Shown here piece by piece: positions 1 through 61,873 of a DNA stretch of 61,873 nt. Numbering within the stretch: the stretch's first letter is position 1; the number at the start of each line of letters is the position of its first letter. Source of the stretch: Phormidium tenue FACHB-1050 (lineage in GTDB: Bacteria; Cyanobacteriota; Cyanobacteriia; Pseudanabaenales; Pseudanabaenaceae). The notes under the pieces were generated by a model. The model saw only the letters and a list, made by a program, of their open reading frames with translations, did no database searches and had not been told where the DNA came from. The translations under genes were made by a program, and so were the position numbers. The DNA lies in NCBI RefSeq assembly GCF_014696925.1, contig NZ_JACJQY010000032.1, positions 1-61,873 on the forward strand, in the 5' to 3' direction.

Positions 1-101
1 TTTTTCGTCGTGGTTTTGATTTCCTGCGTCACTTCATCTTTGACCTTCATCTCAATTCCGAGGCTTTCTTCAACTCCATTAAATTTTTGTCCTGTACTTA
101 G
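1..101 (+). CDS. Transposase, C-terminal fragment
   Basis: The frame beginning at base 3 reads through 32 codons (FRRGFDFLRHFIF... ending FLSCT) to a TAG at 99-101. The aromatic, positively charged ending resembles the last residues of cyanobacterial IS4-family DDE transposases. The 5' part lies outside the window, so the catalytic residues cannot be checked. The stop codon overlaps the IS terminal inverted repeat, a compact arrangement typical of IS elements. Confidence 0.6.
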   Translation, partial: FRRGFDFLRHFIFDLHLNSEAFFNSIKFLSCT

Positions 102-129
102 GTCCTAGCTATTTCTTACATTGCTATAA
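1..129 (+). mobile_element. Right-hand end of an IS4-like insertion sequence (truncated by window edge)
   Basis: The terminal inverted repeat at 84-129 is the reverse complement of the sequence at about 61745-61790: TTATAGCAATGTAAG, seven variable bases, then TAGGACCT(A/T)AGTACAGGAC. The window therefore starts inside one IS copy and ends inside another in the same orientation. The transposase stop codon lies within the repeat. The family assignment (IS4-like) is from memory of cyanobacterial transposases ending in FLSCT. Confidence 0.75.
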
Positions 130-165
130 ATGTGTTTCTCTCGCGTAGCGAGAGAAACACATTTA
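127..165. terminator. Perfect hairpin at the 3' end of the ABC permease gene
   Basis: An inverted repeat with 18-bp arms and a GTA loop. It contains the stop codon of the minus-strand permease gene (163-165). It directly abuts the IS end, so it may terminate transcription from either side. Confidence 0.5.
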
Positions 166-957
166 GGCTCCCATACCAGAATATTGTTGTATTCCCTTAC
201 GCCATAGCCAACGATTGGCTACAAAAAAGATAGCCATCCATCCTGCCATGATGCCAATTCCTTGCCAAACAGCGATCGCCTTTCCCACCAAAAGCGCCGC
301 AGGAAAATACACCATATAAGGGAAAGGAGTCCACAGGACAATATCGCGCACTAGCGGCGGAAATACATCCAAAGGAGCAATGATTCCTGATAAAAATATA
401 TAGGCTAAAAACCAAAGTTGCTCGATCGCACTTGCACGCTCAGTCCAAAATGATAAAAGTCCAAAGGTATATTGGATCAGGAATCTCAACAAGAAGGCGA
501 TCGTGACAATGAATATTGCCATCAAACCCGTTGACCATGATGGAACCCAGAAGGATTGCGGATAGAGCACAAAAAATAGAGCAATCAGCACTACTAGCAT
601 TGGCAGTCTGGCAAAACGTTCCGCAATGTGATTGATCAAGTGATGCCAAAATGGATCTATTGGTTGTAATAAACGATGGGAAAGCTGTCCTGAAAGCAGT
701 TCTCTCTCAAAGTCCCAAATCACCCAAACAATATTGAATTGACGCACTATAAACACGGCTAAGAAGTAACGAATAAACTCTAAAGCTGTGAAACCGAAGC
801 TGCCAGTTTCTGATGCTTTTAGCCATGCTCCCATTAAAATAAATGGTAAAGAATTAGATAATAACCAGATGAAAAGTTCAGCCCGATATTCGAGCATATA
901 GGCGTAGTAAGTGGCAAATAAAGTCGTCGTAACGCGCAATATATATCTAAGCTGCAT
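163..957 (-). CDS. ABC-2 type transporter permease
   Basis: A 264-residue integral membrane protein with about six hydrophobic segments. It matches the uncharacterised ABC-2 export permeases that work as pairs with an ATPase (COG4587/COG3694 type). Features include an N-terminal amphipathic start (MQLRYILRV), a cytoplasmic stretch around residues 83-110 with Arg/Gln/His, and a charged C-terminus. The ATPase and partner permease usual for this family are not adjacent; the next gene upstream on this strand is separated by repeats and is unrelated. The substrate is unknown. The stop codon sits inside a perfect hairpin. Confidence 0.75.
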   Translation of the reverse strand: MQLRYILRVTTTLFATYYAYMLEYRAELFIWLLSNSLPFILMGAWLKASETGSFGFTALEFIRYFLAVFIVRQFNIVWVIWDFERELLSGQLSHRLLQPIDPFWHHLINHIAERFARLPMLVVLIALFFVLYPQSFWVPSWSTGLMAIFIVTIAFLLRFLIQYTFGLLSFWTERASAIEQLWFLAYIFLSGIIAPLDVFPPLVRDIVLWTPFPYMVYFPAALLVGKAIAVWQGIGIMAGWMAIFFVANRWLWRKGIQQYSGMGA

Positions 958-995
958 AGGTCAGTTCAACTGTTAAGATAAATATCCTAACCCGT

Positions 996-1100
996 AATAC
1001 CACAACACAAAATGGCTATGCCATTTTGTGTTTCTAAAACCTTTGCTGAGTTTGCTTTTCAATTCACAAAAGTGTAGTCACACTTTTGTGAATTGGTATA
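996..1100. repeat. Family B repeat: two hairpins joined by a short spacer
   Basis: One hairpin has arms of the type ACACAAAATGGC / GCCATTTTGTGT. The second has arms AATTCACAAAAGTG / CACTTTTGTGAATT and ends in GGTAT. Full copies also occur near 8835, 12512, 14592 and 52691, with an interrupted copy at 45992-46244 and a fragment at 16906. Outer ends carry ATACCA / TGGTAT. Confidence 0.8.
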
Positions 1101-1132
1101 ATTACGGTACTTTACGTTGCAAACCAAACCTA

Positions 1133-1177
1133 GAAAAATTTTAAAAGCTCTGCGAAGTAGAGCTTTTAAAATTTTTC
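1133..1177. repeat. Family C palindrome
   Basis: A 45-nt inverted repeat with arms GAAAAATTTTAAAAGCTCT and complement around a GCGAAGT loop. It is flanked by AAACCAAACC, the flank seen at the other family C copies (14698, 38282, 44185, 47142, 57683). Confidence 0.7.
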
Positions 1178-1202
1178 CTGAGATTCTCAAATGTGATGCT
1201 CA

Positions 1203-2474
1203 ATGTCCCGTACCCAAACATCTAAACCCGTAGCTAAATCTGTCAAGAAAGGATTTGCCCGATCGCCAATATCCATCGAGTTAAGTGCCTGCTTGATTGT
1301 CAAAAATGAGGAGCAGCGCTTACCAAAATGCTTGGAGAGTTTAAAAGCAATTGCCGATGAGATTATTGTCGTTGACACGGGATCAAGCGATCGCACAGTT
1401 ATGATCGCCAAGAAATATCAGGCGCGAGTATTTCATTTTGAGTGGTGTGATGATTTCTCACAGGCGCGGAACTATGCGATCGCAAAGGCTAAGGGTAAAT
1501 GGATTTTAGTCATTGATGCTGACGAAGTTTTGCAGCAAAACGCGATCGCTACTTTGCAAGAGGTGATGCAGCGGGATGATTGTTTAGCGGTCAATCTTTT
1601 GCGATCGGAAATAGAAGCAAAGCAATCCCCCTATTCCTTAGTATTACGCCTATTTCGCAATCATCCTGCGCTTACTTTTACGGGACTCTATCATGAATCC
1701 ATCGATCAATCAGTAGTATCCTTACAAACTAAAGAACCTCATTGGCAAGTACTAAATATAGAAGTTCCAGTTTTACTGCATTACGGCTATACGGATAGCG
1801 AAATTCAACTTAAGCATAAGTATGAGTTTTCTAAACAGTTGATGCACAAACATTTGGAAGCATTTCCCGATGATAGCTATATGCTCAACAAACTGGGGGC
1901 TTTGTACATTAGTAGTCCTCAAGATCGCGATCGCCATTTAGGAATTGAGCTATTACAAAAGGGATTAGCTTTACTTGAGGATGCCGATCAACAAAATTTA
2001 ATTCGCTGTGAATTAAATTACCATTTAGGGCTTGCCTATCACCAAAATGCCGATTGGGAATTAGCCAAGACTGCCTATGAGCAGGTGATTGCCCTAGATG
2101 TTCCTAATCTTGTGAAGCTTTCGGCTTATCTCAATCTAGGCAATATCTATCAAGAACATCAACAAAAAGAAGCGATCGCCTATTTTGAAAAGGTGACTCA
2201 AATCGCTCCTAACTTCGCCCAAGGACATTTTAATTACGGAATTTCGCTCAAAACATCAGGACGTTTGACCGATGCGATCGCTGCCTACCAAAAAGCAATT
2301 GCCCTCGAACCGAACTATGCTGAGGCACATCAAAATTTAGGTGTTGTGCTGATGAAAAGAGGCGATTTCCCAGAAGCGATCGCCTCGTTCACAAGAGCAA
2401 TCCAACTCCACGAGCAGCAACATAATTATGAAACTACGAAAATATTGCGATCGGCATTAAAAGAATTCACTTAA
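1203..2474 (+). CDS. Family 2 glycosyltransferase with C-terminal TPR repeats
   Basis: A 423-residue protein. Residues about 27-200 form a GT-A fold: nucleotide-binding start LSACLIVKNEE (28-37), VDTGSSD at 57-63 and the metal-binding DADE at 105-108. From about residue 220 to 400 there are tetratricopeptide repeats, for example EAIAYFEKVTQIAPNF and DAIAAYQKAIALEPNY. The GT2-TPR architecture is common in cyanobacteria and firmicutes, where it glycosylates proteins or cell-surface polymers; the acceptor here is unknown. No signal peptide is visible, so it should be cytosolic. It stands alone, followed by a bidirectional terminator. Confidence 0.85.
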   Translation: MSRTQTSKPVAKSVKKGFARSPISIELSACLIVKNEEQRLPKCLESLKAIADEIIVVDTGSSDRTVMIAKKYQARVFHFEWCDDFSQARNYAIAKAKGKWILVIDADEVLQQNAIATLQEVMQRDDCLAVNLLRSEIEAKQSPYSLVLRLFRNHPALTFTGLYHESIDQSVVSLQTKEPHWQVLNIEVPVLLHYGYTDSEIQLKHKYEFSKQLMHKHLEAFPDDSYMLNKLGALYISSPQDRDRHLGIELLQKGLALLEDADQQNLIRCELNYHLGLAYHQNADWELAKTAYEQVIALDVPNLVKLSAYLNLGNIYQEHQQKEAIAYFEKVTQIAPNFAQGHFNYGISLKTSGRLTDAIAAYQKAIALEPNYAEAHQNLGVVLMKRGDFPEAIASFTRAIQLHEQQHNYETTKILRSALKEFT

Positions 2475-2477
2475 GGG

Positions 2478-2525
2478 CAAAAAGCAGGTAAGGGCAATTC
2501 ATGAATTGCCCTTACCTGCTTTTTG
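2478..2525. terminator. Bidirectional terminator between convergent genes
   Basis: A perfect 48-nt palindrome centred at 2501/2502 with A-rich and T-rich ends, so it can act as a Rho-independent terminator on both strands. The stop codon of the minus-strand DUF2459 gene (2499-2501) is at its centre. Confidence 0.7.
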
Positions 2526-3182
2526 TAAGGATTTGATTTGCTCACCAAGATTTTTTGCTAATACAGCGCGATTAGGACATACAGAAACTCCTCCATTGCG
2601 TAACGCCTCGGCAGCCCAGGTATTGCAATTAAAAGCGGAGAAATATCTCGGCACAGCCGCATAGAAGTTACTCACGCCATATTGACCTTTGCCGATCGCT
2701 GCTAAGCGTTCGCCTTTCTCATTAACTGCAAAGGTCTGCTTCACATGAGCAAATAAATTTTGAAATCCCGCCTCTGATAGCTCTATCGGCAAAATAGGAA
2801 ATTTAAAAAATTTCTCAGGTGCTTCTGCAAAGCTTGTCACATGCATGACGCTATCCGATGGAATGAACACAGCTCGCAGCATCGAAGGAATAGACTGATC
2901 ACCCGCAAAATAAAACTGGCGATCGCCCCATCCCACTTCCACATAGGGAGAATCTTTCCATTCTTCCGCACCAAAAGTTTCTCCTCTCTGTTGCGCCCAT
3001 GCTAAGCCCGAATGCCATTCATGTTGGACAAAATAAATTGTGCGAGTTTTGGCATTGGGTGCAGGCGGAAATAAACCCACAGTTGGACTAGGACAATAGA
3101 GAAAATAACTGGCGATCGCGATCAAAATCCCCAGTAATATTCCTAGAAATATTGCAGTTTTCTGCTTACGGGTCATGGGCAA
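2499..3182 (-). CDS. DUF2459 family protein (TIGR02117-like)
   Basis: A 227-residue protein with one N-terminal membrane anchor (residues about 10-28) followed by a periplasmic domain. Motifs HEWHSGL near residue 54, EVGWGDRQFY near 83 and FNCNTWAAEAL near 184 match the DUF2459 family, a NlpC/P60-like fold with Cys/His-type conserved positions. The biochemical role is unknown; the family was once labelled urease-associated only by context. No operon partner is visible. Confidence 0.75.
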   Translation of the reverse strand: MPMTRKQKTAIFLGILLGILIAIASYFLYCPSPTVGLFPPAPNAKTRTIYFVQHEWHSGLAWAQQRGETFGAEEWKDSPYVEVGWGDRQFYFAGDQSIPSMLRAVFIPSDSVMHVTSFAEAPEKFFKFPILPIELSEAGFQNLFAHVKQTFAVNEKGERLAAIGKGQYGVSNFYAAVPRYFSAFNCNTWAAEALRNGGVSVCPNRAVLAKNLGEQIKSLQKAGKGNS

Positions 3183-3226
3183 TTTTAAAAATATTGTCTA
3201 TGCTCCAATTATCATAATGTGTTCAT

Positions 3227-3277
3227 GCTAACTTTTAGGATGGGCAGCGCAAAGCGCTGCCCATCCTAAAAGTTAGC
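3227..3277. repeat. Perfect palindrome in the divergent region
   Basis: 24-bp arms around an AAA loop, with the core GGGCAGCGC / GCGCTGCCC. It lies between the divergent DUF2459 and Uma2 genes, so it is not an obvious terminator for either. It belongs to the GC-cored palindrome set found across the window. Confidence 0.75.
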
Positions 3278-3320
3278 GTAATGTTAAAATAAGTCAATTA
3301 TCTTTTTATGGAGTTGTGCT

Positions 3321-3995
3321 ATGGTTTCGCAGCTAACCATCCCATCAACTGAAATTATTTACCCTGAAAGCGATGGTCAGCCCATGGCAAGCAATACAAC
3401 GCATTTCATTTGGATTGTCACAATCAAAGAAAATCTTGACTGGTTTTTTAGTCAAAATCAAAATAGTGATCTGAAGATTTTTGTTGCAGGTGATTTGTTA
3501 TGGTATCCCGTCCAAGGACGCAATGATCTCTCGACTGCTCCTGATGTCATGGTGGCGATCGGTAGACCAAGAGGACATCGAGGCTCTTACAAACAATGGT
3601 TAGAAGATAATATTCCTCCACAAGTTGTATTTGAGATTCTCTCTCCCTCTAATACTCAAGAAGAAATGGATAAGAAACTCCTATTCTATGATCGCTATGG
3701 AGTGGAAGAGTATTATATTTATGACTACGAAGCTAATCGCTTATTAGTATGGCTAAGACAGGGTGACAGTCTAGCGCCTCTCGTTATTGTTCGTGGTTGG
3801 CAAAGCCCTAGATTAGGAATTCAGTTTGAAATTAATGATGAAACCTTAAAAATGTTTCATGCTGACGGTAATCCTTTCTTAAATTATACCGAAATCCAAG
3901 ATTTGCTAGCAAAGGAGCGTCAACGTGCTGAAGCAGAAAAACAACGTGCCGATCGCCTTGCGGCAAAACTTAGAGAATTAGGAATTGAGCCATAA
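3321..3995 (+). CDS. Uma2 family endonuclease-like protein (DUF820)
   Basis: A 224-residue member of the Uma2 (DUF820) PD-(D/E)xK-like nuclease family, heavily expanded in cyanobacteria. Visible motifs are the substrate-facing APDVMVAIG (catalytic Asp), PPQVVFEILSPSN (Glu of the E-x-(S) motif), then KKLLFYDRYGVEEYYIYDY. The C-terminus (about 190-224) is a charged coiled coil, KERQRAEAEKQRADRLAAKL, typical of the family. The biological role is unresolved; a second paralogue lies at 14893. The ATG start follows the GGAGTTGTGCT ribosome-binding region. Confidence 0.85.
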   Translation: MVSQLTIPSTEIIYPESDGQPMASNTTHFIWIVTIKENLDWFFSQNQNSDLKIFVAGDLLWYPVQGRNDLSTAPDVMVAIGRPRGHRGSYKQWLEDNIPPQVVFEILSPSNTQEEMDKKLLFYDRYGVEEYYIYDYEANRLLVWLRQGDSLAPLVIVRGWQSPRLGIQFEINDETLKMFHADGNPFLNYTEIQDLLAKERQRAEAEKQRADRLAAKLRELGIEP

Positions 3996-4029
3996 AAAAA
4001 GAAAGGGTGCTTTGCACCCTTTCTTTTTT
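3995..4029. terminator. Bidirectional terminator
   Basis: The hairpin GAAAGGGTGC-TTT-GCACCCTTTC is flanked by A and T runs. It lies between the convergent Uma2 and chlD genes. Confidence 0.85.
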
Positions 4030-6079
4030 AGTTACGCAGATCGGCGATCGCACTGAGAGCGACATTCGCGATCGCTTGATCGGTAGCCTTGGGCAAATGG
4101 TAATACTTACCACCACCTGCGGCGGCGAGTTCCTTGGCAAATCCCGTAGATACGAATTTATTTTCCGTATCGATCACCAACAGCCCCAAATTCAAAGCCC
4201 GAATCTTACGACAAATATCGATTAATTCGGCTTTGATATCAGGCTTGTTTTCAGGATCGATGGGTTCACCTTGCGATCGCGCTAAAGGCACATTGCCGCG
4301 CCCATCCGTAATCGCCACAATCGTCACTGAACCAACATCGCCCGACTGCCTAGCATTCATCGCCACCCGCACAGCCTGCGTTAAGCCATGCGCTAGCGGC
4401 GAACCACCACCACAGGGCATCGTATCAAGACGACGACGTGCTGCCTCAATGGAACGGGTGGGCGGCAACAATACATCGGCTTTTTCTCCTCGAAAGGGAA
4501 TTAGCGAAATTTGGTCACGGTTTTGATAGCTATCAGTCAACATCCGCAAAGCTGCACCCTTAGCCGACTGCATCCGATTGAGTGCCATCGATCCCGATGC
4601 ATCCACCAAGAAAATCGTCAGCGCTCCCGCCTTACGTGCTAACTTCTTCGCTCTGATGTCCACATCCTCAACGATCACTTTGCGATGGGGCTGACGCAAT
4701 CTTCGCGCTTTTTGATAAGGAGCTGAAGCGCGGAGGGTGGCATCAACGGCAATGCGATCGCTCTTGCCCTGAGGTAAAACTGGCTTGATGTAACGCCCAC
4801 GCTCTTGAGAATAGATTAGGTTGCGCGTACCCGATCTCCCCTGCTTTTGCATCGACTGAGCAAAGAAGAGAACTTCAGGATCGAGAATTACACCTTCGGG
4901 ATCGAAGATAAACTCTTCAGGGATTTCAGGAGATTCATCTTCCTGCTCTTGATCTTGTTCCTGATCCTCTTGATTATCGTCCTGTTCCTGTTTGCCATCG
5001 TCTTGATTGGGAGGAGGAGGAGGTGCTTGTTGTTGCTGTTGTTGTTCGGGCTGTTGTTGCTCAGGAGAAAGAGGCGATCGCGGCACGATTACCAATTCCA
5101 CCGCTTGACGCAAATCATCAGCATTAACTTGAGTGCGACTTTCCAACGCCGCCGCCGCCTTGGCAACCCGCAAAGCAAACAACTCAGCACGATGTCCTTG
5201 CACTCCACCCCGCACAGCTTCTGCAACTAAGTATTGAATCTGCGCCCTAGAAATCGTCACATCAGTGAGCCATTCTCTCGCCAAAATAATCTGTGTTCGC
5301 AGATCGTCAATATCCGAGTCATAGCTACTCAAAAAGGCTTCAGGAGAATTGGCATAGCCCAACACCATATCCACTGCTTCCACTCGTTGATCGAGTGAGA
5401 GAACTCCATCAGCCGAAAGATTAATCGCAATCCGATCCATCAGATGTTCGCCTAAAATGCCCTCTTCAGGGTTATAGGTGGCTATCAGTAAAGGTTGACA
5501 AGGATGTTGATAGCTGATGCCTTCGCGTTCGACTTGGTTATAGCCTGTAGAGAGAACGGAAAGCAGTAAATTAGATATTTGGGGATCGAGTAAATTAATC
5601 TCATCAATATAGAGAACGCCGCGATGGGCTTCTGCTAAAATCCCTGGTTGAAATACAGTCTGACCTTCGCGCACCGAGCGACTTACATCCACAGAACCAA
5701 TCAGCCGATCTTCGGTAATTCCCAATGGAATTTGGATGAATGGTGCAGGAATAACTTTAGTGACAATTTCACTCTTGTCTTTATCCTTCATTGCCTTGAC
5801 TAGAGCATCGTCCCATGTGTCGGGCTTAGTTGGATCACAGTTACTCAGAGACTCAACGGCGACTTCGATGGGGGGCAAGAGGGCATGAATCCCACGCGCA
5901 AGGACGGATTTTGCTGTGCCGCGTCTACCTGCGAGGGCAATACCACCGATCGCAGGATCGATCGCTGCTAGCAGTAAAGCAGTTTTAATCGCTTCTTGAC
6001 CGACTACAGCCGCAAGGGGAAATGTGATAGGGGTGTAAGTGTTGTTAGTGGTTGGGTTGGTGGGCGGCGAAGATACCAT
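4028..6079 (-). CDS. chlD: Magnesium chelatase subunit D
   Basis: The 683-residue D subunit of the ATP-dependent Mg chelatase (ChlI/ChlD/ChlH), which inserts Mg2+ into protoporphyrin IX. The N-terminal AAA+ domain has the P-loop-like GRRGTAKS near residue 52 and covers about 1-330. A Gln/Pro-rich then acidic linker follows at about 343-390. The C-terminal VWA integrin-I domain has the MIDAS motif DASGSM and the later TDGRGN. Length and linker match cyanobacterial and chloroplast ChlD, unlike the DPOR genes at 17.5-21.6 kb. It stands alone, without chlI or chlH beside it. Confidence 0.95.
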
Positions 6080-6211
6080 GCGATCGAGTTATTAGGTTTG
6101 AAAATATAAAAGTTTTAGGAAATGAAATTTTAAGCTTCGGGTCAATTATAGCGTTTAGTAGTCTAAGCTAAGATTTAGATCTGGCTCACTCAGTTAAGAA
6201 TATAAGCAGTC

Positions 6212-6664
6212 ATGGCAAAAACAACATGGGATAATCTGGTGTTTGAGTCGCCATATCTAGCAGTGGTGACAGCAAAGCAATTGTTGCAAGAGGGACAGAT
6301 GACTGAAGCCTACAGCCTTTTGGAGTGTTTAGAGGAGTCAATGGGGCGATCTGAAAAGAGGGGGGTAAGTAGTCAGCTAACTCGGCTGATGTTGCATGTG
6401 ATTAAGTGGAAATGTCAACCTGAAAAACGTAGTGCTAGTTGGGTAATTTCGATCCGTTCGGCGCGGCGTGAGATTGCGGAAAGTCAGCGAGAGATGCCAA
6501 GTCTGAATAGAGATTTTTTAAATTCGATTTGGGACAAGTGTTTTCTGGCGGCGAAACAGGATGCTAGGGATGAGATGGGCAAGAAAGCCGAAATCACGGC
6601 GCTAAGTTGGGAAGAGGTTTTTGAACAAAGATATACAATTTGGGAAGATGATGATTTAACTTAA
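6212..6664 (+). CDS. DUF29 family protein
   Basis: A 150-residue protein that looks like the DUF29 family: WDNLVFESPYLAVVTAKQLL at the start, then LTRLMLHVIKWKCQPEKR, and a helical C-terminal half with conserved Arg/Trp. DUF29 proteins are common, often multicopy, in cyanobacteria and have no known activity. It lies 74 bp upstream of the RloA/RloB pair in the same direction. Co-transcription is possible, but DUF29 is not a known partner of that system. Confidence 0.65.
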   Translation: MAKTTWDNLVFESPYLAVVTAKQLLQEGQMTEAYSLLECLEESMGRSEKRGVSSQLTRLMLHVIKWKCQPEKRSASWVISIRSARREIAESQREMPSLNRDFLNSIWDKCFLAAKQDARDEMGKKAEITALSWEEVFEQRYTIWEDDDLT

Positions 6665-6738
6665 TTAGGTGCTTTAAGGTTGTTACAATATTATTTGCGT
6701 GAATTATTCACGTATTTTTGCCTTTTGAGTAAAAAATT

Positions 6739-8025
6739 ATGCTTTTAGACTTTACTGTAGAGAACTTTCGCTCAATTAAGGGCGCGGAAACGCTTAGTGC
6801 TGTTGCGGCGAATAAGAGCAAGTCTAAAGCTAATAATAGTGAGAGCCGTCGTCGAGTTAAGTCCGATGATGAAATTGCTCAGCCTTTTCATGTTGAGGGT
6901 TGGGATATTGATGTTCTACCAGTTATCGCAATTTTTGGTGCTAACGCTTCAGGTAAAAGCAATATTTTAAAAGCTTTAAATTATTTGCTCAAATTTATGT
7001 CCGAGGGTAATTATGATCACGGAACAGAATTAATACCTTTTAAACTAGATCAACAAAGCAGAGAAAGTCCAAGTTGTTTTAGGCTTCGCATTGTAATTGA
7101 TGGAACGATATACATTTATTCTTTAATCTTAAATAGTAATCGAATACTTTCCGAAAAACTAGAATATGCCTTAGCCTCTACAAAACAAAATCGGCTTTTG
7201 TACTCTCGCTCTTGGAATGAAGAACATCAAAAATTTGAGTGGAAAAATGGTTCGTATTTTAAAGGATCGCATATTCAACTCGAAAAAAATATACATGAAC
7301 GTGAACCTTTTACTAGCCTTTTCTCAAAATTAGAAATTAAATCAGTTGAACGTTTTGCATTTTGGTTGGAATCAAGTGTTTTGACCAATAAATTAAGTTC
7401 TAATATATATCATGATATTTTGATTGATGCAGTATGGTCGTTAAGCAATAATGAGAATCTATCATTTTCATTGGTACTAGAAAATACAAAAAATCTACTG
7501 TTTAAATTTGATACTGGTTTGTATGATATTCAAATAAAAAAGAATGCAAATAATGATCTAGATATCCAAGCTTTTCACAAGACAACCCAAGGTGAAATTC
7601 TTAGTTGGAAGTTTGAAGAAGAATCTACAGGAACCCAAAAGTTATTCAATTTAGCCTGCAATATATACCTTATATTGAGGGGTAAAGATCTTGCAATATT
7701 TGATGAAATAGGTGCAAATATTCATCCAAATATAATTCGTGAAATCATAAAAACATTTCAAAGTTCTAAAACCAATCGAAATAGAACCCAGCTAATTTTT
7801 ACTAGTCACGATAATACTTTACAGAGAAATAACTTGTTACGGCGCGATCAGATTTGGTTTACGCAGAAGCGTCCTGACCAAAGTACAGAACTATATCCAC
7901 TTAGCGATTTTAAAGTGCGTAATGATCTAGCGATAGATAAAGCATATTTAGATGGAAGATTTGGAGCAGTTCCGTTTATCTCTGATGAAGATGACTTTAT
8001 GCCAGTAGGTGAGGATAATGGCTAA
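6739..8025 (+). CDS. RloA-like AAA ATPase of a putative defence pair (AbiL-like)
   Basis: A 428-residue SMC/RecF-like ABC ATPase of the AAA_15/AAA_21 group. It starts with MLLDFTVENFRSIKG, has Walker A GANASGKSN near residue 76, the Walker B-like LAIFDEIGANIHP near 320 and the switch His in FTSHDN near 355. The ATPase is split by a long inserted middle domain (about 100-290). The downstream gene overlaps its end by 8 nt, so the two are translationally coupled. RloA/RloB pairs occur in restriction loci, and the related AbiL and OLD/PARIS-type pairs give abortive phage defence; that role is inferred here. The pair is AT-rich relative to its neighbours and has few HIP1 sites, consistent with recent acquisition. 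Confidence 0.8.
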   Translation: MLLDFTVENFRSIKGAETLSAVAANKSKSKANNSESRRRVKSDDEIAQPFHVEGWDIDVLPVIAIFGANASGKSNILKALNYLLKFMSEGNYDHGTELIPFKLDQQSRESPSCFRLRIVIDGTIYIYSLILNSNRILSEKLEYALASTKQNRLLYSRSWNEEHQKFEWKNGSYFKGSHIQLEKNIHEREPFTSLFSKLEIKSVERFAFWLESSVLTNKLSSNIYHDILIDAVWSLSNNENLSFSLVLENTKNLLFKFDTGLYDIQIKKNANNDLDIQAFHKTTQGEILSWKFEEESTGTQKLFNLACNIYLILRGKDLAIFDEIGANIHPNIIREIIKTFQSSKTNRNRTQLIFTSHDNTLQRNNLLRRDQIWFTQKRPDQSTELYPLSDFKVRNDLAIDKAYLDGRFGAVPFISDEDDFMPVGEDNG

Positions 8026-8650
8026 ACCTTCTTTTAAAAGAAATGCTTCAACGAGAACAATTGGCAAAAAGATTTTGATAGCTTGTGAAGGTAAACAAAC
8101 AGAACCAAAATATTTCAATGCAATTCGTCAAGATCTACGTCTTACTACCGTACAAGTTTTGATACTCCCTCACGATGGAACCGATCCACTTAGTGTTGTA
8201 AACGCGGTATTAGAAGCCAGAAAAGATAAAAAACGTGAAAAGACTTGGTTTGATGATCAAGATTCCGCTTGGGCAGTCTTTGATGGGGATGAACATATCG
8301 CCAATAATCGCCCCAACTGGTGTCAAGCTATTCAAATTGCTAAAAGTCAAAAAATTAATCTTGCGATTACCAATCCCAGTATTGAGTTTTGGTATCTTAT
8401 CCATTTTCAAGATCACTCAGCTACTATTGCGCGAGACAAAGCAAAGGAACGCTTAAAACAGCATATTCCCGATTATGACAAAGCCCGATGCTACTATCAA
8501 AAAGAGCTAAAGGTGCGGACTAAAGATGCGATCAAGAATGCCAATAAACTTGATGAACTAGCCAAGCGTGACAGCTTGCCTGAATACTCAAATCCCTGCT
8601 GTAGCGGAATATCGCAATTAGTCGAAATGCTTTTGAAATTAGGTAACTGA
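8018..8650 (+). CDS. RloB-like protein, predicted TOPRIM-type effector
   Basis: A protein of about 210 residues. ILIACEGKQTEPKYFNAIR near the N-terminus and AVFDGDEH in the middle give the Glu and DxD acidic positions of an RloB/TOPRIM-like nuclease core. ITNPSIEFWYLIHFQ is a family hallmark. The ATG at 8018 overlaps the stop of the ATPase gene; a GTG at 8009 would add three residues, but GGTGAGG just upstream favours 8018. Expected to be the effector of the RloA/RloB pair, possibly cleaving nucleic acid when the ATPase senses infection (inference). Confidence 0.75.
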   Translation: MAKPSFKRNASTRTIGKKILIACEGKQTEPKYFNAIRQDLRLTTVQVLILPHDGTDPLSVVNAVLEARKDKKREKTWFDDQDSAWAVFDGDEHIANNRPNWCQAIQIAKSQKINLAITNPSIEFWYLIHFQDHSATIARDKAKERLKQHIPDYDKARCYYQKELKVRTKDAIKNANKLDELAKRDSLPEYSNPCCSGISQLVEMLLKLGN

Positions 8651-8686
8651 TTTTTCCTGTTACCCTCTCCTTTGCAAGAAGAGGAA

Positions 8687-8838
8687 CTAGGGGGAAAGCC
8701 AACTCAAGACTGTGTTGTAGTCCAGATTATTTACTGAGGCGCGAGTATATTGCAAACGGATTCCAAGGGGACTCACATCATCTGCATTTTTCGGCGAAAA
8801 CTCTAGCTCAACCGTACCTAGCCATTTAGATTTGATAC
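8687..8838 (-). pseudogene. Possible 3' gene remnant
   Basis: One minus-strand frame stays open for about 49 codons (...KSKWLGTVELEFSPKN..., ending VLSWLSP) to a TAG at 8687-8689. Composition looks like real protein, but there is no start. The frame is cut off exactly where the family B repeat begins (about 8835). It may be the tail of a gene destroyed or displaced by repeat insertion. No family recognised. Confidence 0.3.
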
Positions 8839-8940
8839 CAATTCATGAAAGTGTTGCAACACTTTCATGAATTAAGACTAAAAACCATTCAGGTCTTTAA
8901 AAGCACAAAATTGCTACGCAATTTTGTGCTTTATCATTAC
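8835..8940. repeat. Family B repeat
   Basis: Two hairpins, AATTCATGAAAGTGTTG / CAACACTTTCATGAATT and AAAGCACAAAATTGC / GCAATTTTGTGCTTT, with ATACCA at the left edge. Order and orientation match the copy at 12512. Together with the remnant at 8687 it fills most of the 476-bp gap before zwf; the rest (8941-9126) holds no recognisable feature. Confidence 0.8.
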
Positions 8941-9126
8941 CGAGAGCTTTTCTGACGTTTGAAAATTTAATTGTCATGTTTTCATCAAACTCAGTTTTGT
9001 GATGTTTAGCACCTGCAACCCAGAAAACCCCACAATTAGCCCAGTGATCCTAAAGGAAAACAGACGATATTGTTGGAAAAATGAATATATTGGCTAGAAT
9101 CTAGCTAGCGTTCAACAACCGAGCCT

Positions 9127-10656
9127 GTGGTACAAATACTCGAAAATCCCTTACGGGTTGGTTTACAGCAAGAAAGAACACCTGAGCCATCGATTCTGGT
9201 AATCTTTGGTGCGTCGGGTGACTTGACGATCCGCAAGCTAGTTCCTGCAATCTATCACCTCAAACAGCAACGTCGCCTACCGCCCGAACTCACGATCGTG
9301 GGTGTCGCACGCCGACCTTGGAGCCATGACTACTTCCGAGAGCAAATGCGTGAGGGCGTAGAAAAGTTCTCCGTGGGTATTGGAGCCGAAGCAATTTGGG
9401 ACGATTTTGCTGAAGGCTTATATTATCAATCGCTTGACATGAGCAACCTTGATGATTACCGCAAACTTGATGAGTTTTTGGGGCAAATTGATAAAGAAAG
9501 AGGTACTCGTGGTAATCGCGTCTTTTATTTAGCTGTTTCGCCCAATTACTTTACCGATGCGATCGAAAAGTTGGGTCAGGCCGGCATGATTAAAAATGCC
9601 CAAAAAACGCGAGTGGTAATTGAGAAACCCTTCGGACGTGATTTGTCATCATGTCAAGACCTGAATCGGGTTGTGCAGAAATCTTGTGATGAAAAACAGA
9701 TCTATCGTATTGACCATTATTTAGGCAAAGAAACAGTCCAGAATCTTTTGGTACTGAGATTTGCTAATGCTATTTTTGAGCCACTATGGAATCGCCAGTT
9801 TATCGATCACATCCAAATTACGGTTGCTGAAACCGTTGGCGTTGAAGATCGGGCGGGCTATTACGAAAACTCGGGAGCGCTCAGGGATATGTTGCAGAAC
9901 CATTTGATGCAACTGTTCTGCTTAACCGCAATGGAACCACCAAATTCCATGGATGCAGATTCTCTTCGCAATGAGAAGGTGAAGGTAATTCAGGCTACTC
10001 GACTTGCTGACACCAGAAGGTTAGACAGATCGGCAGTGCGGGCGCAGTATAGCGAGGGCTGGATGAAGGGAAAACAGGTACAAGGCTATCGCCGCGAGCC
10101 AAATGTTAATCCTGATTCGTTAGTGCCAACCTATGTGGCAATGAAGTTTGAAGTCAATAACTGGCGTTGGCAAGGCGTTCCTTTCTATTTGCGAACTGGC
10201 AAACGGATGCCGAAAAAAGTCAGTGAAATTGCAATTCAATTTCGTGATGTGCCTTATTTACTGTTTCAGTCAGCAGCTAAACAGGTATCACCAAACGTGC
10301 TGACCCTAAGGATTCAACCCAACGAGGGCATTGCCCTAAAGTTCGAGGCAAAGATGCCAGGGGCTGACCTGCGATCGCGATCGGTGGACATGGACTTTGG
10401 CTATGGCAAAACCTTTGGTATCGAAGGCTCCGATGCTTACGATCGCTTGTTGCTAGACTGTATGTTGGGCGATCAGACCTTATTTACACGCGGTGACGAA
10501 GTGGAAGCTGCTTGGAAAGTGGTGACACCAGCACTTACAGCTTGGGAAATGCCCAATGATCCCATAGTTGTTCCCCAATACGAAGCGGGGACATGGGGCC
10601 CATCTGAAGCTGAACAACTGATCGAACGTGATGGGCGGCAGTGGCGACGACTATAA
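9127..10656 (+). CDS. zwf: Glucose-6-phosphate 1-dehydrogenase
   Basis: The 509-residue enzyme oxidises glucose-6-phosphate to 6-phosphogluconolactone with NADP, opening the oxidative pentose phosphate pathway that dominates cyanobacterial dark metabolism. Motifs: NADP-binding [11 protein letters not shown] near residue 28, EKPFGRD, and the catalytic RIDHYLGKE near 195. The first start in frame is a GTG at 9127 giving [12 protein letters not shown], as in other cyanobacterial Zwf; the usual length is about 510. It is followed at 69 bp by opcA, the classic cyanobacterial pair in which OpcA activates Zwf. Confidence 0.97.
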
Positions 10657-10725
10657 CCACCTTAAATAATTTGGCATTGCCAAATTATTTAAGATCAATA
10701 TAAACGGTGTTGATTCAACAAAATT

Positions 10726-11847
10726 ATGAATACGCAAGCAACTTCCGTTGTATCTTTGCAAGCTCCCAAAGATGTCTCGGTATCTCAAGTCGAAGCAGAG
10801 CTAAGCAAAATCTGGCAGTCCTATGGCGAAAATTCAGCAGCCCGTGCTACTACATTTAATCTGTTAGTGTACGAACCAGAAACCATTGGCGCAGCATCAC
10901 GAATGGCTTCCGTTGATGCGATCGTTTCTCAGAGTCCATGTCGAGTCGTCGATTTGGTAACTCTTGATGAAGAAGATCAAGGTATATCCGCACAAGTAGC
11001 AGCCTACTGCCCAATTCAAAAAAGCCGTAGCTCCTTAATTTGTGGTGAATACATCACTCTCACTGGCGCGAAACGAGCTTTCGATCGCGTACATAGCATT
11101 CTTCCAGAGTTACTGATCCCCGATCTACCTGTTTTTCTATGGTGGAAAGATAGTCCTGCGCCAAATACGCGCATGTTTGAGAAGCTAGTTAATTTAAGCA
11201 ATCGCTTAATTATGGACTCAGCTACTTTTGCCAATTCTGAGGCAGACTTACTCAAAGTGCAAGGCATGATCAAAGTGGGTACGCAAATTGCAGATTTGAA
11301 TTGGCAACGTCTTGCACCTTGGCAAGAGTTGACTGCTCAAGCATTTGACCAACCCGATCGCCGTGCAGCTGTATGGGAAATTGATGGGATCACCATTGAT
11401 TACGAACGTGGTAACAGTACTCAGGCTCTCATGTTTCTGGGCTGGATTGCCAGTCGTCTAGAGTGGGAACCAATCGAGCGCACTTCTGAGGGTGGTGACT
11501 ACGACATTCAACATATTATTTTTGAAGGTCGTAACCATATCCAAGTTAAAGCTGAATTAGCGGCGATCCCCATTGGTGATGTAGGTGAAGTAGTTGGCGA
11601 TCTGATTGGTTTGCGCTTGACAGCCTCTAATCAAAACACTGATGCTTGTAATGTATTTTGTTCGGAATCTACTGGCTGTATGCGGATGGAAGCTGGTGGT
11701 GGAGCGCAAAACTACCGTGTGCATCAAGTATCACCTTTGTCTGATCAAAGTGCTGACACTCTGCTGGGTCAACAGCTACAGCGTTGGGGTAGAGAGGCTC
11801 TCTACGAAGAAAGCCTTGCACTCGTAGCCAAAATACTCGCACTATAG
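10726..11847 (+). CDS. opcA: Glucose-6-phosphate dehydrogenase assembly protein OpcA
   Basis: A 373-residue OpcA/glucose-6-P dehydrogenase assembly protein. Motifs RATTFNLLVYEPE near residue 42, LLIPDLPVFLWWKDSP near 130 and a C-terminal region with two Cys (NVFCSESTGC) are conserved. OpcA is the thioredoxin-linked allosteric activator of Zwf in cyanobacteria. The immediately upstream zwf supports the call. The TAG stop overlaps the first bases (TATAG) of a family A repeat. Confidence 0.95.
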   Translation: MNTQATSVVSLQAPKDVSVSQVEAELSKIWQSYGENSAARATTFNLLVYEPETIGAASRMASVDAIVSQSPCRVVDLVTLDEEDQGISAQVAAYCPIQKSRSSLICGEYITLTGAKRAFDRVHSILPELLIPDLPVFLWWKDSPAPNTRMFEKLVNLSNRLIMDSATFANSEADLLKVQGMIKVGTQIADLNWQRLAPWQELTAQAFDQPDRRAAVWEIDGITIDYERGNSTQALMFLGWIASRLEWEPIERTSEGGDYDIQHIIFEGRNHIQVKAELAAIPIGDVGEVVGDLIGLRLTASNQNTDACNVFCSESTGCMRMEAGGGAQNYRVHQVSPLSDQSADTLLGQQLQRWGREALYEESLALVAKILAL

Positions 11848-11957
11848 TTGTCGCCATTCTTGTTAGGACATAAAACCCCAGAAGAGAGTGGCGGCGGGAA
11901 GCGCCGCCACTCCCTTCTGGTTTTGATTTGTCCTAATACACTTGACTACAGCTATAT
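11843..11957. repeat. Family A MITE-like palindrome
   Basis: Outer 27-nt ends begin TATAG and run to TTAGGAC on the left and GTCCTAA on the right. The core hairpin has GAGAGTGGCGGCG / CGCCGCCACTC, imperfect in this copy. The opcA stop codon lies in the left end. Confidence 0.75.
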
Positions 11958-11959
11958 AA

Positions 11960-11989
11960 AAAAAAGGCTCGCATCAGCGAGCTTTTTTT
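11960..11989. terminator. Rho-independent terminator
   Basis: Hairpin GGCTCGC-ATCA-GCGAGCT with A-run upstream and T-run downstream. It serves opcA and, on the other strand, the small gene at 12041. Confidence 0.75.
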
Positions 11990-12040
11990 ATGATTTTTAC
12001 TGATATAGATAGAGGTATTTTGCATCTCTATTGACCTCTA

Positions 12041-12367
12041 TTAAAACTCTTCTATTTCTAGTTGTCCCACGATAAAGGCTACACAGCCAAATGCACAGGT
12101 AATCGGCAAGGGATTTTTGAGGATAAAGCAAAAGATTGATGCTAGACAAGAAATGGCGATCGCGGCAAATGTCCAAGTCTTTTCATCATCACTCATTCCT
12201 TTGGCATTTTTAATGGCTCGAAGAGTATCGTTAGGAATTGGCAATGGCATTACAGAACTAGGTGGAAAGGCCCAGTAATTACAGCAACGTTCTACAAATA
12301 GATCAGTCCAACCATTTTCTTGACACCATTCATCAATCCATTCATCCCGAAAACGCTTCATATGCAC
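12041..12367 (-). CDS. Small conserved membrane protein, function unknown
   Basis: A 108-residue protein with an aromatic, charged N-terminal half (RDEWIDEWCQENGWTDLFVERCCNYWAFPP) and two hydrophobic segments near residues 65-80 and 85-100, ending in acidic EIEEF. It looks like a cyanobacterial hypothetical protein with N-terminus in the cytosol. The ATG at 12367 is followed two codons later by another ATG, either of which could be used. No operon partner. Confidence 0.6.
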   Translation of the reverse strand: MHMKRFRDEWIDEWCQENGWTDLFVERCCNYWAFPPSSVMPLPIPNDTLRAIKNAKGMSDDEKTWTFAAIAISCLASIFCFILKNPLPITCAFGCVAFIVGQLEIEEF

Positions 12368-12511
12368 AAATTATTCAGTAGTTCTCTAAATAGAGAAACA
12401 TGAGCGGCGCTTGATTGCTACTCATGTTTCTTTTACTTAGGTTAACAGGATATCCAATAATTGGGGCATAAGTTACAAAAACTTAAAGTATGTAGTATGC
12501 CTTGCATCCTC

Positions 12512-12618
12512 TTATACCAATTCACGAAAGTGTGGCAACACTTTTGTGAATTAAAAACCAAACCCAGTAAGGGTTTTAAAAGCAAAAAATGGCGTAGCCA
12601 TTTTTTGCTTTGGTATTA
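12512..12618. repeat. Family B repeat
   Basis: Starts TTATACCAATTCACGAAAGTG and ends TGGTATTA. Two hairpins are joined by a spacer with AAACCAAACCCAGTAAGGGTTTT. It lies just downstream of the AI-2E gene stop and occupies the only long gap here. Confidence 0.8.
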
Positions 12619-12619
12619 C

Positions 12620-13717
12620 TCATTTAATTGAAACTTCTGTATGAGCTTCAGGACTCGCCTCAATAGTAGGCGGGCTGTTAACGCCGCGAATTGTGTCGAA
12701 AGTACCTTTGATAAAACCTGCGATCGGCACAGCTACCAATAAGCCAAGTACACCATTTAACTTAAAGCCAATATCAAGAGAAATCAGCATCCAAACAGGA
12801 TTTAATCCCGTTAACTCGCCAACAATTCGAGGACCGAGTACATTCTCCACAATTTGAATTATTGCTACAGCGACCAATAACACCTTGACTCCAAGCCAAA
12901 AATTTTGTAGGGCAATTAATAGGCTAACGGTAATAATCGTGCTGGAACCACCAAGGGGAATCAAACTGGCAATGCCAATACCAAAGCCAAATAGTTGGGC
13001 AAGAGGAACCCCTAAAATTAGCATGGCGGTAGTTTGCGACACACCGAGGATCGTTGCTAAAGTTACCTGTCCAACAATAAAACGCTCAAAATTACGGGGC
13101 AATAAATTCCGAACTTGATCGTTCCATTTCGGGGGTAGCCAACTTAGCAAACCATTCCACAAAAATGAGCCACGCAAAACGAGAAAAATTGAAAATATCA
13201 AGGTCAAGAAGATATTTACAAGACTACCGATCGCACCAAAGACAATACTAAAAAGTTGACTGGTCAGCGATCGCAAGACACCCGTTAACTTTTCGATGAG
13301 TTGATTAAAGGTGCTACTAATATCGATCGGTAACTGCTGGGCGATCGCCCAAGTTTCAAGAGTTTGGAGCTGCTGCTGACCCGACTTAATCCATTCAGGT
13401 AAACGCACGATTAATTCATTTGCCTGCGCCAAAATCAAAGGCACAAGAAAAATCGCTAAAGTGCTAAGCAGCATAAAAAAGATCAGAATTACGATGCCTG
13501 CGGCAATACCCCGCTTGACCTTGAGTTTGATCAGGAAGCGAATAGGATAATCTAGCAAAAACGAAATCACTGTCGCTGTAATGAGAATACTGACCAAGGG
13601 TTGCAATTCTCGACCAAGCAATAGCAATAACCAACCGTTCAAAAAAATTAACGGGAAAGTCAAGCCCAGTGAAAACCAACGAGGCAACTTATTGAGGGTC
13701 TCAATCATACGGAACAA
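12620..13717 (-). CDS. AI-2E family transporter
   Basis: A 365-residue polytopic membrane protein of the AI-2E (PerM/TqsA, DUF20) family. Two N-terminal hydrophobic hairpins are followed by an amphipathic periplasmic or cytosolic region (about 95-170), then five to six further segments, including the conserved LIPLGGSSTII region. Family members include autoinducer-2 exporters and Na+/H+ antiporters, so the substrate is open. It stands alone. Confidence 0.85.
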   Translation of the reverse strand: MFRMIETLNKLPRWFSLGLTFPLIFLNGWLLLLLGRELQPLVSILITATVISFLLDYPIRFLIKLKVKRGIAAGIVILIFFMLLSTLAIFLVPLILAQANELIVRLPEWIKSGQQQLQTLETWAIAQQLPIDISSTFNQLIEKLTGVLRSLTSQLFSIVFGAIGSLVNIFLTLIFSIFLVLRGSFLWNGLLSWLPPKWNDQVRNLLPRNFERFIVGQVTLATILGVSQTTAMLILGVPLAQLFGFGIGIASLIPLGGSSTIITVSLLIALQNFWLGVKVLLVAVAIIQIVENVLGPRIVGELTGLNPVWMLISLDIGFKLNGVLGLLVAVPIAGFIKGTFDTIRGVNSPPTIEASPEAHTEVSIK

Positions 13718-13809
13718 TGTGACGCGCTAGGTATCTACTTAAAATTGTGCGCTAAAAGTGTTGGATAAAACACAAATTCACTAAAAGTTTCCTACAAAGA
13801 TCAAAAAAC

Positions 13810-13864
13810 AAAACCCAAAATAAGCTTGGTGGTGCGAAGCACCACCAAGCTTATTTTGGGTTTT
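13810..13864. terminator. Long perfect palindrome doubling as livF terminator
   Basis: 26-bp arms (AAAACCCAAAATAAGCTTGG...) around a GAA loop. The livF stop codon (13863-13865) overlaps its right edge. The AAAACCC / GGGTTTT borders match family A cores, but the outer TATAG ends are not evident. Confidence 0.7.
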
Positions 13865-14564
13865 ATCCTAAATAAGCTTGGCGAACCCTTTCATCAACTA
13901 AGAGGTCTGACGCTTGCCCCTCAATGGTGATCACTCCCGACTCCATCACATAGCCGCGATTTGCATGTTGCAAAGCCAAGGTGGCATTTTGCTCAACTAA
14001 TAAAATCGTGACCCCATCTTGGTTGAGATTAACAATAGTTTTAAAAATTTCGCGCACAATTTGCGGTGCTAGCCCTAAACTTGGCTCATCTAATAGCAAT
14101 AACTTGGGGCGACTCATCACCGCACGGGCGATCGCTAGCATTTGTTGTTCACCACCACTTAAGGTTCCTGCGAGTTGATCGCGACGTTCACCTAGTCTCG
14201 GAAAAATCTGAAATTGCTTTTCGATATCAGCTTTAATTCCCCAGCGATCGCTGCGTAAAAAAGCCCCTAACTCCAAATTATCTAAAACCGATTGTCTGGC
14301 TAGCACTCTACGCCCCTCTGGACTATGGGCGATGCCAGCTTGTACCACTTGATCGGGTCTTAGGTTTGTAATATTTTTGCCGCTGTAGAGTATCTGTCCC
14401 GATCGCGGAGATACTAATCGTGAAATTGTGCGTAAAGTTGTAGTTTTACCCGCACCATTTGCCCCAATTAAAGTGACAACTTCTCCCTCATTGACAGTCA
14501 AGCTCACATCTTGCAAAGCCTGAATTCCGCCATAGTTAACACTAAGGTTGTTGATTTCTAACAC
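13863..14564 (-). CDS. Branched-chain / neutral amino acid ABC transporter ATPase (LivF type)
   Basis: A 233-residue ATPase with Walker A GANGAGKTT at about 34-42, Q-loop region SPEGRRVLARQSVLDNL, signature LSGGEQQ near 135 and Walker B LLLLDEPSLGL. The layout is that of LivF/NatE, the second ATPase of high-affinity branched-chain or neutral amino acid importers; UrtE of the urea system is the main alternative. None of the other subunits is nearby, which is common in cyanobacteria. Confidence 0.85.
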   Translation of the reverse strand: MLEINNLSVNYGGIQALQDVSLTVNEGEVVTLIGANGAGKTTTLRTISRLVSPRSGQILYSGKNITNLRPDQVVQAGIAHSPEGRRVLARQSVLDNLELGAFLRSDRWGIKADIEKQFQIFPRLGERRDQLAGTLSGGEQQMLAIARAVMSRPKLLLLDEPSLGLAPQIVREIFKTIVNLNQDGVTILLVEQNATLALQHANRGYVMESGVITIEGQASDLLVDERVRQAYLG

Positions 14565-14591
14565 CGATCCTTAATCTCCCAAGTTTAGTCT

Positions 14592-14697
14592 TATACCAAA
14601 ACACAAAATGGCGTAGCCATTTTGTGTTTTTAAAACCCTTACAGGGTTTGGTTTTCAATTCACAAAAGTGTTGTCACACTTTCGTGAATTGGTATTA
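14592..14697. repeat. Family B repeat (inverted relative to the copy at 12512)
   Basis: Starts with the ACACAAAATGGCG / CGCCATTTTGTGT hairpin, has a spacer AAAACCCTTACAGGGTTTGG and ends with the CACAAAAGTG hairpin and GGTATTA. Same element as at 12512 but opposite orientation. Confidence 0.8.
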
Positions 14698-14800
14698 CTG
14701 CAATTGCCGAGCAAACGAGCCACAAGAGAGATTTTGAAAGCGTTGCTTCGCAACGCTTTCAAAATCTCTCTTGGTTTGGGTTTGAGCGCAAATAGCTGTA
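14698..14800. repeat. Family C repeat, full length
   Basis: The central palindrome AGAGATTTTGAAAGCGTTGC-TTC-complement is flanked by outer imperfect inverted repeats (TGC..GCAAACGAGCCACAA left, TTGGTTTGGGTTTGAGCGCA..GCTGTA right). It directly abuts the family B copy; the two fill the 328-bp gap between livF and the second Uma2 gene. Confidence 0.75.
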
Positions 14801-14892
14801 GGTAGGTATAGGCGGCACGATGCACCTATGCACACCTTTTTAGCACTGTTGTCTAAGTTATACTAAATCAAATATTGCTGTGGAGACTTGCA

Positions 14893-15612
14893 ATGGTTCT
14901 TTTGACTGTCAACCCACCATCGGTTAGTGAAAATCTGGTCAGTGAGATTGATGAAGAGCTAATTGATGAGATTAAATGTCCACCAACTGATTTAGAAAGT
15001 GATGAGCCAGAATTGGAAAGTGATTTGCACCGTGAACAGATTGATCTATTAATTCGCCTATTGAAATACTATTGGCGCGATCGCCAAGACGTTTACATTA
15101 CTGGCAACCTCACCGTTTATTTCAACGAGCAGCAGTTAAAAAATAGGGACTTTCGCGGGCCAGATGTATTTGTGGTTATGGATGCTGAAAAGCGCGATCG
15201 CAAGAGTTGGGTGTTATGGGGAGAAGGTGGCAAATATCCCAATTTGGTGATTGAATTACTATCTAGCTCCACCGCAAAAGTGGATCGCGGCAAAAAGAAA
15301 CAGCTATATCAAGATGTGTGGCGCTTACCGAATTACTTCTGGTTCGATCCCTATAGTTTAGAATTCGCAGGATTTAAGCTAGTTGATGGCAAATATGAGG
15401 CGATTCCCCCCACTGACTCAGGATTGCTATGGAGCGATCAGCTTGAATTGTATTTGGGCATCCAAGAAAGCCAATTGCGCTGGTTTAATGCTGATGGTGA
15501 GATTGTGCCACTGCCAGAGGAACAGGAACGTCTAGCTAAAGAACAAGCTATCCAGAGAGCTGAGCGATTAGAGGAAATTTTGCGATCGCAAGGCATCGAC
15601 CCCAACCAATAA
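14893..15612 (+). CDS. Uma2 family endonuclease-like protein (DUF820), paralogue 2
   Basis: A protein of 239 residues from the ATG at 14893. GGAG eight bases upstream favours this over an in-frame TTG at 14875. The family core is visible: RGPDVFVVMD (catalytic Asp), YPNLVIELLSSSTAKVDRGKK (Glu and Lys), then LYQDVWRLPNYFWFDPYSLEF. An acidic N-terminal extension (about 1-45) precedes it, and a short C-terminal coiled coil ends in EEILRSQGIDPNQ. It is only distantly like the paralogue at 3321. Function in cyanobacteria unknown. Confidence 0.85.
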   Translation: MVLLTVNPPSVSENLVSEIDEELIDEIKCPPTDLESDEPELESDLHREQIDLLIRLLKYYWRDRQDVYITGNLTVYFNEQQLKNRDFRGPDVFVVMDAEKRDRKSWVLWGEGGKYPNLVIELLSSSTAKVDRGKKKQLYQDVWRLPNYFWFDPYSLEFAGFKLVDGKYEAIPPTDSGLLWSDQLELYLGIQESQLRWFNADGEIVPLPEEQERLAKEQAIQRAERLEEILRSQGIDPNQ

Positions 15613-15643
15613 AAAAGCACCCCGTAAGGGGTGCTTTTTTATT
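15608..15643. terminator. Bidirectional terminator
   Basis: Hairpin AAAAAAGCACCCC-GTAA-GGGGTGCTTTTTT between the convergent Uma2 and hemF genes. Confidence 0.85.
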
Positions 15644-16664
15644 AAACTTGCCAATTAACCCAGTCTTGGGGTTTCAAGAAAGTTGTGTGCAGTTCAGCTT
15701 CAGGGGTATTAGGTTCAGGATGATAATCGTAATCCCAACGTACAAGAGGAGGAAGTGACATCAGGATTGATTCAGTGCGTCCATTTGTTTGTAAACCAAA
15801 AATTGTGCCGCGATCGTAGACGAGGTTAAATTCGACATAACGTCCACGACGGTAGAGTTGCCATTGCTTTTCGCGATCGCCATATTCCATGTTGCGACGA
15901 CGATTGGCGATCGGCGTATAGGCTGGCAAGAAAGAATTACCGCAGCTATTAACAAAGGCAAAAATCTCTTCCCAAGTGCGAGGGACATCACCGATCTCGT
16001 CACTCATGACTTGAGCCGTTGTGGAGTCATTACTATTTTTGTAAAGTCCATCTTCGCCATTTTGGTAGTCAAAGAAAATACCACCTACGCCGCGAGTCTC
16101 ACCGCGATGTTTAAGGAAGAAGTAATCATCACACCATTGCTTGAACACAGGATAGTAATTAGGATTGTGGCGATCGCAAGCATCTTTGAGTGTATTGTGC
16201 AAATGCTTAGCATCTTCAGCAAAGCCATAGTAAGGTGTGAGATCAAGTCCGCCACCAAACCACCAGATTGGTCCTGCTTCAAAATAGCGATAGTTCAGGT
16301 GTACTGTTGGTGCGTAAGGATTTTTAGGATGTAGCACCATCGAAGTACCCGTTGCATAGAAAGTTTCGCCTGCAACTTCTGGGTGATGGCGCAAAATGGC
16401 TGGAGGCAACTGGGAGCCATAGACCTCAGAAAAATTTACGCCGCCCTTATCAAAATAGTCACCATCGGTGATTACACGTGATCGCCCGCCACCACCTTCA
16501 GGACGCTCCCACTGATCCTGTTTAAACTTGGCTTTGCCGTCTAGTTCCTCTAAACCTTGGCAAATGCTGTCTTGTAAGCCTTGCATGAACTGTTTCACGC
16601 GAGTTTTAGAATCAACAGGAACTTTGAGTAAAACCTTGCTAGGAGCAACAGGGGCGATAGTCAT
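15642..16664 (-). CDS. hemF: Oxygen-dependent coproporphyrinogen III oxidase
   Basis: A 340-residue HemF converting coproporphyrinogen III to protoporphyrinogen IX with O2, on the path to both heme and chlorophyll. Visible family motifs: GGGGRSRVI, VHLNYRYFE, WWFGGGLDLTPYYGF near residue 135, HRGETRGVGGIFFDY and the C-terminal YVEFNLVYDRGTIFGLQTNGRTESILMSLPP. Length is typical of cyanobacteria. It sits about 0.9 kb from the DPOR operon on the same strand with a GNAT gene in between, so not an operon, but a tetrapyrrole neighbourhood. Confidence 0.95.
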   Translation of the reverse strand: MTIAPVAPSKVLLKVPVDSKTRVKQFMQGLQDSICQGLEELDGKAKFKQDQWERPEGGGGRSRVITDGDYFDKGGVNFSEVYGSQLPPAILRHHPEVAGETFYATGTSMVLHPKNPYAPTVHLNYRYFEAGPIWWFGGGLDLTPYYGFAEDAKHLHNTLKDACDRHNPNYYPVFKQWCDDYFFLKHRGETRGVGGIFFDYQNGEDGLYKNSNDSTTAQVMSDEIGDVPRTWEEIFAFVNSCGNSFLPAYTPIANRRRNMEYGDREKQWQLYRRGRYVEFNLVYDRGTIFGLQTNGRTESILMSLPPLVRWDYDYHPEPNTPEAELHTTFLKPQDWVNWQV

Positions 16665-16840
16665 AATCGTTATCTTTCTACTTACTAATATTTCAGGGAT
16701 TTGGACTTAGGATTTTTTTATAAGCGTTTATCACTAATAAATACTCTACATTTAGTCTGTGATACCTAGGTGAAATGTAAAGCATTGTGTAGTAATTTAT
16801 CGCGATCGCGAACCTATAGCTATCTATAGAGTTGGGAACT

Positions 16841-16891
16841 GGAAGCAGATTTTGATGGCGCGGCTTAGCCGCGCCATCAAAATCTGCTTCC
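16841..16891. repeat. Perfect palindrome
   Basis: 24-bp arms GGAAGCAGATTTTGATGGCG... around a TTA loop. It lies in the hemF-GNAT divergent region, where no terminator is expected. Confidence 0.75.
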
Positions 16892-16905
16892 TTATTAAAT
16901 TAAAG

Positions 16906-16942
16906 TCACAAAATGGCTACACCATTTTGTGATTTGGTATTA
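16906..16942. repeat. Family B half-copy
   Basis: Only the CACAAAATGG / CCATTTTGTG hairpin and the GGTATTA end remain. It supplies a spurious upstream ATG at 16913 for the following gene. Confidence 0.6.
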
Positions 16943-16945
16943 ACT

Positions 16946-17500
16946 ATGCTAGATCTGCCAGACCAATTTTTAACTTTGCAAACACCTCGGCTCATCTTGC
17001 GGAAATTGACGATCGCTGATGCCGAAGATATTTTTGCCTATGCGAGCGATCCCCAAGTTGCTAATTACACCCTGTGGGAAGCACATCAATCAATTGATGA
17101 CACCTATGCCTATTTAAACAATATTGTCTTTGAACTATATCGTTCTGGCAAAGGTATGGATTGGGGAATAATTGACAAAGAAAGTAACAAACTGATTGGA
17201 ACTTGTGGTTTGCACACTACACCTACTCATCGACGTGCTGAGTTAGGATATGCGCTAGCAAGAGATTATTGGGGTAAGGGATTAATGACTGAGGCAGCAA
17301 AAGCAGCGATCGCTTTTGGCTTTCATGTGATGCAATTACTCAGAATTCAAGCCTTTTGTGCTGTAGAAAATATTGGTTCTGCAAAGGTTTTAGAGAAGGT
17401 AGGAATGCAATTTGAAGGGATTTTGCATAATTATGTTTTCACTAAAAATCGTCCTTGGGATGTGAAGATGTATGCGATCGTGCGATCTCTAGATTTCTAA
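16946..17500 (+). CDS. GNAT family N-acetyltransferase (RimJ/RimL-like)
   Basis: 184 residues from the ATG at 16946. The in-frame ATG at 16913 lies inside a repeat and is rejected. The protein has the RimJ/RimL pattern: LQTPRLILRKLTIADAEDIF at the start, GTCGLHTTPTHRRAELGYAL, the acetyl-CoA loop DYWGKGLMTEAAKAAI and VENIGSAKVLEKVGMQFEG. Family members acetylate the N-terminus of ribosomal proteins or small molecules; the substrate here is unknown. A terminator follows at 17502. Confidence 0.85.
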   Translation: MLDLPDQFLTLQTPRLILRKLTIADAEDIFAYASDPQVANYTLWEAHQSIDDTYAYLNNIVFELYRSGKGMDWGIIDKESNKLIGTCGLHTTPTHRRAELGYALARDYWGKGLMTEAAKAAIAFGFHVMQLLRIQAFCAVENIGSAKVLEKVGMQFEGILHNYVFTKNRPWDVKMYAIVRSLDF

Positions 17501-17501
17501 T

Positions 17502-17530
17502 AAAAAGCCCTCGCTCAGCGAGGGCTTTTT
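17502..17530. terminator. Bidirectional terminator
   Basis: AAAAAGCCCTCGCT-C-AGCGAGGGCTTTTT between the convergent GNAT gene and the DPOR operon end. Confidence 0.9.
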
Positions 17531-17537
17531 GTGATGA

Positions 17538-18449
<912 letters not shown>

Positions 18450-18503
18450 CTATAAAACAACTACATTAATAAACTTCCATTGGGCGCAAAGCGCCCAAAG
18501 CCA

Positions 18504-20195
18504 TTACTTCCCGATCGCTGCTTTTGCTTCGTAGAGAGTTTCTACGGTGATCGAAGTGATACCGCGATCGCTAGCAAATTTCTCAGTATTGCGCTTGATT
18601 TTGCCGCGTACAAAGAAGGGAATCTTCTTCAACTCAGCTTCACCATCCGCGCTCCAAGTAATTCCCTGCAAATCTTGATTCACTTCCACAGCCGTAAGAA
18701 CGGCTTGATTAGCAGCACCTGTCGATGTGAGAGCGATCGCTTCTCCCACTGACTCAGTCGTCAATGTTTCGCGGCGATTCTCCTGTGATGGCGCAGTGTG
18801 CAGATGGCTCATATGACCTTCCGCAAACTCGAAGTCTTCACGGAACATCCCAATCAAATGCTCCTCTAGACCCATCATCAAAGGATGCACCCAGCTATCA
18901 AAAATCACATTTGCACCTTCCCAACCCATTTGGGGTGAATAACGAGCAGGTACATCTTGAACGTGGATTGGTGCAGAAATTACCGCGCAAGGGATACCCA
19001 AGCGTTTGGCAATATGTCGTTCCATCTGAGTGCCAAGCACTAGTTCTGGAGCGGCTTCAGCAACTTTAGCTTCCACAGCAAGATAATCATCACTAATCAC
19101 GGCTTCGAGTCCGTGCTTTTTCGCTACTTCGCGTACTTCTCGCGCAAATTCACGGCTATAGGTTCCAATACCTACAAGGGTAAAGCCTAGTTCTTCCGTA
19201 GCAATTCTTGCTGCCGCTAAGGCATGAGTCGCATCACCAAAGATAAATACGCGCTTACCCGTTAGATATGTAGAGTCAACCGATCGCGAATACCAAGGAA
19301 GTCTGGAAGCATTAGCTTCGGAGGCTGATGATACTCTTGCAGCATCCCAGTTTCCTAAAGTATCAGATTGCGATCGCTGCAACGCTTGACTAACATCAAT
19401 ATCTGCTACTTTACCAATTTCCGCAATAAAGTCACGAGTTGCGCCAACACCGATTGGCACTATCTTGACAACTGGTTGGGCAAAACTGCGAGTCAACCAT
19501 GTACAAGTAGTAAGAGCGATTTCAGGATAGAGACAAATATTAAAGTCAGCATCGGGAATCCGCATCAAGTCATCTGGTGTTGCTCCCATCGGGGCGACTA
19601 CATTCACATCAACGCCAATTTCCCCAAGTAACTTAATTACTTCACGAATATCATCACGACACCTAAAGCCTAATGCTGTTGGTCCTAAGATATTAGCTTT
19701 CGGACGAATATGGGGATCGCGCTTAGGTCTTGGGGTGTTTGGTGCAGGGACAACAGGCAAAAGTAAAGTGCGGACTAAGTGATATAGAGTTTCACTCGCG
19801 CCCCAATTTTCTTTTTTGGAATAAGCTGGCAATTCTAAACTCACAATCGGAATTGGGATGCCCATGCCTTTGGCGAGAGAACCTGGCTGATCTTGAATCA
19901 ACTCAGCAGTGCAGCTTTCGCCAACCAACATTACTTGAGGCTTAAATCTTTCATAAGCATCACGCACTGAAGTCTTGACCATTTCCGCAGTATCACCGCC
20001 TAGATCACGAGCTTGAAAAGTCGTATAGGTTACAGGTGGACGGCGATCGCGTCGCTCGATCATCGTAAACAATAGATCGGCGTAAGTGTCGCCCTGTGGT
20101 GCGTGAAGTACATAATGCACGCCTTCCATACTAGTTGCAATTCGCATCGCTCCCACATGGGGAGGACCTTCGTAAGTCCAGAGGGTTAATTCCAT
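18504..20195 (-). CDS. chlB: Light-independent protochlorophyllide reductase subunit B (purple-bacterial BchB type)
   Basis: 563 residues from the ATG at 20195, which gives the family start [15 protein letters not shown]; an upstream in-frame start at 20249 adds 18 unrelated residues. Asp36 (HAPQGD) is the unusual Asp ligand of the NB cluster. The C-terminal domain (about 500-563) ends in [17 protein letters not shown]...ETLYEAKA. The first 120 residues read as purple-bacterial BchB ([30 protein letters not shown]); cyanobacterial ChlB normally starts MKLAYWMYAGPAHIGT. It is longer than the roughly 510-525 usual, with extra sequence around residues 270-300 ([20 protein letters not shown]) and in the linker before the C-terminal domain. 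Confidence 0.95.
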
Positions 20196-20295
20196 AAATT
20201 GGGTAATTGGTAGTTTGTTGGTTAGCTTTTGACCGTTAGCGATTAGCAATTAGCTGTTAGCTTTTGAAAGGCTAATCGCTAATTGCTAATTACTC

Positions 20296-21642
<1,347 letters not shown>

Positions 21643-21860
21643 TCATCTTTGGCAGGACTATGCCCTGTCTTATGTCAAAAAGTTGTTTGATTGCTAAGCA
21701 ATCGAATAAGTTAATTCCCTTTACTATATTTAGTAAAGCCAAGAGATGGGGCAAAAAGTTGCAAAGGTTTACAGGAATCCCATAAGTAAAGGTGAGTGTC
21801 GAACGCCTACTGCTACTTATTGATATATTTGATGCTCAAAGGTAAACCAACCGTAACTAA

Positions 21861-22601
21861 ATGCTAGATTTTTGGACTAAAACCAGTGGGACTTGGATTA
21901 ATGTTTTGGCGATCGCCTTCGGCACATTCCTCGGACTCATTTTACGCGGTCGTTTTCTTTCTCAGTCGTTACCCATTCTCAAACAAGCGATCGGGCTAAT
22001 CACCATGTTTGTCAGCATAAATATGGCAAATAGCTTACTTAAGGTTAAAGCTGGTGCTTTAGACGGCGTGATTCTATCGCTGATTGCGTTAATTATTGGC
22101 GGCGTAATTGGTGAATTAGGGCAAATCGAGAAACGTTTAGAATCGGTTGGCGATTGGTTAAAAGCGAAATTTAAGGGCAAAGGTAAATTTACAGAAGGGT
22201 TTGTTGCGGCAAGTCTTTTATTCTGTATTGGACCAATGGCAATTATTGGCAGCCTCAATAACGGACTCAGAGGCGAAGATAATCTTTTGGTTCTCAAGTC
22301 GGCTCTAGACGGCTTCATTTCAATCGTATTTGCTAGCACCTATGGAATCGGTGTTGGGTTCTCAGCTTTGCCCGTTGCGCTATATCAAGGGAGTTTATCT
22401 TTGCTTGCAGGAAATTTGGCGCAAAGTTTACCAGATCCCGCTAACGCTCAGCCTGTACTAATCATTACGGGAGTTGGTGGCTTAATGCTTTTGGGGCTAG
22501 GTTTAAACTTGTTAGAACTCGCTAAAGTCAGAGTTGCATCTTTTTTACCAGCTTTAGCGATCGCGCCATTAGTTTACTGGTTAGCAGATGGTCTTCAATA
22601 A
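21861..22601 (+). CDS. DUF554 family membrane protein
   Basis: A 246-residue polytopic protein with about seven hydrophobic segments and glycine-rich turns (GTWINVLAIAFGTFLGLILRG at the N-terminus, GGVIGELGQIEKRL, LFCIGPMAIIGSLNNGL, LKSALDGFISI). These are hallmarks of DUF554 (YdfK/YqgA-like), a putative transporter family with no proven substrate. It is divergent from the chlNBL operon, with 272 bp between the starts. It ends one base before a hairpin cluster. Confidence 0.85.
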   Translation: MLDFWTKTSGTWINVLAIAFGTFLGLILRGRFLSQSLPILKQAIGLITMFVSINMANSLLKVKAGALDGVILSLIALIIGGVIGELGQIEKRLESVGDWLKAKFKGKGKFTEGFVAASLLFCIGPMAIIGSLNNGLRGEDNLLVLKSALDGFISIVFASTYGIGVGFSALPVALYQGSLSLLAGNLAQSLPDPANAQPVLIITGVGGLMLLGLGLNLLELAKVRVASFLPALAIAPLVYWLADGLQ

Positions 22602-22680
22602 TTCCAGCGCCGCAGGCGCTGGAAACTCCAAAATCGCTTTTTGAAAGTCCGCCAACGGCGGACTTTCAAAAAGCGATTTT
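22602..22680. repeat. Degenerate double-hairpin repeat
   Basis: Hairpin one, TTCCAGCGCC-GCA-GGCGCTGGAA (22602-22624). Hairpin two is a 24-bp perfect stem (22630-22680) with GAAAGTCCGCC-AAC-GGCGGACTTTC. The layout matches the elements at 46061 and 52528, but the left arm copy is missing. It probably terminates the DUF554 gene. Confidence 0.6.
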
Positions 22681-22779
22681 TATAGCTATAGCCACCTGTA
22701 TCAGGACAAAAAAAACAAAATAGTGTGAGGCGGCGCTTCGCGCCGCCTCACACTATACAAGAATGGCGATAGCCATATA
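22681..22779. repeat. Family A MITE-like palindrome
   Basis: Ends TATAGCTATAGCCACC / GGCGATAGCCATATA, with a core TAGTGTGAGGCGGCGC and its complement. The AAACCC border pairing is degraded here. Confidence 0.75.
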
Positions 22780-22831
22780 TTGAGAGTTGCTGGGTGCTTT
22801 GCACTTTTCCTATTTTGTTGGCTTAGATTGC

Positions 22832-22837
22832 TATAAT
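22832..22837 (+). promoter_or_regulatory. -10 box of the 6S RNA gene
   Basis: A consensus TATAAT lies seven bases before the 5' strand of the closing stem of the 6S RNA candidate, placing the transcription start at about 22843-22845. No clear -35 box. Confidence 0.6.
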
Positions 22838-22844
22838 TAGTCAA

Positions 22845-23030
22845 GCTCCTCTGTGGCGTGCGTGACTACCGATAATGTGTCTTGATCGATAATTGTTTTC
22901 TAGGAGTCTTCGTAATCTCCGCCGCAGTAAACCAGACTTGCATCTGGGAACTTAAGTTAGGCTGAGAGCCAAGCCTCCACCTGGTTTTACCGGGTCAAAC
23001 AACTGAGGTAAGACGGCGTTGCGGAGGGGT
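22845..23030 (+). ncRNA. ssaA: 6S RNA (SsaA/SsrS) candidate
   Basis: About 186 nt, the usual 6S length. A 14-bp closing stem, many G-U pairs, forms between 22846-22859 (CTCCTCTGTGGCGT) and 23016-23029 (GCGTTGCGGAGGGG). A short TACC/GGTA step and then an upper stem TTGTTT / AAACAA follow, leaving a large internal bubble, the shape by which 6S RNA mimics an open promoter and binds RNA polymerase. Several small hairpins fill the apex. A consensus -10 precedes it and a strong hairpin follows. It is called from structure; primary sequence of 6S is poorly conserved. Confidence 0.7.
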
Positions 23031-23041
23031 GAAAAATCAAA

Positions 23042-23090
23042 GTTTTTTAAAAATGGCTCTGTACATTGTACAGAGCCATTTTTAAAAAAC
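23042..23090. terminator. Perfect 23-bp hairpin after the 6S RNA
   Basis: Arms GTTTTTTAAAAATGGCTCTG... around an ATT loop, ending TTTTTAAAAAAC. It separates the 6S transcript from tRNA-fMet. Confidence 0.75.
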
Positions 23091-23103
23091 TTTGAGAAAA
23101 TGC

Positions 23104-23131
23104 TTGCGTTCCTATCAAACCATGCTATATT
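23104..23131 (+). promoter_or_regulatory. Promoter of tRNA-fMet
   Basis: TTGCGT (23104-23109), a 16-bp spacer and TATATT (23126-23131), about 16 bp before the tRNA. Confidence 0.55.
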
Positions 23132-23146
23132 AGCTAAGCGAAACAA

Positions 23147-23220
<74 letters not shown>

Positions 23221-23225
23221 TTAAT

Positions 23226-23254
23226 AAAAAAGCTGCACATTGTGCAGCTTTTTT
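23226..23254. terminator. tRNA-fMet terminator
   Basis: AAAAAAGCTGCACA-T-TGTGCAGCTTTTTT, directly after the tRNA. It also ends the minus-strand gene at 23260. Confidence 0.9.
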
Positions 23255-23259
23255 TATCT

Positions 23260-23538
23260 TTAAGTATTGGTAATACTTCTAAATAGATAGCCGACGACGA
23301 CACCAATCATCAGCGCCCAAATTTGGCCAGATTTCACAAAGTTATTCCAACCTTTTCCTAAGTCTCCCATGACATCTTGATTAAATTGTTGGGCTAGTAA
23401 GTCCATATCGATATGTGAGTGCAGATCGGCAATATTGAGATGTAAGTTGCTAGGAAGATTGATCGCTGAGAGATGAAACGATAAGTCAGCGCTAGTTACA
23501 CTAGTCACCAAATGCTGGGCTTGGGCTAAGTCAAACAT
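23260..23538 (-). CDS. Small protein with C-terminal membrane anchor, function unknown
   Basis: A 92-residue protein. The N-terminal two-thirds is amphipathic and His/Leu/Asp-rich (SFHLSAINLPSNLHLNIADLH); residues about 72-88 (IWALMIGVVVGYLFRSI) form one membrane segment at the tail. Translated just after the SpoIIE phosphatase gene on the same strand (16 bp gap), so probably co-transcribed with it. No family recognised. Confidence 0.65.
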   Translation of the reverse strand: MFDLAQAQHLVTSVTSADLSFHLSAINLPSNLHLNIADLHSHIDMDLLAQQFNQDVMGDLGKGWNNFVKSGQIWALMIGVVVGYLFRSITNT

Positions 23539-23554
23539 AATTTTTAGTCTTGGG

Positions 23555-24943
23555 TTAATTTACTAGAGCTTTATCTTTTATATGCAGAACCACAAGGGTC
23601 ATGTCATCGGTATGAGTATGCCCTTCTCCAATAAAGTTTTGCACTTCTTGGAAGATGTAGTCAAGAATCATCTGGGGGCGAGTTACATCATCAGATAAGG
23701 GAAAACAATTTTGACAAGCCCAATCTAGGGCTTTACGGAGATTTTCTTCGTCAAAGCGATCGCCTTCTGGACTAGCCGCCTCAGTGAAGCCATCAGTGTA
23801 ATAAATGACGACATCACCTGAATTTAGGTGAGTGCTACGTTCTTCATACTTTGAACCAGCCTCTAAGCCAATCAAAGCCCCCATTGTATCAAGGGCATGG
23901 ACAGAGCGCGACTTAGCTCGCCAATGTAAAGCAGGAGTATGAGCCGCATTACTAAAAGAGAGAATCTGCGTTTCGGGATCGTATTCGGAATAAAACATGG
24001 TCACGAAGCGATGAGACTTCTCTAAATCTTCATACATCACCTCATTGAGATGTTCCAAAATTTTGCTGGGAGAGTGGTTATTTAAAACTTCAGCCCTCAA
24101 CATCCCCCTTGTCATAGTCATAATCAAACCTGCGGGAACCCCCTTGCCCATCACATCACCGACCACAAAACTCCAGCGATCGCCCTTTTGCATCGGGATA
24201 AAGTCATAATAGTCGCCACCCACTCGGCTAGCCGTAGAGCATTTCGCTGAGATCTCAATACCTTGAATCTTGGGACAGTTGCGTGGTAAGAGTTGGCGCT
24301 GGATTTCTGCGCCGATCTCCATCTCCCGATCTTGCCGCTCTTTTTTGATTAATTCGGTAGTGAGTTCATGATTTTCTAAACCTACTGAGGTTTGATCGGC
24401 AACAAGGCGCATCAAAGTACGTTTGTTATCTGTCCAAATATAATCAGGTTTGCGGCTGAAAATATAAAGGCGACCGCGCACTGCATTTTTGACTAAAACT
24501 GATGTGCCGTACAAATGGACATCTGCACCTAGATAGCGACTGACCATCTCATCAAGAGCGGTTGGACTGCCTGTTAAAACCTGTTGGATCGCTCGCTCGA
24601 TCGCCGTTCTCACTTGCTGCGCTTTCATGCCGCCTTGATTGCGCTCAGGACAATGCAAAGACTCTAGGCGCATCTGTCCACTTGCCTTAAATAAAATTAG
24701 CGCACCACCATCGGAGTCGGTCACACGACTGGCTATCAGGGGAATTAATTCTAAAAACTGATTGAGGTTACTAAAGCTGCGGAGAGCGTAACCCAAAAAG
24801 CTCAGCAGCTCATGGATTTTATTTTGATCCTGACTCATCCGTCTGAGTAGGTCTTTGAGATCCTTCATCACCATCACAGAGGCATTGTCGATATCTGGCT
24901 GTGATGGGAGTGATCTATTTCTAGGTGGCAATGATAGAGACAT
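23555..24943 (-). CDS. GAF-SpoIIE PP2C-type serine phosphatase (RsbU-like)
   Basis: 462 residues. An N-terminal helical region and a GAF-like sensor domain (about 50-200) precede a linker (QDREMEIGAEIQRQLLPR) and a SpoIIE/PP2C phosphatase domain (about 240-460). Metal-binding Asp residues appear in SRVGGDYYDFIP and VVGDVMGKGVPAG, and later YYTDGFTEA and HTDDMTLVVL. Such enzymes dephosphorylate anti-anti-sigma factors in partner-switching pathways; no STAS or kinase partner is adjacent. Cytosolic. Probably forms an operon with the 92-residue protein downstream. Confidence 0.9.
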   Translation of the reverse strand: MSLSLPPRNRSLPSQPDIDNASVMVMKDLKDLLRRMSQDQNKIHELLSFLGYALRSFSNLNQFLELIPLIASRVTDSDGGALILFKASGQMRLESLHCPERNQGGMKAQQVRTAIERAIQQVLTGSPTALDEMVSRYLGADVHLYGTSVLVKNAVRGRLYIFSRKPDYIWTDNKRTLMRLVADQTSVGLENHELTTELIKKERQDREMEIGAEIQRQLLPRNCPKIQGIEISAKCSTASRVGGDYYDFIPMQKGDRWSFVVGDVMGKGVPAGLIMTMTRGMLRAEVLNNHSPSKILEHLNEVMYEDLEKSHRFVTMFYSEYDPETQILSFSNAAHTPALHWRAKSRSVHALDTMGALIGLEAGSKYEERSTHLNSGDVVIYYTDGFTEAASPEGDRFDEENLRKALDWACQNCFPLSDDVTRPQMILDYIFQEVQNFIGEGHTHTDDMTLVVLHIKDKALVN

Positions 24944-25076
24944 ACCAATGCTGCAACGCTAGGTGGTTTGAACGAAAGCTAATTTAGTCAAACAGTGTAG
25001 CCTTAGTTGGACAGAAATTAACAAACGATTTCAGGAATTTTTTAAAAGTAGTTTTGCGGCGCGAAGCGCCGCAAAA

Positions 25077-26807
25077 CTAGTTACTTAATAATGCTTCGAC
25101 AAATTCATAGCTTGAAAAGGGGCGTAAGTCTTCAATCCCTTCACCTGCGCCAATAAATCTAATGGGTAAACCAAGTTGTTGGACTACGGCGATCGCCACC
25201 CCACCTTTTGCCGTCCCATCAAGCTTAGTGAGGATCACGCCTGTAATCCCTGCGGACTGAGCAAAAACTTCGGCTTGTTTAAGTCCATTTTGTCCAAGCG
25301 TAGAATCTAGCACTAGCAAAGATTCGATTTTTGCCTCGGCAGATTTTTTATCGACGATGCGGCGAATTTTGCTAAGTTCTTCCATCAGATTTTTCTTGTT
25401 TTGCAGTCGGCCAGCAGTATCAACAAGTAATAACTCAGTGCCTCTGGCTTGAGCCGCGCTAATCGCATCAAAAACCACGGCGGCGGGATCGGCATTTTGG
25501 GCGGGGTTGCAAATTACATCGACATTCGATCTTTGTCCCCAACTCTTGACTTGCTCGACTGCGGCTGCGCGGAAAGTATCGGCGGCAGCAATGAGGGTTT
25601 TATAACCAGATTTGACACTGAGATGCGACAGTTTACCGATCGTTGTCGTTTTACCAGCCCCATTTACGCCAGTGATTAACCAGATATTGAGTTGATTCTT
25701 CTCTGGAATCAACATGGGGATCGGTTCACCACCTTTCTGTGCTGATACATCAAGCATTTCACGCAAAATTTGTTTGAGATAGGCGATCGCTTCTTCTGGT
25801 GGCAAAACTTCTTTGCGGAGTTTGTCTTGCAGCTTGGCAATAATTTGATCAGTTGCCTTAACGCCAACATCAGCCTGTAATAGCAAAGCCTCAATATCAT
25901 CAACCGAATCAGCGCTGAGTGGTCCTTGTCCAACGATCGCTTTTAGTTGATTAACTAACGATAAACGGGTTTTATCTAAGCCTTGGCGTAAACGATTCAG
26001 CCATGTGATCTCTTCGACTGAAATTTCTTCGGGGCGACGACCTTGGGATGCGAGGACTTCGGCTGACCAGATAAAATCATCATCAAACTTGATCGTGGCT
26101 TTGCGTCTGGAAGTAGCAGCAGGTTTAACTTCTGGCTCTGGCTCAACGATCGCTGTGGCTTCGAGGGCGGCAATCCGTGCTTGGCGATCGCTTTCGGACT
26201 GCATCCAAAAAGGCACTGCTTCAGGTTCAGGAGTAGTTATTTCTGGAGAAACTGCTTCTGAGGAAATAACTTCGGCGATCGTAGGTTCAACCGAAGCAGG
26301 AACTTCAGTGGTTGATTCTGGAGATACTTCTAAAGAATACTCAGCAACTGGCTCAGTAATTTCTAGCTCAGCTTCAACCACCGCAGGTTCATCAACTTGC
26401 AATTCAGTAATGATTTCAGGCTGCCTAATTTCTAGGGCAACCTCTGGTTCTGCTATCTCAGGCTGGGCAATTTCTGGCTCAGTAGCCTTGGCTTCTAGCT
26501 GAATAATTTCTGGTGTCGCTTCAACAAGCTCAGGCTCAGCAACCTTGGCTTCTGGCTGAGTAATTTCTGGCTCTGAGACTTCTACCTCGGTCGCTTGATC
26601 TTCCGCAACTTCGGCTTGTTGTTGCACATTGGCATAGGCAGCCTTTGCCCAATTTAATAGATCTTGTGATGCTGGCGTTGCGATCGGGCTAGGATCTTCA
26701 ACAGGTGTAGATTCAGGTGTTTTTTCTTCAGTTTGGGGTGACTCTACGGATTGATCATTTACACTTTTGTCATCGTCAAACTTTCGCCGAAACCAGTTAA
26801 ACACCAT
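25077..26807 (-). CDS. ftsY: Signal recognition particle receptor FtsY
   Basis: The 576-residue SRP receptor GTPase that docks ribosome-SRP complexes at the membrane. The C-terminal NG domain (about 270-576) has the P-loop GVNGAGKTTTIGKL, the RAAAVEQ region, DTAGR and TKLDGTAKGG. The N-terminal A domain (1-270) is very acidic and built of degenerate repeats of the type EPEIAQPE / EVSEPEITQPE, typical of the variable FtsY acidic region but longer than in many bacteria. A palindrome follows its stop at 25076. Confidence 0.95.
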   Translation of the reverse strand: MVFNWFRRKFDDDKSVNDQSVESPQTEEKTPESTPVEDPSPIATPASQDLLNWAKAAYANVQQQAEVAEDQATEVEVSEPEITQPEAKVAEPELVEATPEIIQLEAKATEPEIAQPEIAEPEVALEIRQPEIITELQVDEPAVVEAELEITEPVAEYSLEVSPESTTEVPASVEPTIAEVISSEAVSPEITTPEPEAVPFWMQSESDRQARIAALEATAIVEPEPEVKPAATSRRKATIKFDDDFIWSAEVLASQGRRPEEISVEEITWLNRLRQGLDKTRLSLVNQLKAIVGQGPLSADSVDDIEALLLQADVGVKATDQIIAKLQDKLRKEVLPPEEAIAYLKQILREMLDVSAQKGGEPIPMLIPEKNQLNIWLITGVNGAGKTTTIGKLSHLSVKSGYKTLIAAADTFRAAAVEQVKSWGQRSNVDVICNPAQNADPAAVVFDAISAAQARGTELLLVDTAGRLQNKKNLMEELSKIRRIVDKKSAEAKIESLLVLDSTLGQNGLKQAEVFAQSAGITGVILTKLDGTAKGGVAIAVVQQLGLPIRFIGAGEGIEDLRPFSSYEFVEALLSN

Positions 26808-26960
26808 GCTAATACCCTTGCGCCATGCTTGAATCTATATTCAATGATTTGTAGAAGATGCGAAGCGCTCTCTAAAAATCATTGAATATGTGGTCAACTT
26901 ACTAGGATAGTTTACGGTGTATAGGTTATTAGTACTAAATCAGATCTAGACGGTTTTCCG

Positions 26961-27015
26961 AAATCCATAAAAAAGAAGCGATGCTAATCAAGCATCGCTT
27001 CTTTTTTATGGATTT
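26961..27015. terminator. Palindromic terminator
   Basis: About 25-bp arms (AAATCCATAAAAAAGAAGCG...) around a short AAT-type loop. Its right arm overlaps the stop of the minus-strand gene at 27014. Confidence 0.75.
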
Positions 27016-27364
27016 ATTTCTTTTTGATATCTTTTGCCATGTTGAGAAAGATATCCATACTCGAATCTACACGAGTGTTAATCTTTGGCTCAAATGTGGA
27101 TTGTGGTTTTGGTTCAGAAACATTGCTGGTAGGAACATCAATTTCATTACCTTCAATTTTCTCGGTTGCTGATACAATCTCTGTAATTTCAGCGCCTTTG
27201 ACCCCGTTAACCGTAGGGAATGTTTTTTTGACAGCCTTGGGTGTACGCATGTAATCAATGTTGCCAAAGGTTTTGGCGGAATCTTCATCTAGAAAATAAG
27301 ATGATTCTGTGTTGCCTGCATCCTTCTTCTCATCCTTTTTGCCAAATAAGCCGAAAAGAGCCAT
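27014..27364 (-). CDS. Conserved hypothetical protein
   Basis: A 116-residue soluble protein: a short start MALFGLFGKKDEKKD, then YFLDEDSAKTFGNIDYMRTP, a low-complexity Val/Thr/Glu middle, and a basic end (IFLNMAKDIKKK). It resembles a small cyanobacteria-specific family with the MALFGLFGKK start. No function known. Neighbouring genes ftsY and psbU are on the same strand, each with its own terminator, so it is probably a single-gene transcript. Confidence 0.6.
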   Translation of the reverse strand: MALFGLFGKKDEKKDAGNTESSYFLDEDSAKTFGNIDYMRTPKAVKKTFPTVNGVKGAEITEIVSATEKIEGNEIDVPTSNVSEPKPQSTFEPKINTRVDSSMDIFLNMAKDIKKK

Positions 27365-27470
27365 GTATTTATACCTATTTTCCTGAAATTGGGTTGAATT
27401 TGTCTTTTTATTGCGATGTGTAACATTTTAGCAACATACCGTGCAATCGCGATCGCGATGATTTTTAACA

Positions 27471-27505
27471 ATAAAAAAAGCAACACTTAGTGCTGCTTTT
27501 TTTTG
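27471..27505 (-). terminator. psbU terminator
   Basis: Imperfect hairpin AGCA-CAC-TTA-GTG-TGCT inside A and T runs, 40 bp after the psbU stop. Confidence 0.6.
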
Positions 27506-27541
27506 ATTCTTGGCGAAATCGCCTCTTTAATTACAATTTAA

Positions 27542-27925
27542 TTACAATCTGTAGTTAGCGTTGTTAATGCGCTCACGTCCCATAGACTCATCAGGCTTTT
27601 TAAGTGTGAACTTGTCAGCATTTGCTTTGATCAGTTCTTTTTGCGCTTCATTTAAACCATCAATTTCTAGCACCTCGTTTAGTGATTTGTAAGGTGCATT
27701 TTCAATAATGATCCGCCCCAAGGTTGGATACATGCCACGTACTTGTCGGAAAGTGTTGATATTAGAGTTGTTGAGGTCGATTTTGCTAAGATCTTGTGTG
27801 TAAAAATTGGTAGCAGGTAATTCTTCGGCAAATGCAGAGTTACTGCCAAAAGAACCTAAAAAGCCAGTTGTCCAAATTGACGCGATCGCCACTAATAAAA
27901 CAGAAAAGCGTATAAGTGCTTTCAT
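27542..27925 (-). CDS. psbU: Photosystem II 12 kDa extrinsic protein PsbU
   Basis: A 127-residue lumenal PSII protein that stabilises the oxygen-evolving complex. A signal peptide covers about residues 1-33 (ending NSAFA-EELP). The mature part is a double helix-hairpin-helix: NNSNINTFRQVRGMYPTLGRIIIENAPYKS, then EVLEIDGLNEAQKELIKAN, which is the PsbU signature. The presence of PsbU implies a phycobilisome-type cyanobacterium. Divergent from ndhD across 326 bp. Confidence 0.97.
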   Translation of the reverse strand: MKALIRFSVLLVAIASIWTTGFLGSFGSNSAFAEELPATNFYTQDLSKIDLNNSNINTFRQVRGMYPTLGRIIIENAPYKSLNEVLEIDGLNEAQKELIKANADKFTLKKPDESMGRERINNANYRL

Positions 27926-28251
27926 GCCTAAGGTCTCTCTATTAAAAAAATAATTTATTCACTTTCGAGATTAGCAGAAAAGTGGAAACCCAAAGCCTTA
28001 GGGCTGGCAAATAAAGCATATGTAAATAATTATTTCTATTTGTTAACGTTCCTTTACAAATCCTCGCATAATTTTCAAACCAATAAAAATTTCTTAATAC
28101 CTTACGCTATAACGATCCCAGCCTAAAATTCTAAATTTATGACGATCGCCTAGGTTTAAGTAACTATAAACAACTACAGAGTCGGTAAGTGACCATAGGT
28201 AGAATGACTGTCTAGAAAATGGGTGGGTAATTACAACGGTTACTTTTGAAT
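27926..28251. other. Divergent promoter region psbU/ndhD
   Basis: AT-rich 326 bp with no gene and no long palindrome. It must contain the promoters of psbU and ndhD, but I see no unambiguous -35/-10 pair. Confidence 0.4.
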
Positions 28252-29844
28252 ATGTTAAGTCTCGAAAACTTCCCTTGGCTCACGTTTATCATTGCCTTTC
28301 CCATAGTTATGTCCCTCGTGGTTGCCTTTGTCCCAGACAAAGGTGACGGCAAAACCATTCGCTGGTTTGCACTCGTAGTCGGACTAATTGACTTTGCGGC
28401 GATCGCCTATGCCTTCTGCGTAAAGTATGACTACAGCAACCCTAACCTCCAACTTGTTGAGAGCTATTCTTGGGTTCCCCAACTGGGGCTAAATTGGTCA
28501 GTGGGTGTTGATGGACTCTCGATGCCTTTGGTATTGCTGACTGGATTTATCACCACATTAGCAATCTTGGCTTCCTGGCCCGTTACTCTGAAGCCACGCT
28601 TATTTTTCTTTTTGTTGCTGTCGATGTATGGCGCACAAATTGCTGTATTTGCCGTTCAGGACATGCTGCTATTTTTCCTAACTTGGGAATTAGAGCTAAT
28701 ACCTGTATATCTATTACTCTCGATCTGGGGCGGATATAAGCGCCTATATGCTGCTACGAAGTTTATTCTTTACACAGCGATCGGCTCACTGTTCATTCTC
28801 GTGGCTGGGTTGGCGATGGCTTTTTATGGCGATACTGTCACCTTTGACATGGCAGCCCTTGCTAATAAGAACTACCCCCTCACCTTCCAATTGCTAGCCT
28901 ACGGTGCATTCTTAATTTCCTACGGGGTTAAGTTACCGATTTTCCCTTTGCATACATGGCTACCCGATGCTCACGGTGAAGCAACTGCGCCCGTGCATAT
29001 GCTCCTTGCAGGTATCTTGCTGAAAATGGGTGGCTATGCGCTGATGCGGATGAATGCGGGCATGTTACCTGAAGCCCATGCTTACTTTGCCCCCATCTTA
29101 GTAATATTGGGGATCGTCAATATTATTTATGCGGCGCTTACATCCTTTGCTCAGCGCAGCCTCAAACGCAAAATTGCCTATTCCTCAATTTCCCACATGG
29201 GCTTTGTGTTGATTGGTTTAGCTTCATTCACTGATCTTGGTACAAGCGGCGCTATGTTGCAAATGATCTCCCACGGATTAATTGGCGCGAGCTTATTCTT
29301 CCTTGTGGGCGCAACCTACGATCGCACCCACACATTGATCCTTGATGAGATGGGTGGAGTCGGTCAGCAGATGCCCAAAATCTTTGCGATGTTTACAACC
29401 TGCTCCCTTGCATCTCTGGCGTTACCAGGGATGAGTGGATTTGTGGCTGAGGTAATGATTTTTGTTGGTTTTGCGACGAGTGATGCTTATAGCGGCACAT
29501 TTAAAGTGATTGCCATCTTGTTGATGGCAGTGGGTGTGATCTTAACGCCTGTATATCTGCTCTCGATGTTGCGCGAAATTTTCTATGGACAAGAAAATAA
29601 AACTCTCACTTCTCATCAAGATCTCGTTGATGCAGAACCTCGCGAAGTCTTCATCATCGCTTGTCTATTGATTCCAATCATCGGTATCGGTTTCTATCCT
29701 AAAGTCGTGACTCAAATCTATGATTCGACCACGACACAACTGGCGGCGACTTTGCGTGAAGCTGTTCCCGCTCTAGCGAATAAACGCGATAACAAACGTT
29801 TGGCAAGTTTACAAGCTCAGGCTGCACCAAGTTTAAGCCAATAG
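28252..29844 (+). CDS. ndhD: NAD(P)H-quinone oxidoreductase subunit 4 (NdhD)
   Basis: About 530 residues with about 14 membrane helices. Proton-pumping subunit of the cyanobacterial NDH-1 complex. Motifs: [19 protein letters not shown] (conserved Glu), [27 protein letters not shown] and [16 protein letters not shown]. The ATG at 28252 is preferred over a TTG two codons earlier. NdhD1/D2 serve respiration and cyclic flow, and NdhD3/D4 serve CO2 uptake; the subtype cannot be decided by eye. ndhF is not adjacent. The terminator at 29848 follows directly. Confidence 0.95.
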
Positions 29845-29847
29845 ACT

Positions 29848-29876
29848 AAAGAAGGTTCGCTAAGCGAACCTTCTTT
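29848..29876. terminator. ndhD terminator
   Basis: AAAGAAGGTTCGC-TAA-GCGAACCTTCTTT followed by T-run. Confidence 0.85.
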
Positions 29877-29890
29877 TTTGTCCCCCTTAT

Positions 29891-29990
29891 ATAGCAATGT
29901 AAACTAAGGTAGGGGCTTGGTCTCCAAGCCCCTACCTTTACAAATATGTAGAGATTTGGTCTCCAAATCCTCTTTTAAGATTAGATAGCA
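29891..29990. repeat. Degenerate repeat region with two short palindromes
   Basis: TATAGCAATGTAA, the end motif of family A and the boundary IS, is followed by GTAGGGGCTTGGTCTCC and complement, then a related GTAGAGATTTGGTCTCC copy. Looks like a decayed element. With the family A copy below it fills the 450-bp gap before trpE. Confidence 0.5.
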
Positions 29991-30058
29991 ACATTATGAC
30001 GGTTTTGGTTCTACGTAACATCAGTTTCATCCAAAATGAAATCCTTGGACTTGGCATA

Positions 30059-30174
30059 TATAGCTGTCGCCAATCTTGTTATGACATAAAACCCAAATAG
30101 TGTGAGGCGGCGCGAAGCGCCGCCTCACACTATTTGGGTTTTGATTTGTCCTGATACAGGTGGCTATAGCTATA
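30059..30174. repeat. Family A MITE-like palindrome (complete)
   Basis: Outer ends TATAGCTGTCGCCAATCTTG / CAGGTGGCTATAGCTATA. The core has perfect 25-bp arms AAACCCAAATAGTGTGAGGC... around a GAA loop. Confidence 0.85.
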
Positions 30175-30295
30175 GATGCCAAGTCCTGAGGCGGTGACTT
30201 TCAAATTTCTAACTTGCACGAATTTTATAGTATTTATGAAAATCGCGATAAAATCTTAATTTAGTTGCAGCAAATTTCTTAGAAATCCCGATCGC

Positions 30296-31795
30296 ATGAT
30301 TTTCCCTGAGTATTCTGACTTTATTGAGCTTGCTAGCAAAGGTAACTTTGTACCTGTACATATGGAACTGGTTGCCGATCTCGATACGCCTGTTTCAGCT
30401 TGGTATCGTGTCTGTCAAGGTCAACCCTATAGTTTTTTATTAGAGTCAGTGGAAGGCGGCGAAAGGCTTGGGCGTTATAGCTTATTGGGTTGCGATCCTC
30501 TATGGGTACTAGAAGCAAGAGGCGATCGCACCACACAGACATTTCGTGATGGCACAGTGAAGGAATTTATAGGCAATCCCTTTCAACATTTGAATAATTG
30601 CCTTGCACCGATTCATCCTGTGCATTTGCCCCAGTTACCGCCGAGTTTAGGGGGACTATTTGGCTATTGGGGCTATGAATTAATTAATTGGATCGAGCCA
30701 AAAGTTCCTGTATTTCCTTGCCAAGAGGGAGACACGCCTGATGGGGTGTGGATGCAGGTCGATAGTTTGCTGGTGTTCGATCAGGTCAAACGTAAAATTT
30801 GGGCGATCGCCTATGCCGATTTGAGTAATGGTCAAGATCCTGAAATAGCCTATAAATCAGCTTGCGATCGCTTGACGGTGCTGGTGGATAAACTGCGATC
30901 GCCGCTAGATCGCCACAAAACAGCGATTACTTGGACAAATCCCCGTTTGCAACCACCCGTAAGTTATACGAGCAATGTCACCCGTGAGAAATTCTGCAAA
31001 GCCGTAGAGCAGGGAAAGGAGCATATTAAGGCTGGAGATGTTTTCCAAGTTGTTCTTTCACAAAGATTGACCACAGAGTTTAAGGGAGAACCATTCAGTT
31101 TGTATCGCTCTTTGCGCGTGGTCAATCCTTCGCCTTACATGGCTTTCTTCAATTTTAAAGATTGGCAGCTAATTGGCTCTAGCCCTGAAATCATGGTCAA
31201 AGCGGAAGTAATCGATGGAGTCTCGCGCACAGTCCTCCGCCCGATCGCAGGCACACGCCCTAGAGGTGCGACACCTGCCGAAGATGCCGAACTTGCGAAG
31301 GATTTGTTAGCTGATCCAAAGGAAGTTGCCGAACATGTGATGCTCGTAGATTTGGGACGCAATGACCTTGGTCGTGTTTGCAAAAGTGGCACGGTGAAAG
31401 TCGATGAATTGATGTCGATTGAGCTTTATTCCCATGTGATGCATATCGTCAGTAATGTCGTTGGCGAAATTCGTCCCGAAAAAACAGCTTGGGATCTGCT
31501 TCAGGCTTGCTTCCCTGCGGGTACGGTTAGTGGTGCGCCAAAGATTCGAGCCATGGACATTATCCATAACTTGGAAGGCGATCGCCGAGGCACTTATGCG
31601 GGAGCCTATGGCTACTATGACTTTGAAGGTCAGCTAAACACAGCCATCACAATTCGGACAATGGTAACGAAGGATGGAACGGCTAGCGTACAGGCTGGTG
31701 CTGGTGTGGTAGCTGATTCCGATCCTGAGAAGGAATATCAAGAAACCTTGAATAAAGCAAAGGGAATGTTGGAGTCTCTGCGCTGTTTGGGATAG
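30296..31795 (+). CDS. trpE: Anthranilate synthase component I
   Basis: 499 residues; makes anthranilate from chorismate with TrpG-supplied ammonia, the first step of tryptophan synthesis. The N-terminal feedback domain has the LLESVEGGERLGRYSLLG site for Trp inhibition. The C-terminal chorismate-binding domain has the motifs GDVFQVVLSQRL, RTVLRPIAGTRPRG, HVMLVDLGRNDLGRV, FPAGTVSGAPKIRAM and AGAGVVADSDPEKEYQE. TrpE rather than PabB by the LLESVEGG motif. No trpG nearby, as in many cyanobacteria. Confidence 0.95.
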   Translation: MIFPEYSDFIELASKGNFVPVHMELVADLDTPVSAWYRVCQGQPYSFLLESVEGGERLGRYSLLGCDPLWVLEARGDRTTQTFRDGTVKEFIGNPFQHLNNCLAPIHPVHLPQLPPSLGGLFGYWGYELINWIEPKVPVFPCQEGDTPDGVWMQVDSLLVFDQVKRKIWAIAYADLSNGQDPEIAYKSACDRLTVLVDKLRSPLDRHKTAITWTNPRLQPPVSYTSNVTREKFCKAVEQGKEHIKAGDVFQVVLSQRLTTEFKGEPFSLYRSLRVVNPSPYMAFFNFKDWQLIGSSPEIMVKAEVIDGVSRTVLRPIAGTRPRGATPAEDAELAKDLLADPKEVAEHVMLVDLGRNDLGRVCKSGTVKVDELMSIELYSHVMHIVSNVVGEIRPEKTAWDLLQACFPAGTVSGAPKIRAMDIIHNLEGDRRGTYAGAYGYYDFEGQLNTAITIRTMVTKDGTASVQAGAGVVADSDPEKEYQETLNKAKGMLESLRCLG

Positions 31796-32078
31796 TGAAT
31801 AAATGAGAATGCGATCGCTCAAATCTATTAGTTGAGATTAATGGCGATCGCATTTATCCGATGCAATTGAGTCTGACAAGATGGATTTAGAGCAGAGACT
31901 AACGGAACTAGAACGCAAAAGAGCAGAAAGAGATAAATAGCGATCGCTAAATTTATCTCTTTGATGATTAGCGATCGCTGTTTGTAACATGGCTTAATCA
32001 ACTCTTGCGGATATAACTATGATTTTAGTAAGCGATCACTAAAATTCATCATCGGTTGAGAGTAAAAGAGCGATTTTA
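31796..32078. other. Intergenic region with HIP1-centred inverted repeats
   Basis: Holds ATGCGATCGC...GCGATCGCAT and further GCGATCGC copies, plus a 19-codon open frame at 31881-31940 (MDLEQRLTELERKRAERDK) too short and featureless to call. Nothing else supportable. Confidence 0.4.
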
Positions 32079-33359
32079 TTAAACTAAATGATTATGAATC
32101 GAGCCTTTAGGTAGTTCGTCATAATCCCCTTCCCAAGAGAATCTCAAACGATTTTTGTAGACACCTTGATAGTTAAAAAGATCTAAAAGAACAAGCTCTA
32201 AATACCACAAACTCAAGCGCCATGCTTCTTTTCTTATGCTTTTGGGATGTACTTTTTCCTTTTGTTCAAGATGAGTAAGCTTATTGCGAACTTCCGTAAT
32301 TGCCTTAGGCATATTAATTTTCTTTTCTTCAGCAAATTCTAGTAGCTTGATGATTAAATTAGATTTACTGTCAAGGTCATTAATGGGAAGTTTTGACTTT
32401 TTAAACAATTTTTCTAGCTTCAACGCTGCGTTATTTTTAATAAATATACCAATCCGATGTTCGTATAAAAGTTCAAGGGCTGAATGAGCCAAGATGATTG
32501 AACCATCAATAGCTCCTGCCTGAAGGTTACTTTCTACATACCAGTGAATAGCAAGTTGTAGTGGCTGCTGCCAATCTGGATCTTCCCAAAGATTCATAAA
32601 TCCGACAAAAGCTTCTGTTAAATTTTCAGGTCTTTGAACTGGGAACCACGAAGTTATATTTCGTTGGTATGCGGATGCTGTAGAAGAATACCAAATTTCC
32701 CATGTAGGAATATTTTCAGCATTAAAACCAATAGGCAGTAAAGGTACTACCCACATTCCTCTAGCAAATGATAGAAAAGATGATAAACCACTTAAAATAT
32801 CTAGAGCTTCTTCAGAGGTAAATGTATGTTTGTTGCTCTTTTCAAGTTTAGCTACATGGGTAATTGCATATCCGCCCTCATCTTCTAGAGAGTTAGTCAG
32901 TTCTTTGATTTTTTCTACTGGAGCAATCGTTACTTTCCATCCATTTGCTTCTAATAAAAGCTGATAGCTATGAAAGTTTGTGAGGTGAAATATTACATAG
33001 GAAAGATTTGAATTAGAAGTGATAACAGCAGGCTCATGTAAAAAGCCTGAAACCTCTGTTTTTATTCCTACCGATAATTGATATTTAGTAGCATTAGCTT
33101 CACAGGAAGCCTTTAAATTGACTAATTCTAAGACATGTGGTTTCTCATAACTAAACGCAACACTATCGTTAGATCTAAAAGAATATTTGATTCTTATTGT
33201 GGGAAACCAATTAAGTTTTACGGTTCCAGTCCCGTGAGCTATGATATCCCGATCTCCTTGGTTTCCAATAAATTTCATGTCTCCTTCGTAGAGAGTCAAT
33301 GGTTGGTTTATCTCCTCTGTTACATATACTGGAGTTAGTGATTGAGGCTCAATATTCAT
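32079..33359 (-). CDS. Protein of unknown function with C-terminal HEPN-like Rx4H motif
   Basis: 426 residues. The N-terminal part is beta-rich (TLYEGDMKFIG..., IRIKYSFRSNDS) with no family I recognise. The middle (about 185-290) is aromatic-rich (SFARGMWVVPLLPIGF, NLWEDPDWQQPL). The C-terminal helical part (about 290-400) has SIILAHSALELLYEHRIG and then EVRNKLTHLEQ, an Rx4H pattern like HEPN ribonucleases of toxin and defence systems (ApeA-, RnlA- or Mat89Bb-like). AT-rich, poor in HIP1 and alone, beside toxin-antitoxin debris. Could be a standalone defence gene; the HEPN call is inference from one motif. Confidence 0.55.
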   Translation of the reverse strand: MNIEPQSLTPVYVTEEINQPLTLYEGDMKFIGNQGDRDIIAHGTGTVKLNWFPTIRIKYSFRSNDSVAFSYEKPHVLELVNLKASCEANATKYQLSVGIKTEVSGFLHEPAVITSNSNLSYVIFHLTNFHSYQLLLEANGWKVTIAPVEKIKELTNSLEDEGGYAITHVAKLEKSNKHTFTSEEALDILSGLSSFLSFARGMWVVPLLPIGFNAENIPTWEIWYSSTASAYQRNITSWFPVQRPENLTEAFVGFMNLWEDPDWQQPLQLAIHWYVESNLQAGAIDGSIILAHSALELLYEHRIGIFIKNNAALKLEKLFKKSKLPINDLDSKSNLIIKLLEFAEEKKINMPKAITEVRNKLTHLEQKEKVHPKSIRKEAWRLSLWYLELVLLDLFNYQGVYKNRLRFSWEGDYDELPKGSIHNHLV

Positions 33360-33544
33360 TTGATTACATTTTTGATTTTTCGTGTTTAACTATGACAGTA
33401 ATCTTTATTTTATGAAAATTCAAGTAAGAGCAGCAAATTTTTTGTGCAGAGGGGTATTCCTTAGGAATTTGAGTTCGCAAAATTACTCATTTCAGGGCGA
33501 TCGCATAAACTAGAATGTAATCAATAAATACAGGTAATTAAGCA

Positions 33545-33805
33545 ATGCAAATTACAGTTGATATTCCCGATGAATTTCTACCAAAAATCAAACAAACAGG
33601 CTTCTCCCTGCAAGAAATTGTTGCGAAAGCAGTTCAGCAATATCTTAATAGTGAATCAACTTTACTACAAACACAAACTTGGCAACTATGCGGTAAACTG
33701 CAAATTTCACAGCCAAAAGAAACGAATATCGTCGATGTTTCCACTATTGAAACAAACTATGCCGAACAGATTGACGATATTTTGTATGGGAATCTCTCAT
33801 GTTAG
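33545..33805 (+). CDS. Antitoxin-like protein upstream of a PIN toxin remnant
   Basis: 86 residues: MQITVDIPDEFLPKIKQTGFSLQEIVAKAVQQYL is a ribbon-helix-helix/AbrB-like start common in cyanobacterial VapB-type antitoxins, followed by an unstructured toxin-wrapping tail. Its TAG overlaps the ATG of the next frame (ATGTTAG), the usual antitoxin-toxin coupling. Confidence 0.7.
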   Translation: MQITVDIPDEFLPKIKQTGFSLQEIVAKAVQQYLNSESTLLQTQTWQLCGKLQISQPKETNIVDVSTIETNYAEQIDDILYGNLSC

Positions 33806-33999
33806 AAGTTATTCTTGATACATCAGCACTTATAGCCTTTTTTGTCGGCTCAGAAAAACACCATAAAGCAATACACGATTACTTTTTCGCCAATCCTAAA
33901 ACAAGATGGGTAATCATCTCAACGGTCTTTATTGTTTCTTTTGATGAGCATATTCGTCAAATGAGTGGGCTAGGAGTTAATTGCGTACCGTTAATTTAA
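33799..33999 (+). pseudogene. Internally deleted PIN-domain toxin (vapC remnant)
   Basis: 66 residues in one frame. It starts like a VapC PIN toxin (VILDTSALIAFFVGSEKHHKA, first catalytic Asp) and continues to TRWVIISTVF. It then jumps to a typical PIN C-terminus (SFDEHIRQMSGLGVNCVPLI). About 60-70 central residues with the remaining acidic catalytic residues are absent. The deletion is in frame, so a short product may still be made, but it should be inactive. Confidence 0.65.
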
Positions 34000-34005
34000 G
34001 AACCT

Positions 34006-34230
34006 ATGAAATACACAATTACACTTCAATGGTCTGATGAAGATAAATGCTTTGTTGTTTTCTTGCCAGACTTTACCAACATCAACCAACCTTGCACTCA
34101 TGGCAAAACCTATTCAGAAGCACTACAAAATGCTAAGGAACTGATCGAAATTCTAATAGAGCTTGCGATCGAAAAGAATGAACCATTACCGAAGTATAAA
34201 CCATATTACTATAGCAAAATCTCAGAATGA
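34006..34230 (+). CDS. HicB-like antitoxin domain protein, solitary
   Basis: 74 residues: MKYTITLQWSDEDKCFVVFLPDF, then the CTHGKTYSEALQNAKELIEILIE helix, the partial RNase H fold of HicB antitoxins. It lacks a C-terminal DNA-binding domain, and no HicA toxin is adjacent. Common as orphans in cyanobacteria. Starts six bases after the vapC remnant, so the cluster may be one transcript. Confidence 0.75.
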   Translation: MKYTITLQWSDEDKCFVVFLPDFTNINQPCTHGKTYSEALQNAKELIEILIELAIEKNEPLPKYKPYYYSKISE

Positions 34231-34334
34231 TTAAGTGAGAAATTGCTCATGTGAAGGCGATCGCCTAAACTAAGATTTAAGCTTGATAAATATTACAAAT
34301 AGAACTTAGCCAGACTTTACTGAATATTAACTAA

Positions 34335-35039
34335 ATGATAAAACCTCTATTGATTGTTGGTAGTGATACGGGTATTGGGAAGACTGTTTTAACGGCGGCT
34401 TTGGCGGCTTATTGGTTGACCTATCGCGATCGCAATGTATCTCTAACCGAACCTAGTAAATCTCTCGGTATTTATAAGCCTTTGCAATCAGGAGAAGGCG
34501 ATCGCGAGTTCTATAACCAGACTTTTGCGCTTTCGCAAACCCTTGCCGAAATTACGCCTTTGTATTTTGAAACGCCGATCGCTCCTGCGATCGCCGCTTA
34601 TAAAGAAGGTAAAGCAATTGATTTAGGGCTAATTTGGCAACAGTTCCAAAAATTGCAACAACAGAAGGAATGTCTATTAGTTGAGGCTATGGGAGGTTTA
34701 GGCTCACCAATTACCGATGAATATATTGTGGCGGATTTGGCTAGAGATTGGGCTTTAGACACTATTTTGGTTGTGCCTGTGCGTTTAGGTGCGATCTCTC
34801 AGGCGATCGCCAATGTAGCTTTGGCGAATATGCAAAAGGTGAAGCTCAGAGGAATTGTGCTGAGTTGTTCTCAAGTTTATTCTACGGAAGAGATTGAAGA
34901 ACTTGCTCCGCCACAGATGATTTCGCGACTTGCCTCAGTTCCCATTTTGGGAATTCTGCCTTATATCAAGGATTTGAGCGATATTGCACAATTGGCGCTT
35001 GCGGCTTCAGAGTTAGACATAGAAAGAATTCTGATTTAG
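34335..35039 (+). CDS. bioD: Dethiobiotin synthetase
   Basis: A 234-residue P-loop ligase that closes the ureido ring of dethiobiotin from DAPA, CO2 and ATP. Motifs: VGSDTGIGKTVLTAAL (P-loop), GIYKPLQSGEGD, EAMGGLGSPITDEY and LVVPVRLGAISQAI. Length typical of cyanobacterial BioD. No other bio genes nearby. Multiple HIP1 sites mark it as a resident gene, in contrast to the toxin-antitoxin debris upstream. Confidence 0.9.
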   Translation: MIKPLLIVGSDTGIGKTVLTAALAAYWLTYRDRNVSLTEPSKSLGIYKPLQSGEGDREFYNQTFALSQTLAEITPLYFETPIAPAIAAYKEGKAIDLGLIWQQFQKLQQQKECLLVEAMGGLGSPITDEYIVADLARDWALDTILVVPVRLGAISQAIANVALANMQKVKLRGIVLSCSQVYSTEEIEELAPPQMISRLASVPILGILPYIKDLSDIAQLALAASELDIERILI

Positions 35040-35088
35040 TAAAGGCGATCGCATAGTAAGGCACATTACTAGTGATATAAATGAAGCT

Positions 35089-36411
35089 ATGTATGATCGC
35101 CTTACTGCTATAGCTTTTCTCAAGCAAATTTCTGCCGATCTCCACAAACCCGATCGCAGTGAAATTGTGGCGACTTTAGGCGATCACCCGATTACATTGG
35201 GGCGCGATCCTAGTTGTGAAGTGGCGATCGATATCAACATCTATGGCTCGGTGTCGCGTCGTCATGCGGAAATTCGTCCCATTTTTGTGGAGCAGAACAA
35301 TCGTCAAGATGTTAGACAGAAGTTTAAGGGATGGGAAATATGTGATCTTGATAGTGCTAATGGCACATTTGTTAATGATCACCGTTTGTATAGCTGTTAT
35401 CCACTCAAGCATGGCGATCGCATTCAGCTAACTAAAGGTGGTCCCCAGTTCGTATTTGAGCTAGATCCTAGTACTGAGACAACTTTAAACACAGATCTTA
35501 GAAAGCGTCCGCGATCGCAGATTACCAGCATTACTCTCACGAAGCTCTTACCAATTTTCTCCACAGGAAATGATTTGTGGAAAAAAGCTTATCTCTTGCC
35601 AGGGATTGCGACCGTGGGATTTGTGGTGATGATGTTTGCTTTTTTGGGACAACCACAATTATTTAATCTCACAATTTCTGTATATATCAGTCTCGCAGCA
35701 TATTATTTTGTCTATCAACTTTGTGGCAAAAATAAACCTTGGTGGGTAATTTTAGGCGCAGCAATATCTACAGCATTGATTCTCAGAAGTCCCATTTTAA
35801 ATATTTTTTTCTGGTTCTTTTATAAGGTTTTACCAGGGACTGCACCAACGGGGCAGGTTAGCTTTATCAGTGTTTTGATTGCGATGTTTTTTGGGGCGGG
35901 ATTAATGGAGGAGTTGCTCAAGGCTTTGCCCGTGTTTGCGCTCTGGTTTATGGGATTACGACTAGGGAAGAAATGGCGATCGCGTGTAGGTATTAGCGAA
36001 CCTTTAGATGGAATCTTGATAGGTGCGGCTTCGGCTGTGGGTTTTACACTGACGGAAACCTTGGGCTTATATGTACCTAGCATTGTGCAGAGTGTAGCTA
36101 ATCAAGCTGGTAGTCCTGAGATTGCGGAACTGACAGGTTTGCAATTATTGATTCCTCGCGTGCTTGGCTCAGTAGCTGGGCATATGGCTTATAGCGGTTA
36201 TTTCGGCTATTTCATTGGGTTGAGTATTATGAAACCTTCTCTCCGTTGGCAAATTCTCACAATTGGATATCTTAGTTCGGCTTTACTTCATGCCCTTTGG
36301 AATACGAGTGCTTTAGTAAGTTTTTGGCTATTGGCAATCGTTGGCGGTCTTTCCTATGCGTTTCTCGTTGCTGCAATTCTCAAAGCCCATAGCTTTTCAT
36401 CAAAGGTATAA
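35089..36411 (+). CDS. FHA domain fused to a PrsW-type intramembrane protease
   Basis: 440 residues. The N-terminal FHA phosphothreonine-binding domain (about 20-125) has ITLGRDPSCEV, GSVSRRHAEI and SANGTFVNDHRLY. A linker (125-160) leads to about eight membrane segments. The PrsW signature follows: GAGLMEELLKALPVFALW (EE motif), EPLDGILIGAASAVGFTLTET and later VAGHMAYSGYFGYFIG and LLHALWN, with the His residues expected of this metalloprotease family. PrsW cleaves anti-sigma factors in Bacillus. The FHA fusion suggests recruitment by Ser/Thr phosphorylation (inference). Confidence 0.85.
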   Translation: MYDRLTAIAFLKQISADLHKPDRSEIVATLGDHPITLGRDPSCEVAIDINIYGSVSRRHAEIRPIFVEQNNRQDVRQKFKGWEICDLDSANGTFVNDHRLYSCYPLKHGDRIQLTKGGPQFVFELDPSTETTLNTDLRKRPRSQITSITLTKLLPIFSTGNDLWKKAYLLPGIATVGFVVMMFAFLGQPQLFNLTISVYISLAAYYFVYQLCGKNKPWWVILGAAISTALILRSPILNIFFWFFYKVLPGTAPTGQVSFISVLIAMFFGAGLMEELLKALPVFALWFMGLRLGKKWRSRVGISEPLDGILIGAASAVGFTLTETLGLYVPSIVQSVANQAGSPEIAELTGLQLLIPRVLGSVAGHMAYSGYFGYFIGLSIMKPSLRWQILTIGYLSSALLHALWNTSALVSFWLLAIVGGLSYAFLVAAILKAHSFSSKV

Positions 36412-36643
36412 GATTTAACGAATGGTTAATAGACTTGCTTTTATTTCCCAACAAGTCTATTTTAGGTCTATTTTAGGCGCTCGCTTTTTGATGGGTTTTA
36501 TTTATGGCGATCGCAGATTCTGAGATTGAGTGGCGGCGATTTTAGGCAGATCTGGTGATTTGGTCTTTGAGTTTTTATCTTGGTGGTACGGATAATGACT
36601 AGTCTGGCTATAGAATCTTAGTAGCCGTAATCACTTTTAAAAT

Positions 36644-38005
36644 ATGCAGGTTTCTGACAAAGCTAGCTTTGAGAATATATCTACCAACAACCAGGAAATA
36701 ATTCCTAGTTTTGACGCTAAAAATCCACCAAATCCACAACTAATTGATGCTTGTGTACATTGTGGCTTTTGCCTGTCTACCTGCCCTAGTTATCGCATCA
36801 TCGGTAAAGAAACAGATTCGCCACGCGGTCGCATCTATTTAATGGATGGAATTAATGAAGGCGATATTCCTTTATCACCTGCGATCACCCAGCATTTTGA
36901 TTCTTGTTTAGGATGTCTTGCCTGTGTCACCACCTGTCCATCAGGCGTACAGTATGACCAACTGATCGAAGCAACTCGCGCTCAAGTTGAGCGCAATCAT
37001 CCGCGATCGCTACCTGAGAAATTATTACGGCAATTTATCTTTTCGACTTTTCCCTATCCCAATCGCCTCCGAGTGTTGCTTGCGCCTTTATTGGCTTATC
37101 AGAAATTAGGGTTGCAAAAACTATTGCGATCGCAGGGTTGGCTAGAAAAGTTTTTGCCCAAGCAACTAGCTGCTATGGAATCGGTGCTACCCGAATTGAC
37201 TCCCCAAGCTTTTCAGGATAATTTACCCGAAGTAATTGCTGCTCAAGGAGCAAAGCGTTACCGTGTGGGAATGCTTTTGGGCTGTGTGCAGCGTGTATTT
37301 TTGCCTGAGGTAAATAATGCGACAGTGCGCGTACTAACAGCCAATGGATGTGAAGTTGTAGTTCCTAAATTGCAAGGTTGCTGTGGAGCATTATCCCATC
37401 ACCAAGGACAGGAAGCCCAAACTCTAGAACTTGCAAAGCAGACCATCGATGCTTTTGCTGACTTAAATCTTGATGCAGTGCTAGTCAATGCTTCAGGCTG
37501 TGGACATACATTGAAAGAATATGGTTATATTTTGAAAGATGATCCTCACTATGCTGAGAAAGCAAAGCTATTCTCTACAAAAGTAAAGGATGTCCAAGAG
37601 TTTCTCGATCATGTAGGGCTAACTGCCAAGCTTTCTCCTTTGCAGGATGAACCTTTAGCGATCGCCTATCAAGATGCTTGCCATATGCTGCATGGACAAA
37701 AAATCAGCCTCGAGCCACGTCGTTTGTTGCGTCAAATACCCAATGTCCAATTAAGGGAATCGGTTGATGCTTCGCTATGCTGTGGTAGTGCAGGAATCTA
37801 CAACATTTTGCAACCAGAAGTTGGGCATGAATTGGGAGAGATGAAGGTAACTAATCTCACGGATACGGGCGCTCAATTAATAGCTTCGGCAAATGTGGGC
37901 TGTATTACCCAAATTCGGAAGCATTTGAAATTGCAAAATAAGAATGTTCTCCTTATGCATCCAATGGAACTATTGGATTATTCTATCCAAGGTAAGAAGC
38001 TATAA
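36644..38005 (+). CDS. glcF: Glycolate oxidase/dehydrogenase iron-sulfur subunit GlcF
   Basis: A 453-residue electron-transfer subunit of glycolate dehydrogenase, used in photorespiration. The N-terminus has two 4Fe-4S clusters: CVHCGFCLSTCPSY near residue 37 and CLGCLACVTTCPSG near 88. Two CCG domains follow, with LQGCCGALSHHQG and ASLCCGSAGIYNI. glcD/glcE are not adjacent. Confidence 0.92.
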   Translation: MQVSDKASFENISTNNQEIIPSFDAKNPPNPQLIDACVHCGFCLSTCPSYRIIGKETDSPRGRIYLMDGINEGDIPLSPAITQHFDSCLGCLACVTTCPSGVQYDQLIEATRAQVERNHPRSLPEKLLRQFIFSTFPYPNRLRVLLAPLLAYQKLGLQKLLRSQGWLEKFLPKQLAAMESVLPELTPQAFQDNLPEVIAAQGAKRYRVGMLLGCVQRVFLPEVNNATVRVLTANGCEVVVPKLQGCCGALSHHQGQEAQTLELAKQTIDAFADLNLDAVLVNASGCGHTLKEYGYILKDDPHYAEKAKLFSTKVKDVQEFLDHVGLTAKLSPLQDEPLAIAYQDACHMLHGQKISLEPRRLLRQIPNVQLRESVDASLCCGSAGIYNILQPEVGHELGEMKVTNLTDTGAQLIASANVGCITQIRKHLKLQNKNVLLMHPMELLDYSIQGKKL

Positions 38006-38071
38006 GGAGCCAAGAACTCAAGTTCTTGGCTAAAAGCTCAAGTCCACTGAAGTGGACTAAAGATACTTTCA

Positions 38072-38187
38072 TATAGCTATAGCCACCTGTATCAGGACAA
38101 ATCAAAACCCAGATAGTGTGAGGCGGCGCGAAGCGCCGCCTCACACTATCTGGGTTTTATGTCCTAACAAGAATGGCGACAGCTATA
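38072..38187. repeat. Family A MITE-like palindrome (complete)
   Basis: Ends TATAGCTATAGCCACCTG / GAATGGCGACAGCTATA, core AAAACCCAGATAGTGTGAGG and complement with a GAA loop. Orientation is opposite to the copy at 30059. A covarying pair (CAGAT/ATCTG against CAAAT/ATTTG) distinguishes the two. Confidence 0.85.
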
Positions 38188-38281
38188 TAATCCGTTTCAA
38201 AGGGTTTGAGCTTTTATCCCAGAGTTGATTGCAGGACTACTCGGTAATTGCTATAGCAATTACTGATTAAACGAACCAAAT

Positions 38282-38335
38282 ATTTTTGTGAAAGTTTTGC
38301 AAAGCAAAACTTTCACAAAAATATTTGGTTCAAAT
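38282..38335. repeat. Family C palindrome
   Basis: CAAATATTTTTGTGAAAGTTTTGC and complement, followed by TTTGAGCGCAAAGCG. With the family A copy it fills the 356-bp gap before the diguanylate cyclase. Confidence 0.7.
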
Positions 38336-38361
38336 TTGAGCGCAAAGCGATGCAAATATGA

Positions 38362-39780
38362 CTAAAATTTTGTAGCAACAATGCAAGATCTACCTTGGGC
38401 TTTTGCTTCATATAAAGCTTGATCGGCATGAAGAATTAATTCTTCAATTGTTGTATCTAGGGAAGGAATACAAACACTAAGCCCAGCACTGACAGTAACG
38501 ACATTACTCACCTTGGATTTCTCATGGGGAATCTTTAAATCTGCGATCGCTTGAAGTGTCATTGCCGCAATTTTTTCAGCGTCAATCAAGGTAGCATCAG
38601 GCAACAACAAAGCAAATTCTTCGCCACCATAACGAGCCGCCACATCAGTTTTACGTTGAGCCATATTACTGATTGTATGGGCAACTTGCTGAAGACAATG
38701 ATCACCCATTTGATGCCCATAGTAATCGTTGTAAGCTTTGAAATAGTCAATATCCAACAAAATCATAGCAATGGAATGTTGATATCGACAGGCTCGTGCT
38801 AACTCCTTTTCGATGACCGTATCGAAAGAACGGCGATTAGGGATTTCCGTCAATCCATCAAGGTAAGACATCTTTTTTAATTGTTGATTGAGAATCAAGA
38901 TTTCTGCTTGAGCCAACCTTAGAGCCTCCAACTGTTCGCGTGATCGGATTGCAAACCATACCGCGATCGCAATGACAATGGAAAATAGTCCCCCAAAAAT
39001 TAAAATTCCCTCAGCAACAAAGTTTTTTGTTTTGAAACCATATTGATTTGTAATATATAGCTCAGTTGAATAAAGCGCTTGCCAGAGACAAATAGTAATC
39101 GTAAAACCTAAAACACTTAAGATAAGGGGCAACACAACTGAGGGGATTTTTTGCTGAATCTGCCAACTCAAATATCTTGCTTCTAAAACCAACATCATCC
39201 CCACTACGATAAAGCCTATCGAAGTATGGATCGCCATCTTCGTTAAATTGCCCCAACCGTAGGCTGCTTCGACATTAGATAAATATCCTAAAAAGGCAAC
39301 ACTTCCAAGTCCCATAATCACCGTCCCCAAAAAACTTCCAACTAAAAGTTGGTTCAAATTAAGTTTTTTTGTTGACATTATGAGGATGGCAAGACCACTT
39401 AGCAAAAAGTTTAAAGCTGTATTTGGAGCCATGCGGCCGGGTTGCGAAGTGCCGATCGTAATGTAATGCTTCATCAATAATTCGTCGATCGACAGATTTA
39501 TCCCAAAAATATGTTGAACTAGAGTTAATCCGCCTAATAAAACTAGTCCAATCCCAATATATTTGACAAATTTTTTGCGATTATTGATTACACCCAAGAG
39601 CGCTAGACCTATAAGCCCAAATCCTAGAGCCGTATTAAACTGCATCGGCACAAATTTAGGATGGATCTGAATCAACCTTTCAGAACCGATATACCATCCC
39701 CATATCACTGTCAAACCTAGGGCGAGTAATAAAAATGCACCAAGGTTAATGCAAAATCTTAAAAAAGTGTATTTATGCAT
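38362..39780 (-). CDS. Membrane-bound diguanylate cyclase (GGDEF)
   Basis: 472 residues. Residues about 1-285 form eight or so hydrophobic helices of an unassigned sensor (MASE-like). A short coiled coil (ALRLAQAEILILNQQLKKM) then leads to a C-terminal GGDEF domain (about 305-470): DGLTEIPNRRSFD, LDIDYFKAYNDYYGHQMGD and RYGGEEFALLLPDA (active GGEEF). The product should be c-di-GMP at the membrane. The I-site RxxD is not obvious. Single-gene transcript. Confidence 0.9.
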   Translation of the reverse strand: MHKYTFLRFCINLGAFLLLALGLTVIWGWYIGSERLIQIHPKFVPMQFNTALGFGLIGLALLGVINNRKKFVKYIGIGLVLLGGLTLVQHIFGINLSIDELLMKHYITIGTSQPGRMAPNTALNFLLSGLAILIMSTKKLNLNQLLVGSFLGTVIMGLGSVAFLGYLSNVEAAYGWGNLTKMAIHTSIGFIVVGMMLVLEARYLSWQIQQKIPSVVLPLILSVLGFTITICLWQALYSTELYITNQYGFKTKNFVAEGILIFGGLFSIVIAIAVWFAIRSREQLEALRLAQAEILILNQQLKKMSYLDGLTEIPNRRSFDTVIEKELARACRYQHSIAMILLDIDYFKAYNDYYGHQMGDHCLQQVAHTISNMAQRKTDVAARYGGEEFALLLPDATLIDAEKIAAMTLQAIADLKIPHEKSKVSNVVTVSAGLSVCIPSLDTTIEELILHADQALYEAKAQGRSCIVATKF

Positions 39781-40035
39781 CTTTAGTGACGAAGGTTGAA
39801 TTGGGTTCTCATTGCTTTTTGCAAATCGTTTAGGGAATATCCAGATGAATCATGTAACATCAGAAAGATAGTGCGATCGCTTACCAAAAGCTTTTTTACT
39901 GTAGAAAAAACAATTTTTTGCCGAATAAAACCCAGATTTGAGTTTTAATTTTGATTTTCTAAAGTTTTATACCACTTTAGGCAATTAGTATAAGTGAAAA
40001 ATTATAAATACGATATTGATTAGAAATGTTAAAAG

Positions 40036-41154
40036 ATGCAAGAGCGAAACGGATCTCAACAGTTTGTGATTAGTTCCGAGCAAGAACCAGCTAAGAAACT
40101 AAAATTTGCCAAGAATAGTGGATTTCAGACTGAACTGAGAAGACGAGTGGATCAACTTTTTCAAAATAGTGAGCTTAGAGAACGTGATTGTTCACAGATG
40201 TACATGAAAACAGTGATTTTGCTGTTTAGCTTAATCGGGTTATATACTGCCCTAGTTTTCTTTGCCCAGACATGGTGGCAAGTAGTCCCCCTTTGTATAG
40301 CCCTTGGGGTCATCACCGCAGGAATCGGTTTTAGTATTCAGCACGATGGCGCACACCATGCTTATTCAAATATTGCGTGGGTAAATAAGCTCATGTCTAT
40401 GAGTTTAGATTTAATCGGTGGAAGTTCCTATATTTGGCATTGGAAACATGATGTCCTGCATCATACCTATACCAATATTGCTGGCTACGATATGGATCTA
40501 GAAGTAGGAATCTTTGGGAGGCTTTCTCCTTCCCATCCCAGACTTCTATTTCATCGTTGGCAACATTATTATCTTTGGCTACTGTACGGTTTGTTAGCGA
40601 TCAAGTGGCATTTTTATGACGATTTTTATTGCCTGATCACTGGCAAAATTGGCGATCGCACCTATCCTCGTCCTACCAAGGGCAATCTTGCGATTTTCTT
40701 TGGTGGCAAGCTCATTTTCTTCACACTTGCCTTTGCTATTCCCTTACTATTTCACTCTGTATGGCAGGTTTTAGCTGGTTATACGTTAGTCGCTGTAACT
40801 TTGGGCATCGTACTGAGTGTAGTATTTCAACTAGCCCATGTAGTTGAAGAAGCAAATTTCCCACTGCCTGTGCAAGAAGTGAACGTTATTGAGAATGATT
40901 GGGCGATCCATCAAATTGAAACAACGGTGAATTTCTCTCGTAATAATCCCTTTGTGACATGGCTAATTGGTGGCTTAAATTTCCAAGTCGAGCATCATTT
41001 ATTCCCGAATATTTGCCATGTTAATTATCCTGAGATTTCCAAAGTAGTCGAGCAAACCTGTCTAGAGTTTGGCGTGAGATATAACTATCACACTTCTTTC
41101 TGGGCGGGTTGTCTATCTCACTTCCATTGGTTGCGCCGCATGGGAAGCATATAA
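40036..41154 (+). CDS. Acyl-lipid fatty acid desaturase (Delta6/DesD-like)
   Basis: A 372-residue membrane di-iron desaturase. Three His boxes: HDGAHH at 103-108, HDVLHH at 138-143 and QVEHH near 330, with four hydrophobic segments. The QxxHH third box and overall pattern (FQTELRRRVDQLF, HHTYTNIAGYDMD, HLFPNICHVNYPEI) fit front-end Delta6 desaturases such as Synechocystis DesD, but there is no cytochrome b5 domain. The exact regioselectivity cannot be set by eye. Preceded by an AT-rich 255-bp region that probably carries the regulation of this often cold-induced gene. Confidence 0.85.
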   Translation: MQERNGSQQFVISSEQEPAKKLKFAKNSGFQTELRRRVDQLFQNSELRERDCSQMYMKTVILLFSLIGLYTALVFFAQTWWQVVPLCIALGVITAGIGFSIQHDGAHHAYSNIAWVNKLMSMSLDLIGGSSYIWHWKHDVLHHTYTNIAGYDMDLEVGIFGRLSPSHPRLLFHRWQHYYLWLLYGLLAIKWHFYDDFYCLITGKIGDRTYPRPTKGNLAIFFGGKLIFFTLAFAIPLLFHSVWQVLAGYTLVAVTLGIVLSVVFQLAHVVEEANFPLPVQEVNVIENDWAIHQIETTVNFSRNNPFVTWLIGGLNFQVEHHLFPNICHVNYPEISKVVEQTCLEFGVRYNYHTSFWAGCLSHFHWLRRMGSI

Positions 41155-41227
41155 AAAAAGAGCGCCTAGCGCTCTTTTTTATGTCAATTTGAAGAGAGTG
41201 CGCCCCGAAGGGGCGCACTCTCTTCAA
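41153..41227. terminator. Desaturase terminator plus a second palindrome
   Basis: First hairpin AAAAAAAGAGCGC-CTA-GCGCTCTTTTTT (41153-41180). Second perfect palindrome TTGAAGAGAGTGCGCCCC-GAA-complement (41189-41227). Confidence 0.8.
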
Positions 41228-41240
41228 ATATTTGGAGTTA

Positions 41241-41462
41241 TTAATAGCTATCGGTTTTACTGACAGTCGTATTAATTAGTTGTTGATTTGCTTGATTGAG
41301 ACGATCGGCGATCGCTTCTCGCACATCACGATTTACATGAGTATCAGCAAGAACTTCCTGCGCCATTTCTCGATATTCGGCACTAGTGGTGAGATCCACT
41401 AGATCGAGTTGGTTGAGGTTTTCATAGACAGTCTCAGGAGAAACCAACACATTACTTTCCAT
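41241..41462 (-). CDS. Small conserved protein, function unknown
   Basis: 73 residues, soluble, helical: ETVYENLNQLDLVDLTTSAEYREMAQEVLADTHVNRDVREAIADRL. No cysteines, no membrane segment. It lies 57 bp downstream of gltD on the same strand and is preceded by an unrelated short spacer, so might be co-transcribed with gltD. I recognise no family, though the sequence looks like a cyanobacterial hypothetical. Confidence 0.55.
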   Translation of the reverse strand: MESNVLVSPETVYENLNQLDLVDLTTSAEYREMAQEVLADTHVNRDVREAIADRLNQANQQLINTTVSKTDSY

Positions 41463-41519
41463 AGTTCATTCCTTACTTTATGACAGGCAAGGGGCTTAAG
41501 CCCCTTGTTATAGATTGAT

Positions 41520-43004
41520 TTAGGGTAAATCTGTATTACCCATAAGATAGCGATCGCATTCACGGGCAGCACCACGACCTTCGTTAATCGCCCAGACGAT
41601 TAGACTTTGTCCACGGCGACAGTCTCCTGCGGCAAAAACGCTAGGTAGACTAGTAGTAAATTGACCGTGATTTGCTTTGACATTACTACGAGGATCGCGT
41701 TCCACTCCTAGGGAATCCAGTAAAGGTTGTTCTGGTCCTAGGAAACCCATTGCCAGCAACACAATCTGAGCAGGGATTACCTTTTCAGTACCAGCTACTT
41801 GCTTGGGAATGAACTGACCCTTATCATTGCGTTCCCATTGCACTTGCACAGTGTGAACCGCTTTGACCTGACCGTTTTCATCTCCCTCGATCTTAGTTGC
41901 AGTCGTGATATAAGCTCTAGGATCGTCACCAAACTTTGCACTTGCTTCTTCTTGTCCGTAGTCCATCTTGTAGACTTTCGGCCATTCGGGCCATGGATTA
42001 TCCTTAGCACGGGTGGCTGGAGGCTTAGGCATGATTTCTAACTGGACAACACTATTGCAACCATGACGAATTGATGTACCAACACAGTCCGTACCTGTAT
42101 CGCCACCACCGATAATCACCACATCTTTACCCTGTGCAGAGATAAAGTCATCCCCTGACTTACCATTGAGAACTGCCTTAGTATTTGCCGTGAGGAATTC
42201 CATGGCAAAATGAATGCCTTTGAGTTCGCGTCCTTCGATACTTAAATCACGGGGTTTAGTTGCACCCGTACAAAGTACAACCGCATCAAATTCTTTAAGC
42301 AAATCTTCCGCAGGGAGATCCTTGCCAATTTCGGTATTGCAAACAAACTTCACCCCTTCTTGCTCAAGGATACCTAAGCGGCGCAATACCACTTTTTGCT
42401 TGTCCAACTTCATGTTGGGAATGCCATACATTAACAATCCACCTGGGCGATCGGCGCGTTCATAAACAGTTACCCAATGCCCTGCTTTGTTTAGCTGCGC
42501 TGCTGCACTCAATCCTGCGGGACCTGAACCAATTACGGCAACTTTTTTTCCAGTGCGTTTTGCAGGAGGTTCGGGGACGATCCAACCTTCTTCCCAACCC
42601 TTATCGATGATTGAGTACTCAATATTCTTAATAGTCACAGGTGGGTTCGTAATCCCTAAGACACAGGAACCTTCACAGGGAGCTGGGCAGACACGACCTG
42701 TAAATTCTGGGAAATTGTTGGTTTTGTGTAGACGATCTAGGGCTTCGCGCCACAGTCCCCGATATACCAAGTCATTCCATTCGGGAATCAGGTTATTGAC
42801 TGGGCAGCCGCTAGCCATGCCACTGATCAGGTTGCCTGTATGACAAAATGGTGTACCACAGTCCATACATCGAGCGCCCTGTGTGCGGAGATTTTCATCG
42901 GGCATATGGACATGAAATTCATCCCAATTTTTGATGCGATCGCTTGGTGCTATTTCCGTCGGTGCTTCGCGAAGGTACTCAATAAATCCTGTCGGTTTTC
43001 CCAT
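41520..43004 (-). CDS. gltD: Glutamate synthase small subunit (GltD)
   Basis: A 494-residue flavoprotein delivering NAD(P)H electrons to GOGAT. Two N-terminal 4Fe-4S motifs: [12 protein letters not shown] and [24 protein letters not shown]-binding [18 protein letters not shown] follows near residue 157, then NADPH-binding [17 protein letters not shown] near 293, and [21 protein letters not shown] at the end. Full length. The large subunit gltB is not adjacent. In cyanobacteria this subunit goes with the NADH-dependent enzyme. Confidence 0.93.
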
Positions 43005-43051
43005 TGCTTTTCGTTTCTATGTTTTGATGAGTCAGCATTTCTGAAATTATG

Positions 43052-43104
43052 AAACCAATTTTAGGATTTCCGCGCCGTAGGCGCGGAAATCCTAAAATTG
43101 GTTT
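43052..43104. repeat. Perfect palindrome related to the double-hairpin element
   Basis: 25-bp arms AAACCAATTTTAGGATTTCC... around GTA. It begins ...TTATGAAACCAAT, as do the elements at 46061 and 52528 (TTATGAAACCGAT), so it may be a one-hairpin version of them. It lies upstream of gltD. Confidence 0.65.
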
Positions 43105-43270
43105 TGATAAGTAAGCTATTTGCTATTTGATCAATAGCCCATAAAGTATTTTTAAACTGCTTAACTTGTTCTAAGCATATTTTACGGGTTTCCTTAATAT
43201 TAGTTAACGTTGCCATCTGAATAATAAGGAAAAAGTCTTTGGAGATTGACTCTGATTTGAGAAACAGTGT

Positions 43271-43360
43271 CACAAAACCCAAATAGTGTGAGGCGGCGCT
43301 TCGCGCCGCCTCACACTATTTGGGTTTTGAATTGTCCTGATATAGGTGGCTATAGCTATA
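43271..43360. repeat. Family A MITE-like palindrome, left end missing
   Basis: Core AAAACCCAAATAGTGTGAGG and complement are intact. The right end GTCCTGATATAGGTGGCTATAGCTATA is present; the left 27-nt end is absent, so this copy is truncated. Confidence 0.75.
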
Positions 43361-43402
43361 CAAGATTTTCGTTGATTGTATTTTGGTTATATTATTGTTT
43401 CT

Positions 43403-44083
43403 ATGATTACACCACTCAAACGCAAAAATTTTGATGAGCTTATTCCTGCTGTACCTACCTCAGAGCAGTATCAATACTATTGGGGCGATGGTCAGAGTGT
43501 ATTTCGTCGCGTTGCCATTTCGATCGCCAGTGTAATTGTATTCACAATCCTCTATAACCGAGTTCATGAAAACAATCCCAGTAGTTTCGCGGCTCTAGTC
43601 ATGTTTGTTTGTGCAGCCTTGGGCGGATTGTATTGGATGTTAGAGCCAGTGGGACTGGCTAGCATTCGTAATGCCAAGTTGCGTCGCTTTGCCTATTGTG
43701 GCTTTTGGCAGGCGGAAGTGTTGGATGTGTATGTCTCGCAGGAAGTGCTGGCTCGTGCTGAAAAGGTAAACTCACGGGGACGCATGGATGTTAGTTATGA
43801 TGCGGAAAGTTTTTTAAATATTGAGCTGGGTGATGAGACGGAGTTTGTAACGACTTTACGCTTACCGATGAAGCGCGAACTGAAGCGGATTCGACCTGAG
43901 CAAACGGTATACATGTTGTTATTTTCTAACGATCGCCGCTTTGGTCGGGTTAGTCGGATCACTTCTGATGCTTACATTCCTCAATACAATCTCTGGGTGG
44001 GAGATTATCCTTATTTACGTCGTGACACTTTTGTAGATCTGACTAAATATATGGTTAAGCGATCGCAGAAAGTAACTAGCTAA
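43403..44083 (+). CDS. Conserved cyanobacterial membrane-associated protein, function unknown
   Basis: 226 residues from the ATG at 43403; an upstream in-frame start at 43376 would add nine residues. Residues about 38-58 and 66-85 are hydrophobic (two helices, RRVAISIASVIVFTILYN and SFAALVMFVCAALGGLYWML). The rest is a cytosolic beta-rich domain. Similar proteins in cyanobacteria are sometimes labelled phosphate ABC transporter permease without evidence; nothing here looks like a permease. The stop codon starts a 79-nt palindrome. Confidence 0.65.
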   Translation: MITPLKRKNFDELIPAVPTSEQYQYYWGDGQSVFRRVAISIASVIVFTILYNRVHENNPSSFAALVMFVCAALGGLYWMLEPVGLASIRNAKLRRFAYCGFWQAEVLDVYVSQEVLARAEKVNSRGRMDVSYDAESFLNIELGDETEFVTTLRLPMKRELKRIRPEQTVYMLLFSNDRRFGRVSRITSDAYIPQYNLWVGDYPYLRRDTFVDLTKYMVKRSQKVTS

Positions 44084-44159
44084 ATTGCGAAGCCCAAATA
44101 AAGAATCAGTGGCGCGGCAACGCCGCGCCACTGATTCTTTATTTGGGCTTCGCAATTTA
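44081..44159. repeat. 79-nt perfect palindrome at the gene end
   Basis: 38-bp arms with only an AAC loop; core GGCGCGGC / GCCGCGCC. The stop codon of the upstream gene is its first three bases. It is the longest perfect hairpin in the window. Confidence 0.85.
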
Positions 44160-44184
44160 GGGGTTATGTAATGTAATACAGAGA

Positions 44185-44231
44185 AATTATGAAAAAGCTT
44201 GCTAAGCAAGCTTTTTCATAATTTCTCTGGT
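44185..44231. repeat. Family C palindrome
   Basis: AGAGAAATTATGAAAAAGCTTGC and complement, followed by GAGAAAGCGCAAAGCGCTGTA, the family C flank. Confidence 0.7.
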
Positions 44232-44258
44232 TTTTGAGAAAGCGCAAAGCGCTGTACT

Positions 44259-44717
44259 TTAAAATTGCTGTTGAAAAAGGACTGGGGCATTGACCCGAAA
44301 CGGCTCAGCACCTAGGGATTTTGGGTCGATGCGCCAGCGTTCTTCTATGGTGCTGTACTCGGCTATCTTTTGATCGCGGCGATTATGCAGCATGACATTA
44401 AAATTTTGCTTTTGGGCTTCAGTGCCGAGCTTAAATAGAAAACTAAAACGCTGCAAATAATCAGAGGCTATCCATCTAGTTGTATTAATCGTGACGATCG
44501 CTTGTTTAGCTTCCGCATCGATCTCAATATTTTCTACCCAACCTTCTTGCAAGCGTTGAGTTTTCCACCACAGACTTGGCTCGACTGGTGCTTGAGGGAT
44601 AGTGATCACCTCCTCTGCTGAGGTCTCACTTACTATCACCAATGGTGCGATCGCGCCAATACTTAGCGCTAATAAAATATGATTAACAACTAATTTGTCA
44701 GTCATCCTAAACCTCAT
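44259..44717 (-). CDS. Secreted conserved protein, function unknown
   Basis: 152 residues with a signal peptide (about 1-34, ending ETSAEE; the sequence starts MRFRMTDKLV). The mature part is small, with WWKTQRLQEGWVENIEIDAEAKQAIVTINTTRW and the C-terminal PFRVNAPVLFQQQF. It looks like a cyanobacteria-specific periplasmic protein. No neighbour suggests a role; a divergent hisH lies 97 bp away. Confidence 0.6.
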   Translation of the reverse strand: MRFRMTDKLVVNHILLALSIGAIAPLVIVSETSAEEVITIPQAPVEPSLWWKTQRLQEGWVENIEIDAEAKQAIVTINTTRWIASDYLQRFSFLFKLGTEAQKQNFNVMLHNRRDQKIAEYSTIEERWRIDPKSLGAEPFRVNAPVLFQQQF

Positions 44718-44814
44718 AACGTATTTTTCAGGACTTGAGCCATTATAATCGCTTTAGAAAGCGCAAAGGAGCTTAAAGTTCCCAGTTGCAAGACTATCAA
44801 GCAGGAGTAACATC

Positions 44815-45438
44815 ATGCCAGTTGTGGCAGTGATTGACTACGATATGGGCAACTTACACTCAGCCTGTAAAGGGCTAGAGATGGCAGGAGCCACCCCCAT
44901 AGTGACCAATGATCCGCACAAGCTAGCCGCCGCCGATGGGATTGTTTTACCAGGTGTTGGTTCATTTGATCCCGCAATGCAAAAATTGCGGGCGACGAAG
45001 CTAGATCAGCCCATCCATGAAGCGATCGCGTCGGGCAAACCATTTTTAGGAATTTGCTTAGGGATGCAAATTTTATTTGAGAGCAGTGAAGAGGGGCAAG
45101 AATCGGGATTGGGTCTCATCAAGGGACAGGTTAAGAGATTTAGCAATGAGCCAAACTTGACAATCCCGCATATGGGCTGGAACCAGCTAGAACTAAAACA
45201 AACTAATTGTCCGCTTTGGCAAGATTTGGGCGCTAGTCCTTGGATGTATTTTGTGCATTCCTACTACACTGCACCTGTAGATGACTCAGTAACAGCAGCG
45301 ACGACAACCCACGGTAGTCAGACTGTGACTGTGGCGATCGCCAAAGATAATCTCATGGCTGTACAATTTCATCCCGAAAAATCATCCACTGATGGGATAC
45401 ATTTGCTATCAAATTTCGTCAGAATGATCAGTGCGTAG
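44815..45438 (+). CDS. hisH: Imidazole glycerol phosphate synthase subunit HisH
   Basis: A 207-residue class I glutamine amidotransferase that supplies ammonia to HisF in histidine synthesis. Catalytic Cys in GICLGMQILFE near residue 80, catalytic His and Glu in QFHPEKSS near 185; start VAVIDYDMGNLHSACKGLE. Length typical. It is followed 26 bp later by the DUF2808 gene on the same strand, perhaps the same transcript. Confidence 0.95.
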   Translation: MPVVAVIDYDMGNLHSACKGLEMAGATPIVTNDPHKLAAADGIVLPGVGSFDPAMQKLRATKLDQPIHEAIASGKPFLGICLGMQILFESSEEGQESGLGLIKGQVKRFSNEPNLTIPHMGWNQLELKQTNCPLWQDLGASPWMYFVHSYYTAPVDDSVTAATTTHGSQTVTVAIAKDNLMAVQFHPEKSSTDGIHLLSNFVRMISA

Positions 45439-45464
45439 CATAATAGTAGAATCTTGAGAGATTT

Positions 45465-45992
45465 ATGAAGATCCAAATGATCAAAAAACTGGGTATTGTT
45501 TCTTGTCTGGCTGTAGCTTGTGCTGTGGTTTCGCCATCTGTAGTTCGCGCCCAATCCAATGCAGGATTCATTTTATTTGGCGGAATCAAGGATAGCGCAC
45601 TTGACTATTGCCTCGACAGTGGCAGCAGTGGTCGTAATGATCGATACTATCTAGAAGTAAAACCACAAAAATTTAAAGTTTCCGAAGTAATCATTACCTA
45701 TCCTGATCACTTTACTGGTAGCTTTGATACGTCAGATATCAAACTGCGCGTAACGGATCAATGCCGTGGGGGCAAAGATTTAGAAATTGAATCAGCAACT
45801 TGGGATAAAGAAACTCGCCGTATCACAATCATTCCTAAAGAAGCAATTCCTTCCAAAACAGCCTTACGAGCCGTGCTATCTAATGTCCGAAATCCTGACT
45901 ACAGTGGTTTCTATCAGTTTGATGGCAGGGTTATGCGTGCCGATATTCCCGTCCCAGTTTATATTGGCTCATGGGTAATTACCCTTGACTAA
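45465..45992 (+). CDS. DUF2808 family secreted protein
   Basis: 175 residues with a signal peptide (about 1-29, cleaved after VRAQ). The mature beta-rich DUF2808 domain has the pattern LEVKPQKFKVSEVIITYPDHFTGSFD..., RAVLSNVRNPDYSGFYQFDG. DUF2808 proteins are cyanobacterial and probably periplasmic; no activity is known. The stop codon is adjacent to a family B repeat. Confidence 0.8.
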   Translation: MKIQMIKKLGIVSCLAVACAVVSPSVVRAQSNAGFILFGGIKDSALDYCLDSGSSGRNDRYYLEVKPQKFKVSEVIITYPDHFTGSFDTSDIKLRVTDQCRGGKDLEIESATWDKETRRITIIPKEAIPSKTALRAVLSNVRNPDYSGFYQFDGRVMRADIPVPVYIGSWVITLD

Positions 45993-46244
45993 TACCAAAT
46001 TCACGAAAGTGTGACAACAATTTTGTAAATTGAAAACCAAACCCAGTAAGGGTTTTATACCAGCAATTCTCATTATGAAACCGATTTTGGTGTTTCCAGC
46101 GCCTTCGGCGCTGGAAACACCAAAATCGGTTTTTTGAAAGCCCACCGTCGGTGGGCTTTCAAAAAACCGATTTTTATAATTAGAATTGCTGGTTTTATAC
46201 CAAAGCACAAAATGATTTAGCCATTTTGTGCTTTGGTATAAAAC
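45992..46244. repeat. Family B repeat interrupted by a double-hairpin element
   Basis: Left part 45992-46060 (ATACCAAATTCACGAAAGTG... GGGTTTTATA) and right part 46194-46244 (palindromic TTTTATACCAAAGCAC...). They are separated by the element at 46061-46193. Other family B copies run uninterrupted across this point. Together with the palindrome at 46263 it fills the gap before surE. Confidence 0.75.
46061..46193. mobile_element. 133-bp double-hairpin element nested in a family B repeat
   Basis: Terminal inverted repeats CCAGCAATTCT / AGAATTGCTGG. Hairpin a: 46079-46133 (26-bp arms, TTC loop). Hairpin b: 46123-46175 (26-bp arms, T loop). They share the arm AAAATCGGTTT (46123-46133), so only one can fully form at a time. 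TTTTATA flanks both sides (46054-46060 and 46194-46200) as a target duplication. A sister copy is at 52528. Confidence 0.75.
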
Positions 46245-46262
46245 TATAAAAGTTTACTAATA

Positions 46263-46316
46263 ACCCAAAGAAAATAGAGGAGGGTGCTTAGCGCCCTCCT
46301 CTATTTTCTGGTTTTA
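46263..46316. repeat. Palindrome with G-U-type mismatch
   Basis: AACCCAAAGAAAATAGAGG... and complement around TTA; the only stem mismatch is T-G, which would still pair as RNA. Confidence 0.7.
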
Positions 46317-46352
46317 TTGATATAGTTTTTCAGACCTTGTGCAACTTCAAGT

Positions 46353-47138
46353 ATGAACATTTTAATTAGTAATGATGATGGTATTTATGCGGCGGGGGTA
46401 AGAGCGCTAGCTGAGGCTCTAAGTGATACTGAGCATCGGATTACGGTGGTATGTCCAGATCGAGAGAGATCGGCTACAGGACATGCCCTAACTTTGCAAG
46501 AACCTTTACGGGTTGATCAAATCGAAGGAGTTTATCCATCCAATATTGAAGCTTGGGCTTGCTCTGGTACGCCTTCGGACACAGTGAAATTAGCACTCGA
46601 TGCATTATTAAGCGATCGCCCCGATCTCGTATTATCAGGCATTAATCGCGGCGCAAATTTAGGAACTGATGTTTTATACTCTGGTACAGTATCAGCCGCA
46701 ATGGAAGGAGTACTAGAAGGTGTGCCAAGTATTGCTTTTAGTTTGACTAGCTTCGCCCATTTAGATTTTAGCGCAGCGGCAAATTTCGCTAAAAAAATGG
46801 TCAACATGATCTCAACTTATCCACTAGAAGAAGCAATTCTTCTAAATGTAAATATCCCTGCCATTCCAGAGTCAGATATTTGCGGTGCTGTTGTTACTCG
46901 TTTAGGAATTCGTCGCTATAAGGATTTATTTGAAAAACGTATTGATCCGCGTGGCAAAACTTACTACTGGCTATCAGGTGTAGTGGTCGAAGAAGAAGCA
47001 GAAGCTGATACAGATATTCAAGCGATTAGAGATAATTACGTGACGATTACACCTCTCAAGTATGACTTAACTCTTGCTGCGGCAATTCCTTTTATGAATA
47101 CATGGATAGAAAAGCTAGCTACTCTGACAGGTTCGTAA
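46353..47138 (+). CDS. surE: 5'-nucleotidase SurE
   Basis: A 261-residue nucleoside monophosphatase. Metal-binding SNDDGIYAAGVRAL at the N-terminus (Asp-Asp), then SATGHALTLQEPLRV, WACSGTPSDTVKLAL, LVLSGINRGANLGTDVLYSGTVSAAMEG. Length normal for cyanobacterial SurE. The start ATG at 46353 follows a palindrome. Housekeeping gene with HIP1 content. Confidence 0.95.
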   Translation: MNILISNDDGIYAAGVRALAEALSDTEHRITVVCPDRERSATGHALTLQEPLRVDQIEGVYPSNIEAWACSGTPSDTVKLALDALLSDRPDLVLSGINRGANLGTDVLYSGTVSAAMEGVLEGVPSIAFSLTSFAHLDFSAAANFAKKMVNMISTYPLEEAILLNVNIPAIPESDICGAVVTRLGIRRYKDLFEKRIDPRGKTYYWLSGVVVEEEAEADTDIQAIRDNYVTITPLKYDLTLAAAIPFMNTWIEKLATLTGS

Positions 47139-47141
47139 TAC

Positions 47142-47247
47142 ATACAGCGCTTTGCGCTCAAACCCAAACCAAGAAAAAAAATGAAAGCGTTGAGAAGCAA
47201 CGCTTTCATTTTTTTTCTTGTGGTTCGTTTGAGCCGCAATAGCTGTA
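47142..47247. repeat. Family C repeat, full length
   Basis: Outer ends ACAGCGCTTTGCGCTCAAACC / CGTTTGAGCCGCAATAGCTGT, inner palindrome AAAAAAAATGAAAGCGTTG-AGAAG-complement. Confidence 0.75.
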
Positions 47248-47269
47248 AAAGTGGCGCGAAGCGCCGCTT

Positions 47270-48178
47270 TTATGTATTTGGGTGCGAATAGGTTAGAGTT
47301 CCTTGATTAGCATCAAGCTCAGCCATACAACCAACGGGTAGAGGGGCATTTTCGCCATCATGTCCGAAGGGTAAGTTCATCACAATCGGAATTCCTAAAT
47401 CCGTCAGGCGATCGCGCCATACTTCTTCCATTGTAAAACTGGGAGTATTAACTTCTGCTTGGCTAAATCGACCGATCGCTATACCTTTTAACTTTTGAAG
47501 ATGCCCCGAACAACGCCAATGGGTTAACATGCGATCGACTCGATAAGGTGCTTCAGATACGTCCTCAATGGCTAAAATGACATTTTCTAAATCTGGACAA
47601 ATATTTGTACCAATAATATGAGTTGCGAGAGTTAAGTTGGCGGGTAAAAGAACACCTGTAGCTTGACCATTATTCCATCCATCACCTGACAAGGAAATCG
47701 CATTAATTTTTCCTTCGAGCCAATCAAATAACTGCTGTTGCGATCGCTCAGGTTCCTTAGCTAATGTCGTGATTACTGGTGCATGTAAGCCACCAATCCC
47801 CTTATGTTTAGCAAAGCCCCAGAGTAGCGCCGTAATATCAGAAAACCCGATTAACCATTTAGGGCGATCGCTCAGTTCTTGCCAATCGATTTTTTCGAGT
47901 AGGCGCATCGAGCCATAACCACCCCGCGCACAGGCGATCGCCACAGAGTCAGGATCATTCCATGCATCAATTAATTGCTGACACCGTTCCTCATCGGTTC
48001 CTGCCAGATAGCCCCAAGGCTGACTGAGATGCTCAGGTATCACCAGTTCATAACCGCGATCACGCCAGACTTTTAGCCCCTGCTCAAAGCGCTCCCATTC
48101 GCGCAATGCACCACTAGGAGCAATGATACGAACTTTTTGAGAGGGGGTAATAATCGAAGGAAATTTAGTTGGATGCAT
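47270..48178 (-). CDS. LD-carboxypeptidase (S66 family)
   Basis: 302 residues of the S66 (LdcA) family, which trims the D-Ala from murein tetrapeptides during peptidoglycan recycling; MccF-type immunity proteins are the alternative. Motifs: VRIIAPSGALREWERF, catalytic-Ser region CARGGYGSMRLLEKID near residue 95 and LAIEDVSEAPYRVDRML (Glu). Cytosolic, no signal peptide. Divergent from pdhB. Confidence 0.85.
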   Translation of the reverse strand: MHPTKFPSIITPSQKVRIIAPSGALREWERFEQGLKVWRDRGYELVIPEHLSQPWGYLAGTDEERCQQLIDAWNDPDSVAIACARGGYGSMRLLEKIDWQELSDRPKWLIGFSDITALLWGFAKHKGIGGLHAPVITTLAKEPERSQQQLFDWLEGKINAISLSGDGWNNGQATGVLLPANLTLATHIIGTNICPDLENVILAIEDVSEAPYRVDRMLTHWRCSGHLQKLKGIAIGRFSQAEVNTPSFTMEEVWRDRLTDLGIPIVMNLPFGHDGENAPLPVGCMAELDANQGTLTYSHPNT

Positions 48179-48308
48179 AATAACTAGCTATTTTTGAGCA
48201 TTCTATAGCGTCAATATCCCCAAGCAAGGTTGTGTATATTGGCGCACCCCAAAAGATATAATCGCTTAAGACTTATTTACATAATCATAGACACAATCAC
48301 AGATTTAT

Positions 48309-49283
48309 ATGGCAGAGGTTACTTTTTTCAACGCCCTCAGAGCAGCGATCGATGAGGAAATGGAGCGCGATCCAGCCGTTTATGTTTTAGGCGAAGACGT
48401 GGGGCATTATGGCGGCTCCTACAAAGTAACCAAAGACCTTTACAAAAAATATGGTGACTTGCGCCTGTTGGACACCCCGATCGCTGAAAACAGCTTCACA
48501 GGTATGGCGATCGGCTCAGCGATGACAGGTTTGCGCCCGATCATCGAAGGCATGAACATGGGCTTTTTGCTACTCGCCTTTAACCAAATCTCCAATAATG
48601 CAGGGATGTTGCGCTATACCTCTGGCGGTAATTTCAAAATCCCCATCGTCATTCGTGGACCTGGTGGTGTGGGACGCAACCTCGGTGCAGAACATTCACA
48701 GCGTCTCGAAACCTATTTCCAAGCTGTTCCCGGCATTAAAATGGTGGCTTGTTCTACGCCTTACAATGCTAAAGGTTTGCTGAAATCGGCGATTCGCAAT
48801 GATAATCCGATCCTCTTCTTTGAGCATGTGTTGCTATACAACCTCAAGGAAGATATTCCTGACGAAGAATATTTGTTGCCTCTCGACAAAGCCGAAATCG
48901 TGCGTGAAGGTAGCGATGTTACCATTCTCACCTACTCAAGAATGCGCTATCACGTTCTCAAAGCGGTCGAGACCTTAGTTGACAAAGGCTACGATCCTGA
49001 AGTGATTGACTTGATTTCCCTGAAGCCTTTGGACATGGAAACCATAGTTACTTCGTTGCGTAAAACCCATCGGATTGTGATTGTTGAAGAAGGAATGCGC
49101 TGTGCCAGTATTGGTTCAGAGATTATTGCTTCGATCAATGACAGCTATTTTGATGAGCTTGATGCTCCGATCGTACGTCTTGCGGCGCTTGATGTACCAA
49201 CTCCCTATAACGGTGGCTTGGAAAATCTGACGATCCCTCAACCTGAAGATGTGATTGCCGCAGTTGAAAAATTATTAGCTTAA
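48309..49283 (+). CDS. pdhB: Pyruvate dehydrogenase E1 component subunit beta
   Basis: A 324-residue beta subunit of the pyruvate decarboxylating heterotetramer. Start [86 protein letters not shown] and C-terminal [15 protein letters not shown]. Single copy without pdhA nearby, as usual in cyanobacteria. Followed by a strong terminator. Confidence 0.95.
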
Positions 49284-49311
49284 TTCATAGCGCTTTGCGC
49301 TCTGACTAAAC

Positions 49312-49346
49312 AAAAGAAAGGAGGCGCTACACGCCTCCTTTCTTTT
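49312..49346. terminator. Bidirectional terminator
   Basis: AAAAGAAAGGAGGCG-CTACA-CGCCTCCTTTCTTTT between the convergent pdhB and umuC genes. Confidence 0.9.
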
Positions 49347-50646
49347 AGGAGACTTCAAGTAAATCTTGCCAACAGGTTGTGTATTTTGGCGATCGCTGTT
49401 CAGATTTAGATTTCCAAACTTGAATTACTCCAGTAGTCGCAAATCGCAAAGTATCTCTGCCATATATTTCATTGATCGTATCCATCACGCTCATCAGATT
49501 GCGCGATCGCTGCTTTTGCTCATCATTACTAACATCAAAAAGATTTCCTTGAATTTGTTTCTCAGACACAAGCCCTGTCATAATCACACCAGCTTTTTTA
49601 AAATTTTGTCCTTGACGATAAACACTTTCCGTTAACTGTGACGCAACACGGGATAGTTCCAGCGTGTAGTTGGTTGATAAATCTAATTCTGCGGTAGCGC
49701 TATTAGAGTAGAAATTATCGCGAAAAGGACTAGTTCTCGCAAAAATGGTGATCACACTAGCAGCTTGTTGCTGCCGTCGCAGTTTTTCAGCGGCTCGATG
49801 CGTAAAAGAGGCGATCGCTTCCTTTAGTTCAGACAGTTTATTGATCGACTGCGGAAAAGAGCGCGAGACGCAGGTTCCTTTTTTAGGATTGTCTATCAAT
49901 TCCATTGACAGACAAGATTCTCCCCTTAATTCTCTTTGTAGTTTCACGCCGACAATACCCATCTTGCTCCGAATCAAGCCTTCATGGGCTTCCTTCAAAT
50001 CTAAAGCTGTAGTTATTCTTCTTTCTTTCAACCAATTCGCATATTTGGAGCCAATACCCCAAAGATCGCCAACATCCACTTGAGATAGAATCTCATCTAT
50101 AGATGGATAGACACTGAGATCAAAAACTCCTGAACTAGATTGCTTCGCTATGAGATTAGCTAGCTTTGCCAAGGTTTTGGTCGGGGCAATTCCTACGGAC
50201 ACGGGAATTCCTACCCATTGCAGCACTTTTTGACGGATTTCACTGCCATAGGTCGTTAAGTCACGATATCGGAATCCCGACAAATCGATAAATGCTTCAT
50301 CAATTGAGTAGATTTCCACATCAGGGGCAAAATATGCCAGTGTGGACATGACTCTGCCTGACAGATCGCCGTAGAGACTGTAATTTGAGGAATAAACTTG
50401 AATGTTGTAGCGCCTAATCAGTTCATAAATTCGGAATACAGGCACACCCATTTTAATGCCAAGATCCTTAACTTCCTGCGATCGCGCCACTACGCAGCCA
50501 TCATTATTGGAGAGAACTACTACGGGTTTACCAATGAGTACGGGATTAAATAAACGTTCGCAGGAAACGTAAAAGTTATTGCAATCGACTAGGGCGAATC
50601 TTTTTTCGACTTTTTGGTCTAACACAGTGGATGGCATTGGTGACAA
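49345..50646 (-). CDS. umuC: DNA polymerase V catalytic subunit UmuC (Y family)
   Basis: 433 residues. Catalytic FALVDCNNFYVSCERLF near the N-terminus, YSIDEAFIDLSGF (acidic pair), little-finger and C-terminal DUF4113-like region (GRDTLRFATTGVIQVWKSKSEQRSPKYTTCWQDLLEV). Translesion synthesis after DNA damage. The start overlaps umuD by 71 nt with the first ATG; a GTG at 50625 is possible and still overlaps. Such a long overlap is unusual and adds about 16 residues before the usual MFALVD-type start. Confidence 0.93.
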   Translation of the reverse strand: MSPMPSTVLDQKVEKRFALVDCNNFYVSCERLFNPVLIGKPVVVLSNNDGCVVARSQEVKDLGIKMGVPVFRIYELIRRYNIQVYSSNYSLYGDLSGRVMSTLAYFAPDVEIYSIDEAFIDLSGFRYRDLTTYGSEIRQKVLQWVGIPVSVGIAPTKTLAKLANLIAKQSSSGVFDLSVYPSIDEILSQVDVGDLWGIGSKYANWLKERRITTALDLKEAHEGLIRSKMGIVGVKLQRELRGESCLSMELIDNPKKGTCVSRSFPQSINKLSELKEAIASFTHRAAEKLRRQQQAASVITIFARTSPFRDNFYSNSATAELDLSTNYTLELSRVASQLTESVYRQGQNFKKAGVIMTGLVSEKQIQGNLFDVSNDEQKQRSRNLMSVMDTINEIYGRDTLRFATTGVIQVWKSKSEQRSPKYTTCWQDLLEVS

Positions 50647-51190
50647 CTCCCCAAATATGTAGGTCGGAATGTTCGTTAATGAAAATGGTTTGATAGCTTT
50701 CGTTTTCAGGGACTAGGGCAATTTCTCCTCTTAAGTAATGCAGGCGTTTGACGGTGATTTCTCCTAGCACTACAGCGATGACAATATCATTGTGAGTAGC
50801 TTCAATCGAGCGATCGACGATCAACAAATCGCCATCATGGATATTTGCTCCTGTCATGGAATTCCCTGAAGCTCTCACAAAGAAAGTCGCCGCAGGATGA
50901 GTTACTAAATAACTATTGAGATCGAGTTTATGTTCCACATAGTCTTCCGCAGGAGAAGGGAATCCCGCAGGAACAGAACAATTCTGTAATGGCAATTCTA
51001 GTTTAGTACTCATATCAGGAAGATGAATATCTCTAACACTTTCGGCAAGCCCACTAACCTGTTCTTTTGTCCATGATCCAATATTTACGACGTTCTTATT
51101 AGTTAGCAACTGAATATTGAAAGCAGATGGATCATGTCTACTGCTTTTTAGTTGCCTAAATTTACTTTGATGCGGCTCGTCACTTTCCAT
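50576..51190 (-). CDS. umuD: UmuD self-cleaving subunit of Pol V (LexA-like)
   Basis: 204 residues, longer than Escherichia coli UmuD (139), with about 65 extra N-terminal residues. Self-cleavage site VPAGFPSPAEDYVEHKLDL (Ala-Gly), catalytic Ser in ASGNSMTGANIHDGDLL and Lys in GEITVKRLHYLRGE. First gene of umuDC. A weak LexA-like half (AGTAC at 51210) lies upstream, but I cannot call an SOS box. Confidence 0.9.
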   Translation of the reverse strand: MESDEPHQSKFRQLKSSRHDPSAFNIQLLTNKNVVNIGSWTKEQVSGLAESVRDIHLPDMSTKLELPLQNCSVPAGFPSPAEDYVEHKLDLNSYLVTHPAATFFVRASGNSMTGANIHDGDLLIVDRSIEATHNDIVIAVVLGEITVKRLHYLRGEIALVPENESYQTIFINEHSDLHIWGVVTNAIHCVRPKSRKKIRPSRLQ

Positions 51191-51245
51191 AGGCTTGCTT
51201 TTTGATTAAAGTACGATATTCAAAACTTTAACACGATCGCTTATG

Positions 51246-51344
51246 TATAGCAAGATCAAATTAGGACACAAACCCAGAAGAGGAGTTGCGGCGCTTTGCG
51301 CCGCAACTCCTCTTCTGGGTTTAATACAAATGGCGATAGCTATA
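51246..51344. repeat. Family A MITE-like palindrome
   Basis: Left end TATAGCAAGATCAAATTAGGAC, core AACCCAGAAGAGGAGTTGCG and complement with a TTT loop, right end GGCGATAGCTATA. Confidence 0.85.
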
Positions 51345-51378
51345 CAAAAAAATCAGAGCTTGATTTTTTTGATCTTGA

Positions 51379-51624
51379 CTAAGCAGCTTGAAAAATCATT
51401 TGATTAGGTACAGAGACCCAGACCCGAAACTTTTCTGCATCAGGGGTAATCAATACAGCTAAACCCAAATCTAAGTCTTGTCTACAAGCAGCGATCGCCT
51501 CATCTAAGCTCTTGTAAGCCCTGTCAGCAACAAAAGTTTTGCCTAAAAAGACAATCCCGCGCTCTCTGCCAGCAAGGGTGATAACTTCAATTGAACGAGT
51601 TTCATTTAGCGAGTTGAGAATCAT
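51379..51624 (-). CDS. Small conserved protein, function unknown
   Basis: 81 residues: SIEVITLAGRERGIVFLGKTFV, SLDEAIAACRQDLDLGLAVLITP, then FRVWVSVPNQMIFQAA. Alternating beta and helix, one Cys. No signal peptide. Stands alone between repeats, upstream of umuDC in the same direction. Confidence 0.55.
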   Translation of the reverse strand: MILNSLNETRSIEVITLAGRERGIVFLGKTFVADRAYKSLDEAIAACRQDLDLGLAVLITPDAEKFRVWVSVPNQMIFQAA

Positions 51625-51783
51625 GGCTTTTGGACGGTTAACTTGCGATCTGTAAAGGAATTTTTCTATAGCTATGAGTATCGCTTTCTATAAGTTTTGG
51701 GACTGCGATCGCTAATTCTTGTTTCGGTGATGTTATGTGTGGTAATTTGCGATCGATATCACAAAATCCAGAAATTTAGGCTT

Positions 51784-52224
51784 ATGGATAAGATTCCATG
51801 TATTAGACCAGTTTCCATTTGCTTATTTCGCAATGGAGACAAAATTCTAGTTTCTACAAGCTTTGAATCGACAAAGCAGGAATATTTTTGCCGTCCATTG
51901 GGCGGAGGGATAGAGTTTGGGGAAAGCAGTCAAGAAGCAATGCTGCGCGAAATTAGAGAAGAGCTTGGGCTGGAGTTAGAAAATTTAAAATTGCTTGAGG
52001 TGATTGAGAATATATTTATCTACGATGGTAAGCAAGGACATGAAGTTGTATTTGTCTATGATGCTGAATTTGTAGATAAATCTTGTTATGACAAGGAAGC
52101 ACTAACCTATTATGAAAGTTCCATAACTACGGAACTCACTGCAAAATGGCTGTCCTTAACAGATATGCAGCAGCAGAATATAAAACTAGTTCCAGAAAGT
52201 TTAACTAGATTACTATTTGCTTAG
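51784..52224 (+). CDS. NUDIX hydrolase
   Basis: 146 residues from the ATG at 51784; the 29 residues upstream in frame are low quality and have no ribosome-binding site. Nudix box GGGIEFGESSQEAMLREIREELGL (G-x5-E-x7-REIREELGL) is intact, about residues 42-65. Family members hydrolyse nucleoside diphosphates linked to another group; the substrate is not predictable here. Confidence 0.85.
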   Translation: MDKIPCIRPVSICLFRNGDKILVSTSFESTKQEYFCRPLGGGIEFGESSQEAMLREIREELGLELENLKLLEVIENIFIYDGKQGHEVVFVYDAEFVDKSCYDKEALTYYESSITTELTAKWLSLTDMQQQNIKLVPESLTRLLFA

Positions 52225-52271
52225 AAATAGATAGATTGCAAAATAATCTACCTATTTCTTTGATCACTAAA

Positions 52272-52345
52272 TCGGAATGTTGGGATTTGAACCCAAGACC
52301 CCCACTACCCCAAAGTGGTGCGCTACCAAGCTGCGCTACATCCCG
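52272..52345 (-). tRNA. tRNA-Pro (GGG)
   Basis: 74 nt on the minus strand. Acceptor CGGGATG / CATTCCG, anticodon arm CCACT-TTGGGGT-AGTGG giving GGG at positions 34-36, T-loop TTCAAAT, no encoded CCA. Downstream gene order is convergent with the NUDIX gene. Confidence 0.95.
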
Positions 52346-52399
52346 TTGCGTTTTTGACGCTTTCCTATCATAGCATAATCATTTGCAAATTTTAACACC

Positions 52400-52517
52400 T
52401 ATAGCAATGTAAGTTTTGCTTAGGACATAAAACCCAAAAGATGAGGGGCGGCGCTTCGCGCCGCCCCTCATCTTTTGGGTTTTGATTTTTGTCCGAGCTA
52501 TCTCTTACGTTGCCATA
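52400..52517. repeat. Family A MITE-like palindrome, closest match to the boundary IS ends
   Basis: The left end TATAGCAATGTAAGTTTTGC...TAGGAC is identical for 27 nt to the IS end at the right edge of the window (61746-61772). The right end GTCCGAGCTATCTCTTACGTTG is very close to the left-edge IS end. Core AAACCCAAAAGATGAGGGGC and complement. Confidence 0.85.
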
Positions 52518-52527
52518 GCAAAAAATA

Positions 52528-52657
52528 TCAGTAATTCTCATTATGAAACCGATTTAGGTGTTTCCAGCGCCTTCGGCGCTGGAAACACCTAAATCGGTTT
52601 TTTGAAATCCTGCCGTCGGCAGGATTTCAAAAAACCGATTTTTATAATTAGAATTGG
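52528..52657. mobile_element. Double-hairpin element, second copy
   Basis: Same layout as the element at 46061. Hairpin a 52546-52600, hairpin b 52591-52641, shared arm AAATCGGTTT. It differs from the first copy by paired substitutions in both stems. Flanked on both sides by AAAAATATCAG. Confidence 0.7.
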
Positions 52658-52690
52658 TATAAAAATATCAGCAATTCTAATTGCAATCTT

Positions 52691-52796
52691 TTTATACCAA
52701 TTCACGAAAGTGTTGTAATACTTTCGTGAATTGGTATAAAAAAACAATAGAACCAAAACAAAAAATGGCGTAGCCATTTTTTGTTTTGGTTCTATT
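52691..52796. repeat. Family B repeat containing the zds stop codon
   Basis: Hairpins TTATACCAATTCACGAAAG... and a second palindrome centred on GGCGTAGCC (52745-52797) whose right edge includes the zds stop (52792-52794). With the family A and double-hairpin copies it fills the 446-bp gap before zds. Confidence 0.8.
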
Positions 52797-54192
52797 GGGC
52801 AATACGAATACCCTTAATCACTTCTGCGGCACACATCTTGCCCGAAAGTGTCGCGCCTTCCATACTGTCGATGTAGTCCTGCATCGTGTAGCTTCCCGCG
52901 AGGAAAAAATTCTTTACAGGTGTAGCTTGAGTTGGACGGAAGGGATCTTTGCCTGGGGCTTCACGATAGAGCGACTGCGCCAGTTTGACCACACTTGACC
53001 AAGTTACATTCAGCTTATTGGAAGAAGGGAAAATCTGATGTACTTGAGCAATCATCTTCTCAACGATCGCTTCATTACTGAGCTTAATATAATCATCCGC
53101 AGGGGTAATCACTAATTGCAAGAGAGAGCCTTCGCCTTCTTTGTAATAATCAGTAGGGCTAGTAATTGCCAAATCTGCAAAGGTGGAGAAATCGACTTTA
53201 ATGGCATAAAGTAAATTATCAATATCTGTCACCCAACCATCAAATCGCAGTTGCACCGTAATTACAGGCACAGCATCGAGCTTATAGATATTGTCGAACT
53301 GTGACCATGCTCGCCATTTCTCAGGGATAATCCTTTTTACCCCTGGAACATCGGTGGCACAGATATATACATCGGCATTCACGATTTCTTCACCGTCTTC
53401 TTTGCCAATGATCAAACCTGTAACGCGAGTATCTTCGCCTTCACCTTCAAAGAGAACTTCGCGTACACCACGACGTAAATGGAACTTGCCGCCTTTAGAT
53501 TCAATCAACTTCACAATTGGCTTGTGCAGAAATTCGTCGGGCGCACCTTCGAGCATTCTCAAAATCGAAGCTTCAGTTCTTGATGCAAAGAATTGGAAGA
53601 TGGTGAGCATACAGCGTGCAGAAATATTTTCGCAGTCGATAAAGCCTAAACCATAGGCGATCGCATCCCACATCAAATCAAGACTCGCCTGTGATCCACC
53701 CATGCCCAAAAACCAATCTTTGAAACTGATATTGTCGAGGGCGCGGATTTCCTTCATTGCACCGACATGATCGACTAAGCCGCGAATTAAGGGACTCCGC
53801 CCGATCGCGATCGCATTTTGGATTTTGTCCTTGAGTGGCAGCTGTCCTGTGGTTACAAATGCTTTTAGACCATGAAAGGGTGCGCCGCCAAAGTTCCGAA
53901 AATCAAGGGCAGCCTGTGCGCCACCGGGATTAACAAAAATATGCGTATGTTCCTTGAGACGTAGATGGTCGAATGCGCCTGTTTTTTTCATCAGTGCAAA
54001 GAGGTTGTAGTAGCAGCCAAAAAATACGTGCAAGCCCATCTCGATATGGTTGCCATCTTTGTCTAGCCAACTGCTGACTTTGCCGCCAACAAAGGGACGG
54101 GATTCAAAAAGTTCTACCTCGTAGCCTTGCTCACTGAGTTCCACGGCAGTACTCATACCCGCTAAGCCTGCACCAATAATCACTGCTTTCAT
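52792..54192 (-). CDS. zds: Zeta-carotene desaturase
   Basis: A 466-residue FAD-dependent desaturase (CrtQ type) of the poly-cis carotene pathway, converting 9,9'-di-cis-zeta-carotene toward prolycopene. N-terminal FAD motif [26 protein letters not shown] near residue 4, and C-terminal FAD/flavin motif [23 protein letters not shown]. Length and the plant/cyanobacterial Pds/Zds pattern support the call; Zds rather than Pds because of [21 protein letters not shown]. Stands alone between repeats. Confidence 0.93.
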
Positions 54193-54335
54193 GTTTATGC
54201 TCGACCCTGACCGTCGTTACCTTGTTGTTAAGTTTTGCTTAACATATTGTAATCTTGTTTGGGTCTTTGGGGTATGGCGATCGCCTATCGTTCATCACTT
54301 CTTTAGCACTACAGCGTTTATCAGTCTAGTGAAGT

Positions 54336-54380
54336 AAGGGTTTGTTTTCCCGCCGAAGGCGGGAAAACAAACCCTTACAC
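54336..54380. repeat. Perfect palindrome
   Basis: 21-bp arms GTAAGGGTTTGTTTTCCCGC... around GAA, between zds (start side) and the deacetylase-like gene end; then GCTTGCAAAGCGCTATA. Confidence 0.7.
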
Positions 54381-54425
54381 CTCGTTTGCTTGCAAAGCGC
54401 TATACCTAAACTTTAAGCAGTTCTT

Positions 54426-55346
54426 CTAGTGAAGACAATATTGTCGATAGACTTCACTAGCAGCTCGATGTAATAGAGAATGTCGATATACTAGCGATCG
54501 CATGTCTTCGCAATAACCACCACCAATCACACAGGCGACGGGAAAACCTTGAGAGACACAGGTACTCAAAACCTGCATATCGCGCCGATATAGCCCTGCA
54601 TCAGTGAGAGCAAGTTTGCCTAAGCGATCGCCTATGTGCGGATCGACTCCTGCATCATAAAGAACTAAGTCGGGCTGGAATTCGGTTAATAAATCGGGTA
54701 AATGATTAGCAAGAGTGCGTAAGTATTCATCGTCTTCCATTCCTTCACGTAGGGGAACATCGCGATCGCTAATTTGTTTAACAGACGGAAAGTTAATCTG
54801 GCAATGCATAGAGAAGGTAAACACATCTGGCTCATCCTGAAAAATTAGAGCTGTGCCATCGCCTTGATGCACATCCAAATCAACGATTAATATTTTCTTG
54901 ACTAAACCTTCTCTGCGTAAAACTTGGGAAGCGATCGCCAGATCATTAAATATACAAAAACCTGAACCATAGCTAGGAAAGGCATGATGGGTTCCCCCTG
55001 CGGTGTTACAGGCTAATCCATGAGCTAAGGCTAATCGTGCGGTTAATAATGTGCCACCAACAGCGATTCTTGTACGATAGGCGAGTTCGGGACTCCAAGG
55101 TAATCCAATGCGGCGTTGGGCTTTAGGGTCGAGATTGCCTTGCCAATAAGCATTTACATATTCGCGATCATGGACTAAGGCGATCGCATCTAAGTCTGGT
55201 AATTCTGGTCGAAAAAATTGCTCAGGTCGCGCTACACCATCCGTCAGTAACATCTCATACAGCAAGCGAAACTTTTCCATCGGAAAGCGATTGGTATTAG
55301 CGATCGGCGCGACGTAATTGGGATGATAGATAAGTGGTAAATCCAT
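54426..55346 (-). CDS. Histone deacetylase family protein
   Basis: 306 residues of the AcuC/HDAC superfamily. Motifs: HREYVNAYWQGNL (conserved Asp/Tyr), GGTHHAFPSYGSGFCIFND (tandem His), DLDVHQGDGTALIF (Zn ligands Asp/His) and YDAGVDPHIGDRLGKL. Bacterial members deacetylate small acetylated substrates or acetyl-CoA synthetase; the substrate is unknown. Cytosolic. Its start is preceded by a short AT-rich gap. Confidence 0.9.
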   Translation of the reverse strand: MDLPLIYHPNYVAPIANTNRFPMEKFRLLYEMLLTDGVARPEQFFRPELPDLDAIALVHDREYVNAYWQGNLDPKAQRRIGLPWSPELAYRTRIAVGGTLLTARLALAHGLACNTAGGTHHAFPSYGSGFCIFNDLAIASQVLRREGLVKKILIVDLDVHQGDGTALIFQDEPDVFTFSMHCQINFPSVKQISDRDVPLREGMEDDEYLRTLANHLPDLLTEFQPDLVLYDAGVDPHIGDRLGKLALTDAGLYRRDMQVLSTCVSQGFPVACVIGGGYCEDMRSLVYRHSLLHRAASEVYRQYCLH

Positions 55347-55522
55347 GATTACTAACCAAAGGTTAGTCCTAAATGAGTTTCAGCATCAGGGCTAGCCATA
55401 CTCACTGTCTGTCTCCCTTAGGGATAAGCAGTAAAATAAAGAACCAACTTTTTATGGCACAGTGAAGCTGCGCCACTAAAAATCTGGTTCTTAATTAAAT
55501 AGTAGAACCCTTATTGTGGATT

Positions 55523-56095
55523 TTATTTGCCCATATTGCGTTTGAGGCGATCGAGTTCTTCATCCATTTCCCAACGCCGAAAAGTTTCTTCTAACTGATC
55601 GTTAGGATCTCGAAAGGGTGGTGTATAAAGGTTATCCCAATTTAAAGGAGTACTAGTTGGCGATTTTGCCTTGGCAGTTTTGGCAGCTTCCGCTATTTTG
55701 GCTTGGACTTCCTTCCGCCGTTCTTGGATTTGCACTTGTAGGGCTTGACTATCGATCGCTCTTTTTTTGACCAATTCCATCTGCGCCCAAATTTGATTGC
55801 CTTGTCTCAATAAAGCTGCTTCACGTTCTTTTGCCGCACTAGCTAGATCGGGGCGATCAAAGGATTCGGCTTTGACAGTGCGATCATGCCAGACCCGAAT
55901 TTCTTCGGCAATTTCTAGAATTCGATCTTGGAGTTTTTTCTCTTCTAGTTTCGAGCTAGCAATTAATTTCGTTATTTCTTCTTCTTGTTGACGCAACTTA
56001 TCTTCGAGGATTTGCAACTCAATCTGTGGGTTATTGCGAATAAACTCCTCTAGGCGGGTCTCTAAAAAGCGAGATATATCCTCTATTAACCCCAT
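55523..56095 (-). CDS. TIGR04376-like coiled-coil protein
   Basis: 190 residues, very high Glu/Gln/Lys/Arg with long heptads (LEDKLRQQEEEITKLIASSKLEEKKLQDRILEIAEEIRVW). The start is MGLIEDISRFLETRLEEF and the C-terminal region has FRRWEMDEELDRLKRNMG. The pattern matches the cyanobacterial family TIGR04376, of unknown function. Cytosolic, no membrane segment. Confidence 0.7.
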   Translation of the reverse strand: MGLIEDISRFLETRLEEFIRNNPQIELQILEDKLRQQEEEITKLIASSKLEEKKLQDRILEIAEEIRVWHDRTVKAESFDRPDLASAAKEREAALLRQGNQIWAQMELVKKRAIDSQALQVQIQERRKEVQAKIAEAAKTAKAKSPTSTPLNWDNLYTPPFRDPNDQLEETFRRWEMDEELDRLKRNMGK

Positions 56096-56164
56096 ATATT
56101 TTCCTCAATTGGTTTAGGCGCTTTCCAGAAAAATTGTAACTCAATATCAACATTGGCTTTGATA

Positions 56165-56221
56165 CCAAACCAAAAAGAGAGTGGCGGCGCTTTGCGCCAC
56201 CACTCTCTTTTTGGTTTGGTT
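56165..56221. repeat. Palindrome at the end of the PilP-like gene
   Basis: ACCAAACCAAAAAGAGAGTGG... and complement with a TTT loop and one G-U-compatible mismatch. Acts as likely terminator. Confidence 0.7.
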
Positions 56222-57347
56222 AAAACTTTTGACCAACAAATATAGTTTTAGTTTCTTTACCACGTTTGAGGATGATCTCTTGCTGGCTAACACGGGATAA
56301 AATCCAGCCTGTGTTATTGATCGCCTTGCCTAGTCCGATGGATTGCACAGAGCCATTGATATCAATCATGGCAGTAGAGCGATCGCCCAAATCCAGTATT
56401 CCAATTAATGTATACGATGGCGCTGGTGCAGCAGCAACTGGACGAGATGCAGCCACAGTATTTGGTTTTGCTGTGGTTGTGGAGTTAGAGACATCAACCG
56501 AGTTATTTGCGGTGACAGGTGGCAAGGCTAAAGGAGATGGTGCATTACCACTATTGCTGACGGCTGGTGGTTGATATACAGGCACATACATAGGTTGTTG
56601 GATGCCATTAGTAAAAGGATTATTTGCGCCAACAGGTAAGGGCATATTACTGACTAGGGGCGCAGCCATGAGCGGAATATTGCTGCTGATATTGTTGGGA
56701 TTAGTGGCGATCGCGCGATTTTTATCGGCTACTTCCGATAACATCCGCTTAATTTCTTCGCCAAAGGATTTGTTGGTAGCGGTATCTTTTGATGAAACTT
56801 GAGCAACTGTGACTGACTGCCGACCTAACCAAATTCCGTGATTAATTGTCCACATTATGGCGGCAATCAAGGCTGAGCTACAAGCAAACACTAGTAACAG
56901 CCGATCAAGCAGGTTATATTTTGGAGCTACTGGTTCGGGTGGTATCGGTGGCAGGTTGCTAGTTGGTTCTGGATTCCGCATGATGTAGGGTTGAATCCAG
57001 AGGACATCTTGCTTAGAGATGGGCGGTAAGGCAATATCAGCAACGTTAAGTTTGGTAATGCTAACGGTATCTTTTGATGTTGACATCTCTTTTTCGGAGG
57101 TGTCAATTTTGGAAATAGCAACTATGTCTGAGCTTGAGGAGTTTACAGAGGCATAGGGGGCTGATGATTTGCTTTGTTTGGTTTGTGAATTTTTTGATCT
57201 AAGCGATCGCTGCTTAGCATAATCGACATGGAGTGTGGATTCGACATCTCCAAATAGATCGTCCATTAAGTTATCAACGTTGTCTGTATAAACATCAACG
57301 TCTTGAGTTACATAAAACTGGTTTTTATTATCTGTATTTTGCATCAT
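56220..57347 (-). CDS. Single-pass membrane protein with PilP/GspC-like C-terminal domain (putative)
   Basis: 375 residues. The N-terminal 150 are disordered and Ser/Asp-rich. One membrane helix lies at about 153-172 (LLLVFACSSALIAAIMWTIN). The rest up to about residue 300 is a Pro/Asn/Ser-rich periplasmic linker. The last 65 residues form a compact domain: LIGILDLGDRSTAMIDINGSVQSIGLGKAINNTGWIL..., IILKRGKETKTIFVGQKF. This resembles the homology domain of GspC/PilP secretin-associated proteins, judged by shape only. No pilus or secretion genes nearby. Confidence 0.45.
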   Translation of the reverse strand: MMQNTDNKNQFYVTQDVDVYTDNVDNLMDDLFGDVESTLHVDYAKQRSLRSKNSQTKQSKSSAPYASVNSSSSDIVAISKIDTSEKEMSTSKDTVSITKLNVADIALPPISKQDVLWIQPYIMRNPEPTSNLPPIPPEPVAPKYNLLDRLLLVFACSSALIAAIMWTINHGIWLGRQSVTVAQVSSKDTATNKSFGEEIKRMLSEVADKNRAIATNPNNISSNIPLMAAPLVSNMPLPVGANNPFTNGIQQPMYVPVYQPPAVSNSGNAPSPLALPPVTANNSVDVSNSTTTAKPNTVAASRPVAAAPAPSYTLIGILDLGDRSTAMIDINGSVQSIGLGKAINNTGWILSRVSQQEIILKRGKETKTIFVGQKF

Positions 57348-57540
57348 ATGCCGATCCTATTCACTCCATAAGCCATGCACATTTGGTAATACCCAAAGTT
57401 GTGCTGTTTTTTACCGCTATCTTAGCCAAATCACAATGCTTTAAATTTGTCTCAGCAAAAATAAGAAAAAATAATACTGGTAAGTGATACCACAAATTGT
57501 CGCTAAGCGCCACAAATTTACACGAGATTTCGCAAATCTT

Positions 57541-57591
57541 TAAGGCAAAAAGGAAAAAGGACACAATGCGTCCTTTTTCCTTTTTGCCTTA
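57541..57591. terminator. Long hairpin
   Basis: TAAGGCAAAAAGGAAAAAGG and complement around an ACAATGC loop. It lies between the PilP-like gene (start side) and the DUF1517 gene; a candidate terminator. Confidence 0.6.
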
Positions 57592-57633
57592 AAGATTGAT
57601 GGCAGCGCTTTGCGCCGCACAAAATCAAAACCA

Positions 57634-57675
57634 AATAAGAGAATGGCGGCGCGAAGCGCCGCCATTCTCTTATTG
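57634..57675. repeat. Family A-type core, degenerate
   Basis: AAATAAGAGAATGGCGGCGC-GAA-complement. Outer TATAG ends are not clear. Confidence 0.6.
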
Positions 57676-57682
57676 TACTAAC

Positions 57683-57756
57683 AGAAAAACCTTAAAAGCT
57701 TTGCGAAGCAAAGCTTTTAAGGTTTTTCTTGGTTTGGGTTTGAGCACAAAATGCTG
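57683..57756. repeat. Family C repeat
   Basis: Palindrome GAAAAACCTTAAAAGCTTTGC-GAA-complement, then CTTGGTTTGGGTTTGAGCACAAAATGCTGTA. Together these fill the 412-bp gap 57348-57759. Confidence 0.7.
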
Positions 57757-57759
57757 TAT

Positions 57760-58728
57760 CTAGATTCTGACTAGATCAGGATAAATCGTCAGAACTTCAT
57801 CGTTGGTGAGGGTATAGTCCTCAGACTGGGGTTCCCATAATACTTCGACAGCTAACAGGTTATCCGTAGGCACAGAGCCAATTACAGATAGTGCCGATTG
57901 TAAATCTGCGGAAGAACGCAAAGTTGGTAATTTACTTAGAGTTTCTCCAGCAACAGCAAGTAAAAGCGTCACCACAATATATTCGCTAGGATCTTCTAGC
58001 CCACTACTACTTTCACTAGGCAATGTTGCCGTAGTTTTGCCTTGGAGTACCCGACCACCGACATTGCTCAAGACTTCAGCATTGAGTTTGCTGCGCTCAG
58101 ACATCACCAAACTATTAAATTTTTGTTCAGCTAGGGCAAACTTGGTGTTTTCGTTAGCGCTACTTACATAAACCCAATATTCAGGATGACGCATTAAAGC
58201 GATCGCTGTTTCACGGGTGACCGTAGCTAAGCCTTCCGATGTTGAGGTGTCCGACTCTAGTGCGAGACGAGTTAACTCTTGTTGCAGCGATCGCGCGGAT
58301 GAGAGCAGACCTACTTGGATTTTGGCAACACTAACTTTGCTAGCCATGCCAGTAATGCCTTCGCCATTACCATTGCCGCGAAATGCTTGCATGATTGCAC
58401 CTGCAACAATTACCAACAACAGGATTGTAAATAGCCCACCGCCGCCACCACCAAAAAACATGGGTAGGAAGAAAAATCCACTGCCGCCGCCACCATAGTA
58501 GGTGTTGCTGCTGCCGCTATATACCGAATTTGAAGGAGCTGAACGACTTGGGGCTGATTTGAAGGAGCTACCACCAATGCGACCACCTGAGCGTTTGGCA
58601 AAGGCTTCGTGGGCATTGCCAAATATGGTCATCGCAACTAAGGAAATCGCTAGTAGCGATCGCGTCCAGACTTTGACGTGAGTTTTAACTTTTTTCATAA
58701 ATTCTGGGCTAAAAAACTTCATAGACAA
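57760..58728 (-). CDS. DUF1517 family membrane protein
   Basis: 322 residues. A signal or anchor sequence at about 18-42 (VWTRSLLAISLVAMTIFGNAHEAFA), then a Ser/Gly/Tyr-rich low-complexity stretch (GGGGSGFFFLPMFFGGGGGG), one more hydrophobic segment (LFTILLLVIVAGAIMQAF, about 103-120) and the DUF1517 domain to the end (VSVAKIQVGLLSSARSLQQEL...). Homologues occur across cyanobacteria and plastids; function unknown. A later in-frame Met (MKKVKTHV) could be the real start. Confidence 0.85.
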   Translation of the reverse strand: MSMKFFSPEFMKKVKTHVKVWTRSLLAISLVAMTIFGNAHEAFAKRSGGRIGGSSFKSAPSRSAPSNSVYSGSSNTYYGGGGSGFFFLPMFFGGGGGGLFTILLLVIVAGAIMQAFRGNGNGEGITGMASKVSVAKIQVGLLSSARSLQQELTRLALESDTSTSEGLATVTRETAIALMRHPEYWVYVSSANENTKFALAEQKFNSLVMSERSKLNAEVLSNVGGRVLQGKTTATLPSESSSGLEDPSEYIVVTLLLAVAGETLSKLPTLRSSADLQSALSVIGSVPTDNLLAVEVLWEPQSEDYTLTNDEVLTIYPDLVRI

Positions 58729-58821
58729 AAAGGCTATTTCTCAAAGAATTGCTATAGATGTTCTATATCAATTCTAACCTAGTCAAGATCTGCTACAGCC
58801 ATAGTCACTTATGTTAAGCGA

Positions 58822-58882
58822 AATCAAAACCCGAATAGTGGGAGGCGGCGCTTCGCGCCGCCTCCCACTATTCGGGTTTTAT
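58822..58882. repeat. Family A core
   Basis: AAAACCCGAATAGTGGGAGG and complement. The GTCCTAACAAGG flank on the right is the family A end; the left end is degenerate. Confidence 0.75.
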
Positions 58883-58935
58883 GTCCTAACAAGGTTTGCG
58901 ACAAATATAAACGGGTTTCCGCACCTGCCACGCCA

Positions 58936-59904
58936 TTAACCATCGGTTTTAGTTGCTAACCAATCCATTACCCGATCGCCTAGAGACACACCATCAAGGC
59001 GATCAATTTCGCGCACACCTGTGGGACTGGTGACATTGACTTCAGTTAGGTAGCCGCCGATAACATCGATACCCACAAACATTAAGCCATCACGCTTTAG
59101 GGTTGGTGCAAGTTGAGTGCATATTTCCCGTTCGCGATCGGTAATATTGACCTGAACTGCATTGCCACCTGCTGCCATATTGCCACGAAATTCTCCTGTT
59201 TGGGGAACGCGATTAACTGCGCCAATTGGTTCCCCATCTAACAAGATAATCCGCTTGTCACCCTTCTGTGCGTCAGGTAGATATTCCTGCACCATCACGG
59301 GAGTTTTGCCAATATTAGTGCTGATTTCGATAAGGGAGTTGAGATTGCGATCGCCTACTTCTAAAAACAAAATCCCCTCACCACCTTTGCCGCCCAATGG
59401 TTTCATCACTGCTTTGCCCTCAGTCGCTACAAAGTCACGAATTGTCCCTTTATCAGCCGTCACAATTGTTTTGGGAATTGCCTTGGTAAATTGCAGTGCG
59501 TACATTTTCTCGTTAGCAGCACGAATGCCTTGGGGAGAGTTAAGAACTGTAGTTTTGCTAGCATCCACATAATCGAGAATATAGGTGGCATAGAGATATT
59601 CTGTGGTGACGGGTGGATCGGGACGCATCCACACAAATTGCATAGCTTCTAATGGTTGAAATTTGCCCTCGGCAACTTCATACCAAGGATTTGGGACTTG
59701 CCATTTACCATCAACTAGTGGCACAGGATGAATTTTAGTAGGTTGTAAAAAAGCCCAAGCCTTGCCATCCTTGACACTGAGCGTATTCATATTAGTGATA
59801 AATACTTCATACCCCTTGCGACAAGCTGCTTCCATCAGAGCAATGCTAGTGTCATGGGCGGGATCGAGTTTCGCGATCGGATCAATAATAAAGGCAAGTT
59901 TCAT
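58936..59904 (-). CDS. gshB: Glutathione synthetase
   Basis: A 322-residue ATP-grasp ligase joining gamma-Glu-Cys and Gly. Motifs: FIIDPIAKLDPAHDTSIALMEA at the start, FVWMRPDPPVTTEY, KPLGGKGGEGILFLE (ATP-grasp Gly loop), RIILLDGEPIGAVNRVPQ and GIDVIGGYLTEVNVTSPTG. Length typical. gshA is not adjacent. Confidence 0.95.
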   Translation of the reverse strand: MKLAFIIDPIAKLDPAHDTSIALMEAACRKGYEVFITNMNTLSVKDGKAWAFLQPTKIHPVPLVDGKWQVPNPWYEVAEGKFQPLEAMQFVWMRPDPPVTTEYLYATYILDYVDASKTTVLNSPQGIRAANEKMYALQFTKAIPKTIVTADKGTIRDFVATEGKAVMKPLGGKGGEGILFLEVGDRNLNSLIEISTNIGKTPVMVQEYLPDAQKGDKRIILLDGEPIGAVNRVPQTGEFRGNMAAGGNAVQVNITDREREICTQLAPTLKRDGLMFVGIDVIGGYLTEVNVTSPTGVREIDRLDGVSLGDRVMDWLATKTDG

Positions 59905-59970
59905 GGGATTTTATTGATTTTTAGAGCTTTTAACACTCAATCTATCAGTTTTATAGCAATGCAAGAAAAT

Positions 59971-60028
59971 CAAAACCCAAAAGATTAAGTGGTGGCGCTT
60001 CGCGCCACCACTTATCTTTTGGGTTTTA
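59971..60028. repeat. Family A core with 1-nt bulge
   Basis: AAAACCCAAAAGATTAAGTG and complement; one extra T on the left arm. TATAGCAATGCAAG upstream is the IS-like end motif, here 10 bp from the core. Confidence 0.7.
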
Positions 60029-60331
60029 TTCATCAATAGTAACTGTGGAAACTAGTCGTAATAATTGGGGGATTTCATCTGCTTCAGGCGCAAATTCTAA
60101 CTGAGTTTCACGGATGGGTAAATATCCTGACTCCGCAAAGGAGAGTAACATTCTCTGCAAGGCAATCCATACTTCTGATTCAAATTCCCAGTCATAGCGA
60201 GAGTTTGCCCGACCTGCGATCGATCGCAAGGCCCAAAAGTAACTATTACGGACGATAGAACCTTGTTTGTTATACTTCGGCACATCATCTCGATGAATAA
60301 ATAGAACTTCGTTCTCAATCTTAACTCGCAT
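60026..60331 (-). CDS. Small conserved protein, function unknown
   Basis: 101 residues: MRVKIENEVLFIHRDDVPKYNKQGSIVRN, YFWALRSIAGRANSRYDWEFESEVWIALQRMLLSF, then an acidic tail (FAPEADEIPQLL). Soluble. It follows the DUF2252 gene on the same strand with a 21-bp gap, so co-transcription is likely. No family recognised. Confidence 0.55.
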   Translation of the reverse strand: MRVKIENEVLFIHRDDVPKYNKQGSIVRNSYFWALRSIAGRANSRYDWEFESEVWIALQRMLLSFAESGYLPIRETQLEFAPEADEIPQLLRLVSTVTIDE

Positions 60332-60352
60332 ACTCTAGACTTGCCTAAACAT

Positions 60353-61564
60353 TTATTTGCAAAATTCTTTCCAGTCTTGATGTACTTGCTGGCTATACAC
60401 CTTAGCATATTCCATTAGTTCTGTTTTCCACTTGGTTTTACTTGCAAAATCAATTAACTGATCAGCGATCGCTGAGCCTTGTCGTCCACTAGTTCGCAAA
60501 TGTGACCAAGCCACGATCTGCCCTAGCGATCGCATTAACTGCTCAGATTTTGACAACTTATCATCCCATTTCTCAATCTTCAAATGATCAGTGGGACTTT
60601 GTGTAGACTGAAGTTCTCGCAATACAAATGAATCTTTGCCAATAGTCACAGAATGTAAAAAAGCAGTTGGCATAGCCTGAAATCGCTTCTGAATGGAAAC
60701 AATGCGATCAGCTTCACTTTGCCATTTTGGTTGTTCCCAAATAATATAGGGATTCAGCGAAGAAGGAAGAGATTTTTTAAGATCGAGCAGATAATTACCA
60801 TCGGGTGAGCCTTTACCTTCTACTAGCAAAACGTAGCGCTCAATCCCTAAACTGCCTTTACCCGCAATGCGTTGGGCAACATCTAATAATTTAAAAAATT
60901 GAGGATTAGGTTGTTGAGCTGCAAAGGATTCTATAAATTTGGTTACCTTCTCCCTTTGTTGATTAGAAATTGATTTTGCTTTTTTGTTGTCGATTTTTAG
61001 CGATCGCCTTTGTTTATCCTTATCTAAAACTGTACGCTCATCAAGAAGTTCCTTACGCTGGACGTGAGTTTTGCGAGAAAGCATCGCTTCAATTACTGAA
61101 GGAGCCATATCTGCACCCATCCAATAGGCTTTACCCTCCGCGATCGCCTGAGTGTAAGCATTGAGAAATTGCTGACAGAGACTTTCGGCAACTGATGGCT
61201 TAACGGCAAAGGTTTCTGAAGCCACAAAAATACTGGTCAATAACCGCACAATTTCCCAAGTACATGGTGCTAGTACGGCTTCATCAAAATCATTGACATC
61301 AAAATAAACATGACGATTATCCGCTTTGTAATTGCCAAAATTTTCAACATGAAGATCTCCACAAATCCAGACCAGAGGAGCTTTTTTTAACCAAGATTTA
61401 ATTGGCAAGTCTTCATAAAACAGATGACAGGTAGCTCGAAAAAAGACAAAGGGATTTTCTTTGTCTGCACGCATCGCCGCATATTTGTCCTTAAGCAATT
61501 CAGGATCTCGTGGTTGGCTGAGATTAAAACGCTGAATGCGATCGCGAATATTTCGATTTGCCAT
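60353..61564 (-). CDS. DUF2252 family protein
   Basis: 403 residues from the ATG at 61564. The first in-frame start (TTG at 61576) lies in a palindrome; GGGG six bases before 61564 favours this ATG. The kinase-like DUF2252 fold shows NRNIRDRIQRFNLSQPRDPE, WICGDLHVENFGNYKADN, YFDVNDFDEAVLAPCTWEI, LKKSLPSSLNPY and GRQGSAIADQLIDF. The fold resembles aminoglycoside phosphotransferases, but the role is unknown. Probably in an operon with the 101-residue gene downstream. Confidence 0.85.
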   Translation of the reverse strand: MANRNIRDRIQRFNLSQPRDPELLKDKYAAMRADKENPFVFFRATCHLFYEDLPIKSWLKKAPLVWICGDLHVENFGNYKADNRHVYFDVNDFDEAVLAPCTWEIVRLLTSIFVASETFAVKPSVAESLCQQFLNAYTQAIAEGKAYWMGADMAPSVIEAMLSRKTHVQRKELLDERTVLDKDKQRRSLKIDNKKAKSISNQQREKVTKFIESFAAQQPNPQFFKLLDVAQRIAGKGSLGIERYVLLVEGKGSPDGNYLLDLKKSLPSSLNPYIIWEQPKWQSEADRIVSIQKRFQAMPTAFLHSVTIGKDSFVLRELQSTQSPTDHLKIEKWDDKLSKSEQLMRSLGQIVAWSHLRTSGRQGSAIADQLIDFASKTKWKTELMEYAKVYSQQVHQDWKEFCK

Positions 61565-61574
61565 AAACATCCCC

Positions 61575-61615
61575 AAATTAATGTAGTCAACACGAAGTGT
61601 TGACTACATTAATTT
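61575..61615. repeat. Perfect palindrome upstream of DUF2252
   Basis: AAATTAATGTAGTCAACAC-GAA-complement. It lies just before the start of the gene, not after a stop. Confidence 0.7.
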
Positions 61616-61683
61616 AACCCCAGTTTGGGTTAATTTCAAACTGGCTCCTAGAAAGGGTTCACAGCGCAAACTCTCTCTAGGAG

Positions 61684-61726
61684 CAAAAAAGTAAAAGCCT
61701 CGCTTTGCGAGGCTTTTACTTTTTTG
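61684..61726. terminator. Hairpin with A and T runs
   Basis: CAAAAAAGTAAAAGCCTCGC-TTT-complement. Looks like a terminator but no gene ends beside it; it may insulate the IS from the DUF2252 operon. Confidence 0.6.
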
Positions 61727-61745
61727 ATTTTAAAATTTTGGAGCT

Positions 61746-61873
61746 TATAGCAATGTAAGTTTTGCTTAGGACCTTAGTACAGGACAAAAAGTTGCAAAAG
61801 TAGGCAGGAAGGGGTTTTATAAAAGATAACCACATCACAAATAAAACCCCTATGAAAGAGATTAACCTATTTC
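61746..61873 (+). mobile_element. Left-hand end of an IS4-like insertion sequence (truncated by window edge)
   Basis: The terminal inverted repeat at 61746-61790 matches the reverse complement of bases 84-128. An inverted repeat AGGGGTTTTAT / ATAAAACCCCT (61810-61851) precedes the transposase start and could restrict its translation. The element is complete only beyond the window. Confidence 0.7.
61852..61873 (+). CDS. Transposase, N-terminal start (partial)
   Basis: An ATG at 61852 begins MKEINLF and runs off the window. The start resembles cyanobacterial IS4-family transposases. Only seven codons are visible. Confidence 0.5.

Follow-up and report, generated by a model that had tools for sequence, protein, structure and literature searches.

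The palindromes scattered over the window, a stretch of 61,873 nucleotides from Phormidium tenue FACHB-1050, are very probably MITEs of the IS630/Tc1-mariner type with TA ends, and the IS that bounds the window on both sides is an unrelated IS4-family element inserted in them. The draft genome of 5.6 Mb comprises 89 contigs, of which the window is C26 (contigs are given below as C, fetched loci as L and other genomes as G). The nearest named relatives found were Pseudanabaena genomes, with 98% identity for the protein encoded at 52792-54192, records of the genome itself being possibly excluded from that search. An earlier note had treated the palindromes as MITEs of the bounding IS. That they are MITEs is supported by hundreds of ends in the genome, the inverted arrangement of these ends, TA duplication, empty sites and full elements elsewhere; that they belong to the bounding IS is refuted, since the shared 27 nt lie outside the IS, in palindromes into which it inserted. 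What is new is an IS630-type MITE family, here called family A, the kind of MITE itself being already known; literature searches for repeats of Pseudanabaena and for cyanobacterial MITEs listed no paper on family A. The result is a clear cyanobacterial IS630 family together with its MITEs across a genus.

The copy at 52400 lies between a tRNA-Pro (52272-52345, minus strand) and the gene at 52792-54192 (minus strand), which by its sequence is presumably carotenoid-desaturase-like. This copy and the further family A features of the window are as follows.

52400..52517, plus strand: family A MITE of subtype A1, 118 bp (sequence, genome copies)
52400..52426, plus strand: its left end, TATAGCAATGTAAG-N7-TAGGAC, the first TA read as target duplication (pattern search; TA reading from other copies)
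52491..52517, minus strand: its right end, TATGGCAACGTAAG-N7-TCGGAC (pattern search)
52429..52483, no strand: its hairpin core, with 26-bp arms at 52429-52454 and 52458-52483 and loop TTC (folding)
11843..11956, no strand: family A MITE of subtype A2, 114 bp, both ends (layout search)
30059..30174, no strand: family A MITE of subtype A2, 116 bp, both ends (layout search)
38072..38187, no strand: family A MITE of subtype A2, 116 bp, both ends (layout search)
51246..51344, no strand: family A MITE shortened to 99 bp, its two ends unlike; also in Pseudanabaena sp. SR411
22681..22707, plus strand: single A2 end, the start of a truncated family A MITE (layout search)
43271..43360, no strand: family A MITE keeping the right end alone, also in SR411 (layout search)

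Nine copies had been credited with one shared layout of 27-nt ends. Both ends were found in three of them (11843, 30059 and 38072) and one end in three others (22681, 43271 and 52400), while TATAGC-N15-YAGGAC with one mismatch gave no such layout at 51246, 58822 or 59971. The right end at 52400 carries further mismatches beyond those allowed by the one-mismatch search; read by letters, 51246 has both ends in shortened form, 58822 has one decayed end, and 59971 has the core only. Among the nine, the TATAGCAATGTAAG end occurs in 52400 alone, and the other ends found by the layout search are of the TATAGCTGTCGCCA / TATAGCTATAGCCA sort. The identity of 52400-52426 and 61746-61772 over 27 nt was confirmed, and TATAGCAATGTAAG-N7-TAGGAC with up to three mismatches matches the window four times against 0.01 expected by shuffling. 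The likeness of the copy's right end to the end near the contig start holds for 52491-52517 (minus strand) against 102-128, with 23/27 positions by hand count, the span 84-129 having been given earlier. At both L036:1225-1341 and 51246-51344 of the window, an A1-like end on one side accompanies an A2-like end on the other, and such mixed ends suggest recombination between MITE subtypes.

With the 52400 palindrome as query, at least 88 matches were obtained, strands counted apart and 40 of 646 candidates scored; counts of ends are the better measure of copy number. At one mismatch, TATAGC-N15-TAGGAC has 592 hits across the genome where the reversed pattern has 40, and the A1-type end, at up to two mismatches, has 170 against 0. 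Of 23 genomes surveyed within the genus, 22 have the layout more often than its reversed control, G001 (34 vs 35) being the exception; outside the genus, the same is true of 4 out of 15 genomes from other families, with a strong excess in G025 alone (610 vs 26). MITEs of about 95 bp at L070 and L071 of this last genome have the same end layout around a quite different hairpin core; because ends but not core are shared, hairpin cores seem to have had more than one origin. A census of fetched loci yielded 47 candidates, of which seven without a hairpin were dropped; 36 of the remaining 40 readings (one copy read twice) start and stop with TA, and 35 were aligned. Excluded from the alignment were four readings that could not be oriented, two of them readings of window copy 51246, and the oriented L048:1513-1632; loci L189-L192 are in no alignment. 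Most full copies measure 114-120 bp with both ends, and the family is short, non-coding, present in many copies and bounded by inverted repeats.

Full elements with these ends were found in congeners and in one genome from a different cyanobacterial family. In G035, three elements of 963 bp are bounded by the same layout and contain two overlapping IS630 transposase frames, and three short elements of 94 bp have the same ends. Within the genus, both ends enclose full elements at L096 (G003, 953 bp, frame broken) and L075 (G021, 954 bp), and one end stands beside a reading frame at L072, L073, L074, L076, L079, L201, L202, L209, L210 and L212, some of which are cut by a contig end; L082 has one layout end farther from its reading frame. 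The catalytic parts of L096 and L075 scored above cut-off with Pfam DDE_3 and NCBIfam IS630, and fragments of the transposases of L072, L096 and L075 agree with IS630 models. The best end among the genome's own MITEs, A2b, is identical to L072 at 26/27 nt, and the A1 right end to L210 at 24/27. Autonomous IS630 elements sharing these ends were found only outside this genome, and the exact A1 left end was not among the ends shared, no full element with it occurring among the fetched loci; the scan of ends covered 30 loci from a first protein search, part of a longer match list, and 15 from a second. Two candidates were rejected: L080 proved to be another IS630 type beside a partial MITE, not an autonomous A1 element, and at L203 the A1 end faces away from the reading frame.

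The assembly itself, an 89-contig draft, yielded no autonomous element with TAGGAC ends: the helper search returned eight DDE_3 matches, two weak protein matches, and then none at E 1e-25; since many contigs end in repeats, absence of a helper from this genome is not proven. IS630 copies with other end sequences are nevertheless present in the assembly, and one of them, L059, starts with TATAGCAAT, so that these types rather than the congener type might be thought to move the palindromes. This is improbable, for when the L059 end is set against six end types of family A, no more than 13-16 of 27 positions agree, against 24-26 at best for the congener and G035 elements, and the own-genome IS630 copies were rejected as helpers on their unlike ends. 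L059 (C67:149187-152606) is a third IS630 element, with ends TATAGCAATCCTAAATGAGTTGTG. The second type, at L057 and L058 (the starts of C11 and C36), has ends near TTATACCAAATCACAAAAG and resembles TATACCAATTCACAAAAGTG palindromes, with which it perhaps forms another IS630/MITE pair; window hairpins with ACAAAAGTG are seen near 1050-1100.

As non-autonomous IS630/Tc1-mariner elements (type II MITEs), family A copies would keep only the putative transposase-binding ends (TATAGC-N15-TAGGAC, the outermost TA being the target duplication) around a near-perfect hairpin. They may be excised and pasted into TA by an IS630 transposase supplied in trans, as the behavior of the ISY100 transposase with mini-elements would lead one to expect; the helper would be missing from this assembly or hidden in its gaps, and may be made elsewhere or have formerly been present in the genome. 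ISY100 (ISTcSa), an IS630/Tc1-mariner element of 947 bp from Synechocystis PCC 6803, is described as duplicating TA and as needing only short ends, mini-elements with 30 bp of each end moving as well as the full element (PMC2170065). It has a single transposase of 282 aa and imperfect repeats of 24 bp, whereas the G035 and G021 elements have two overlapping frames, and the likeness is drawn from its published description. Similarly compared by description only, the MITEs of Anabaena sp. 90 are also cyanobacterial and of type II, 132 of 147 being intergenic, with predicted secondary structure; no partner IS was found in that genome (PMC3542288), whereas family A has partner types in sister species.

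Two relatives, SR411 (G041) and P. frigida ULC066bin1 (G042), were examined for orthologous regions. In both, the site of the C13:42505 copy is empty, as is that of the C13:48903 copy in SR411, and each clean empty site equals the filled site minus the element and one TA, as placed by hand, the alignment gap itself being ambiguous. At C13:46176, a tandem pair of adjacent A1 and A2 copies is missing in SR411, the site being less clean. Insertion into TA with duplication of TA is seen at these three places, namely the clean empty sites of C13:42505, in both relatives, and of C13:48903, and the tandem, which is not clean. SR411 does have copies 51246 and 43271, and its match at 38072 runs 96 bp into the element, where synteny ends; 30059, 52400, 58822, 59971 and C13:43801 were unscorable owing to lack of synteny or contig breaks, and 11843 and 22681 lay outside the comparison. 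Such presence and absence between species, as read from sequence, points to mobility of family A. The palindromes could instead be REP-like or terminator hairpins that spread by conversion and not by transposition, with incidental TA ends, as the very stable hairpin and at least one copy consisting of the core without ends (59971) might suggest; yet the empty TA sites correspond to whole elements with their ends, and the end layout is common to full IS630 elements, which leaves this explanation very unlikely.

The hairpin of the 52400 copy folds at -76.6 kcal/mol, with a z of -14.6. Over the 35 aligned copies, 98.5% of 908 arm cells pair; 77 cells have changed on both sides, a single one-sided change gives a wobble pair, and 14 cells do not pair, eight of them at the outermost pair. 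This near-lockstep change of the arms belongs to family A copies only, and shared descent inflates the cells counted. Among orthologous hairpins of all kinds, one-sided changes stand at 7 against 4 paired ones in SR411, three of the four in one family A copy, and at 36 against 7 in the genus, with four unpaired double changes besides; arm correction as a general rule was rejected because one-sided changes outnumber paired ones. The loops of the 35 copies, grouped by hand, are GAA-type in 19, TTC-type in 13 and other in three. Comparison of orientation with SR411 took in 9 of 12 orthologous hairpins of any family, 38008, 43273 and 51345 being left out, and four were nearer to the inverted loop, four to the same orientation, and one tied. 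In 27 orthologous pairings of 16 hairpins at 17 Pseudanabaena loci, there were eight exact loop inversions, five unchanged loops, and 14 otherwise changed. Loop inversion was noted at 38273-38331, 41187-41229, 43052-43104 and 49312-49346 of the window and among loci L102-L118. Template switching between arms is described in two reports as homogenizing the arms and inverting the spacers (PMC8604942; PMC8794818). Only loop inversion is well supported here, since one-sided arm changes are common in orthologues; these hairpins form a natural set for counting loop inversions and the matching of arms.

The bounding IS and the MITE halves beside it are located at the two edges of the window.

61773..61873, plus strand: left end of the IS4-family element, CTTAGTACAGGAC..., the contig end cutting the element (genome copies, flank alignment)
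61852, plus strand: start ATG of the IS4-family reading frame (sequence)
1..101, minus strand: other end of the IS4-family element, CTAAGTACAGGAC... inward, the contig end cutting the element (genome copies)
61746..61772, plus strand: left end of another A1 MITE, cut by the IS4 insertion, the rest on contig C44
61764-61772, plus strand: IS4 target duplication GCTTAGGAC, the last 9 nt of that A1 end (flank pairing)
102..128, minus strand: end of a further family A MITE, cut by the IS4 insertion, the rest on contig C16
102-110, minus strand: IS4 target duplication GTCCTAGCT (flank pairing)

Ten near-identical left ends of the bounding IS on the contigs of the genome all begin CTTAGTACAGGAC, as at 61773 of the window, and differ in their flanks; the nine occurrences of the opposite, right end likewise have different flanks. 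When 61746-61873 was used as query, nine other places matched at 100%, all only from query base 27 or 28 on, and the further matches, to the 27 nt alone, were palindromes. Nine of the ten left ends were partnered with a right end by a perfect duplication, of 9 bp in eight cases and 8 bp in one, the second-best flank partners having at most four bases in common; the tenth, on C3, was without partner among the nine right ends. This pairing used the 19 near-identical ends (the genome count being 22 at up to one mismatch) and left out diverged ends on C74, C63, C47 and C25. Because left and right flanks pair as target duplications, the IS boundaries are placed at 61773 and 101 and the 27 nt outside them are target; 61746-61772 and 102-128, formerly taken for IS ends, are not. 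The very outcome that the earlier note had named as contradicting it was found, the supposed 27-nt IS end being half of an interrupted palindrome.

The transposase, taken from the partial copy on C3, scored 161.9 bits with the NCBIfam IS4 model NF033591 (cut-off 152) and fell just below the cut-off of Pfam DDE_Tnp_1 (21.9 vs 23). A target duplication of about 9 bp is expected of the IS4 family. The bounding IS is an IS4-family element with ends CTTAGTACAGGAC / CTAAGTACAGGAC and target duplications of 8-9 bp, which it shares with that family along with the DDE transposase model NF033591; the bounding IS alone is a member, and the palindromes, with ends TATAGC..TAGGAC, differ from it in terminal sequence. 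Both window-edge copies do carry 27-nt ends directly outside the IS, but a single autonomous/non-autonomous family sharing such ends is scarcely credible, for they adjoin only 3 of the 19 IS ends (C26 twice and C7), three others adjoining the core side of a palindrome (C16, C17 and C44) and 13 other sequence, the 8-9 bp duplications put the IS ends at CTTAG, the transposases are of IS4 and IS630 type, and family A sites duplicate TA, not 9 bp. When an IS sits inside a MITE, the end of the MITE can be mistaken for that of the IS, a misreading to which any shared-end method is open; the two can be distinguished by target duplications from many copies.

In the sister genome G022, two such IS4 ends enclose 1,141 bp, by subtraction. 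Inward-facing pairs of IS4 ends (CTAAGTACAGGAC) about 130 bp apart were observed at G014:C8:36498-36651, G022:C1:2819548-2819701, G040:C1:388085-388238 and other places, so that in sister species this IS4 element, too, seems to be accompanied by short MITEs of its own. The target duplications also link contig ends across IS4 copies (C16, C26 and C44; C17 and C7; six other pairs) and could serve to scaffold the draft genome.

Three of the nine paired IS4 insertions, including both at the window edges, sit within palindromes of family A, all three at one 9-bp site. These are the pairs C26/C44 (GCTTAGGAC), C16/C26 (GTCCTAGCT) and C17/C7 (GTCCTAAGC), and in each the two IS4 flanks are the two halves of one family A MITE. 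The site hit, GTCCTAAGC / GTCCTAGCT, is the inner edge of the MITE end, and insertion of the unrelated IS4 element there would have produced the false 27-nt match. The chance of at least three of nine insertions falling anywhere in a family A element is 2e-5, with 300 copies assumed; with 550 real ends assumed, it falls to 1.5e-6 if any position within an end counts and to 8e-11 if only the exact site does. The family A end is a candidate landing site for an IS4 element. By eye, no IS4 flank among those listed for the sister species has TAGGAC or GTCCTAN3 immediately adjoining the IS, which leaves this genome as the only one in which the preference for the MITE end is seen. A review describes IS1111 landing in QMITE2 of Coxiella, where an unrelated IS likewise uses a MITE as its target (PMC10969869); there, IS1111 recognizes the GTAG REP in the MITE, whereas the target here is the MITE terminal repeat, hit by an IS4-family element that duplicates 9 bp. 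Tentatively, and somewhat against the balance of expectation, the two processes may act jointly: the IS4 element would prefer the MITE end of another family, and template switching in replication would remodel the hairpin cores, flipping the loop and copying arm onto arm, to give each MITE lineage a near-perfect but different hairpin. At L034 (C25:9500-14000), a decayed IS4 end was observed near 1212 beside a decayed palindrome ending in GGGTTTTATATTCTAAAT; this pair is perhaps a fourth, old IS4 insertion at the same MITE site.
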